A model generated the notes under the pieces. The model did no database searches and was not told the DNA's origin. It worked only from the letters and a program-made list of their open reading frames with translations. From Pegea sp. RAD2-039 (Eukaryota > Chordata > Thaliacea > Salpida > Salpidae): a stretch of 64,000 nt of DNA. Of the stretch, positions 1 to 64,000 are shown one piece after another; within the stretch, counting starts at the first letter, position 1; every line of letters starts with the position of its first letter. The stretch spans positions 1,240,001-1,304,000 of the forward strand of contig JAQGEQ010000354.1 in assembly GCA_034620365.1 (NCBI GenBank), read 5' to 3'. Both the position numbers and the translations under genes were made by a program.

Positions 1-3000
1 GAACTTTTACTTTCAGCTTCTTTTAATTTCAACCAATGCTTTCGGATGACATAAATATTAACAATTATAGTAAGACCTGTGACAAACCAAATAAAGTAAC
101 GAAGAAAGTGGCTTTTAATCATCTCATATACCGATGAAAAGTAGTTTAAACATTCATCTGAACCGTCAGAACAGTCTTTTCGACCATCTAAATACTTGCT
201 TTCTTCAATAAACTTGGAATTGTTATTCCAACAGTAGAAATGAGTTTCTTTTGAACAATTCATTTCATCTGAACTATCTAGACAATCAACATTGTAATCA
301 CAAACTTTAATCAAGTCGATAGTTTCAATCTTTTCTGACTTACAATAAAACCTCCATGAACATAAATACCTTTGGATGTTACAAAAATCTAACATTGATG
401 TGATTGTGATATTTTTGTAACCATCAATTTTCATCGTAATAAGTGACTTATTATTGTAAAGTTTTTGGTTTTCTATCAAAATTTTGTTTGAGTTAAGTAG
501 TAATTCATTTTCTAGAAATAAACTTGGCGGTAAGTTTTTGTAATCTATCAATAAATGCAGCGATCTTTTAGAAGTTAAACTGCTTGTTAGTCGTAAAAAT
601 GGAAAGCATTCAGTTAAACTAAATTTATCAAAATTTTGGTTAAAAGTTTCTGCAAATCCATTTTCTGACCATTTTAAGCTGCTGTTGACACATACTTCTG
701 AACATTCATCGTCTTTTAAGTGACAGTCAACCTTATGATCACATGATCTGACTGAAATGACTCTCTTAGTTTCGTTTTTCCTCAAATTGTGTGATGAGCA
801 AGTATGAAGTGTTTCATTTTTTTGGTTTGAGTCAAATAGCAAAGATAACACTTGTTTGTCGCAAACTTTCTCGTCTGTTCCATTTTCTAAATCATCAATA
901 TTATTACAAAGTATTTCAAAATGATATTTTTTTATATTTTTTGAATTACTTGATGTCATTATTGGATAAAACTTCTGACAAAGCGATTTAATTGAAGATT
1001 TCTCGCATGTACATTCATCTGATGCGTCGGGACAATCGATTATGTTGTCACAAACTTGTGAGTTGAATATTATAGTTTTGTTATCTAAACATTTTGAACA
1101 AATAAACTGGTTTTGTTCATTCAAACATTTTTCTTTTATATTTGAACATATGTTGCTATCAGGAGTTGTATGATTTTGGAATTTATTTGGTAATTCAATA
1201 AAGCTATTAGTTTTTTTTTTACAATTATTACCGAAAATAAGATTAGAATAATATTGTAATCCTTCAACGTATAAGTTTTTCAAACCACTTAAAATTGACT
1301 TTGAAGTAACGAAAACAATTTCACCTCTGAAACTTCTCACATAATTATTCAAATCGCACATTTCAATTTCATCACTTCCGTCTTTACAGTTCAAGATTCC
1401 ATCACAAATTAGTATTTGTGGAAGACATCTGCTTTTATCTAAGCATTCAATTTCATTTTCTATACATTGATCGAAACTATGACTTTCATCTTCTCCTGAT
1501 TCACAATCTCTAATTGAGTTACCCACCCAGGATCTAGGTATACAACGGGTTTTGTTCCCTTTATCTAAATTACATTTAAATTCATGGAAAAAACAGTTTT
1601 TCTGAGTATTGTTTTCATCTGAACTATCTTTACAATCACTGAAGCCATCATTGACACGATATCGAGGAATACATCGATGATTATCCTTACAAGTAAACTC
1701 AGTCTGATTAAAACACTTTAAACTATCAACTTCATCAGTTCCATTCCTACAATCATTTTCTCCATCCTTCACCCATTCTCGTGGAATACATCTGTTGTCT
1801 TTATCCGGACATTGATATTTTGTAGCATTATAACATGAACCAAAAGGCTCGTATACTCGCTTTCCAAATTTATCATACTGAAACATAATATAAGAGATAA
1901 GTGATATTTCAAGTTATTTGAAACACATTCCTGATGAATTGTATCATATTTTCAAAAAAATGCTACTATTTCATAACTAATTTTATTATTTAGTTTATTT
2001 TATTCTATTTATTCTTAAACAAACCTTGTTTTTCTATTAGATTAAAATTTGTTTTGGTTTGCGTTTATTTCAAAAAAGTTAAGATTGTGAAATTTTTAAC
2101 CAAAATATATTATAGTGAATAAAATCTTACTAATATAGTTGATCCAATTATAGATTAATTAAAACAATTTATGTAATTATCATGTTATTATATATTTAGT
2201 TTAGCTTAAGAAGCAATTATGTTGTTTAATTTTTGTTGCTTAGCCGAGAAAATTAAAATTTTTACAATTAAAACTGCTTTTAATTAAATTACAAACCTTT
2301 TTTATCTGACAACCATCAGATATATCAGACATATAGACTGTTGAAAATACATTTTCATAATATAAAATACTATAATTTGAAAAGCTTCTCCAAGCTTGTG
2401 GAAAGCAATCTTTAGTTTTCTGACACAGAAATTCATCAGGATGACATCGAAGTTGTAAAAAAGTGGAAGTCATTTTATCACAAAGCCAAAAAATGTCTTT
2501 TCGTTTCACACATCTGCTTAAACAATTCAATTAAGAATATTTTTATTCAATTGTTGTAATTATTTGCTTCACTGAAGTAAAATTTCATATTTTCTAAAAA
2601 TCTTAAATAATCAAATAAATATCAGTTTGTCTGGTTTCAATTTTAATTCAGTTTCTTAGGAAAGTTTCTAAAACTTTTAATTTTGTATCAGAAGTTAAAT
2701 TTGGTTAAAAAATTATTTGAAGCAAACTTATAAACTTTTAAAGAAAATTAATCGATGAATAGTTTCAACAAAATTAACCAAAAATCATTAAATTTTAAAC
2801 TGAAAAAATTGTAAATTTTATTTTGTTTTTAATATTCTTTTATACTTGGCTTTTGCGGAAATAGAAACAACTGAACTTTATTTTAAAAAAATTTATTTTA
2901 TCTTTTTACAATTTCCACAGAAATTTAAAAAAATTTATTAAAATAATTAAAACAAAAAAATTAAATGATAAAATAATTAAAAGTTACAAAGTATTGAAAA

Positions 3001-3602
3001 CTAAATAATTGTAGAAATTACAATTATTAATAAATACATTAATAATTACATTACTTTTAAAAATATTATAAGTTCGTTTAAAGTAAAATAAATTGGAATT
3101 AAAGATGAACAAAGTTTACTTCTCACATTTCTCGACACTGAACTTCATCATCGGTACATTTTAAAGTAACTCCACAAAACTTATAAGCGAATTTTCTATG
3201 AACACAAACTTCATCACCAATTTTGACATCGAAACCATCTTCTACAAAACTTAATACAAATCGGCATTTATGAAATCCGTCTTCAGACCTACACGGTTTA
3301 CTGCTGTCATGTTTCCTTGCTGTATTATCTGTTTAAGTTGAAGCATTTTGAAATTATTTTTAGAAACGAAACCTTCAATAATTTATATTTAAATTAAAAA
3401 CTGGTTTGTATAATTTTTATTCCTTAAAGTATTAATTTTGAGAATAAATGAACGACATCTAAAAGTTATTTTCAATTCTAATGTTTTTAGAAAGTAAATT
3501 AATTGTTTTGTAATGATTTGTTAGTTACTTACATTTCCAACTCAAAGTGAAAGTGAAAGAAAACAAAACCACAAAACAAATCCATTGAAAAAGTTGCAGC
3601 AT
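1..3602 (-). CDS. Multi-LDLa-repeat membrane receptor, probable GRL101-like GPCR (5' part, runs off left edge)
   Basis: Four exons join in phase: 3602-3533 (ATG and signal peptide MLQLFQWICFVVLFSFTFTL), 3328-3127, 2513-2297, and 1877 to the edge, all with GT/AG borders, giving about 788 residues before the window ends. The ectodomain holds about nine LDL-receptor class A modules, recognisable by Cys spacing and acidic calcium-site ends such as CKDGSDE, CPDASDE and CSDGSDE. Several are degenerate, and there are many N-x-S/T sites. The last module runs straight into a hydrophobic helix, FIWFVTGLTIIVNIYVI, whose GLxxxxN resembles helix 1 of rhodopsin-family receptors, followed by basic RKHWLKLK. 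Mollusc GRL101 and relaxin receptors share LDLa modules plus a seven-helix domain, which suggests a GPCR. A single-pass LDLa receptor is the alternative, because only one helix is visible. I see no leucine-rich repeats between the LDLa array and the helix. Confidence 0.8.
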
Positions 3603-6600
3603 TTTCAAATACTACTTATATTTTGTTTTCAATTAAAGCACTTCAAAACAAAACTGAAATTGAAATCAGATTAGTTTAGTTTAAACTGTTACCCTAGATC
3701 AAACGATTTAATCAAAGATCAGAAAACTACAGGAAATTAAATAATTGGAAAATATCTTCAAATAAGCTCTAAAAACTAATTTACTCTAAAAATTAATGTG
3801 CTTTGAACCAAGAAACTTTTTTTTAACTTTAAATAATTAAGATTTAAATCTAGAAATAAAGAAATTTATTTCAATCATGATGATGAGGTTAACAAAACCT
3901 TTTCATGCTTTTGTTAAAGTTTTCAATTCACTTTTCACATTTTATTTAATAACAATTTATATCGTAATCTTCGATTAGATAATTCAGGTAGATAACTACT
4001 CTTTAATTAAATATGAAATGAAATTGTCAGAACAAAAATAAAAGAGAATTAATAAAGTAAGTATAAACATTTTAATTAAAGTTTTTTTGATCGAAATAAA
4101 TCAGTTTTTTGGACTTTTAATAGACTAATAACAAATTGAAACAATTTTTACTCAATTATTCAACTCTTATTTAGTTTACCATTTATTAGTTTTCTGCTTT
4201 TAAGTTTCAAATGAAACGCTTATTTTATACAAACAAAAGTAGAATGGTATTTACAACATTATTTTCGATTAAGTAAGAAATTTCAAACTAAAATTTCCTA
4301 AAACTTAGAAAGGAAACTTAAGAAAAAGCTCTCAATTTAAACAAATAGTTAATCTTAAAAGCAAATATTTTTGCTAAGAAACTATTTTATTCACAAAGAT
4401 AGGAAGTTGAATCAATCCAATAACTATTTAGATAAAAACGTGAAGAAAATAAGTTGATGATGTATTGAATAGTTTCGTGAAATTACAAATACTTTTATAA
4501 ATCTATGAAATGATACAATGATTTAAAAAAATACTTTTAAATTCCGACTTAGGTTTTCAAATTCATCAACTTAATAAAATTGAAATTATAATTGCATTAA
4601 AAGTAAATTAAAAGTAAATCAATTTTACATTTTGTTTTTATAATTTTTGAATCACTCTGAATTAAATTTTAAAATAATTTGTTAACAAACATCAGACATA
4701 ATAATAAAGACAACATAAAATTCAATTTGACAAACGTTTATATCTTTAAATCCCTAAATCTTAATCTTATGTAAAACTAAAAATTGATATATTTTATTTC
4801 TAATATTTAAAGTTCAAATTTTAATTTTAAAATTCACCCTATAGTTTTATGCTTACATTTACAGAAATCGTTTAGATTTTAAATTAATTAAAATATCTTG
4901 AATGAAATTTAGATGTAGTAAATTTTTATTTAAAGTATAAGTTAATCTTTGTTTTCAAATTTTTACAATTCTCAAAATTTTTTCTGTGCATTTCTTGGGT
5001 AGTGTAGCTAGCTATGATTTTTGTTGAATGAAAAATGTTTTGAGCAAAATTACTAAAAATCTATATAAGCTTACTACTTAAAAGCATATATTTCTGTATG
5101 ATAAAAGAAATATTAAAGAATGTATAAATATAATAGGATTTATGATTAATAATAAAATTGTTAAGAAATATTTGAAATCAAAATATAAAATTAAATTTAT
5201 CGTTTTATTATCATGGGAAGGTTTTGTAAAACTTTCTTAACTATTAGAAGAACATTTATCTGTTAGTTTTAAAAGTAAACAGACAAAGTTGGAGCCTATT
5301 TTGAAATACAACTTATGAATTTCAATAAAGAAGTAAACAGTATTTTTAGTGGTTTCTTGATTTCGGTCAGGGTTCTCAAAATTACTTTTATTGACTTTTT
5401 TGAAAGCTTCAAAACTTTTGTTTTTAATTTGCTTTTTAAATTAACTTTTGTGGAAAAGTAATTTATTTCGATGTTTTCTTTTAAAAGTTTCAAAAGTCTT
5501 AAATTGCTTTAGTAAGTAATTTCGATCATTATTAGTTTATAAATATAAATGTCTTGAGATCTAAATTAGCATTTGAATGGAATATGTCTTTATTAATTAT
5601 GATTACAATTTGGTTAAACTGACTTTGATCAATTTTTACTTAAGGACTTTCAAACGTCGAATAGTAAATCCTAATTAAACCATTTTATTTTGTTTCTTAT
5701 ATGAAGAAACTTCAATCTTGTCTTACAATCACCTTAAATGTATCAAGTTGAAAGAAAATCAGTTGATCAAGTTAATCGTTTTCAAAAAACATCTGGAAAA
5801 TTAACTTTAACGAAATTAAATAAGAAAGATGTTTACTTGTAGTAGGAAATGTTGATGATTCAATTAATTTGAAACTGACATTACGATTAAGATTTTTGTG
5901 AAAGATTGTAATAATAATAAATAGTATTTGAAGATGTGTTATTATAAAAAAATTTAGTCTTGAATTTTTAAACTATTTATTTACTGATGTTGAAGTTGAT
6001 CTTGTTTGTATCCTGATCTTTTAATGTTGACTCGAAGCTGGATTCTTTTCTGGCATCATTTAAAATTCATAAAAACAGTAGTTTTAGTCAGGAGCTTGAA
6101 TTCTAGGATGATAATCAGAAGTAATTCCAATTTTAGCGTTGACTCTTCGTGTATTTTTTAATTTTAGGTGTACATCTTTAATTTAATGATTTTACTTTAA
6201 GAAAGTTGATATTTGTAACTTTGTACTAAGACACAGATACTTTTAGTGGAGGTTTAAGATAAAAGTTTATATTTTCATACTAAACTCAACACCAAATGAA
6301 AATATAGTTTAAAAGTTACTTTTGATATAAATCATACAATCTTTAACTTCAAAAGAAATATAAAAAGTTTAATATTTTCATGGCATGATTTAAACCAAAT
6401 GAAAGTGAATAAAACTTTGTTATAACACGCAGGTATAAAAAAAATTCTCATCAAAACATTTATAATAAAGCTATCCATTAATTTCACTAAACTACCAAAT
6501 AAGTTTTAGCAGTGAGATGATAATTGTTTATCGAAATTTAAAAATGAAGCAATATAATTAAAAGCAATTTTCTAATCCCATTATAAATATAAATTCAAGA

Positions 6601-9005
6601 ATAAAATCTGTTATGACTTATTTTAGATAAGATGAAACTTTAGCTGGTAAATAAAGTAATTAGTGTTTAGTATAAATTTAGTTTTTACCAAATAATTCTT
6701 TTAATATTCATTAAAACAAAAAGAAAATTAATTAGCTTCAAAGATCAAAACAATTTGAATTTCTAACTTGAAGCTATCAAGCGGTGATTAAAACTTCCGC
6801 TACTTCCTGTCTTATCATGATAAAATGTGTCATCAAAATACTTAAATCACAAAATAATTTTGTTATTATTGGTAAGTGAAATGTACCAATATAAGAAACA
6901 AACGATAGTCAAAAAAATTAAAGTATTAAGATATATAAATGATGTAACTACAGATAGATATCAATTAATCAGACAGGTATTCTAAAAGTGTTATCTAATT
7001 TTATGTTTATGTTCTAAACTTATAATTTAAGGCTTTTGTGCCATATATCTCCGAGCAAAATAACCTAACCAATTAATTTTCATTATATATTTATTGGCAG
7101 TAGGTCCAAAGATGGAAAAAAGGAAGTAAAGATAGCTGAAGAATGGAATAAAAATGAAATTACTGTGATGCAAAGATATTCTTTTTCTACAAACCGCCCT
7201 TTTCAGAAAGATAAATGGATTTACTGGTTGATAGTGAAGCCCTTATCTTCTTTGCGCTTTCCCCCTCTTTTGTCTTCTCTGAATTGAATCCAAAATATCG
7301 CTTTGCAGATAATTCTTCCACCTTCTACATGCTGTCAGTTGAGACAACTGAGTCTATTGTACACCTAACTGATCGCGTTTAACAGATCTTTGTAACTATT
7401 TTGTTTCAACAGCCAGATACAGGTTTGATATACAACACAATTTTTGGTGAACTGTTATACTTCACTATGAACATTTGGCCGACTCAACCAGGATTAATTG
7501 TGTAACTTCAATTACCTTCAACAAGTTTCCTTTTTATTCTTATTACTCGGTAAATTTCCTTTCTCCAACCACAATAACAACAGGTTGTGTACGAGGCTTT
7601 TACTGTGTTTTTCCGCCATATTTCCACAATTTTTGCTGGTATTGAAAGAATTTATCACGTTTGAGCTGGTTGATTACTTCAATCGATAAAAACTTTTCAA
7701 GTATCTAAACCCTTTCACGTTTTGGTATACGGAGAAGAGTTTGTTGCAGATTGGGTGCTTAGTGCTAAAGTGTAACTATAAGTGTTAGGATCATGTTGAA
7801 AAAATAGAGTCTTACCAGTCAGCAGTTGACGGTCATCAAAACTCTTAGCCTTAAGAAACCTTTTCTTTAAAAGTTTCAAAAGTCATTTGGTTTCTACAAG
7901 TGTCTGTGTAAAATCAAGTTCTTTAGAGTAAGTCATATCAACCAATTCCCTGCAAACTTTCAATCAGTTGTTCTGCATCATAGAAAGGTCTTTGCTTTAA
8001 GAAGCTAAATGATAAGCAAATTTCTTTTTAGTTTCTTTGATTAAAAAATGTTTTACGCAAGTCTTAAGAAACATTTTAAACTGATTTATATTTTTTGTTG
8101 ATTATTTTTTTCACAAGTTAATTTTGTTAATGTTGTTTTTTATTGTTAATTAAAAGTAATATTCTTTATTTTTAGTTACCCAAATGAAATATAAACCAAA
8201 TTTTCCAAATATAATCTAAAACTATATATTGGAAACTACCAACGATATTAAATATTAAAATGTCATACAAAATTAATAACTTAAAAAAAAAACTAATAAA
8301 ACTTAAAACCAAAAATTAAACTAATCTTTTTATTTTTTGTTTACTGTTATCAGTTCACGTTTTAACAAATAATGATCTTTATAGATAAAAGAAACTTATA
8401 GAAAGTAGCTGAAGATATTATTATTGTTGTGTTTGTGTTAATATTTTAGAAATTTACAATATCAAAAACTTTGAAAAATCTTTTTGGTAAAGCCGAAAAA
8501 TAAGTCTTTATACCAGCAATCTCAGTTATTGTTACTGAACATCTTAAGGATGATTTCTTAGTCTTTTACAGAATTAAATTTTATTAAAAGAAATAATTTG
8601 TATTTTTTAACTGCATTAAACGGATTACCGACATTAAAACAAAATTGAGAAAATAAAATTCTCTCAAACTATGACTCAGCAATTAGAAAACTGTTAGCAA
8701 GATTTTACTTTACAAACTTGTCATAAAATAGTAATTTTTAAACAGCTGCAATCTCTTGCTTATGCATATTTACTTATATATTTATATTTCTTATGAGAAG
8801 AATCAATGATAACTTAAAGCAAAGTTAGAAATAAATTTTTCTTTCAATTTTTTTTTAAAAACAGTTTTGTGAAAAAAGCTATAAATTTTAAGTTGAATCC
8901 AAATTTGTTTAAATAATTTTGTAGATAAAATTTATAAAAAAAAGTTTATATAAACATGTCTGAAAAAGTATTTTACTCTCTCAACCAATCAAAAAAAAAC
9001 ACAAA
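3603..9005. other. AT-rich intergenic region with one less AT-rich island
   Basis: This stretch lies between the divergent LDLa receptor (-) and coiled-coil gene (+), so both promoters should be here. The sequence is very AT-rich with homopolymer tracts, and the few open frames, for example 5296-5493 on the minus strand, have low-complexity Lys/Leu-rich translations and no domain. An island at about 7080-7800 is visibly richer in G+C and partly pyrimidine-rich. Its open frame at 7498-7689 matches nothing I recognise. It could be a decayed mobile element or an untranslated exon. Confidence 0.5.
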
Positions 9006-9839
9006 ATGAAGCAGGTATTTTTATCTCCTATCTATATACTTTACTAATGCCATTGAGTTGTATAAAGAGTTGCTTTCATTGATTAAGAAGCAAGTATTTA
9101 ATTTACAAGCATGTCATGTAACATCAAAATTGGTTAAAGCTACTACAATAACTTGCTTATTACATATCCTAGATAAAAATCAATGATACGTTAAAGTAAA
9201 ATTGATATAAATTGTTCTTTCAAAACCTTTCAGGAGCGGCTTAGTACAGGAAACCTAAATATGTAAGTTGAACTGTACATTGAATAAGTATAACTGTTTA
9301 AGTTTCTTACATACAATTTTTGATTAGAAATATCTAAACGTGTTCGTAATAGTATTTTACTTTTAACTTTTAAAATTGATAGGGATCTTCGAAATGAAAT
9401 GAAATCTGTATGTTGTAGAAGATATCTACAACAACCAAAGAGACAAGATCATCAGAGACTTGAGAAAGAGAAGTGCAAACAAAAGAGGCACGAAAAAGGT
9501 AAACAAGAACAAGGAAGACAGCAACAACTGAAGCAAGATTTAAAAAGTCAACAAGAGAGACGAAAAAAGGGAAGACAGGAAGAGAATAAAGAACAAGAGA
9601 GACAGGAACAAGAATGGGAAGAAGATTTACAGCAAGAAGCCGAAAAACTAGAACAAAAAAATGAAGATCTATGTCGGGAACTCCGTCATTTACAACAAAT
9701 AAAACAAGAAATAGAAAGAGAAGTTGAAAAGAAAGAATTCTTTGAGAGGCGACAACTATTCGCATTACAAGAAATAAAAGTTGAACTTGAAAGACGAGAA
9801 GAATTAACAAAATTCTACCTCAGTCAAGAAGAAGCCTAG
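9006..9839 (+). CDS. Small Gln/Glu/Lys/Arg-rich coiled-coil protein
   Basis: Three exons join in phase: 9006-9014 (ATGAAGCAG then GTATTT), 9234-9262 (29 nt between CTTTCAG and GTAAGTTG) and 9383-9839. The protein starts MKQERLSTGNLNMDLRNEMK and runs for about 164 residues. Nearly all of the last exon is charged heptad-like sequence rich in Q, E, K and R with almost no hydrophobic core, suggesting a long helix or coiled coil of the trichohyalin/caldesmon compositional type. No named domain is visible. The frame closes with two consecutive TAG codons (9837-9842), yet the same frame then continues with 21 more codons of identical composition (QQ runs) to TGA at 9906. Candidate poly(A) signals follow at about 9918-9975. 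The open minus-strand frame over the same bases is a composition shadow. The tiny first exon is the least certain part. Confidence 0.55.
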
Positions 9840-10530
9840 TAGCAACAAAATGAAATTCTACAGCAGCAACAACCAAGAAAAATAAGATTACTAAAAACGT
9901 CAAGATGACAAATTTAATAAACAAAATTTGCTTAAAATTGTTTAACATAAAATAAATCAATTGTAAAATAAATATAATATTCAAAACTGTTTTTGGAGTT
10001 GCTATTTATTATGTTTATTCATTTATGGTCGACTTATTCAATGATTACTATTATTAGTTTTATTTTTACAAACTCTGTTCTATTTATTACTCAGCAAATA
10101 GGATACTGCAAGCGCCTAGTAACAATCGTCCAATACAGAAAACGGGTAATCTTATAGGAAAAAATCTTTAATTTTAGTTTTTAATATTTAATAACATATT
10201 CAAGATGTATAAGGAAATTAAATTGAAAAAATAAATGTTTTTGTTCTGCATTGAATTAACTACCTACATTAGATCAAAACTATTGATATTAGAAAGATAT
10301 TAGAGCAAGTCTTATAAAATAAGAGCAAACTATAATTGAGCAGTAAGGAAACCCCGTTCTGAATCCATTTTGAGTAAATCTATCAGCAGTAAGTTTGAAC
10401 AGTCCCTCTCTTTATCTTCTTCCTCTCTCATCATGTTGTAATCTGGATTCTCACTTATATCGCTTGGTTAAACTTATAGGAGTTTTACATCGTAATAAAT
10501 TATTATTTATTCTTTATTAAACTTCCTTGA
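9840..10530. other. Intergenic sequence with candidate 3' end of the coiled-coil gene
   Basis: AATAAA-type motifs between 9918 and 9975 could terminate the upstream gene. Beyond about 10000 I see AT-rich DNA without coding potential. The moderately GC-richer stretch at 10330-10500 lies next to the pol fossil and may belong to it. Confidence 0.4.
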
Positions 10531-10539
10531 CTTCCTAAA

Positions 10540-11390
10540 AATCCCGAATCTCTTTCTCATATGAAACTGATGGACCTGTTTTATTTGTTCTATCTTATCT
10601 GAAAAATTACAGATCCATCTGGAGTAGCAAGCGAAAAATCCCATCTCTTCTTGCGGAGACTTTGCATTTGTAGATCCATCAAAGGTTTCAAGCGTCCAGG
10701 ATCAGGATTGATTTGATTTCTTCCTACTTTGCAAACAAAACTCTTTCTACTCCATATATAGTTTTAATTTGGTCTAAAGTAATTTTTTATCTCCGACAAA
10801 CTTAATAAGTTTCTTCTAATGCCTTTATAATTCATCCAACGAATTGCCTCCAATAATAATGTTATCAAATTACGATAATTTATATTAAAGCGCCTCGCTG
10901 TTCACTATCTGGTCATTATCCTTTGAAATACTGGACCCTCATTTGTAACTTCAAATGAAACACACGTTAAATTCACTTCCAACCTCGTAAGCTGTAGATT
11001 TCGTATCTTTCAGCTTATTTGATGATGTTTCAAGTAACCAGAGGCGAAAAACGTAAATTTATCGAGTTCATTCACTAAATCGACTAAATTCGACTAAATT
11101 AATGTCTTTCTACCATTTCTCTATCTTCAATTAGCCCTCGACAGAGGGCCTCACTGTGCCCGTTTTTTTTCGTCTACTGACTGTTTCTCGAATGTACTCT
11201 TGGTCCTTCCCATTATAATGGGTCTGAACTTGGTGGCCAACGGCTTCCAGCCTGCAAAAACCTGCTTAGTCTCTACTACTAAGTCTTCTAGGTGACCTTC
11301 TAACTTGAACACAACCTCTTTGTGACTTCCAGGAAAATCCCTTTCCACCAACTTCACAACACAACAAGTTTGTCTCGATAACAAACATTT
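10540..11390 (-). mobile_element. Broken LTR-retrotransposon pol fragment, Ty3/gypsy-like
   Basis: Translated minus-strand pieces resemble the segment between protease and reverse transcriptase and then the RT and thumb region of Ty3/gypsy-type pol, with phrases such as GPVFQRIMDQIV-like, IIIGGNS-like and FVCKVGRNQINPDPGRLKPL-like text. The element is a fossil. It lacks recognisable LTRs here, keeps only part of pol and is interrupted many times (at least eight breaks). The family assignment rests on the RT text only. It lies 1.5 kb from a second LTR fossil on the other strand and may be the same family, but I cannot align them. Confidence 0.6.
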
Positions 11391-12700
11391 TTATATTTTC
11401 TTACAGCTTCTTTAAAAGTTGAAAGTTAATTTTGCAAAATTTTTTCTCACATTTGAAACATGTTTTGGATCGCGCTCGGCATGTTTTTAAACATGAGGTT
11501 TACTACCTTCACATTTTAAATAAATCTGTTTAGGAAATCGATAAAAGAGTTCTTCCAGTGACGTCACTCTTTGGCTGCTGACAAACTATTTGAGTTTCTA
11601 GACAGCGCTTTTGGTTTAAACATTTGATTTATTCTTTTTAATTAATGCAAATCGTGTATACCAAAAAGGCAAAGGTAAGGGATTTTTATCTTCTTACAAA
11701 CCTTATTTCTATCCTTTTTTCTTGGTGTGTCATTCGGCATATTTTTTCTTTTTTTTTGCATGATTTTACCTTTGCACTTTTTTCGGACTTCAACATATTG
11801 CCAATATGTGTATAAAGTTCATACTTTCAAAATATATTTCGACGTTTCGGTAATCAGCTTAACTTCGGCTAAGATGTTCTTAGTAATTAGTTGAATGTAT
11901 TTATATGTCAATTTCAACTTGAAATAAATATATGTTTTGCATCTTGGCTGTAATAGACTATTTTTTATATTATTTTACTGCCTTTTTTGATTAGACTGAA
12001 AATAATCATCGATTTTAATCATTACACAGAAAAAACAATCTTGAAACAGTTTGAAATTCTTACGATACAAATTTAAGCTGGTATACAAAATATTTATCTG
12101 ATCTACTGTTACTGTGAGTTTTGTCAACGTAGAATTATAGTTTTAAAATGATAATTTTTAGTAGGTAATAAGTTGTGACAATTTTTGCAATAGATTTTTA
12201 CTTTAAATTAATAACTCATTCATTTGGAGTCAGTTTTATCTAAGACTTTTATCTACATTTTAAACAACCCGACAGTATTAAAACTCTTATCTTTAGGCAC
12301 ACATAAAAAATCGTTGTTTTTAATTAGATCTCTTTGTATAACAGTAAAATACATTATTTAAGTCATAATCACATCTAGTAAATACTTGAAGTTAGCGATA
12401 ATACGTTTCAAGCATTTATTATAATTTTAAAAATTTAGCTCAGCTAGTAGATTTGAAGATAAGTAAAAATATTTTATAACATGACTTTTCTTTTAAAGTA
12501 CTTTTCAAACACCTGCAGAGTGTAAACTATTTTTGTTATTAAAGCTTTGTTATACTAGTAGTTTTTATTCATTTCTTTTGTGAATGTTTCTGTTTTCTCT
12601 TTTTTGTTTTTATTTAAAATAAATGAATTATTTCGAACAACTTCAATTGAAAATGAACTGATTATTAAAAGCTTGAAATTATTTGTCTAAATCTACAGCA
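11391..12700. other. AT-rich intergenic sequence
   Basis: No supported exons. It holds one palindromic TGACGTCA at 11559-11566, and otherwise AT-rich sequence with poly-T tracts between the two LTR fossils. Confidence 0.5.
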
Positions 12701-12706
12701 GCATTT

Positions 12707-12766
12707 CTTGTAAGGCCCATACAAGGTACACATCCAAGTATGTATTATTCTGTATGGGTTACAAGA
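12707..12766. repeat. Imperfect inverted repeat (hairpin), candidate structured RNA or MITE end
   Basis: TTCTTGTAAGGCCCATACA on the left is matched by the reverse complement of TGTATGGGTTACAAGAA on the right: two blocks of 9 and 8 paired bases separated by a 2-nt bulge, with weaker pairing inward toward a short loop. The size (about 60 nt) and stem length resemble a microRNA precursor, but I recognise no known miRNA seed. It lies just upstream of the LTR fossil. Confidence 0.45.
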
Positions 12767-12887
12767 AGACACCTTCAAGTTCTTACTACCAAATATAAAA
12801 TCTATAAACACTAACTAGAAAATATTTGACAGGTGTGATATATTTGAAATGAAAAACAGTAAATTATTTTACCGCTGACGTAAATGT

Positions 12888-15404
12888 GTTGAATACAACT
12901 ATGCTATGAACGACTGTCATTCGGTTATAGGCTTGTTGTAGGTAGAACGTAAGGTTGGTATAATTATCGTTGTGTTAGTCGTCGTATTTATTTAAATAAA
13001 GCTCTTTATGAAAAGTCATTTTTATTACAATTTATTCAAAGAAATAGAATTTATTTCATGGGCGAATTGTTGCCAATGGTTTTGGCGTTATTGGAGCTTA
13101 GCAACGGTTAAGATATTTTCGTTTTGCTATATCTAGTATTGGATTTGAGTAAGATTCTATTCGAATAAGTACATTTAGTTATTTTACTGTAACAAAGTTT
13201 TTTTGAATGAAAAATGAAAATACTGTTGAAACATAAAGTGTTGTCTGTAGACCCAAATAGACCGTTGAATAGAGACAATATTAGCCTGTTAAAACCTAAA
13301 ATATTTTCTAAAAACTCAAATAATCCATCAGCATCCAGCAAATGGGGTTACTGGAAGAAAGCTTTTACCAATTACATGAAAGAGTGTGGGTCGAATTGGA
13401 CAGACAAGAGAAAATTGGCAGCTTGTTAACAGCACGACCAAATATGTATACCAGTACTTTAAGATCTGTCAGTTTTATGTAGAAGCTGAAGCGGCGCTGA
13501 AACGGTTGTATGTAATGAAACCAAATTTTATTTATTTATTAAATAAATGCAAAGGAGGGTGCCTGAAGAGAGCACCTCTCGCTAACATACATTCTCAAAA
13601 ATAACATCTATTGAGTTAGAAATATAGAAAAAGATGTAACACATAGCATTTCAGTAGTCCTCAAAACATATAACAGTGAACAATTACATATAATTATAAT
13701 AATACAAAAAAGGAAAAAATCACATTTTAGAAAAAAAAGTATTATATTAATAATAATATTATAAAGGTTCAACTTCTGCTTGAACAACGCGAGCGACTCC
13801 GACATGACAATGTCTGATGGCAGCTGGTTCCAAGTACTAATTTTGCGGTATGAGAAAAAATTCGCTCTTATTAATGTGCCAGGTGATATGGGCATATCAA
13901 GATGTAATGAAATTTGTACGCGTCATCTACTAAGAATGGAGAAGCAGAAGCCAAGTCAGTCTATAGAAAACTTTTGATGCACTTTGGCAAGTCTGGCCAA
14001 GGACTTCAATTTTAAAAGTGTCACGGCAGCACAACACAGAGATGGTATTACAGATATAGGATTCATTTATAGATGGATTATCTTCATCAGATATTAGGCA
14101 AAGGTTGTTAGAGCATGAAACTTTAACATTGGAAGAAGCTTTTACCTAAGCAGTGACACTGGAGGATAAACTTCGGACTGGCAGATAGGTTGAAGCCGCA
14201 GCAGAAGCAGTGAACTCACTGGAACTCAAGGAGGAGGACCAAGCGGAACCGACAGTAACGGCTATGAAAGGAGTTTGTTTAAAATGTGGAGATAGCAAAC
14301 CTCGTGGTTTAAAAAGAATGCCCAGCTGGTTAAAGTACGTGTGAGACGAAGGGACACAATAGTCGAACCTGTCATCTTCAAAAGAGGTCTCCTAAAAAGA
14401 AGTTAGAAAAAAAAAAGAATGGAGAGAGCTGCAATGACTAGCCAAGGGCATAAAGTACTGGGACTTACTCGATTTTCAAGGAAATTGAACCATGCGATGG
14501 TGGATGTCACTATTGCAAGCAAGGTATTTAAAGCTCTTATAGAAACTTCGGAGAGCTTTGTAAGTGGAAAGGCTCGAAACATGAAAGTTTGCAAGATTCA
14601 AAATCCATTTAAGGTGGAAATGGCTCAACCACTTAAGATGTACAAAATAAATTTTACAACAGAACCTCCATCTATTAAAAAAAAATTCAGAAATATAAAT
14701 CTGTTTGTCATGGAAGACCACGGTGTAGAGGTGGTGCCCGGAAGGGAGTTATAACTTATAAGAAGGTTAAGTTAAGAGGTCCAAAAGAGGATTTAGTGGT
14801 ACAATTAGATTATAGCCAGACTGCAGTTTCATTTCGTTTGTGACGGTCTTATTTCGAACCTTTTATACAAAGAACTGTCAGCAACATTCTTCGTCGCCTT
14901 GCCTACCTAATCTCCGCCTTAATGCTTCCTTGTGGCCGCATTGGCAATCCTTTTGACAACTTTGTCCAGGTCAGACCCAAGGTAAGCAAGGGCCGGAGCA
15001 TCTTCATGTCGTCTGGGCATGTCAACGGGACTCTTGTTGCTAGTATCCACTAGAGATATTTTTTGGGGATCAGAAATCAACAGGGCTCTCAGGACCGGGG
15101 TCCACAGATGTCATTTTGAGTTTTCTTTTATCCATCATACACAATATCTTTGAACAATTACATCGGAGACACAAAAATGACTTTAAACGATTTGCAGTAT
15201 ATGAAATAAAAGAAATTTGTTTCCGAGATTATTATGTGAGAATAAATCAAGTTATGTCGAATCCTGGGTGTTTGAACCTCTAATGGATCTACATTGGATT
15301 AACTGTTGGTAGTAAAGATATATCGTTAATATATGTACTGTTGTGCAAGTCGTCTTATTTATTTGAATAAAGCTCTATATAAGGATTCATTTTAATTAAA
15401 ACAG
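12888..15404 (+). mobile_element. LTR-bounded Ty3/gypsy-like fossil with gag and protease remnants
   Basis: Two diverged long terminal repeats bracket the element, about 12888-13029 and about 15252-15404. They align best over their last 90 bases around GTCGT(C/A)TTATTTATTT and AATAAAGCTCT, which would carry the poly(A) signal. Between them are gag-like remnants (from about 13210), a zinc-knuckle-like Cys motif near 14277 and a protease-region remnant at about 14419-14750. RT and integrase are essentially missing, so the copy is internally deleted as well as broken (many breaks). A LINE 3' end (13526-13909, minus) is inserted into its gag region, and gag similarity resumes on the far side, so the LINE is younger. 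The poor LTR identity suggests an old insertion. The outer LTR edges are approximate. Confidence 0.65.
13526..13909 (-). mobile_element. CR1-like LINE 3' end (copy A), nested in the LTR fossil
   Basis: This is a 5'-truncated copy that keeps the last part of the reverse transcriptase frame and the 3' UTR. The translated tail (FFSYRKISTWNQLPSDIVMS then FKQKL) is the typical C-terminal end of non-LTR RTs. The 3' UTR carries the family signature GAGAGGTGCTCTC, followed by a TTTATTTATT-type tail read on the plus strand. It interrupts the gag region of the surrounding LTR element. I find no clear long target-site duplication. Confidence 0.8.
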
Positions 15405-15532
15405 CTTAAGTTTTAATATGATAAAAATCATTAAAATAGTAATTAATTGAGTACTGAAAGTGCTTCACAAAAACTTAATATTTTATTTATATCATGATAA
15501 ACCTGAAAATGTATAAAAAAACTATAGTCATA

Positions 15533-16035
15533 TGAAAAGGCACCTCTCGCCAACACAGATTCTCTCAAATAAGATCTATTATATAAATAAGTTAGAAATA
15601 TAGAAAAAGGTATTTCAGTAGTCTCAGTAAAACAGTATAACCCCTGTCAGTATAACAGTGAACAATTACATAGAATGCTAATAATGTAAAAAAGGTGAAA
15701 AATCACAGTTTATAAATGGAATTGTTGGCAATATTATAACGTTTCAAGTTTTGCTTGAACAACACGATTGATTCTGACATGACAATGCCTGATGGCAGCT
15801 GGTTCTATGAACTAATTGTGTGGTATGAGAAAAAATTCGCTTTGATTAATGTACCAGGTGATATGGGCTTATTAAGATGTGATGTGTGTCGTCTGAGCTG
15901 ATATAACTTGAGGGAAGGAATAATGAAAAAAATTCATCAAACTGAAGGTGAATTAAATTTTGATAATTTCAAAAATTAAGTCGTATTTAATCCGTCGAAT
16001 TTCCAGAGTATCTAAATTAAAGAAACTGAAAATAT
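15533..16035 (-). mobile_element. CR1-like LINE 3' end (copy B), degenerate
   Basis: It aligns by eye to the RT C-terminus and 3' UTR of copies A and E, including the stretch encoding the WNQLPS-like motif and, further 5', the segment encoding the thumb region. It is more diverged than copy A, with the RT frame broken, and lacks the final tail, stopping inside the 3' UTR hairpin. It sits about 130 bp downstream of the LTR fossil. Confidence 0.75.
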
Positions 16036-19000
16036 ATAAAATGAGGTAACCACAAAAATAAATATTTTTAGGACTTTTTGTCCGATCTATTTTGTGTTTT
16101 TATTCACGCCTACTCTTGTGATGATAAACTCGAATTATTAATTTATAATTACTCAACAATTTTTATCTAAGGAACTCATTTTTTCAAGTCTTGGTATTTG
16201 TTAGCTGTTCAAGAGTACTGTATATATAATTAAATTGAATTTACTTAAATTAAAACTAGTTCTTAAGTATTATGTTAACTATTGAACAAGTTTTTTGTAT
16301 AATAAGCTGAAAATACTTTTGTTTTTCATAATACTTTCAAACTGATTCAGAGATGACAAAGTGTTTCAAAATTATTCTTTGTTTTTGTATCACGAAGCAG
16401 AAGTAAAATGACCATTATTTATTAGATGAATATTTTCATTACAAAGTATCTTAGCATATGACCCCGAAAAAAGATTTAATTGGGATTACCATTTATAATT
16501 GAAATGAGATGTTATTACTATTTGAGATTAAATTAGAGATAAAATATGTTTTAGATGATAACAAGTAATTAGATTAGTCTATACTTTAAGGAACATATTC
16601 AATGTCATTTTAGTTGGTATATACAAGTCCTAAGGACTGTAGGTCACTTAATTTGGCTTGTTGGTCTAATTTTTTCTACAAACTAAAATATCAATAGGGT
16701 CAAAAAGGTTTTTTAGATATATGAGTTTTATGTAAGGTTAGAATTAAAACAAAATTGTACTATAAAACATAATAATAAAATCTAAGCACGATGTAATAAA
16801 CTTTTTATTAAATTGTAAAAGATTTATATTGTATTTTTTTATTTATCTTTTGCGTTTAATTAATTTTGTTATGAAAGTTATTAAATTAAACATAATTTCA
16901 GCAAATGGTTATCAATCTATTAAATATTGATATAGTACTGAAAAATACTTGAAATTTTTAAGACGTTTGTGGTTGAATAAATTAAAACTTTTTTAAGTCA
17001 ACAATAAAATTAAACGATCTTTCAGTGTATTTCATTAGCTATAAAAATGTCAAAGAAAAATGAATCTTTAGAAATAATTGTTAAATGAAAATTCTTGTAA
17101 AGTTATTTCGCCTAATACTATTTACGGTCTAATTATATAAAACAACTTTTGTTTTGCTGCTTAGTATTCAGACAACGTTTAATATTGAGACCAATTAAGC
17201 CTTTAAAAATCTTTTTATGGATCTAAAAACTTTTTTTTATTTAATTGATATGAAAATGTTGTTTTCTCCATATGTTAGAAAATAATTGCAACTGAAAGTC
17301 AACCAGAATAAACTGTTCTAAAGAAATATTAATTTGAATTTGTTAAATCTAAACGACTATTAAAAGATTTCCGTAGTTTAATTATGATAAAATTCCTTTT
17401 TTGTATGTAAGTTTCTTTTGATATGTTAAATTAAGTAAATATTTTATTAAAAATTTAATTAAAACTTAGAAATAATTAAGATTTTTAAATATTTAAGTAA
17501 TAAAGTAATCTCAAACAACATAAACCTTTTTATTTGTTAACATCTGAAAACAAAACACTAATGGAAAAATAAATTGGACAAACAAATAAATAATCCAATT
17601 ACAGAAGTCTTTAAATCGACAAATATTGTCTTTGTTGAAGTCATATAATTTTATTTGAATAGTAGTTTTATGTTTACCATAATCATTGTCACATGGTTTT
17701 ATCTATTTAAGCAGTTCTGTTCTAAACAAAACTTGATTTTAAAAAGCAAAATAAAAGCATTTACCTTTAAGGTCGTATAACAAGATTATTCCAATAAAAT
17801 TTATAATTGTTTTTTTACAAATAAGTTAGGTTTATTTAAAAAAATCAATTTTTAATTAAAAATGTAAAAATAAGATTTTTTATTATGGAAACCCGATAAG
17901 GGTAATTAAAGGAAGTTGTTTTTGATCAACAGATTATAAAATATTTTTTGTCTTTTAACAAAAAGATTGGATTGTGAAGAAAAGCAAATATTTCTATTAT
18001 CCTCAAATTTAAAGCAACTATAACATTTATTATCTTTTTCCAAATATCACAAAATGATAAATATTATTTTGAGAAAGCTCAAGCTTTTATACTACTTAAT
18101 TATTTATAGCCGCTTTCAATTTGAGTAAACTTTAAAAGTAATTTTAAAAGGACTCTCCAAATAAATCGAAACAGCTAAAGGGTTTTATATGCTATAAAGT
18201 TAAATACGTTTATTTCATGTTTTATATCTTGTTTTTAACTTCAAAGTATAACTTTAGGTTTACTGTCAAAGAAATAGTATACGCAATTAGTTCAAATAAT
18301 TACAACACGAACTTTTTATTATGGTTATACTACTATTATGGCTTTAATATAGATATTGTTTTGACAAACGCATTAGATTCGATTTAAAAATGAAAATAAT
18401 TTTCTAGATATTTAAATGTTAGATGATAGTTTAATAATAATAAAGATATAAATTTAGCTTATTTTTTTGAAACATATTTTCTATTTAAGACTTTTAAAGT
18501 TTCATCGGAAAAACGTAAAGTTTTAGAAAAATATTTTAAAGTATGTTACACAAGAGTATAAATAAAATAAGAAAAAGCTAATAAATTTACTCTTGTATTA
18601 ATTAAATTATAACTTTTGGCAATAATATTATTTTGAAAAATTTTAGGTTCACCTAAAAAAAGTAGGCTAACTTCAATTAAAATACTACAGATTGAAATTT
18701 GAGGATAAAAATTTAGTTTTAGACTCAATAATAACTTGAAGTTTATTTTAAATTAATCATTCAAGTCACAAAAATAAAATATTATTTTAAGTAAGTTTTT
18801 ACTTGATTTTTTATAATTATTATTAATTTTTAATTAAGAATTCAAATTTTAGTTTTCCTATATAAGTTTAAAACAATTAAAATCAACAAATAAATATATT
18901 TTCATTTAAGTTTCAACTTTGTCATAAAATTAACAGATTATAAAAGTGAATAAAATAAAGTTTTAAAATTTTATTATCGATCTATTATTATTTATGTAAA

Positions 19001-22000
19001 TAATTTCAGTTTTAAACGATTTTGGTGATGTTTATGATTGTAAAGTTTTTATAAAAATAATTTCCTTAATACAAAATAATGATTAATCCAAATAAAATAG
19101 TTTATAGATACAATCTGCTAGAATGTATTTTTGTTGTCACCAACAAACAGTTTGTTGCAACAAATATTTTATAATGTATTTATTGAAGTTGTTAACTTGC
19201 TTTTTAACTCTTTACATAAACCTTTTCTCTTTAACTCTATTTATCTTTTTCAATTGTTATTTGCTTATGTTTTCAAGTAACCAAGGAATGTATTTTTAAA
19301 AGTCATACATAGCTCGGAATTAATTACCAAACCCTTAAATAAACGCTAAAAGATAAAACGTCATCAAATATTTTTAGCTATTCACAAACAGACGATTGTA
19401 AATCAAACATTGATGTTATCTCTTTTATTGTACATTTGTAAAGAAACCTCTTAAACTTTAGTATCAACCAATCCTTACTTTGCCATTGTCAAAATTTCAA
19501 TGATCATTATAAACTAGTATTTAAATCATTTCAAATTTGTGTCTCTATTTTCACAATCATGAACTTTTAGAAAGTCCATTCTAAGGTCCTAAGAGAATCA
19601 TAAACTAAAAAAAGAAGATATAAACACGTCAAGTTTTATATTTGATATTAGTTCAAAATAAATAATACACTTATACAATTTTCTCAATACTTTATAAAAA
19701 GCAATAATAAATAAATTATCAATTTCTGTAAAGATTGAAAGAGTAAAGTTGTGTTTATAATTACTTTTTGTGAGAGAAAGAATAAAACTGTCATAATCGA
19801 ATGAATTAGGCTTTTGAGAACTTGTATAATTTGTATACTATATAACATTAAAATACAAGTTTTTTATAATGAAATGTTAGCAAAATTTGTAAAATTTAAT
19901 TAAACTGTATTAAGCTATACAAATTTTTCATCATGTTTAATCAAACAACAATTTTTTTCAAATATGTAAATTAAAAGTAGTTAATTTTCATTTACATTTA
20001 GTACTTAAATGATCTTACTTAATTCAACTGTCTTTCTATTTTCAAAAATCAAAATAATAGAAAGTATAGCTACAAAATATACAGATAATTTAATGATTCA
20101 ATTTTTTTTCTTGTAAAAATTATCTATTTTCAGCTAACATTTAAAAAAAAAGCTTTTACATAATCAAGTTTTGCTTACACACCCTTGACCTTGATTTCTT
20201 CTGATCTAAATTAAACTTCAAACCTGAATACCAATAAGCTTCAAATAATTGATTTTTTTGTAAAAAACCTTTGATATAAATTGAAATGCTGATATAGTGC
20301 TTAGCTTTTAATGGAGATTATTTTATTTATTATTTAAGTATTAAACTCTATAATAATGTTGTTTTTAAAGAGATAAGTGAAAAGATTTTTCAATTATCTT
20401 TTACAGTCGTTTTCTTATGAGCTAAACTATACTTTTTTGTTTATATTTTCTTTGGTAAGTAAAATCCTTCAATATGAGTTTAGTTTTTATACAAATAAAA
20501 AACTTTTTAACAATCGTAGCAGACAATACCGAAATATTTTTTTGACTTATTATCAAATTTTGTAAACATTAAAATCTTCTACTTATGAAAGTTTATAACA
20601 AATTTTTTAACGTTAAACCGTATTTCAAACTTTTTAAAAATTTTTTGATAATAAACAATCCTCTAAAAACATAAATAATTTTATATTAAGTTTTCAAAAC
20701 CATAAAATTTTGTTTCGATGTTTTACTTTTTCTTACTTTACCTATAATTTTTATGTAAATGATATAAGCTTTTTGGATTAACATGAAATATGTTCAAGCA
20801 ACTTAATAGTATTTGGAAGCACTTCAAATTTATTCAGCTTTGGTTAAAGTTGAATTTGTTTATGATAAATACAATAAGATTTCAGATCACGAATAAAACA
20901 TGGTTTCAAACAAATTTAATTTTTTCTTTTGTAAACTTAAAATGAAAATTGACAGTTTTGACTTAATTGAATAAAAGCGAAGAGATGCTTTCGGTTATTC
21001 CCCCAACAAATATCTTCAATTTCAATCAATTTTAAAAAGTTTTAAATTTTTATTTAAGGTCCAGTTCAATACAACATAGCATACTTTAAAAAACTTGCTT
21101 CCTTGTTTAATAATTTAAACTCTTTAGTAAGTTTCAGCACTTTTTTAGCATTATAAAATTAGTTTTTAGTTCTATGGATTTAAGTAGCAAATTTTCAAAT
21201 ATTTTTATCGTTTTTTTATCTCCTGCTGTAATCGACTTTTAAAAAGTCGGTTTTACTAAAATTTATCTTTCCATTCAACTGTAGAAAATCTTTAACTGTC
21301 TCTGAAGCCTAATGATATTTTCTAATTGCGTATATATATAAACGATGACTTCAATAAAACTTTTAACTTCATTAGTAAATGTTGGTATAAGTCATGTAAA
21401 AACCATTCATAGAAAGTTTAAGATAATTGAACATTTGTTTTCATAACAAGATATTATTTAAATTACTTTTAAATAAATTAAGATATAAGTAACCTAAATT
21501 ATTTATTTTATTTACTGCATCGTAAAATTCATATTTTACGAAAAACCTTAACGAAAAACGTCTTTAAAAATTGTAAAATTTATGTTTTAAACATCTAATT
21601 AGACGCAAACGTATTTTGCAGTTGAAGATTTCGAATTTAATTAATTAAAATTATTAATAAATAAAGAGACTTTAAGCAATTAACTTTTAATTTTAGATGT
21701 CAATCAGTTCAGACTTTGGTGAATGCAAATAACTCTATAAGTATCTTCATAAAAAACTTTGTTAAGTATATAAAATTTCTTAATTAATATCAAACTATAA
21801 ATTCATAACAACAAAACTAAACTTGCTTATTAATGATTATATAGAATTTGTTTTATGATAAAAAATTTAATTAATATAAAAAATTTAATTTATCAGTATT
21901 TGAAAATTTGTTGGCTTCTGTAAATATTGAAATTTTTATTAGTATTTCTCACGTCCATCTATTTACTTGATAAATTTCAAACAAGTTTTGATTATTTTAG

Positions 22001-22957
22001 AAGTTGAAAACGGTTTACTGTTGCTCCCGCCTAACCAATAAGAATTGCTTTTAACCGTAACCTTTAAAAACTCTCCAATTAATTTATAAAAGAATTTATG
22101 TAAAGAAAACTGCAAAGTCACAAATAAAGTCAAATTGAAAACTTGTTTTTATTTTAATTAAATATCGTTAAGATACGACAAAAGTTGAAATAAAATATAG
22201 ATGATATGATAAACAATATCACAATCTCAATAAAGAGAGACAGTGGCATATAATAGTCAGTTTAAGTTAAATCAGTGAATAATTATTCTCAAAAAAGGAA
22301 ATATGGAAGAAAGATAGATATAAAACAAAGTTGTTTAATCAATTTAAGAAAAAATTGTCGCCAGTGTCGGTTTAAAGATCACAGAATCGGTGAAGACCTA
22401 CAGAAAAAGTTTTTGATGACATAATTGTAAAATAGTGAAAAAATAATAGTTAAAATGTCAAATTAGTTTTTTGTTGTTGTTGTTGAAAGCAACAACTGAA
22501 GTTTCAATAAAAATTGTCTTCAAAAAAATTTATTGACAAAAAGAAATATTTACAGAAAAATATTTGATTAAAATAAGGAAAAGAAGAAGACGTCGAAATG
22601 AATATGAGGATTAAAAAGAAAGTTTTCGAAGCTTATCAACAAAAAATTTTATTGTATCGTTTCATATTAAGCCAACTGCACCATTTTTGATATCAAAAAA
22701 ATGAATTATTGAATAAACAAACATCTTTCGTCTACGTAAACATCAACTAAGATAACTTTAAAGAATTTATTCTTATGTGAAGATCACAGCAAGTCAAAAT
22801 CATTCTTTTTAAAGATGAAAAATTCACCGATTTATATGACAAATCTTACAAAATGTAAGATTGAATGGTCAAAGACAAGTAACATCTTATCATTACTCTT
22901 AAACACTCCCAAAAAATCCTTTTGTACATCTGTCAAAAATCTTCAAAATTAAATCAT
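16036..22957. other. Long AT-rich intergenic region
   Basis: About 6.9 kb with no supported exon on either strand. Small open frames (18546-18728 minus, 20377-20565 plus) are Phe/Leu/Lys-rich chance translations without neighbouring coherent splice sites. The right end should contain the 3' UTR of the NUAK gene. An AATAAA-type signal on the minus strand lies near 22750, about 210 bases after the stop. Confidence 0.5.
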
Positions 22958-25900
22958 TCACACGTCTGCTTTGCAATCAGCACAAATGCTACAATCTGGC
23001 CTCCGACTAGTTTTAGGGGACACAAAACTCATTTCAGGGGCACCGTTTACTGCCTGAAATGACGACTGCTGTTCGCAAGCTGTAGAATTGAAAGTGGACA
23101 TGTTAGGAGCTGACGTTTGTTCATCAATTGCTTTCAAAGCCGATTTTTCGATTGGGTTTTCATGGATATCATGAAGTACGTTTAAATGTTGAATATTGAA
23201 GAAATGTTGATTTTTTACTGGGCTAGGTTCACTGTGATTAGCTTGGCTAGAATCGACGATAGTGGTGGCATCGAACCCTTGAGTTGTATTATATGTGTTT
23301 GTATGAGTTACGTATGTTGGGTATGTTAATGGCTCGTAATGAGACCTAGGTCGGGCATATGTGGTCCTGGTTAGTGGACCATAACCAGTATACTCGCCTA
23401 AAGTGGCTGGCGAGCTGTTTAGATGCGCCCTATATCGACCATTTGGCATCAGGATACGTTCAAGACCTCTTACTAATTGTTCACTTTTCGGGGACAGTGT
23501 CCCTGGTTGATGTGGCTCAAACTCAGAAGGATTTGGGGCAGGAAGATTATCGGGGAGTATCGGCATTGAAACAGGGCGTGAAGGTGTTTCCATGACAGCA
23601 AAGTTAGGCAGTGCTGATGGAGTTAAAAGATTAGGATCATATGTAGATGAAGATGCAAAAGAGCAAAGATTAAAAGACTCTGAAGATAAGATGCTGCTGT
23701 CACTGTATGTGCTTTGGGGACGCGTAAATGGGGACCCATCTGCTGGGGCAAGGGGCTCGTATGTGGGAGTAAGTTGATGATTGATATGAAGAGGTCTTGA
23801 AGATCGAAACTTCACTTGAAGAGATGATGAGTCTTCAATAAAAACAGAAGGATCTTGAGTCAACGCTCCTGTGGGAGACACAGAAGGTCCGGAAGATGAA
23901 GATGAGAGAGATTGTGAAGGACGTTCAGGTGATGAATAGTAACCACTTTCACGATCACGTTTCGCGCGAAGCAAGCGACGCTTATATGCCACCGTGTTCG
24001 ATTGAAGAGTCCGATTCTTTAGCTTCAAGCTGTCGCGCGCGTTGATGCCACAAAGAGCAGCGAGTTGACCATCCAGTTCAGCATCACTAGATGTCAGCAA
24101 ACGCGATGAGGGCGCTTTTATAGTAGTGGTTGGAGTTGAAACTTCAATTGTTGGTTGTTTTAAGATACTTTTAGGAGGAGGAATAAGATCTTTAAGTTGA
24201 TGTGGATGATGGATTGGTTGGTGTAATCTCATCTGAGGACATTTTTGGAGCCATTGATGATTGAAGATGTCTTGAACGGTTGCTCTTTTTTGAGAATCCG
24301 TTTGTAGAAGTTGTTCGATTAAGTTATGAGCTCCTAGAGGTCAAAGTTTTGTTACAATAAAATGATAAATACTCGAAGATGTCAGATCAGAAAATTTATT
24401 TATTATAAATCTGAAATCGAAGATTTTTTTTATCAATTCAGATTTATTATTTCTAGAATTTCAGATGTGATAAAAAAACCAACTAAATAAAAACTGACCT
24501 GATCGTACAGCTGGTTGACAATATTTTCCTTGAGTAATTTGTTTAGTTAACACATCATAATCAACTCCGTCAAATGGCATCGTTCCATATACAAGCGCGT
24601 ACAACAGGACACCTAGTGACCAACTATCAACCTAAATGCAAATATATCTCTCTCAAAATTTGCTTGCTCAAAACTTACATAAGATTGCTTGATGTTTGGT
24701 CACAAGGCTTGCAAACTATTTCATTAGTTCAGTAAATATAAGTTCCACCTTATACTAATATTTGTTTTATGGTAGGCGAGTTACGAAGGTTCATCTAGTA
24801 ACTACCTCACTAAACAAACAATAGTTAAAAAAATAAACCAATTTAGATGATATTAACTAAAATGGTCGTTAACCTCAAAGGCCCAGAAGTTGTAAATCAA
24901 AATTTGCGAATTTTGAAAGCAAAGAAGGCCATGTAGTTTAGAATAACGTGAATAATTAAATGCGTTTAGTTGAAATAAATCAAGGATTTAGAAGAAGAGA
25001 TGACAATTGGTCGTGAAGGATGTGTTAAATGAATGAAATTATTTTCAAACGACTCAATTACTGTTACAGTAAAAATTCTAGGTTGAAATGGGTTTAAAAT
25101 TGATGAATAAAACAGGTGTAGATAGAAAAGAGAATTTCTTGAAGAATTTAGTTTCTAAAGAAGCTGCTAACAGAAAAAATGCTGAAAATATCACTTTCTT
25201 TTTTACTGTTTTTCAAAATTAGTCTATCGTGAACACCTTTAGAAACCAAGAGTTTCTATTTTATCAATAATTGATGTTTTTAGAGAACAAATAATCAAAC
25301 AAAAGTTTAGTTTTCACATTTTGAAAGCGTTTAAAATGTTATTAGTCAAGACAAAGCAATTAGTTTAATAATTGTTTCTTTTCAATTGTTAAAATGGGTA
25401 ATTGAACAAAGTAATAACCATCTAATAGAAAAAATAGTTTAAAAATAGTAAAAAAATAAACTTTCTAAGTTGGTAGAGTTAGAACAAACATACCTAATAA
25501 AAAACCGGCCGGTAAGCTATACATTGAGCTTTACTACATAATTTCTTTTTCTATTTGTGTTTAGAAGTTGAATTATTGAACAAATTTTGATTGAAAGAAA
25601 TTTGTTTTTAAGTTAATGTCAGTTCTTATTTGCAATAAATATTTATTGTATAAAAATAACTTCTGCATTTTGTACAAACAAACAACAATATAAATAGATG
25701 AATTGTTTTTAAAATTCATTTAAAAGAATTGGTGTAAATAAAAGAACTTAATTTTGGATAAATGAAGTTCAAATGAAAATCAGAAACAAATAAGATATTT
25801 ATAGAAGTGATGACTTTTATTTTGAAATTGAAGATTAGAAAAGAGTGCTCGAGGATAAATAAATATCAGTAGATGGAATTTAGTAGATAAAACAGACAGA

Positions 25901-28900
25901 TTTATCCAAAAAGAGAAATTTTAAGTCTAGTGAAAGCCGTAAGCTGAAAAGAAAAACTCAAATAGAAAATATTAAAATATTTCTATTTACTTTTAGAATA
26001 TATTATAAAAGTAAATAAAAAATTTGAAATCAGTTCACCTAAAAGCATCTTGAAGTATTTCGGAATTTTATGAAACTTTCAAAAGATTTTCTAAACTTAT
26101 AAATTATTACAATTAAATAAACAAACTAGAAAAGTTATTGAGAAAAACACAAAAGAAAGTTTTTGTTAAATAAACACTTAGAAATCATTAGATAATTGAC
26201 CATCAACAATATGAGCAAAAACTGTTGTCAAAAGCTTTTTAAATGAATAATTAATAGTCAACAATAGTAAGAAACATCCTGAAATTAAACTAATTTCACT
26301 AGAGGTGGTCCAAACCATTCTAGAAGGTTTACTGAAAAAGCAATTGGCAAGTTAGGTAGTCAATCAGACAACCAAGCTGTCTGCTTCAAATGTTTTCAGG
26401 TATTGTTGAAACCGTCTACTTTTACTGGTTTTATGAGAATATAAGGAATTTTTGTCGAATTTTACCAACAAAACACGTTTTGCGTGCAAATGGAAATATG
26501 GTAAAAAGTCAAATGCAAAAAATATGAATTTTTCAAGAAGTAAATGAAAATTTAAAAGAGCGACAACAACAAAATACACTTTTTAGGTTTTATTTATTTA
26601 TAAAGTAGAAGTTATGAACAAAAACATAGACACTTAATAAGTTGAAATGAAATATTTGGTGAATTTAAACAACAAGTTAACAACAAAACATTTATAGACA
26701 AGTAGGAATTAGTCATCTGGACTACAAGACCGCGGGAGAAGCCCTTAAAAAGGTGACGTCATCAATTTAAACTTTCTTTAACTCCCAGAAAAGCATTCAG
26801 TGAAAAACACTTCGGTGGAAAATATAAAAATAACTTTTGGAATTTATTTGCATGTTGCTTGTCAAGACATTGTGTAATTTTAAAATCGGGTATCTTCATT
26901 TCATTGCAGATAAGATTTCCGCAAAAATTTGACACCAAAAAATCTTTTGATAAAAATATTTGAAAGGTGGATTTTTTTAAGTTTTAAAAACGGTAAAATA
27001 TAAATGAAACTTCGAAAAAATTACTTATATAATAAGAGCAATTGCGAAATACTTGGAAATAAAAAGTTTTTGTTTCATAAACCTATTTTTATAGATGAAA
27101 TATTTGTAAGATCATTTTGGAAACAAAAAAGTTCAGGGGATTTTTCATAAAGATAATTTTAATTTATCGATTAAATAAATCAATTAAATATTTCTGGTAT
27201 GTTCTGAAATATTTATGAAACATATCTTCATCATCATTATTATTTAATAATTAATAAAAGTTTTTCATGAAATGACTCAAAGGTAAACAAAAGAATTAAT
27301 TTTGATTGATCAACATGACAAGCTTAAGTAAAAAATGTTTCTTTGTACAAAGTTCATTTCAGTATAAATACTAATCTGAAGAAATAATAATTATCATATT
27401 AATATATAAATGCAAATAAATATTAATAATAACGAATACCAACAGTTTTATTTTAATTAAATTAGTAATAAAACTGAAATATCAAATTGTCTGGAAATAA
27501 ACGATGAAAACAAATTCAAGCAAAACCACAAATATGTAAGCGTCAAAAAAAGCAAATTGATATTTTAATACTGAATGAATACTAGGTAAAGCTGAAGGCA
27601 TTAAACAGATGTTGAAAGTAAAGAGGTAAGTTATTGATTTTATCATATAAAAAGTCTTAAAGAAATAATTGTTTACTAAACATATGATCTTCATCTGTTA
27701 CATTTGTTCTTTTATTTGTTTTGTAAGAATAAAATGAAGTTTTGAAGAAAATTATTTGATGTTTAAATCATGTATTTAATGATAACAAACTTAAATATTT
27801 AATTTAAATAAATTGAAAAATTTGAGAGTAAAAAATTAAAAGACCTTTAATAAAGTCAATGAATAAAATTCAACTATTTTGTTTGCATACACCTTAATTC
27901 AATAAAAAGAATTAATTACATCATTTATTAAAGATCACTAACTACAAAATCTTGCAAAGCATCTGAAATTTGAATGGGATTTACGCTGACATATAAATTT
28001 CCAAAATTGAACAGATTTAAAATAACAACCACCAATGGTATAAAAGCAGAAGGTTAAAGTACAAATTTCAAAAACATTTTTAAAAGAAAATATATTAGTT
28101 GATATAATAACATGGTAGTTATTTAAATATAACATTTATAGAAAGAAAAAGACGATCAGTGAAATTAAAGATCGAAGTTTAAATGAAATAGAAGATTAAA
28201 ATTAAATGTAAAAATTAAATGTTGAAAAATTATTTCAGGTGTAAACTAATTGAAGGTGAAAATAAAAACAGAAACTAGTCACGTGACTAGCTGTTGTGGA
28301 AAATGCTGTTGATGAAAGTATGAAAGCCAATAATAAAATCAGACAAATTGTGTCAAAGTTCATGAAGTCTTTTTAAAGTAAAATCGTTTGCAAGTAGCAT
28401 ATTACAAAGATAATTTCTCTGTAAAGATGTTTCCCTAACTTTCTCCAATTAAAATATGCTAAAAATAAACCAAGTAATCGAAAAAAACTTTGAAAAATGT
28501 TAAGAGTACCTCAAGAAGTTATCTGTAATAAGAACAAGTGACTATAAAAAAGTGTAAACAAAGTTGATGGTCGCCAAAAAAAACGAATCAATAAAACGAA
28601 GAAATATTGTGACAAAGCTAAAAGAGACATTTAACAGAGGTTGGTTTGCAAATAAGCTGATGAAATAAAGGATGCAGCATTTGCAGGTTTATTTTGTTGT
28701 GATAAGAAGATAAATTTTGAACAGGAGGTTTTGATTACACCACTTGAATATATTTAGTCAGTAAGTTGAAGTTAATACAAGTCTAAAACGTCATCGATAA
28801 AATAAACATTGACAATAACTTGCTTTCTAGCTTAGTTATTAACTTTATTGTTTAAAAATAAGTAAACTCAGTTGACTGATAACGGTCACTAGATGATAAA

Positions 28901-31577
28901 ATGATGCCATCAAGTAAATAAACACAAAGTAGTTACCTCTGGACCAGTATAAGGTGTACCGTTCACAATTTCAGGTGATGCATACAAAGGACTTCCACAG
29001 AAAGTCTTTAGCTTGGAATTGATGTCATATCTATTTGCTAATCCAAAATCTGCAATCTAAGAATAAGAATGAATATGATGCTACTAATAGAACATTTATT
29101 GACTAGTTGTTTGGGGTTAGGGGTTTTACAACATTTTATTGGAACTTTTTTTATGGAATTTTTAACTCGTTTATAATTTCAAAAGTTAAATTTATATTTT
29201 GACCTAAGAAATGATAAATTATTTAAAAGTTGAATATTTTTTAATTCAATCAATAATAATTAATCGTAAAGTGTTTTTACACACATGATTGTAAAGGACA
29301 CCAACTTACTTTAATTTTATTATTTTTGTCGAGTAAAATATTTTCTAGTTTCAAGTCGCGATGAACGATTCCTTGCTGGAATAATCAAATAATTGAATTA
29401 AAAACAGAAAAATTATCAATAAAAAGATAAAAGTAGAAAAATGAAACTTTTTTACAATTTGATGGCAACTAAATAAAATTTGAAATGATAAAAAAAATCA
29501 GTTTTTAGATATTAAGAGAAAGTAGAAAAGTTACTCATATAAGAAAATTTCTTTACTTTTCTAACATTAGCTAATATTTCAAAGGTTTAGGTGAGGAGAA
29601 AAGAAATGACTAGAACGGGTAGACGGCTGGTTTCAAACTTTGATATATTTCAAGTTATACACAATAGTTTCGTTCTCATGATTTATTTGAAAGCTACTAA
29701 AAGATTTTTCTACCAAATTTAAACATTAACAAACTTCATGGCAGTAATAAATTGCTGAAACAATTTGACCAAATATATTTCTGGCCTCGTCTTCCTCGAG
29801 ATGACGTTTTTTAGAAATGTAATCATATAGTTCACCTCCAGCAGCATATTCCATAATAATTACAATTTTTTCTTGATTTTCAAAAACTGGAACAAATGCA
29901 TATTTAATTTATCAACAAATTATTTTTTAAACTAAAAATGAAATTAAAAAATCGAAAAAAGTTTTATTAAATTTTCAAATATAATTTTATTATATCAATT
30001 GATAGATTGTAAAATTATCATAAAACTATTTGAATAGTAAAAATTAATTTCAAAATACATTGATATAAAGTAGAAGATAACCTTGATAAAAAGCTCAGCT
30101 TTAAGCAGGAGAAAAAATATCAACAACTCGTTGGTATTAAGAAAAATAGTTGGCTTCAAGTAAATTATCGAAAATCAATGTGTGAACGTAATTGAATGAA
30201 ATAAAGTAAGTGAAAAAAAACACTGGCAACAATTGTTTATATCTACAGTGTATTGAATGTGAAAAACAACTACTGATATTTAATAAGTGTATTTTGCTGA
30301 TACAAGTTAGACAGGATAGTTTAAAAAGCGTTTTAAAATCGCTAAAAGGATTTATTTAAAATTTCAGCCAATTTGTATTTAAAGTACAAAAGAGTTAATT
30401 CAATAAATACAGAATTTCAGCAGAACCGTCTTTATCATCAAACAATTTGCTATTTAAAAGTAGGTAATGATAATCGTTTAAATAGCAAATTAGAGTGTGC
30501 TTACATGTTAGAAAAAAGAAATTAAATTACCTTCATAAATTCGAATAATATTTGGATGGTTAGTTTGTGACATTATTTCAATTTCACGTCGGATATGAAC
30601 TAAGTTTGGATGCCCAATTTTGTCTTTACGAATAGTTTTTATGGCAACCTGAAAATTTCCCCAAAATATATTAAGTGAAAACTTTGAAAGAAAATTAAGA
30701 ACAATTTCTTAATGTTTATTTACATAATGAAAAAATGTTCATAAGTGATTTATTACAAAAAAAAACATTTGTTTATTTTATTTTTATAAAAAACTGAAAA
30801 TTAGAGTAATTTCAAATTAACTTTTAAAGTTTAGACTTCAAGAAAAGTTTTGTTTATAATTATCAGGTTCTGATTTTCATGCAGAAATATAACCTTAATA
30901 AACTTTTTCTGTTAAAACTCTATAAATCTTAGATAATTAATAAATTTTAAGAGTATAGTTCAGAAAATTACATATTGTGATGAAAGTTTCAATATAATAA
31001 TTTTTAAAATTAGTAGAATATATATACAAGATATTTCTTACATAGCATATGACATAAAAATTTATCAGCATATTTAGTAAAGTAATTACCATATCAATAA
31101 GTTTGTTTATGAATTTGAACTTTCAATGTATAGCTTTTAATTATGTCAAGTTCAAAGTTTGTATAGAGACAGAATAATAAAGATATTAAAAAAATAATTT
31201 CAATTACATTTAAAGACAATAAAACCTAAAAATACTTTATATTTTCTTTAAAACAAATTTATTTAATGTTTAAAGTTAATCAAAATCAAAGCATTTGATT
31301 GTTAAGTTCTAAAAAACTAAATCATAAGTGAACTAACATATTTTTTAGATTCCTTATTCTTTCCTAGTTTAACTTTTCCATAAGTTCCTCTTCCAAGAGT
31401 TTGGAAAAATTCATAACGGTTTTTAATATTGTGTCTATGTTGGTGGTGCTTTACTTGTTGTTGTGAGACAGGTTGAACATATATGTTAACAGGCAAGTTT
31501 GATGCTAGTTTACTGTTATGAGAATCAGTCTCATTGTTCTCTTTGTTGTTATTGTTTGATAGAGACATTTTTATCAT
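22958..31577 (-). CDS. NUAK: NUAK-family (AMPK-related) serine/threonine protein kinase
   Basis: Seven coding exons, all in phase with GT/AG borders: 31577-31338, 30648-30531, 29886-29735, 29375-29310, 29056-28937, 24631-24499 and 24333-22958, encoding 734 residues. The kinase domain spans about residues 55-309: Gly loop [15 protein letters not shown] with catalytic Lys84, HRDLKLEN with Asp177, DFGLAN, and the activation loop [13 protein letters not shown] with Thr210, the position LKB1 phosphorylates in AMPK-related kinases. [20 protein letters not shown] is diagnostic of NUAK rather than MARK or SIK. The C-terminal tail is long and Ser/Pro-rich, encoded in one exon, and carries a SILK motif ([11 protein letters not shown], residues 332-335) like the GILK motifs by which NUAK1 binds PP1. 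It ends [11 protein letters not shown]. In animals NUAKs regulate actomyosin, adhesion and polarity. A further 5' UTR exon is likely, since an acceptor (TTTTAG) lies upstream of the ATG. Confidence 0.95.
26754..26761. promoter_or_regulatory. Full palindromic CRE-type site TGACGTCA
   Basis: This exact 8-bp match to the CREB/ATF palindrome lies in NUAK intron 5, in a locally GC-richer patch (26730-26765). It is one of four such sites in the window (11559, 26754, 46225, 61288). Function is inferred from the motif only. Confidence 0.3.
28275..28290. promoter_or_regulatory. Perfect 16-bp palindrome containing GTCACGTGAC (CLEAR-type E-box)
   Basis: CTAGTCACGTGACTAG reads identically on both strands. 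Its core GTCACGTGAC equals the CLEAR consensus bound by MITF/TFE-family factors in animals. It sits in the first part of the large NUAK intron. Whether it is bound is unknown. Confidence 0.4.
30444..30491. repeat. Perfect 15-bp inverted repeat with 18-nt loop in NUAK intron 1
   Basis: AATTTGCTATTTAAA (30444-30458) is followed by its exact reverse complement at 30477-30491. The right arm begins in intron 2 just 40 bases beyond the exon 2 donor at 30530, so the hairpin lies entirely in the 640-bp intron between exons 2 and 3. It could be a structured intronic RNA or a relic of an inverted insertion. Confidence 0.6.
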
Positions 31578-33712
31578 AGATCAAGTGAACTAATAGTCAA
31601 AAGTTGGTATCTAAAACAAAATAGTTTAAACAAATTGTTAAAAACATTGGTATGTTTTTCACTATATAAAGGAAATTATAAAATAATATAAACAAATATT
31701 TTGATTCATTTTTATTTATTGAAATATTTATAATCTAAAAAAAGTAAATTTATTACAAAAAGTTGAAAAAATTATTTCATCATCAAAATATTTTCTTATC
31801 TAGAATGGAAATAACATAAATTATATTTATTTTAAAATTTAAATAATATTACAATTTATTTTACATTTTTTATAAACTAAGTACAAATATAATTTTTAAA
31901 TATTTTGTTAAGTCACTAATAATATATTTATAACTTATCAAAACAATTATTACAAATTATTTTATTACATAATAAATTGCTTTAATTCTACAATTAGCAA
32001 AAAAATTATTTACCAATTTGAATTGTTATTATTAGAATAATTATTTTAAAAAAATTATTTTATAATTATTTTAAAATATAATTATTATCTTATATAACAA
32101 GTTTAATTTATGTTTAAAAAAATTATTTCACAAATATTTTTAAAGACTAATATTTTTCTTTATAAAGTTTATAAAAATAAATAAAAAATTAACTTTTGTT
32201 AATTATTATCTAATTTATTCAACATAAATTTGTTATATAAGAGTCCTGACAAATAAGCTATGATCAAATAATTTAATTAAAATATAAAAGAAAATATCTT
32301 AAAATTGTTTTGAGAAAAAATTTAAGCAAAAAATATTCAAAATGAAAATTCATTAACATAAAAATATCTTTGACTTAATATTAACAGTTTTATATCTACA
32401 AACAACTCTAGATTATCAAATATGGATAAAAAGTCAAAAATTATTTAAATTTTAAATCTACTATATATCTGTGTCTGCAAATTAATAAATGGAGCAGTTT
32501 AGGTTGAACTACAGTAATGACTTAACCGGCGTTTAGTCAGAAGTTTTAGGAAAAACGCAAAACCACTGAAGCGTGAAAAACGCAAAGACGTTGTGGCTTT
32601 TTTCACCAAAATCGTTTTTAGCTATCTCTCTCCGAATTAAAGCCACCATAGAAATTAGCCATTTAGTTATTTTCAAAGTAAATATCAAATTTATAATTTT
32701 TATAAATTTGAAAACTCATCTGATGTAACTCAAAAACTTTTATTTTTATTTTTGTATAATTAAAGAAGTATTATATCATAATAAGGGCATAAAAAGATTT
32801 TCAAGTTTATCTTTTTTTATTTTTACAGATCCAGTGTACACAACTATTTAATTTGAAAATGCTTCTTTGACCTATAAATTAAATCTAGAACAAAATAGCT
32901 TTTATGTTTATTTTTGTAACAAAAACTTTAGCAACGTAATATTTACAAGCCAGGATTGTTTTTTAAAAAAATTTCGAAATATTTTTTTATAAAAATAACT
33001 TTTAAATATCTTATTTTTTAATTTACTTTTATTTTAAGACATATAAAATTGTTTAGATTTTTGAACTTTTAATTGTAAAAAAGTAACTTTAGAATGTGAG
33101 GAACTAGTTTTTTGAGAAAAAAAACAACATAAGAATAAATCAACTAACAAATCATTGGTTAGCTATCATTATTTACTTAAAAAAATGCTGTAAAATGCGG
33201 CTATAAACTGAATAAAGACCTACCTTAAATAACTATTATAACACAGATTAACAACAGTAAGAAATTACATAAAAAATAACTCAGCTTTTAAAATACAAAA
33301 TAAAAACTTTTAACTGAACTGTTTTTAGAACTGTTGTAATCTTTTTCAACTGCAACAAATAATGACAGGGCATATTTTGATTTTTTGAAATCATCATTTC
33401 ATGAATAAGCTACTATAAAAAACATGATTATTTTAAGTTATTTTTTTATATATTCTATTGCAGTTTAAGATGAAAATATCATAAAATTCTAATAAAATAC
33501 AGATTCAATTGTTTTCACTTCAAAGGATTTTGTTCTTATTCAATTCTTTGTAAGATTAATAATAAAAAAACATAATATACTCTCTAACAAAGTTCAAATA
33601 GCCAATATTGTTTCTTACTAGTTTTCTCAATTATAATTTCTATTCTAGGCACAACTTTTTGCAAAAAGAAGAAAAACTTAAAATACTACTTTCTAATATC
33701 ATTTTAGCAATA
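31578..33712. other. AT-rich upstream region of NUAK
   Basis: Contains a probable 5' UTR splice acceptor just upstream of the NUAK ATG and then about 2 kb of very AT-rich DNA. I see no coding exon or repeat family here, and the promoter cannot be placed by eye. Confidence 0.4.
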
Positions 33713-33955
33713 GAGGCCTACTTCGACCAAGAACGGCCATGTGGGATGTGCCTTGAGTGATAATACTAAAAATAAAGCAAGCCAATGTGACGCAAATGAA
33801 TTAGCAAGATACAGTGAAATGCAAAATAAATAGTCTTTAAGGTTTCCTTCTTTTCTCTGAGGCTGGGTTTTTTCTCTATTCTTCATTTAGAGAAGAGAGT
33901 GCCACTCGGAGCGATCTGTTGCATTATCCTAATAATTTCAGTAATTTATGCACCT
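33713..33955 (-). repeat. Dispersed SINE-like repeat, copy 1 (minus orientation)
   Basis: Shares an about 200-bp body with an inverted copy at 35111-35305, including ACGGCCATGT, ATGTGC, AAAGCAAG and AGCGATCTG in the same order. Its outer end, CTTCGACCAAGAACGGCCATG, also occurs at 39275 and forms the shared terminal module of several short repeats in this window. Coding potential is absent, and the small open frame on it is incidental. Confidence 0.6.
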
Positions 33956-35110
33956 AGTATTAATTGTATTTTTACTAGCGACTTAGATATATTATTAAAA
34001 GTTTGATCTGATAGACAAACTTGTTTTAAAATATAAGTAAAAGCAATAAAATTTATTGATGTATTTAATAATTAGGTAAGTTAACAACTAATGAGTCAAT
34101 TTAAAACTAATGATGATGATTTTATATTAGTTAAATAGTTCTTTCCGGAAATGACCGACTTCTGTTTTTCATTGTGTTTTGTCTAAAGCATCACAAACAT
34201 ATTTAAAATGTTGTTAAAAAGTCAAATTAAACATTTATTTTTATTCCACAACCAAAGTTACGTAAAAAATTATGCAAAAAAAAGCTTCTATGTGAATATT
34301 CTATGAAAACTATGAAGGAGGCCTTTTTAGTTTAATTATAGCCTTAAAAAGAATAGAAAAAGTTTATTTAAGCTAATAAATAATCTCTTTATGCTTTAAG
34401 AATCATGTATGTTTTGAGAAATTAGTAAAATAATTAAATAAAAACAAAGTTGTTTAATTTATAGAGTATTAAGTTAAAACTAAAAAAGGATTTGTTCTAC
34501 AAATTACTGATATTTCACATAAAAAAGTTATTTGAAAAAAATCCATCTTTGAAATTGAATAATATCAAATATTCAGCTACTACTTTACATAAGATACTTT
34601 AAAAAAGAATGTTTTCTAAGTTTTTCTTCTTTTGAAAAGCTTGAAGATATAATATATAAAATACCGAGGGATCAGAAAAATGTATCCCTCAAACAGGCAA
34701 AGATCTCATGGAAGCAGAGATCAACCAAAAATATTTTACAAACAAAATGAATACAGATCAATTGCAGAATATTTCAAAATTTATTTGACGGTTTATCAGA
34801 GATTAGATATAAAATTTAAGAAATATTTTACTAAATCATCAGATTGAAACTTTTTTTTGCTGAAAAAAGGACAGATGAAAAGTTGTTATGAACAACCTCC
34901 AGTAGTTCAAAGATCTTTAGCTCTTTAATAACAAAGTCTTCAAAATATTTGTAGACAGATTTTCCTATTCTTTAGTATAAAGTCTAAATTTCTGTTGGTG
35001 AATTTTATCAAAATAAAGTAAAAATTATTTATTACATTTATAGTCTTATTAAAAACAATTATTTGCAATGAATTTTCTGGTTAATCAACTAATAAATTAA
35101 CAAATAGCAA

Positions 35111-35305
35111 TTGCTGGGAAGATATTACATCAGATCGCTCTTTAATTCGCGCTTACAACTAAAGACTAGCTTTAAAGAAAATAAAGAAACCCTAAAAACT
35201 TTTTCTATTCCATTTCACTCTGTCTTGCTTTGTTTTTTTTTAACTTCTTCACTTAGAGCACATACTACATGGCCGTTCTCGGTCAAAGCTCCATTATTTA
35301 ATTAA
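35111..35305 (+). repeat. Dispersed SINE-like repeat, copy 2 (plus orientation)
   Basis: The inverted partner of the copy at 33713-33955, it runs from AGATCGCTC to CATGGCCGTTCTCGGTC in the opposite orientation. The two could be independent insertions, or the long terminal inverted repeats of one 1.6-kb foldback element whose 1.15-kb middle (33956-35110) is AT-rich and non-coding. I cannot decide between these. Confidence 0.55.
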
Positions 35306-35725
35306 AAATTATTACATATTTAAAATTTCAGTAGAAATTAAATAAAAAACGGAATTATTTCAATCCTAAGCAATATAAGATTATTTTTTAATATTTATTT
35401 AAATATTTCTAAAGGATATAACATCTGGGACTCAGTTATTTTTCTTTTAGGTTAATTTATGGTAATAAAAAAAATTATCAAAACTTTTTTTTTTACTTTA
35501 GAAATGGAAGTTTATCAAGCAAGTCTACAAAGCATTTCATAAATAAATAATATAATTTAAAGTATTTAACTTCTATCATTGAAAATAAACATTACTTTTG
35601 ATTACAAAAGAGATGATAAAACAAAAAGTTTATCTTATTATTTACCAGAACTTAAAGTTATCAAAAAGATATTTAAATATTGTTCATTCTTCTGGTAAAC
35701 AAACTATTTTTATACATAAATAAAT

Positions 35726-36618
35726 ACGGATTAAATACGACTTAATTCTTATTTTTTAGAATTATCCACAATTTAAATGACGTTCAATTTGATACTTTCT
35801 CTATTAGTCCTTCCCTCAAGTTATATCAATTCAGACGACACATATTACATCTTAATAACCCCATATCACAAGGTACATTAATTAGATTGAATTTTTTCTC
35901 ATACCGCACAATTAGTACCTGGAACCAGCTGCCATCAGACATTGTCATGTTAGAATCACTCACGTTGTTCAAAAAGAAGTTGAACTGTTATAATATTGCC
36001 AACATTATCATTTCTAAACTTTGAAAAATTTTTCTTCATTTTATTAAGAATCTATGCAATTATTTTTGTTATATTGTATGGAGGCTACTGAAATATCAGA
36101 TGTTACATCTTTTTCTTTCTATATTTGTATCTTAATTATATTATTGGCTTATTTTTTTCTAGAAATTAGAAAGTCTCATTGTCATTCAAAATCCAGGAAG
36201 CTTACAGTAGGAAATACAGCGATTGAAGGTGAGTAAGATAGTGAGTCACAAACGGTTATAAAAAGATAAGAAATATAATAGATGAGAAAGAATTCATGGC
36301 GGTAAATATTTGGTTGGCAATGCTTTGCGGATGATACCAGTGAAAATAGGTAACAAGTAAGAAAAGAAGTTAGGAAAACTTTCAAGTACAAATGAGCAAC
36401 AAAACTTTACTTAGTATTCTTTTCAAGTTCACCATTTTGAACTCTTCCTGGTATTTATTCAACCAACTTCTGAACTTCTTTGGTATTATTTCTACTAGAG
36501 CATCAGCCACAACTGGAGATTATATATCATTTTTCTATATAATATTATTTGTGAGAATGTGAGTAAGCGAAGAGTGCTCTTTTCAGGCACCCTCCTTTGT
36601 ATTTATTGTAATAAATAA
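35726..36618 (+). mobile_element. CR1-like LINE 3' end (copy C), carrying a 0.4-kb insertion
   Basis: The plus strand carries the RT C-terminus (text encoding WNQLPSDIVM-like) from about 35880 and then the family 3' UTR ending CACCCTCCTTTGTATTTATT. The 3' UTR is split: family sequence stops near 36145 and resumes at 36542 (TGTGAGAATG, then the terminal hairpin). The inserted block is flanked by direct 8-bp repeats. The RT frame is 5'-truncated and broken. Confidence 0.75.
36146..36541. mobile_element. Unclassified 396-bp insertion within LINE copy C
   Basis: It interrupts the LINE 3' UTR and is flanked by direct repeats ATATTATT at 36138-36145 and 36542-36549, the length expected of a hAT-type target duplication. 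No terminal inverted repeats or transposase are visible, so it may be a non-autonomous element or a retrotransposed fragment. The repeats are AT-only, so chance is possible. Its sequence matches nothing else I noticed in the window. Confidence 0.4.
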
Positions 36619-38642
36619 CATAAATACTATTAAACTAAATAATATTTAATAAGGTTTTATAAAATTGATATTCAGAAATCAGGTCATATTGTCAATAAAT
36701 GTAATTGATAAAAATTAGGTTCTAATTTTATTTATTTTCTAATAAAGCTGACTTTAAAAGTCTTAGACTTTAAAGCTTAGATTAGCTAACATTTTTGAAT
36801 TCTTATATATAAACATTTTGATGTAATTTATGTTCTGTAATAATATGTTAATATAATAATATAACTTCTGTTAATATCAAGACATAATCCTAAATTTTTT
36901 TGGCTTTGATGTATAATTAAAATTTTTGGGTATTTATTTCCTTTTTCTAATACTTCATAATACTTTAAGCTTAGTATCAACATACTTAAACTTGTTTATC
37001 TCACCACTTAATAACTTAATGACCTGAAAATATTTTTTTAGATTAACTGTGGCAATAAATGTAAAAATTTTTTATTAAAATTGTTTCAACTAGTTTATTT
37101 TAAGATAATATTTCAATATGATATTTGATAATTAGTTCATTTTCACTATAAATCAACATATGTTAAAATATTTATATTAAAATTTCCTGTAATTTTAGTA
37201 GATATTTGAATATATATTTTGTAAATCAACTTTTAGTTAATTACAACTGTATGTAGAATATAACTTTTATGGCTGAATAGCAATTTGGGTTATCTATCTA
37301 ATTATGAACTAATACATTTATTAATTTTACTTTTATCTAGTAATTGTGAAACTCAGTAAAAGTAAACTTTCTAACAAATACTGTTTAGTTTGCTCTCAAA
37401 AACTTCATCAATGCTTTATGAAATATAAAGTTACATTTATAACTCTGATAAAAAGAAAGTAAAAGATAAAAGAGATATGCAAAAGGTAAACTAAAAGAAA
37501 ACAAAATTGAAATGAAAGTAGTTTTTATTCTAATATAGTACTAGAAAAAAATCAGCCTAGCATATTTTCAAAATGATTTAATTAATATTTGTAAGAATAA
37601 CTGCTTAGTGTTTTAAAAGTGAACTATGATAAAAAACAGTTTTTTAATTTAGTAAAGGGAAATATCAATCATCTGTTAATAAATCTCAAAGAAAACTTAT
37701 ATTTGGAATAAGTAATTTAACTAAACCAAATTTTCTTTTCATGATATGGTCTAGATAACTATTTTTGAAGAAAATTTCTAAATAAAGCTTTAAAGTTTGA
37801 TTTTGAGGTAGATAATCTTTAAGAGTATAATATCTTTACAAGCTGGTTTTTTTATCAATTTAATTTGTAAACTAATGAAGTGAAATCAAATAAAAGTTGT
37901 CTTTCAACATTTAATATCAGATAAAATTCAAACTTAATATATTTTAAATACGTTTTATATAAAAACAAAACCTTTAACGTCAACGATTTCCTACAACTTA
38001 ATTTTTCATAGTTTTAAATTAATGTTTATATAAGAAATTCTATACAATCTTTAAATATTTTAGTGCTGATTAAAGTGGATTTGACTTTTGATTTAAATAT
38101 TTAGATATCTGTTTTACATTTTGAAGGTATTTAAGTAATTAATCAGTGAATGAACTTTTATTTAGCCTTTAATTTTATAAGCAATTATTTAAAGGCACTT
38201 AAATGTAAATTCAACGTTAATAAAATGGTTTATCTTTTAATTTTTTAAATCATTTTTAACATAGAAAATATCTGTATAAGTTGATGAAAAGTATATGGGA
38301 ATTTATTATCATATTTATTAATTGTTTTTTCATTTAAACCTTTTTCACACCTTCTGTCGATTTATGGCGGTTAATTATTAAAAGTCGCTCATATTAAACA
38401 TTTAATTGTTCAAATAATCATTTTTTCTTGTAACTAATTGGTTTTCAACGATGTGTTCGTGGAAAGCGATGTATATATAGCTCAGTATTTGTGATTTTCA
38501 AAATTATTTTTAGCATGTCTTCAAGTGTTTTTTATACCAAATAAATGAACATTATCAAAATATTATTTTTCTTTTAATGTTTTTTTTAGTTTTTCAGCAA
38601 TTGATTTTCTGTTATACTTTAATCAAAATATATTTTGTAAAA
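36619..38642. other. AT-rich intergenic region upstream of the adhesion GPCR
   Basis: About 2 kb with no coherent exons or repeats recognised. It should hold the promoter and any untranslated exons of the downstream gene. Confidence 0.4.
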
Positions 38643-41600
38643 ATGATGAAAATGTTTCTACTTATTTTATTCAAGCTTTTATTGACTGACAAAGGTATGG
38701 AGTTATTTCTGTTATTGATTTTGTATAAAAAAAGCTAGCAACAAAGAAGAACTGATTAAATAAACTGAATGTAAAGACTTAATCAGTTTTTAATAAAATT
38801 TATTTTGAGCTTTAGAAATAATTTCTATCTTTAATTTAATAAACTTTATTTAAAAATTAGTATGAATGATTTAATGTCTCAAAGTTAACGCTAAGATATG
38901 AGTTAAAAGAAAAATTACTTCAACGTAAGTATATGCAAATTTTACTTTATTAAAACTCGTAGACTAACTTCAGTTCTTAGGTGAATTACATAATTTACCA
39001 TCAAATCTCAGTTTTGATTATTCAAGAGCTTCAAAGATGATATATTTATTGGATTAATTCAATTATAAAAGTTTTAAAATAAAAGTGAACATTAGAGAAT
39101 ATGTACTCAGCAAATATATATCTAACAAATGGCATTAAAATACGAAAAAAAAATTTCTAAATAAAATTATATAAATTTATATAAATTTTCAATTAAATTA
39201 ATTTGGTTGTACGTTCGTAATAATTTTCAAAAATATATTTTTTTACATATTATGATAGCAGTAGCATGGTCTGCTTCGACCGAGAACAACCATGCTGTAA
39301 GCCAGGGCATAAATGATGGAGATCTAGCTGTTGCTCAAGCAGCAGAATTCCACTCTTCACACCAACAAGGTAAACAGCGGAACTGACGGATTGATGGAGG
39401 TTACCTAGTTACTAAAACAGACCCTCAGTCCTCGAACCCAAGGCTTTCAGCATGTTAAGCGGGCGTGATAACTGCTATACTACAGACACAGATATAACAA
39501 TAACGAAAATTATATGTGGTAAAGAATTTATAAATAAATATATAAATAGTGACAAGGAAAATTCCACATATAAAACCCGGTTATAAGAACCCTGTAAGCT
39601 AAATGGCAACACTTCTATGAGATGCAAAACTCTGAATTTAAAGCCAGAGTTGGAGTCCCATAGATAGTTCGTTGCTGTACTCAGTATCGTTCTGGCAGCT
39701 CCTGTGATTCCAGCTGAGTGCAGCTGCATCAGTCCGTTTGTTCCGCTGCATAACCTTGGAGAGTAGAATCCTGCTGCATGGGCAACAATTGAATATTAAT
39801 AACTTCTGCTACTTTTAATATTAGAGATACTTAAGTTTTTAATTCTAAGAAAGAGAATATCTAAAAATTTATTTATAGTCTTACATAAATAAAAGAATAA
39901 AGTTTGACTTATTCCAAATTAATATTAATTTGATTAATCAAAAAATTAAGTTTTGAAATATATTTTTAGGGCAGACAATTTCAACATCAGTATACACTAC
40001 CACCAAAAAACAGATTAATGAAAAAAGTTTGTTTTAAATTTCGTTTTAGATCTTTGAATTATTGGTAAAAAACTTTCAAAATCTTTTGCAGCTACTTTAT
40101 TTTCTACCTCACAATCTCCAGTTCTTAATACGAATCTTTTTACTGGTATTTATGCTTCTACTGATATATATTTAGAATAAACCTGAATAAAAAACTTTCC
40201 ATTTTTGTATAAATCAAATAATTTTTGACTAAAAGTAATAAGTTTATTTATATTATTACAAATTACAGTTTAATTTTCATTAAAAATTAATAGACTATTT
40301 TTACTTAATAGAAATTGTGTCGAATCGAAAAAACAACTTTTTAAAATCGTTAACCAAAAATATAAAACTAAGAAAACAATTTTAGGAACAAATATCAACT
40401 TAACTTTAAGATTCCAAACCACTTAAATGATTACTCTTTATAAAAATAGTATTTTGATTAGAGACTATTAATTTTTTTAATGTTTTCTGTTAAAAGTTGA
40501 TTTATTTAATTTAATTGGATTGTTTTAGACAGAATAATTAGTTTTTAATAGTCTCTATGTTTTTTTGTAAAATAAATATCTCATTCTACAACTTAATTTC
40601 CTAAAGTTTTTCAATTTTTATTTTTAGGTGTCAGTAAACCTCTAATTACAGATTTTTCTTCAAGTTCACCAGCTATTGAAACGACTGAATTTTGTTAGTT
40701 TCAATTTTTTGAAGGCAACTAACTTAAAAATAAAACAAATTGTATAATAATGACATCATTATCTTTAACAGTCTCAACAGAAAAAACGTTAATAACAGAA
40801 ATTAGAAAATTAGAATTATTTAATCCAATTAATTTTTATTGCAAATGATACTGTTTACATATTTTACGGAATCCTATTTTTATAAATCTTCTAAGCCTTT
40901 TTTTTATCACAGCTAAATCTTCCACTTCAATTAAAACTCCATTGACCTCCATATCATCAAATCCAGAAACTGTTCCTAGTAAGAATTTAAATTATTGCAG
41001 CTATTTTTGAATTTGCACAAAATAGACAATTGATTTGCAATAAAGTTAAAAAGATGTTGATTAGTCACAAATAATTATTTTAAGATTATTTTTTAATCAA
41101 ATTTATTATTGAAAGTAAATTTATAATGATAAGGAATCTGTTTACTTTTCTTTAAATCATAAAATATCGTTAATTCAAATTTTAAAAACAATTATTTCAA
41201 CTTTTAGATGAAACTAAACGTCCAACAGGAGAAACAAGTTTGTTTTTTTTTAAATCGATTTACTTTATTAATTCATATTTGTTGTTTCGTGACTAAAATC
41301 TAATTAAGCATTTTTTAATCTTTATCTAAAACGTTATCACTTGTAAATAAGGAAGATAAATATTGCTCAAATGAGTTTACTTTCTACAGCTAGTTTAAAC
41401 AGTGTTACCAAATTTCCAATAATTACTACAATATGGACAGAAGCAGTTGAGGACACTAGTGAGAAAAATCTTCATTTTCAACTAAAATATAAATCATAGT
41501 CTAAAAATCGATTTTTTGAAGAAAATAATTTGATCATATACATCTTTATAATTTTAGTAAATTGTTAAATAATTATTCTTTAAACTTTAGCAAGAGTTCA

Positions 41601-44600
41601 ACCTTCAGATAAAACATTCTCAACAATTACATCAACTTCAACAGATGTGACTGCTTCTGGTAAACTTTATTCAATTTAAGCATTTTGCTAATAATTTATA
41701 TTAATAAAATAATTAATTTTAGGAAACTATTAGATTAAATAAAATTCATATAAATACATTGAAGAGTTATTAAATTGATAAAGCTTAATTTGCAGTACTA
41801 AATGTAATCTAACCCCAAAATAAATTGCTTTCTTAGACGACTTTGAAGTGACAACTTTAATCACAAGTCCAACAGATAAAGGTTGAAGATGAAAACATTT
41901 TGATTTTTTTCTAATCATAATTTTCTTTCATAATTATTTGTAAGCCTGGGTACAAAAAAAAGGTACAAAGATCAAATTTGAATTATTTCGACTTTAATCT
42001 TTTTTTAGAAACTTGTGAAGAAGACTACACATGTGGTGAGTGTAATATTTGTGCAACTTTCCCTGAAACAGCAACAGGTTTTTCAAACATCTCATTAGAA
42101 TCATGTGAAAACGGTAAGATAATCACACAGCTGTGTTTAATATTTCCAAAAAGTGCTTTGTCATACCAGGAATTCCACTAGGAAAACGTCTTTGCCATAT
42201 CGATGGAACTTGGGCAAAACCAGTGATCATTTCTGGATGTGATAAAGATCTAGAAGTCATTAAAAGCCTTGAAACATCAGGATTTTTAAAAATTTATTAA
42301 TTATAGAGTTTGACTAAGTTACCTGTAGATGATTCTACACAAAAGGAATCAGTTGCAAAAGATCTTGTAATTCTTACTTCAAAAATAGGAGGATTATCAA
42401 ACAGTGAGATTGAAGATTCTCTAGATGTTATTGAAAATATTTTGTATAAAACTAACAATCTTGCAACTGATGTAAGCATTTTTAGCTGAAAAACGTTTTT
42501 TTTAATTGAATTTGGTGTTCTAGATATCCAGCTTGTTAGTGGAAACTGCTAGTAATTTGATCAATGCAGCTAAAGTTCAAAAAACAAACTCAAAAAGGTG
42601 AAACTACTAATTTATCAAAAATCATAAACAGATGAAAAATAATCTCTTTAACCTTATAATATTTATTTCTTAATTTTTAAACAAAATTATTCTTTTAAGA
42701 AAACTGCATTCATTTACTAAAGTATGTACAAAGTACTTTTAAAAATTTTTTTCAAAAGCTTAAAGAAAACTTGTTTTGTAGAATTCTCTCAACCATAGAA
42801 AATATTGGATCATCTGTTAGTGTAGATGAAGATGAAAGTTTTGAAACAACTTCATCAGAGCTTTCACTTACAGTTTACAAACCTATTCCAAATATAATCA
42901 AATACAGAAGTAAAAAAGGTGAGACTAAAAATAAACATTCATTTCGACAATCAAGTTTTGATAAACAAAACTAAATTTAATGCCAACTTCTAATGTTTAT
43001 TTCAATAAACTTGAATTGCTTATCATCTAAACAACTAAATTCTTTCTAATATCTAACCGTTGTCTACTAATACCTTTCTTTGCTTAGTTCAGCAGACAGC
43101 AGTAGGGTTAGAAGTTACAAACCTTTCAAACAATCTTCTAAACGGGTTCCGACAGAATCAAGTCACATTTCAACGTGATTTTCCAGAAAAACCAACTTAC
43201 ATTTGGTTAAATTACAGTAAACCACAAAAAGGCAATTTTGTTTATTCTGGTGTTAAATTGTCAATGAACAATTTATTCATAATCTGTTATTTTGTAATCT
43301 GTTATATGTTCTTAGTATTTGATAAATATTTTGGGTAAATAGTGCCGCTTTCTTCTGGAGAAAGTTATGGGATTGAATCCAGATAGAAAACCATCTGTTC
43401 GTTGACCTTGATATCACTGTTCTATATCACTGGGTGGTGCCACTATAGGTCGATAAAGTGGCAATATAATCTCCTCTATAATCAAACCCAATATATGATG
43501 GTAGTATCCAGCAAACACCTTTACCAGTCCAATAGTAATGGTGACGAAAGAAGACATCTGAAAGCCATTTTTCTGCTTATAAATGCTTGCAGTTTTTATA
43601 AATGTTTGTTTAAGTAGATAACTCAATTAATCTCTTATTATTAAATATTACAAGATTTGCTTGAAATTTATTTATTTGTCGTCTGATGCCTGAGTTATAT
43701 TTTCTTTAGAATCTAGAATCCAATTTCATGCTTTTTTTGATGATTCAATTTTTCAAGTCGATAATTTCAACCAAGACCACTCATCTGTAGGTCCTCAGAA
43801 CGTAAGCTCACAATTTGTGTTATCTGCAACATTAGTGGGAGCTAAAGTGAACTATGTTGAGATCAAACTTCAATTGAAAGTAAGTTATTAAAAGCAAAAT
43901 TGAATACAAGTTCATCAATCATCAGTATTTTCAGTTTCATTAATTCTAAGTAGAAATGTTTAATAAATATTTTTGATTATATCAAAATATATAGTAGTTA
44001 GTGGTATGTTTAGTCAATCATTTTTCTTACATGATTTTATAATTTTTATAGATTAGGGATGCAAATAATTCTAAATGTGCTTACTGGAATGAGACATCGT
44101 CATATTGGAGTACTTTAGGATCTAAGATTATCAGTTTTGATGATGAATATATTACTTGTTTCTTTCAACATCTGACTAACTTTGCATCATTATTTGTAAG
44201 AAATTGTTGAAATTGAATTTAAAATATTTATCAGAAGTATTTCAGGCTTCTTCTGAAAGCTCACAAAATCTTGTAGCTTTAAAATCGTTGGATATTATCA
44301 GTGTTGTTGGTTCTTGTGTTTCAATTATCGGACAAGTAGGAACTATAATCACATTTCACAAACACAGGTTTTCAAATTACTTTTGCTATTTAAAGATTAA
44401 AAACTTTCTATTTTCAATTGTCATCTAATTAATTGAAATTTTTTACAGAAAAATCTTGAACAAGTCAAACTTTAAAAGAGCCATATTTTTACTTAATTTA
44501 GCCATCTCTTTAATATTTTTAAATTTACTTATGGTTATAAGTAACATCTCATCAATAATCAGCAATATTGATATTTGCTTGGCCATTTCAATACTTACTC

Positions 44601-45888
44601 ATTTTTTTCTGATGTCGGTTTTTATGTGGATGGCTACTGATACATTTATTTTGTTTTTTTCTGTTGTTTTTGTAAGTATCGAATTTATAATTAAGATTCA
44701 AATACCAGAATTACATCGTTTAGTAGAATATTTTACTCCAATTAAATGGAAATAACTTTTCATATAGTAAACAGTTTTTAAATTTATCATTTTGATAAAG
44801 TTTTTTTTTCTTTATTTATTTATTTCAATAAATGCGAAGGAGCGTGTCTGAAGAGAGCACCTCTCGCTAACACACGTTCTCACAAAAAAATCTTTCTTTT
44901 ATGAGAGAAAAAATGTTAAAGTTATAAAATCTTATACAAAACAAAATTCAGGATCAATTCTGTATTTTAGAAATTTTAAAATAATTTCCACTGAAAAAAT
45001 ATAACCAAATTGTTTCTATAGAAAGAAAACTTTTAATTTTTTTACGTTTTTAATTAATTCATTTAAATAAAATAAAAACAAATAAATATTAAACTTTTTT
45101 AGCCATTCAAAGCTAGAGTTCGTTTAAATGGCAAATATTTCTCAGCGGGTTTGTTTGTAATAGCTTGGATAATTCCACTACTTCTAGTGATTATTCCAGT
45201 GTCATTGAACTTAGAGATTTACGGTGGAAGAGAGCACGAAGGTATCATTGAAGATGTGTAAGTTGTTCTAATCGATTCACTTAGTATCATTGAAACTATT
45301 TTTATTGGTTAGTTTGCCTATGTGTTGGATTAAAGATCAATGGATTGAATATCTTGTTATCATACCTTCAGCGATCATATTTTCTTTCAACTTAGTTGCA
45401 TTTTTCATAATCTTTTATATTGCAAAATGTAGATTTCATCCTGGAAGAGCTAGAAAAAAAGTAAACAACTTCTTTTGATCTTTTTTAGTAATGTCTAAGA
45501 TCTTTTCAAATCATTAAATCTTGTTAAAGATTAAAGAAGTTAAAAAGGTTTTAACTTCGAGCAAGCAATTTTGATCTAACAAAAATGTTTCTAACAGGAA
45601 GAAAACTGCTCTCTGCTTTCATTTGCTTTTATCTTATTTCTTTCTATTGGAGGTACTTGGAGTATTGGATTACTAATAACACCAGCAACTAATCTTTCTG
45701 ATCAGTTAGGATTGATTCTTTCTTACACCTTCACTATACTAAACGCTTTTCAAGGTAAGGAATTATTTGTTAAAGCCCAAAGCTACTTACTTTGGTTAAG
45801 GTGGAATTCTATTTCTTCTTTTTCTTCTTCGAGTCAACAATTTGAACTTGAACAAAAAGTTTGTGACAAAGTTGAAACCAACAGTTAA
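38643..45888 (+). CDS. Adhesion-type GPCR: Ser/Thr stalk, hormone-receptor motif, GAIN/GPS and seven-helix region
   Basis: Exons: 38643-38694, 39970-40026, 40092-40145, 40628-40693, 40913-40978, 41208-41237, 41390-41458, 41591-41659, 41837-41881, 42009-42113, 42170-42255, 42307-42471, 42524-42597, 42782-42918, 43088-43249, 43710-43879, 44052-44195, 44246-44367, 44449-44671, 45103-45257, 45313-45460, 45598-45888. Phases agree throughout. Order: signal peptide (MMKMFLLILFKLLLTDK), Ser/Thr-rich stalk from eight mini-exons, Cys-rich HRM (GKRLCHIDGTW), GAIN, GPS with CAYWN and cleavage-type HLTNFASLF, then helices 1-6 and the start of helix 7 (family-B2 text: LTHFFLMSVFMWM, YTFTILNAFQ). GPS cleavage at HL/T is known for the family. 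The 42255/42307 join (51-nt intron) and the end are uncertain: the last frame may read through a GTAAGG donor at 45755 to TAA at 45886, giving 829 residues, or splice to an unseen exon. Confidence 0.9.
39255..39489 (-). repeat. tRNA-Val-derived SINE in GPCR intron 1
   Basis: Reading the minus strand, 39489-39417 resembles tRNA-Val(AAC): TAGTATAGCAGTTATCACG matches the D-arm and A-box region, then an anticodon loop with AAC, then GGTTCGAG as the B box. The acceptor and T stems no longer pair, so it is a SINE head and not a working tRNA. A unique body follows (CAGTTCCGCTG, CTGCTGCTTGAGCAACAGC). The 3' part holds GTTCTCGGTCGAAGCAGACC, the module shared with repeats at 33.7 and 35.2 kb. Confidence 0.65.
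39580..39790 (+). repeat. Second tRNA-derived SINE-like repeat, inverted relative to its neighbour
   Basis: In plus orientation it has an A-box-like AGCTAAATGG near 39599 and a B-box-like AGTTGGAGTCC near 39648. Its later portion (CCGTTTGTTCCGCTG and GAGAGTAGAATCCTGCTGC) matches, in reverse, the body of the SINE at 39255-39489. The two therefore form a head-to-head inverted pair 90 bp apart inside GPCR intron 1. Divergence between them indicates separate or old insertions. Confidence 0.5.
43340..43620 (+). repeat. Probable tRNA-derived SINE-like insertion in a GPCR intron
   Basis: The intron at 43250-43709 contains a GC-richer block with a B-box-like GGGATTGAATCC at 43369-43380, preceded by a tRNA-anticodon-arm-like CTTTCTTCTGGAGAAAG, followed by GTTCGTTG also seen in the repeat at 39580-39790. 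The opposing small open frames over it are incidental. The edges are approximate and family membership is tentative. Confidence 0.4.
44810..44889 (-). mobile_element. CR1-like LINE 3' end (copy D), about 80 bp
   Basis: Only the last 80 bases of the LINE 3' UTR are present, including the terminal hairpin GAGAGCACCTCTC and the TTTATTTATTTATTTC tail. It was inserted antisense into the GPCR intron between exons 44449-44671 and 45103-45257. Confidence 0.8.
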
Positions 45889-48450
45889 AAAAACACGCCA
45901 GGCACTAGTACAGGAGACATCGTAAATAAAATTTTATTATTTATGAATCTTTAACTTTTTACAGAATCAACTGTTTAATTTCTAATTTTGATCTTTGTAT
46001 GATAATTATTATTTTATTTTAAAAATTCAATCTTTATTTATTTGTTTAAACAAGAACTCCTATTACTGATTATTATCAGAACAAATAACTTTATTGTATT
46101 TAAATAAAAGTTTTATCTGTTTTAAGATTTTCTTCTCCGGGAGAGAACTCAACAGTGGTAACAAACTGATAAATCAACTATGAAAACAAATTCTTTTCAA
46201 GGAGCTGTTTTGCATAAATTGTCATGACGTCAGACATACCTCTTGTCTTGTATGCTTATCGTGTTACTATTCTATTTGCTATCATTCTATCAGATAAAAA
46301 TTAGATGAATATCATATGTTGTAAATTCATTTATTTTCGAAAAAGTTGATTATTTTTTACCAAGGTTCTAACCTGGTGTATACAAACAAAAACAAAAGGC
46401 AAAGTAAGAAAAGTTCATGATTTTAGAATTTAATAAACTTTTTAATTACTTCTTTGATGAGAGATTAAGTTTTATTTCACATTAGCTTCAATCAAATCTT
46501 AAATTAAAACCTATTTTAGCTACATTCATAATTTAAACATTCAGTAAACAGATAAATAATTTGTTTCATAAGAGTAAATAAAAAAAAATTTAAGGATAAT
46601 GAAGCATATTCAAAACGAGGTCCTTCATGTAGTATTACTCAATAATTTTTTTAGAATTGATTTATAAAAGATAATATAATAAAATTGAATAATTAGATTT
46701 AAAACCATCTTAACATATTTATAAATAATTTTTTATATATTGAGCCACTTTAAAATATAATATATTTGCTAGTAAGATCTACTGATCCTAAATCATTTCA
46801 TGCATTCAAAATTTGAAAAGACGTTCTACACTAACAATAGAAATTGAAATGTGTTCTTTCATGTAGTGAAGTTAGTTAATAATAAACTTTTTAACTTATT
46901 CTTGTTTTTATCCAAAAATATGACCACTTTTATAAAATTAAATCTTAATATCAAATTGAATATTTGAAAGTTTTCAAACTAAACTTTTATTTACTTTATT
47001 AACATAGTACTGAGAGATACTAACAATAAATCTAAATTATCAACTGGAAATATGATATAAATGCTTTGTACCAGAACAAAAAGTAAGTTTTAGTTTTTAT
47101 TTCTAAACTTTTTAATGATCATGTTTTTATAAGGTTTCTGACCATAGCTGTTTTTACTACAACTTAATATTTTACAAGTTTGCTTTCAACTTATTATTTA
47201 AATAAACTGAAATTTGCCACCTCAATCTAGGCTATTAAACCAAAAATTAATCATTCTGTATATCTTGAGTTTTTAATTTCTTTTTAGAAAATTTAAAACT
47301 AATAGTAAACAAAATTATTTTTACTTAATTTGAAAACACAAGATTCATAAAATTATTTTTATTGTAAAAAATGAAATATATTTAAAAGGCAAACTATTAA
47401 AAAGTCTGATTTCTACTTATGAAGGCAGTTTGTGAATATTTGTGTAGAATAAGTTTAACTATTATGATAAAAGATTACCACGCCGCATAAGTAAATTTAA
47501 GGGAAGATTTTAGTCTTATGTAATCTTAGTGGATCCTTAACTACTTTTTAGCTTAGCTCAATTTATAAAAAAGCTTTCTTAAAGAGACCTACCATTTTAT
47601 CACTCGTTCTTACTACTAAAAGAATGTTAAAACTATATTTAGAAATAGTTTAAATCAAAGTTGTTCACCATTTTATATTTAGAAATAGTTTAAATCAAAG
47701 TTGTTCACCATTTTTAAGATTTCGAAGATAGTTCAGATGTTTTGCAGTAAAAAAGTCATAAAGTAATACTTATAACCAGTTATATAAACAAATAATATCC
47801 CAAGCACTCGAGTAAAGTAAATTTATTTCAATACTTTATGTTTATTATCAATAAAATTGCTTAGCTATTTTTTATTTTAAAGATCTATTGCATGAAGTAA
47901 ATATAAAAGTTACTTAAAAAACATTTTATTGCATATTCTATAAACACTTTCAGTTGATTATTTTCTGCAATTTAAAAAAATAATTTTATATAAGTTTTAA
48001 ATTATTCCTCTCTAAATATGCACCTCATGAAACTCGTTAAATACTAAACGACGGATTTATATGGATAGTTTTAAGATTTAATTTACTGGTAAAGGATTCA
48101 ACAACCTAAAGCTCTTCCTATTAAAACCTTACAGTATTTGTTTTCATTAAATTTTTTAAACTACTCAAATTGTATGCCAAGTAAAAAATATATAATTTTA
48201 TATTTTTTTGAGTATTTCTTAGTTGCTTTTTAAAATAATTGATTTAAATGTTTTTCTTTATTAGAAACTGTTTTGCAGCTTTAAAACTTTTTGAAAAATT
48301 GAACGAAATCAAAGTTTACAAATTATATAGATTATCTGCACTTTCCTAGCTTTTGTAAAATTTGTATTAGTATTAAAAAAAAACAATTTCAACTTCTTAC
48401 AAGTCACTTAATTTATTTTCATCATTAAATAATTTTCAATGAGTACGATC
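45889..48450. other. AT-rich intergenic region between convergent genes
   Basis: No supported exons. Features are a TGACGTCA at 46225-46232 and a perfect 40-bp tandem duplication at 47635-47714. If the GPCR has a further terminal exon completing helix 7 it should lie here, but I could not find a hydrophobic continuation behind a good acceptor. Confidence 0.45.
47635..47714. repeat. Perfect tandem duplication of a 40-bp unit
   Basis: Two identical 40-bp copies abut at 47635-47674 and 47675-47714, each starting ATATTTAGAAATAG and ending GTTCACCATTTT. The absence of any difference implies a recent duplication, or an assembly artefact. Confidence 0.9.
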
Positions 48451-50825
48451 TTAATGCTGTGTTGGAATATAAGATTTTGGTAAATGGCTCGGATCACTAA
48501 AGATACTGATTGAATTATAGAAGAACTTACAAGTTTGACTTCTTTGTTCCCAAGTCTCAGGCCAAACATGAATCTGTTTGATATTTGTCAATCTTTTAAG
48601 GAGCAAAAGATACATTTCAAGAGTCCCATCAAGCCACTCGCCTCGTTTTTCTTGAATAATACTTAAATGTTTGTGCGTTATTGGATCCTTATTCATATGC
48701 ATACAAGATTTGAGACCAACCTGTATTCTAAAATACAACAGATAATTAAAATTTGTGGTTAGAATTATAATATAATATTACCTTTTAGGCTCAATATATC
48801 TACTTAAGCTTATAACTGAGCGTAAGTTCTTATACATATGTCTTCCATTATATGTCATTGACATAGTTGAAAATACATCTACCTTAGTTTTACTGTAAAG
48901 ATTCCAATACTGTAAAAAAAAATATTGTTTTAAGGCATCATTACTTAGTTGGGGTACATCAAGTGCTGAAAATGCTAAGAACCAAATTATTTATGTTAAA
49001 ATAAAAGTAAAAAGTTATTTTTTTAATACTTGAACCTTTAATACTCCCCAATCTGATATGCAGAAACCAATTTTTAGGTTAAGCTTGTGAAGTTTGTTTG
49101 TCAATGAATTCAAGAATTTTCTAAAAATGATTTTTTCTGTTCATTTCTTTGGTTTAAGTTTTTATAGACATTTTAAAAACAAACTTTTCAAGAAATGTTT
49201 ACTTACCTATCATTATGATCAAAAATGAATAAAAATTAGTTTACAAGATTATTTTAAATGTAAATAAAATATCTAACACAACTCTTGTTGCATGTTCAAA
49301 AGTGTACTCCTTGTTAGGTTCGTAATCAATCATTATTCCATCCCAGCCGTCCATCTTTACTTGATCAGCTAATCTTTGAAGTACAATATCTCTGAAATAA
49401 TTTAGTTGTCATCAAATTTTCAGGGATCAAATCACTGTAACAACCTCTTAAATCCATCAAGAGCAAGTAGTTTTAGAGCACCATATTTAAGTTGCACATG
49501 TGGAATCATTTCTGGGTCTGATTCTGGAAAATAGTCTTTAATCATCTCATTTAGATCTGTTTTATTTTACAAAATCTTCTTAATTGAAACTTTTTTGGAT
49601 AAAATACAAACTTTTTGGGTATTATTTGAACATCTTTTTCTTCGTTTTCAGTGGTTACGTTTAACTTGTAAATGTTTGAAGATGGGTAAATCGTACCAAT
49701 ATTATTCAAAACTACAGAAGATCCAAACTTAAGAAGTTCTTTTTTTAGTTTCAATACTCCTGCTGGGTCAAGTTTTACCCAGAAACTAAACTCCTTTTTA
49801 TTATAAGGGTTGTAAGGAGTCGTTATAAAATCTGAAGCAATTGTTAACAGCAGTTAGTAGAAAGCAAAACAAAAATTTAATTAATGTACAAATATGAATG
49901 TTTATGAAAATATTTTAAATAGCTAATTAATCATTTCTAAAAAAATTTTAATTTTTTAAAAACATGATTGATTTATTTTAATTTTTTAATATTAGCTGGT
50001 ATATAGTTTTAAACAGAATTTTCCTAATAATTATTATGAATAAATTAAAAGTAATTCATGTTGGCAACATAATAATTTAAGATTGTCACTTGCGTTTACT
50101 GTTTGTACAATAAGCCCAATCAAACGTTTGGTTAATGATTGTTCTTTTATAAGTAAGCCCAAGCTTAGTTGAGGAACAAAAATCTTCATCAGATTTGATA
50201 CGTGCAACATGGGTATCAGCCAACCAACCATTTACACAGCTAAAAATCAATGATTGCATAATTACTTTTTCTTCAAAATTTATTATGGATGATAAAGTTA
50301 TTTTTCAATTTATTAAAACAGTTTACAAACAAACCTTTGAAAACCAAAATCAATTTCACGCTCTAAGTCACTTAGTAAAGCTAAAAATCTATTTCTTTCA
50401 GCGCATACAGATATAGCCTGTTCGTATGTACAGTTAGAACAACTTTTTAGTATAACTCCTGGAAATATTTGAAAATATTTTTGAAAAGTGATCATATTGA
50501 TTCATAGATTTTTTAAAGGATAATAGATACCACTGTGTGTTGAAGGTGTAGATATGTTTAAATTTACATGCTCTTTTAAAGGGAGACTTAATCCATTTCC
50601 AAGACCTAAACAAGTAAAATGAATTAATCAATGTTATTTTTTCAGGTCAAACAAAGTTTTCAAAAAAAAAAGTAAAAATTAGAATTGTTAATTATTATTA
50701 GAACTATTTCTTCTTAAACTAATTGGAAACTTGTTTATGAGCTTGTAATGTAATTGTTGTAAATAAATCAAATATTTTTATAAAACGTTATATTTACCTA
50801 AAATGAACAAAAGTAAAAATTTCAT
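48451..50825 (-). CDS. Secreted Link-domain protein fused to a GH18-like barrel
   Basis: Exons: 50825-50798, 50605-50531, 50458-50335, 50239-50100, 49831 to about 49560-49620 (end unresolved), 49556-49445, 49391-49278, 49120-49036, 48909-48782, 48727-48451. A signal peptide (MKFLLLFIL) leads to a Link domain, residues about 37-122, with the four conserved cysteines (C53, C77, C97, C120), TYEQAISVC, the hallmark CVNGWLAD and FDWAYC. Link modules bind hyaluronan in other animals. The C-terminal half reads as a TIM barrel: DGWDGIMIDYEP (GH18 strand 4 is DGxDxDxE), then LNLKIGFCISDW, VDVFSTMSMTYN (GH18 strand 6 MTYD-like) and IKQIHVWPETWE (strand 8 W-containing). GH18 membership is my inference. 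The fifth-to-sixth exon join does not fit phase with a strong site, so the two halves could be separate transcripts, although every other junction agrees. Outside the cell, a sugar-binding or glycosidase role is likely. Confidence 0.7.
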
Positions 50826-52811
50826 TCTTTTTAATTATTTCAAAAACTGATAATTAAAAAGCATAAAATGCGATTTTTTCAATTTCTGTCAAAATATTAA
50901 ATTGATAAACGATAATTCTTGAAAAATCTGATTAAGTTAGCCAAAAAGAGATCATAATTTCATAAAAAAGGTTGAATAAAGATAATAAACTACAAAATTA
51001 AATTATAGATTCTAATCAATCTCAAGTACAGTTACTGAAATGTAAAAGATTAAAAATAAAAGAGATAAAATTGTTCAAGGTTTGTATTAGGGTTATATAT
51101 TTATCTATAACTTCTTGTATTGAATGAGTCTTCAATAAAACCTTAAAGCAAGAAGATCTGTTTTTAAACTAATCTTGTCTGAAGCAGAATTTGGCAACAA
51201 AAGATTGGAAGAAAATTTATAAAAAAAAAGTTAGAACTATTAGAAAAAAATATTTAAATAAGTATTTTTTGCTACAGTGAATCTCAAACTTTTGGATTTG
51301 TAGACTATTTTCAAATTTACAAGTAGAACAGCTTTAAAGTCAGAACTTTATCTGAATACCTCATTTATTTTGCTTTATTTAATTGTATGGGTAAAGATCC
51401 AAAAAATCTATTTTTTCGTGAATCAACAAATTATTTGAACTGATAGAAATTTTACTTTAACGCTCAAATCTCTCACAAAAGAGAATCGACTCTTAAAGTA
51501 ATTCAACGATTTCATTTGAAGCTAAAAGTTTTGAACAAGGATATTTCTAAATTGTTGGATCCACAAAAATCCATATACTAGTCTAAAAATATTACCTTTG
51601 AAGAAACTTAAACTAAAAAAAAGTGTTTTGAGATAAGCAGATAATATTAAAACTGTTTTAGATAAACAAAGACATGAAGAAGAACTGTTTCTAGTTCTAG
51701 AACAGAAGATTTGTTTCTAGTGGAAACATCACAGAGTTTACAAACCTTTGCTTGAAAATAAGTTAAGCTTTGTATCAAAGACACATAGTCGACATTAAAT
51801 CGAACGTTAAGTCGACACATAGTCATTTTGCTCACAGATTCTTTTCGAGGGTAAAGACTAGCTTTTCCAACTATTGGTGGATGTAATTGACTTGGGAATA
51901 AGCTACGACTCAGACAGAAGATCTAAATTGAAGAGGAAACTCTTTGACAATAAAAATGCGTAGATATGTTTCGTCTACCCTGGTAGTTAATTCATCTAAG
52001 TTAGAAAAAGCCTCCATTGAAATCGATTAAGTCACTGTCCTAGGTCACTGGGCCGCGTAACCGACCACATGATCTAAAGAGTGGCAACAGCTCGGTGTAA
52101 GCTTCTTTTGACTATAATCAAAGTCTACACCCGCAGAAAGGAAGTATGATCGTGAGCTTCTTTTCATTTATTACGCTGATCTAAGAAGCTTTGCCAAAAA
52201 AAACAAGTATATAGATCTAGCTTTCTATATCCTAGTAGTTTTCTAGAATTTCTAACTCAAACACCTCTGCCTTATATAGCTCATAGCTAATTATGATTTT
52301 AATTGAAATAACCAAGATTCTTTGAATAATCAGACAACTTTTAAACAAAATTTGTAGTAAGCAATTTTTTAACCAATTTAAAATAAACTATTTATTGTAT
52401 GATAAATTAAAACTTTCCAACAATGTTGATATTTATTTTATAAATTTCTTTAATTTTGTCCCCTTATTTCATTAAAGAAAATCATTAGATACATTTAAAA
52501 GTTTCTACCATTTCTGCTTATCTTGTTTAATTAGAATATTTCTTTTAAATGAAATTAATTTACTTAATTTGCTAATGAAATGTGTTTTTTGTAGATGCAA
52601 TTTGTCAGCATCATAGAATAATTGTAAATGCTAACTTAAATGGTAATAATAAGACCTTGATAAAAAATAAACCGATTCATAATATTAACAGATTATTATT
52701 AATATATATTTTTTTGATATTTAAAGGTAACTAAAATAAAACATTTTTCAAAATAAAACGATGAAGATAAATCATGAAGATTTATAAACTACTTTATAAA
52801 CTATAATCGAT
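50826..52811. other. AT-rich intergenic region with an unexplained GC-richer block
   Basis: This is upstream of the Link-domain gene, so its promoter should lie near 50830-51100. At about 51840-52200 the base composition changes (phrases such as GGTCACTGGGCCGCG), but I find no coding frame, tRNA-like box or match to the repeats above. It may be a decayed insertion. Confidence 0.4.
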
Positions 52812-52821
52812 TTTTATTTAT

Positions 52822-53510
52822 TTATTTATTTCGATAAATGCGAAGGAGGGTACCTGAAAAGAGCACCTCTCGCTGACACACATTCTCACAAATAACTACT
52901 ATTTGGCCAAAAATATAGAAAGTAAAAGATGTAACACATGGTATTTTGATATCACTCAAAGCATATAACAGTGAACAATTACATGGAATGTTAATAATAT
53001 AAGAAAGAGAAAAAAACCACAGTTTAGAAATGATAATATTGGAAATATCATAGCGGTTTAACTTCTGCTTGAACAACGCGAGTGACTTCGACATGGCAAT
53101 GTCTGATGGCAGCTGACTCCATGTATTAATTGTACGGTATGAGAAAAAACTTGCTCTGACCAATGTACTAGGTGATATAGGCTTATTAAGATGTAATGTG
53201 TGTCGCCTGCTTTAATATAACTTGAGGGAAGGACTAATAAAAAAGAAATCATCAAACTGAATGTCAATTAAGTTGTGGATAATTTAGAAAATAAGAATTA
53301 GGTCGTATTTAGTCCGTCGAGTTTCCAAAGTATCTAAATTGAAGAGACTGAGACGATGTTTATAACTATCATATTTAATGTTAAGTTTCCTACATACTAA
53401 TCTTATAAATGTGGCCTGAACAGACTCGATCTTTTTGATATCACTAACTTAATATGGAATCTATGCACTGACATTGTATTCAAGAATTGGACGTACGTAC
53501 AATTTGAATT
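52822..53510 (-). pseudogene. LINE reverse transcriptase C-terminus and 3' UTR
   Basis: Part of copy E. The translation shows the thumb and post-RT region in several broken frames, then an open frame with RASFFSYRTINTWSQLPSD and FKQKLNRYD. It is the same segment preserved in copies A, B and C and ends in the 3' UTR. Confidence 0.8.
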
Positions 53511-53518
53511 ACCACTAA

Positions 53519-54547
53519 CTAAATAGTATTGATGTCTTTGGAAGAGTTGAAAACAGAAATCCAGTCAACATCTGATAGAAACCTGTTAATGCCATTATAA
53601 TTTCCACAGTAAAAATTCCTTTTGCTTGAAGTTTTAGTGTTCATAGAAATAGTTTGGTGGAGCTTGAATTCAGTCATATTATGATCACATGTCAAAGCAA
53701 AAGGTTCTTTTTGATCAACGTAGATAATGTTCTCGGATTTTGATGTGATAAGAAGATCCAAAGTATTACCACTAACTTGGGTCGGAAGAGTAACCATCTG
53801 AGATAGATTATTGGCATTGAGGAAGCTTACAAAGGCATGACTTGGAAAGGGTGAATTAGTATTATCACTATCCAAGTTAAACGATTTTCCACTAAATGCT
53901 AAATTAGGGTTATTCCAATCAATTTTACTAAAATTAAAATCCCCCAAAATATATAACTCAGGACACACAACACTCTTCAGAGCTTTCAATAAGGCCTTAA
54001 CAGTAACCTCATCATTAGTTTTAGAGGGTGGTAGATAGGTACATATAAAACGAGAAAATTTGGACTTTGAGTAATGAAAATCAAAGGCGATAATCTCAAA
54101 CCCTGGAAAATTAATAGGATTGATCTGAATTCTAGATATCACGGGTGCAAGCGATGTTTTGTAAATTACGCAAACACCGCCGCCTCTATCATACAGTCTA
54201 TCACAATGCAAAACACAAAAAGGATTACCGTCAACCAGAAAATAATCAGGATAAAACGGTTTCAACCAAGTTTCACTAATAAAACCAAATGTGAAATCTT
54301 AGGAATGCAAAAGAGCTTTCAATTGAAGAATTTTGTTAATAATCGACCGTGCGTTGAAGAACATACATAATGTGATAGAAGAATTGTCTTTTTGATGCTT
54401 GTGAGATTTGATGATAGGCTTCTGTAAGTTGATATCTTGGGTATTAACAATTGTGTCCGGAGAGAGTTTAAAAAAAGAAGATGTGGGTTCAGTGATTATT
54501 TGCCACTTCCGTTTTTTGAAAAAACTTTGACAATTCTCAAGGCCCAT
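53519..54547 (-). pseudogene. LINE ORF2 N-terminus: APE-type endonuclease
   Basis: Within LINE copy E. Two stretches in one frame (54547-54299 and 54296-53519) are separated by a single TAA and together cover the start of ORF2 (FFNARSIINKI, then FISETWLKPF across the stop) through the endonuclease catalytic text GDFNFSKIDW and CDHN. The frame runs out where the RT core is missing, so no active enzyme is expected. Confidence 0.8.
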
Positions 54548-55490
54548 GGTGGACCTCGAACTTTATATTTGAAATCAGTTGGTTGTTCCTTCTCATTTCG
54601 GTTATACGCTTCTTTTAGAAGATGCTTATTTTGTAAGCGATCATCTTCACACATATCATGTGCTACTCTAATGCGCTCGAATTTTTTCTCAAGCCTTAGC
54701 TTATACAGCTTGGCAAGAAACTTGCGTTTGTTCCAATTTTCCTGAAAGGATACTTTCAGCGGTCTTTGATGATCTGAGCTTTTTGCTCCAAGTCTAGTCA
54801 TTGATACCTTTGGAACGTCCACAAAATCAAGGCTTTGAGAGCACATTTGATTAAAAAACTCACTGTCATCATCTTTATCAGTCTCAGAGACATTAAAGGT
54901 GATGACATTGTTTTCTCTATCCTCAGGGTCTACAGTGATTTTTTTGTGCGTGTCGGTGACCTTCTTGGCAAGAAGCTGCACCATAATAGCATTTTTGTCA
55001 GAACTGGGATCACCGACCACCGTGGCCCATGTGACTGGGTTCTTTGTAGAGGCATTAAGTTCGTCCATTGATTTGGACAAACTAGATACCTTCTCATCAA
55101 TCTTGGCAACATCTTTGGCAATTTCCGATTTTAGTTTTTCTAATTCAGCAGATACCGATTTGCTAATGTCTGATGATAGGTTTTCATCAGAATAGGTTGA
55201 GGGAGCTGTTGTATCCATGATTCTACATTTAATGCAAAACCATTTAAATCCCATTTGCTTCGTCTGGTTGTTATCAAATATATCGTACATTTTTTGCTCA
55301 CATCACTACAGGTGAGATGAAAGCAGGAGAGACATTTGAAGCATTCAATTACCGGATCTTCACCAGAGCAAATTTTATTGCAGGATTGGCAATTGCAATC
55401 TTGCTTTGATGAAGTCGGTTTTTCAGGATTTTTCTTTACAGTAGACCGTAAGGTCTTGCCACTTTTATGTGAATCCACCATAGTTTGCAT
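54496..55490 (-). pseudogene. LINE ORF1: PHD-type finger plus RRM-like nucleic-acid-binding domain
   Basis: Within LINE copy E. The frame opening at 55490 gives MQTMVDSHKS and a zinc finger (CQSCNKICS, CFKCLSCFHLTC), and the downstream frame (55290-54496) supplies the last pair (WFCIKC), a helical segment and the RRM-like and C-terminal domains (NVITFNVSE, MTRLGAK, RVAHDM). The two frames are offset by one frameshift at a run of A residues near 55285-55290. ORF1 proteins of CR1-group LINEs bind the element RNA. Confidence 0.75.
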
Positions 55491-55560
55491 AAAAGATGTT
55501 TACTGTCACCAATCACAGGATATATATACTATACAAATCACTTCCTATGGATAACTATAT

Positions 55561-58500
55561 CACAACTTATAAGCACTTATTCAATTAGAATATAACCTAT
55601 AACCTGAAACTTATTCAAATAGAATGGATTTAATTTTTCACTTAAATTCAGAATCGGCTACTTAACAAATTAGCATCCTTTTTAAATAAACTTTTTAAAA
55701 GCTTACAATTTTAAAAGCTTACAATTTTAAAAGTTTTACAAACTTCTTTTTAATTTTATTGGCAGTTAAGCTATCCTAGTTCTAGCTAATCTTATTCCTT
55801 ACACCCAGATTATAATTTTAGGCTGTAAGGTAAACTTTTGTAAAGTATGTGAGATATACAAGATTTTTGTAAAAGTCTTTAGCATTTTCAATTTGTTTTT
55901 GTTTTTAATCAATAGTTCTAATTTAATTTTCATCTTGAACTTTTACAGCGTGGCAGTTTTTCTCTCTAGTCCAAGATGGCTAAACATTAAAAGCTATACT
56001 AAAAAACTATATTATAAAATGAATGGTTATATATAAATTTAAACCTACATAGTTAAAAAGAAGGCATCCACTAGAATACTAGCAAAACTAACTTTCGTTG
56101 ACAAAGCATTTATGGAAGTATTTCAACAGTTATTGAAAACTTGATATTTTTTGCTTAATCTTTTTTACCAATAAATTGTTAGCAAAGACTTTGGTAAATT
56201 TTAAGCTCTAAAAAGGCTTAGTTTTTGACAAACATTTTAATTGCTAAATTATATAATGTTTAAACATGACCTTTTTCGTTACTTTCCATTTAGGGTGTTG
56301 TTTCGTTCTTAACCCAATTTGTTTTCCAAAATCGTTCTATTCTCATGTTAACATGAAAGAAGGTTTTTTGAATTTTAAAACCTTAGAACAAACCTCAAAA
56401 CTTTTGTATCGTTTGTAAATTTAAAAATTGATTTTGTAATTCAACTCCTTAACTTGGAAATTTAATGAAATTTTTTATTCAGATTTAAATTTTTTGTTAA
56501 AAAATAATTTTTTTAATATCTTATATCTTTGTTTTTCGTTTTATTTTTTATTTCAACAATATTTTAAAACCATATTTTTAATAATTTTACGGATTTTTTT
56601 ATAAATACGAATAAACTTTTTGATAAGCTACTTAATTTCTCTTTAAGTAGTTTTTTATAACTGTAGTTTAAGATAATTTGTCATAAATTTTGTCGTTTAA
56701 TTAATAAAGTTTATTTTAATTTATTAATCAGTTTCTACAATATACTTAAAGTTTTTTATGTTATAAAATTAAAATTTTTGATAGTTGTTTGATGTAAAAC
56801 CTTATACATTATGAATAATATTAATTTATGTAATTTTATTTCATAACACATAAAATATTTATAGATTAAAAATCAATTTTGTAATTTTAATTTTTTTACA
56901 ATTTATGATTTGAAGCTGTTTAAATAATATGAATGTTTTACTAACTTATAAACAATTAAAAAGTTTATTTGTTTAAAAACTAATCTAGTAGCAAATATAA
57001 GTTAATGTAAAATAATTTCTCATTATGTACCTATAAAACTTGGTCTAATGTATTACAACATGTACACTTATTAAAGTATTAAGAAAGTTAAACTTAGTTA
57101 TAAATGTTTTTTGTTTTTTAAATGGAGCTATAGCTAGTTAATCTGAATTTGAATTCTTAAAAATATATTTGATAATATTGTAATCAAGTAACTTTTTTTA
57201 TATTTTTTAAATATATTTGCTGACTTATTTTGGAAAATATTAAAATATATAAGTATTATATAAAGATTTTTTATGTTTAACATATTATATATCTTTAAAT
57301 TTCATCTTTTTAATTTTATTGTTTTTAGACTTATCTAATAAATATGTAAAAGTTATAAAAGAAAACTTTTTTAGGATAAGAATAATGTTTTATTTTCTAT
57401 CACCTACTTACTAACAATTAATAGATTTACTATCTAACCATTTAAACTTCTTGTTTATAAAAGTTTTTTAAAATTTTCAAAAGCTAAAAATATCCTATCT
57501 TATGCACTTTTCAAAAATTTTTAAAGCTACTTAAATATGATTTTGTGTAAATATAATGTTAATGGAATTATCCTAGATTATTTTTAAACTTAATATTATA
57601 ATTTTAATATGCCTATAATTATGTAAAAATCATTTATTCTTGAATGATAAAATCTTCTATTATTAGCTTTCTGTAAATAACATATTTAATTTTTTTGATA
57701 AACAATTATTATTAAGTTTATTTTTAAATAAAATTCTTTGTTTTGAAAGATACTAAATTGAGGTTAAGGTTATCTAGTTTATTATTTTAATGATGAAAAT
57801 TTAGTATTATCAAATCTTTTAGGTAGTCATCTTATATAACATATAAGTAAATTTTACTAAGTTGAGTTATTTTTATATTTTTATTTATAACTACTTGACA
57901 TATTTATCTCATCTTTATTTTTAATTGTTCTGTGTAACTGATAACAACTTTTTCCTTATAAAAATTTATATATATTTATAATAACAGTCTATAAATTTTA
58001 TAATATTTATAATCATAGTCTAAAAAACTAGTTCTGATGTTTTTGTGATTTGACTATCATATTTAAAGAGTATAAGTAATAAACTCTTTTAACTGTCAAA
58101 GTTTTACTTATTGCATCATTTTTGTTGTACAGAACAAAGAATCTTTCATTTGAAACTTAGAAATATATGATTTGATATGAATAATAATTTCAAATAGTCT
58201 AAATGAGTATTAATTTTATGAAAGTCTAATGTTATATTCAAACTTAATTTGTAGGAAAATTTTATAGAAGGGTTATATTACCTTTCAGTTTGAAAAGTTT
58301 TTCTAATTCTAATGATTTTCATATTTATTTTTTTATTTTATTCACTATAAAAGATGTTTTTTGAATATTTACAAAAACTTTATTACAACAATTTGATGCC
58401 AAAGATAAATATTTTAATATTGTTTATGTTTGTTTTAAACCTTATGATGCTATTCAAATGTTGTTTATATGGATTTCTAGTTTGATATTTTTTTTATAAA

Positions 58501-59668
58501 TATCTGTATCTAAAATGAATTTTAAATTTATCTACATAATGATGGTTTAAATATAAGATTTCATAAAAACTAGATTTGAGTTTTGTTGAAAAACAAATAG
58601 ATTGTTATAAAAATTTTAAATGTTTTTTTTTTAATTTTATGGAGTCACAAGACACAATATTTCTAAATTGTCTAATGATTGTTAAACAACTGAAATCTTT
58701 TTTAGAAATATATATTGGTTGATTTTTTCTTGTAATTTCACTATTACTCTATAAAAAGTACTTTTTTGCAAACAAAGAAAAAAATTTCTTTTTTCAACAA
58801 TTTTGTGTAAAAATTATGAAAGCTAATCTTTATAAAATTGTACATTTATTTTATAAGGTTGTTTTAAGCACTGCTTTCTTAGCTAAGAGAGTGAGTTTTG
58901 TTTGTATTATACTTTTTTTGCTATACAACATTTTAGTGTTTTGAATGACCATGAAAGTGTTTTTCAAGGAAATTTATTTAACATTTTTGTAAATGTTCAA
59001 AACTATTTTTACTTTATAATAATAATAATATTATTAAACTTGTGAATTTTTTGTAAAATTATTATTTGTATTGTGTCAGAATAATCTCTATTATTTTTGA
59101 TAAACATTTTTTAGAATTTGGTATTTTCAGATAGTATATAAATGAAGTTCTATTTTTGTAAATTATTTCATCTTATTTCTGGTCTTTCTGTATTCTAAAA
59201 ATTTTTAAATTTATATTCTATTGAACAAGCCCAAAGGTTTTTCTATCAATTAAGTTTGAATTACTTTATAAAAACTGTAAAACTAACAAACAACAGAGTG
59301 TTTATTTATCCATTAAATAATAAATAAATATTATATTTAGAACTTTATTTATTATTATTATTATAAACTCAATAGTTTTATTTCATTTGTATTTATCAAG
59401 TTTAAGGTTTTGCTAACTTCTAGTAATTTAAACTTAAACATTTTTTTATTGACATATTATTATTATCAGTAGTTTGTATTTTAATTTAATAAGTTATTTA
59501 ATTTTATAATTTTTTTTTAACCCTTTTTATCTATTATTATAACTACTGTGAAATGTGAAAACTGTTGATCAGTTTATAATGAATTCAAGTTTTAGTAAAA
59601 AGTTATCATCACTTCATCATACTAACTCAAGTTTAATTTTTGTCAAGGAAAATTTAATTTTTAGTTTT
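55561..59668. other. AT-rich intergenic region upstream of ARF6
   Basis: About 4.1 kb, extremely AT-rich, with no supported exon. A short tandem repeat of the 16-bp unit AAAAGCTTACAATTTT lies at 55697-55728. The right end contains a good splice acceptor (AATTTTTAG at 59664), suggesting that ARF6 has a spliced 5' UTR whose first exon lies somewhere in this stretch. Confidence 0.45.
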
Positions 59669-60230
<562 letters not shown>

Positions 60231-60425
60231 AGACGTGATCTTGTATCTGATAATCAAGGACACAGTTGAGGTTGTTACAAATCTAAGAACTCAATTTTTA
60301 TGAATTCTTAAACTCTCATTTACTTTGTAAATAATAGATTTGTTGATTAGCAGTCTTATGTTTGCCCCATATCATCATCGTCATTCTAATTATCTATTAC
60401 AATTTTATTACCCACTGTTTTTCTA

Positions 60426-60431
60426 AATAAA
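60426..60431 (+). terminator. ARF6: ARF6 poly(A) signal
   Basis: AATAAA lies 196 bases past the ARF6 stop codon in an AT-rich 3' UTR. It is the first canonical hexamer downstream. Confidence 0.5.
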
Positions 60432-63400
60432 AATTGACCAAATTCAGTAAAACCTTCTCACATTTAGATCCAACAAGCATATGATCTAATTTATCCTTGT
60501 GGAATAAGTTAATCTTTCTCAATCCCAACCCTTATATAATATTACAATATACTTTGTTTGATTATATCTTGGAATATAAAAGTTGCTTGAATATTTCAAC
60601 TATTTTGCTGCCCTGAAGTATATCAAAACAATCCATGATTTATATTCTGTAACTAGACAAACTGAATAAAACTGACAAATCATCGCAATTTTGAATTCTA
60701 TATAGTGACTTAAACCTTTTTTTACAAATAAATGGTAATTTAGAGTTTTGATGTAATCAGCTTTATACATTAGATCAATTAATATTTATGAGATAGTAAT
60801 TCTTAAAATTCTATGCACAGGCTACTTTTTCAACTTTGCCTTTTCCTTTATATTATCCAAACAAATTTGAGGTTAGTCTGAATCTTTTATAATTTTCTTC
60901 ATCTATTTTGTTTCGTTCTTAAAATGCATCTTTACTTATTCAATATTTTTATTTCTTTTACTTAAAATTTGATAAACAAAAGCAGGTTGACCCTTTCAAT
61001 TATCAGCTGATTTTTACTCTTTTTTTTCTTAAACTCACCGATAGCAAAACTATTAGTTTAATACAATTTGATTTTACTTTCAAACTTGTGTATGTTTCCA
61101 AAACCAATCAGAACCAGAGGTTTCATATTTTCATTACAAAAACGTTTTTCTACCTCTGAAGATAAAATCAATTTTTAAATAAGCAAATAATTGAGCTAGA
61201 AGCTGAATATTTGCAAAATTATTAAAAGTTTAATAAAAACTTTAGAAAACCAAAAATGTTATCACTTCCAATTATCAACTTTAGTGATGACGTCACCTCG
61301 TGTTTTTGTGATGAAGTCATCATTTAAGATTCTATCAAATATATTTATTAATAAATTTCTAAAAGTTAAAAAAGATTTTTAATTTTTTAGTAACTTTCTT
61401 TAAGTTCTTCTTTAAACATTTTTAATGAAACTTTTTAAAATATGAAATATTTATACTTCCTTCAAGGTCTTATGTTTGTGAAAAAAGAATTTACTTTGCT
61501 AACACTAAACTACTTCTAATTAGAAATTATAGCAAAAGTAAATCTAAAAATCAGTCGATATATTCATGAAATTGAATAAAAAATTTAACTTTTTACGTAA
61601 ATTCAAAACCGATAAATAGTAAGTTTTATCTTTTACAAAATGCCAGCTAACTTCAATCAACAATTTTCCAGGAATTTGAAATTATTTCAAAACTAAATGG
61701 ATTTTCTAAAAAAATAACAAATTTGAAGAAAAATAGATTTTTACAATAAACTGCATCAAAAAATTTCCAAAGAAAATGTATTTCTCTGATTTTTTAGCAA
61801 ACAACATTAATAATAGATTTCAGTTTAGTAAAAGAATGGAAAATAGTATACCTATATATTTCTCAATTCTAAAGTTTTTAATTTTCTTCACTAGATTCGC
61901 AACTTTTAGATAAATTTTGTTTGATTTAATTTTATTATTGACGTTTTGTTCACTAAATAAATATGAAAACGTATTTATTTAGATTAATTGAAAACGTTTT
62001 TAGTTGATCTTATTCTTTTCTTGAAACTATTCTGTCCCATATTTTTCAAAGTTATAATGACAAACTTTTAGAAGCTATTTTCTCAAATGTTTTTTATTTC
62101 TAAATATTCTTCAATTTTTTGTTAGAAAACTGATCGAATTTTGATACAAATTCAGTTAAGTATTAATTTAGTTAATTTGCAGTAAATAAATATTTATTTT
62201 TGTAATGAGTTTATTGAAAGTAACGAACAAAAATAAATGTGAAAATAAAAGTTTTAGAATTATTGCTACAAATACTGAAAAGTTGATTTTCCAATTAAAC
62301 TATTCGCATTAATTATTAATTGATTTTTAAGTAAAATGTAATTTCTTTAGTCACGTTAAGAAAATTTAATTAAATTTATATAAAAGTCAAGCCAAGAGAA
62401 GAATAAGATTTTATCTTTGATTTCCATTTTCAGCTAGTTTTGTTTAGATTTAAAATCAATTAGCTTTTTCTGAGAAAACTCAGTTAGTCTGAAAGAAAAT
62501 AGATAAAAATAAAACACAAGAGTGTTCAAATATTGAAATTTATTTAACATTTGAATAAAATCAGTTTAATAAAATCTATCTTCGACGTAACCATAATTTG
62601 TTAAATCTTTTTTTATCTGCAGTTAGAAATTGATTGATAATTTCATAGTTTGAAAAAAAGTCTATAAGAAAGTTTTGTTTTTAAAATTTATAAAAAAAAG
62701 TAAGGATTTTATTTCGTAAAAGTCGTTTACTTCATAGTTTTAGAACAGTCTTGTATTTTATAAAGACGTTTGTGGTCATGAGGAAATTCCAAAAAACGTT
62801 TTTCTGAAGATAAACAGTTAGGTTATTGTAAAAATGACAGAAACTGATTTTTGCTCTTTTTATTGAATTTATAATGAAAGCTGCTATCACTTTCTTTTGT
62901 TTTAAAACTAGTTTTTAAACTCCCTTTGAAACTTAGAAATTAATCATCAAAGTATATAAAATATTTGAAAAAACGTCCTTTTTGACCTTACTAGTGAAAG
63001 ATCTGTTGAAAAATTTGATAAATATTTACATCAATACAGGAAATATAATCATCATTTTACATAACTTATGCAAATAAACTAAACTCGTATGTTGAAATTT
63101 TGTTTCTCCATACCTATTAGGAAAAGAAACTTAATCTAATAATTATATAGAAAAGCTTTCGTAACAAACGCTAACTTGTAAGAGAAAATTTAAATAATAA
63201 ATTAAATAATGTTTTAAATTGTAACGCTTACAAACCTTTTTTGTATATAAAATTTAAGTTCAAATAGTTGATATACATTTATATCATAGTTAAAGCTTGA
63301 GTCTTTATGTTTTTTAAATATTTAAACAAATTAAAGAATCATTTGTGCTAAATAATTTTGATATGATTAATTATGTAAATTGCAAAACAAAGATGTTGAT

Positions 63401-63589
63401 TTCTGTGCAACTTTTGGGTAATAATTTTGAATTATTTTTTGCAGTAATTGATTTTAAAGAAAGCTATTTGTAAGAAACTTTTTTGGGGTCTTTAGTCTTA
63501 ACTTTGATTCATTTATCCCTAAGCTAACTTTGTGTTAACCAATTTTGTTTTTTTCTTCCAACTTATAAGTTAAATATGTAATAATATAA
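60432..63589. other. AT-rich intergenic region downstream of ARF6
   Basis: No coding exon or repeat recognised over about 3.1 kb. A TGACGTCA site at 61288-61295 is followed by a near-palindromic TGATGAAGTCATCA at about 61308. Confidence 0.45.
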
Positions 63590-63741
63590 TTATATGTTTT
63601 GAGGACTACTGAAATGCCATGTGTTACATCTTTTGCTTTCTATATTTTTGACTAAATAGATGTTAATTGTGAGAATGTGTGTTAGCGAGAGGTACTCTCT
63701 TTACGCACCCTTCTTCGCGTTTATTGTAATAAATAAATTAA
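63590..63741 (+). mobile_element. CR1-like LINE 3' end (copy F), 3' UTR only
   Basis: From ATATGTTTTGAGGACTACTG through TGTGTTAGCGAGAGGTACTC to the tail TTTATTGTAATAAATAAA, this matches the last 150 bases of copies A and E. It is 5'-truncated inside the 3' UTR, so it contains no RT sequence. The remaining 260 bases of the window are featureless AT-rich DNA. Confidence 0.8.
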
Positions 63742-64000
63742 TGAATGTCAGAAGTATTCTTATACTCAAAAATTTTCAAATTTGAAATAAAGGAAGTTTA
63801 AAAGATTAATAATGAACTTAAATATTGAAATATCTAAACAAACTAATATATGCTACAAATGATATATTAAAAAAGATTAATTTGTGAAGATCAACATAAA
63901 TTAGAGATTGAAATCAAGTTACATCTTTTATGTAAACCAGAAAACCTCTTTTTTAATAAATTTAAGGAAATTTATTACGACTGGAACAGATTTCGATGAT

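Follow-up and report, generated by a model that had tools for sequence, protein, structure and literature searches.

In the thaliacean Pegea sp. RAD2-039, a Link module and a region resembling glycoside hydrolase family 18 (GH18) are encoded by one gene in our model, and the same arrangement recurs in two paralogs. The initial annotation had proposed this combination from a single locus; it is borne out by the gene model and by the paralogs. In all three gene models we observed the Link-barrel architecture, membership of the Link family, a conserved Glu and a D/N residue close to it. The window that we analysed is a stretch of 64,000 nucleotides (contig JAQGEQ010000354.1, positions 1,240,001 to 1,304,000) with a GC content of 20-33% in 4-kb steps, and the genome comprises 105.7 Mb in 387 contigs. 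Hereafter, the copy in the window is called W and its two paralogs on contig C71 are called A and B. The three gene models were spliced by hand and by eye from genomic DNA.

W lies on the minus strand and runs from an ATG at 50825 to the end of the stop codon at 48451, in agreement with the limits given initially. It consists of 10 exons, which are separated by GT-AG introns and joined in frame to encode 431 amino acids. Exon 1 (50798..50825), which was placed by its open reading frame and a GT donor, encodes the signal-peptide-like start MKFLLLFIL; it is small and is the least certain of the W exons. Exon 2 (50531..50605) encodes the linker before the Link module and ends in phase 1. The first half of the Link module with Cys 1 is encoded by exon 3 (50335..50458), which ends in phase 2 as in A and B, and the second half with CVNGWLAD and Cys 2-4 is encoded by exon 4 (50100..50239), which ends in phase 1. 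The barrel starts in exon 5 (49608..49831) with its N-terminal part and continues in exon 6 (49445..49545) with the MIPHVQLKYG region, which is strand 3 by inspection. Exon 7 (49278..49391) contains the DGIMIDYEP motif, exon 8 (49036..49120) contains GFCISDWG, and exon 9 (48782..48909) encodes VDVFSTMSMTYNG. Exon 10 (48451..48727) encodes IQVGLKS and IHVWPETW and then reaches the stop codon. By inspection of their starts, W and A look secreted, with a signal-peptide-like sequence, and B, whose start combines a cluster of basic residues with a long hydrophobic segment, looks membrane-anchored and type II-like.

Several other features were observed around W and elsewhere in the genome. About 2.7 kb upstream of W, the minus strand encodes a non-LTR retrotransposon endonuclease domain (53519-54298; PF14529, E=1.2e-10), and the neighbouring ORFs at 52822-53211 and 54496-55499 may be parts of the same retrotransposon. 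A unit of about 40 bp (tggtgaacaactttgatttaaactatttctaaatata) was seen by eye in two tandem copies at approximately 47635-47715. On the plus strand, the window contains a single-exon ARF-family GTPase gene (59673-60230, 251 bits) and a weak match to the secretin-family 7TM receptors (44429-44755, E=9e-5, 22.3 bits against a cut-off of 20.6). In the whole genome, 71 homeobox matches were found, of which 30 were cut out and 20 were read beyond the match. Among them, L042 and L044 (C235), L041 and L045 are presumably two posterior-type Hox genes 22 kb apart, with a Cdx and an Xlox in addition; these homeobox genes mark the animal as a bilaterian.

The Link module of W was confirmed together with its four cysteines and the CVNGWLAD motif. 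In the spliced W protein, Pfam Xlink spans residues 43-120 with 37.7 bits (E=2.4e-9; cut-off, 27 bits); a partial first assembly of the protein had scored 39.3 bits (E=7.7e-10). The other two family members also exceed this cut-off (46.3 and 59.4 bits). The four conserved Link cysteines are present in W, A, B and the Link gene on C15, and the matches of the Link part in the PDB are aggrecan, TSG-6, CD44 and LYVE-1. The family shares with the Link superfamily (PF00193), as represented by these four proteins, the profile match, the four cysteines and the GWLAD-like core, but it adds a glycosidase-like domain, and hyaluronan is only a putative ligand. To our knowledge, no vertebrate Link protein carries a glycosidase-like domain. 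The hyaluronan-contacting residues of TSG-6 were taken from the available text of PMC3937638, and five of them (H45, Y59, K63, Y78 and R81) were scored; K11 and Y12 fall outside the alignment. W keeps 0/5 of these contacts, A keeps 2/5 and B keeps 3/5, and in the same alignment aggrecan keeps 4/5 and CD44 and LYVE-1 both keep 0/5. Two further Link genes, L022 (C49, 4930-6464, minus strand) and L023 (C15, 4420-5982, plus strand), are similar to each other and encode a Link module with an F5/8 type C domain. With their exons roughly joined, they scored 56.4 and 58.2 bits for Xlink and 55.5 and 69.8 bits for F5_F8_type_C, respectively; this predicted combination is a second unusual Link architecture. 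Counting W, A and B, the genome contains at least five Link genes.

When the genome was searched with the barrel, the Link part and a paralog, contig C71 was the one further place found, beside a chance-level match on C18 (E=0.11), which was weak and isolated and was rejected. On C71 (locus L021), A (plus strand) and B (minus strand) lie tail to tail within about 6 kb. Because the genome search scored the best candidates only, a family size of three is a lower bound. In all three genes the Link module precedes the barrel, is flanked on both sides by phase-1 introns and is interrupted by a phase-2 intron. Phase-1 introns on either side of a module are a classical sign of exon shuffling. Three barrel exons have identical sizes in the three genes (114, 85 and 128 nt; exons 7, 8 and 9 of W), and exons of 223 and 132 nt are common to A and B; their counterparts in the W model, exons 5 and 6, are 224 and 101 nt. 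From the Link module onward, protein identity is 39.7% between W and A (146/368), 35.7% between W and B (136/381) and 38.4% between A and B (146/380). In every pair, third codon positions are the most divergent. None of the three genes has a premature stop, whereas 24-46 stops occur when the joined exons are read in the two other frames. Because the architecture and most of the intron phases and exon sizes are common to W, A and B, the fusion is older than the duplications and has since been kept.

Since the splicing was done by eye on genomic DNA alone, we considered whether the Link module and the barrel could be two adjacent genes that were mistakenly joined. The intron at the join, however, is present in the same phase in three genes at two loci and on both strands of C71 (268, 223 and 258 nt), and this reading is therefore very improbable. 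Thus, the proposal that the two halves belong to one gene is supported, since two paralogs agree with W in architecture and intron phases. W itself is a more delicate case, and the architecture is claimed most safely on A and B. We built a splice-site matrix from 24 introns of W, A and B, leaving out two doubtful W introns. Scores range from 3.6 to 11.4 for the 24 donors and from 1.2 to 9.5 for the 24 acceptors; these values are high by construction because the same sites built the matrix. The frame-keeping sites of W score below all of them: the donor at 50100, at the end of the Link module, scores -0.6, and the intron 49607-49546 has a donor of -0.6 and an acceptor of -0.7. An out-of-frame donor at 50090, ten bases on, scores 6.0. 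The W sites homologous to the intron of the paralogs, the donor 49612 and the acceptor 49556, score 5.7 and 1.9, and their use would also lose the frame. A frameshift near 49570, which W had first seemed to contain, is avoided in the frame-keeping splice model, though with these weak sites. The frame-keeping sites may be real, or there may be an assembly error or new damage to W. It is a serious possibility, although the lesser one, that the family is real but that W has recently been damaged or has shifted splicing and perhaps yields no full protein. Against this, the 431 codons are free of premature stops. Moreover, the columns shared by A and B and differing in W number 49, as compared with 52 shared by W and A only and 41 shared by W and B only. 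W thus has no excess of private changes, which indicates that it is not long dead. Damage to W would in any case be compatible with the explanation that we prefer for the family, which is given below.

The region C-terminal to the Link module comprises about 310 residues. By inspection, eight strand-like hydrophobic stretches follow in order (KEFSFWVKL, VVLNNIGTI, MIPHVQLKY, DGIMIDYE, KIGFCISDW, VDVFSTMSM, IQVGLKSC and IKQIHVWPE), and the region is likely to be a TIM barrel, that is, a (beta/alpha)8-type fold. A structure model of the last exon alone contained helices only and no strands (pLDDT 50). Pfam Glyco_hydro_18 gave no match at E<=10 in W, A or B, and no Pfam family was above its cut-off for the barrel in any of them. 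Glyco_hydro_85 matched A alone, below the cut-off (E=0.0041, 16.6 bits against 22.2), and was not among the matches listed for W or B. A profile of the three barrels was then compared with 177,635 PDB sequences and gave two matches at E<=10. The better one was the GH18 chitinase 6k7z (E=0.022), whose DGVDIDYE aligns on the family motif DG-x-M-x-[DN]-YE; the other, a VPS9 chain (E=1.4), was weak and isolated. Cytochrome c oxidase subunit chains and HROB, TbpB_C and HxpB were rejected as weak and isolated matches. Searches of Pfam, PDB and NCBIfam with single barrel sequences, and of NCBIfam and PHROGs with W, A and B, gave nothing of use.

Profile-profile comparison was performed with hhalign against very small sets, four GH18 sequences (three PDB stretches and the genome's own L027 protein) and three GH85 sequences. 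The sets are this small because a scan of genome_contigs for bacterial references, made with the L027 GH18, confirmed 0/14 stretches. The score was 33.6 over 90 columns for GH18 (probability 23.5%) and 30.2 over 49 columns for GH85 (probability 13.7%). The reversed profile gave 17.9 and 13.1, and in 300 column shuffles neither score was attained (best, 24.5 for GH18 and 24.6 for GH85), a null that does not represent other TIM barrels. The GH18 alignment sets VDVFSTMSMTYN against VDYLHVMTYD and so reaches the M-x-Y region of GH18. In the numbering of W, D248, G249 and E255 are invariant in the three proteins, and residue 253 is D, N and D. Of the GH18 motif DxxDxDxE, the first Asp and the Glu are kept in all three, the third position is D or N, and the central Asp is replaced by Met in all three. 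As compared with GH18 chitinases and di-N-acetylchitobiase, the family shares the D and D/N-x-E of the motif, M-x-Y in the hhalign alignment and, by inspection, a Trp in the last strand, but it differs in this Met and in the absence of a Pfam match. As compared with the GH85 ENGases, paralog A shares D-G-x-hydrophobic-x-N-x-E and the weak Pfam match, but the match is below the cut-off, and the Asn of the catalytic N-x-E is Asp in W and B, although the Glu is kept in all three. These comparisons weakly suggest that the barrel is distantly akin to GH18/GH85. Of the GH18-like barrel in the initial annotation, the distant kinship therefore stands, through the motif and the hhalign scores. A specific assignment to GH18 does not stand, since the Pfam match is missing, GH85 is similarly close and Met replaces the central Asp.

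We prefer the explanation that at least three extracellular proteins form a family, each with one Link module and a C-terminal (beta/alpha)8-type domain related to GH18/GH85. The Link module would anchor the protein on a GlcNAc-containing glycan of matrix, cuticle or mucus, and the barrel, acting by a retaining, substrate-assisted mechanism, would cut a GlcNAc bond. In this mechanism, the invariant Glu (W residue 255) would act as acid/base and the Asp/Asn two residues before it would stabilise the N-acetyl group. Secretion is predicted for W and A, and B would be tethered by its N-terminal membrane anchor. Both GH85 and GH18 rely on a D/N-x-E pair in this position for N-acetyl-assisted catalysis. 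Fold, catalysis, substrate and topology are all predicted from sequence here, and we rate the chance of a Link-targeted hydrolase of a GlcNAc glycan as about even. The second domain could instead be a TIM barrel of a different kind, or a different alpha/beta fold, that is unrelated to GH18/GH85, with the motif arising by convergence or chance; individually the matches are weak (E 0.004-0.022), and they centre on one motif. However, at the same residues two libraries, PDB and Pfam, point to glycosidase families that are related, and the hhalign scores exceed all 300 shuffles for both families and extend to the M-x-Y region. We consider an unrelated fold improbable. The main rival is a binding-only protein, in which the barrel, like that of chitinase-like lectins, has lost its activity and glycan is bound by both halves in a structural or sensing role. 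The Met at the central motif position in all three proteins, the Asn at residue 253 in A and the absence of a curated GH family above cut-off speak for it. On the other hand, chitinase-like lectins usually lose the catalytic Glu, which is invariant here, and GH85 tolerates a hydrophobic residue at the position of the Met, since the genome's own ENGase reads DGWFINIE. A purely binding role is thus somewhat unlikely. Because the D/N-x-E is kept and the Met departs from GH18 but is GH85-like, an active GlcNAc-directed hydrolase is favoured, and the barrel is likely to be enzymatic.

The genome encodes other proteins related to such glycans. The GH85 (ENGase) gene on C42 and the GH18 gene L027, which we take to be chitobiase-like, are separate from the W/A/B family, and GH18 matches were found on C19, C3 and C78. 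A GH56 (hyaluronidase-family) gene lies in one open frame on the minus strand of C293 (G000:C293:512093-513058; E=2.7e-100, 6-333 of 335). Hyaluronan synthases are expected within Glyco_trans_2_3, and a search of the genome with this family gave two places on C14. The better one (L075; G000:C14:72156-72689), which was read in part, is a GT2 glycosyltransferase exon with TPQFF, TEDTLLSLRL and QRSRWCKGN; it is presumably cellulose-synthase-like, and its gain by horizontal transfer is possible.

Outside chordates, Pfam Xlink is described as rare in the available text of a 2025 survey (PMC12383584): seven anthozoan species, some bivalves, one tardigrade, one annelid and one arthropod are named, bacterial, viral and archaeal matches are also mentioned, and sea urchin is present in the survey tree. 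According to the same text, the mussel XLINKs carry Link alone at the C terminus, one of them with C1q. XLINK1/2, which are non-chordate Link proteins, resemble the present family in having secreted and membrane-bound forms, but the family here has a barrel after Link. The term 'link domain' occurs 0 times in the available text of a rotifer lectin survey (PMC8878817). We found no Link protein with a glycosidase-like domain among the matches listed, in titles and abstract starts, for Link with glycoside hydrolases, chitinase, chitobiase, hyaluronidase and invertebrate groups. To this extent the architecture appears new, as initially suggested, although this covers the literature and unnamed UniProt or InterPro entries with the same architecture may exist. 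Scans with two short peptide patterns each confirmed no relatives in viral_contigs (two scans, 23 pattern stretches each) or in genome_contigs (30 stretches).

Link modules have been studied mainly as vertebrate hyaluronan binders. The present family is a test case for what Link modules bind outside vertebrates and for whether a Link module can target an enzyme. We propose only tentatively, as a rather doubtful prospect, that the barrel constitutes a new family of glycoside hydrolases with ties to GH18/GH85 and that these proteins are the first known Link-guided enzymes on a matrix glycan. If this is true, the family would define an unclassified GH18/GH85-like group and would represent a matrix-remodelling system whose Link protein cuts its glycan instead of only binding it.
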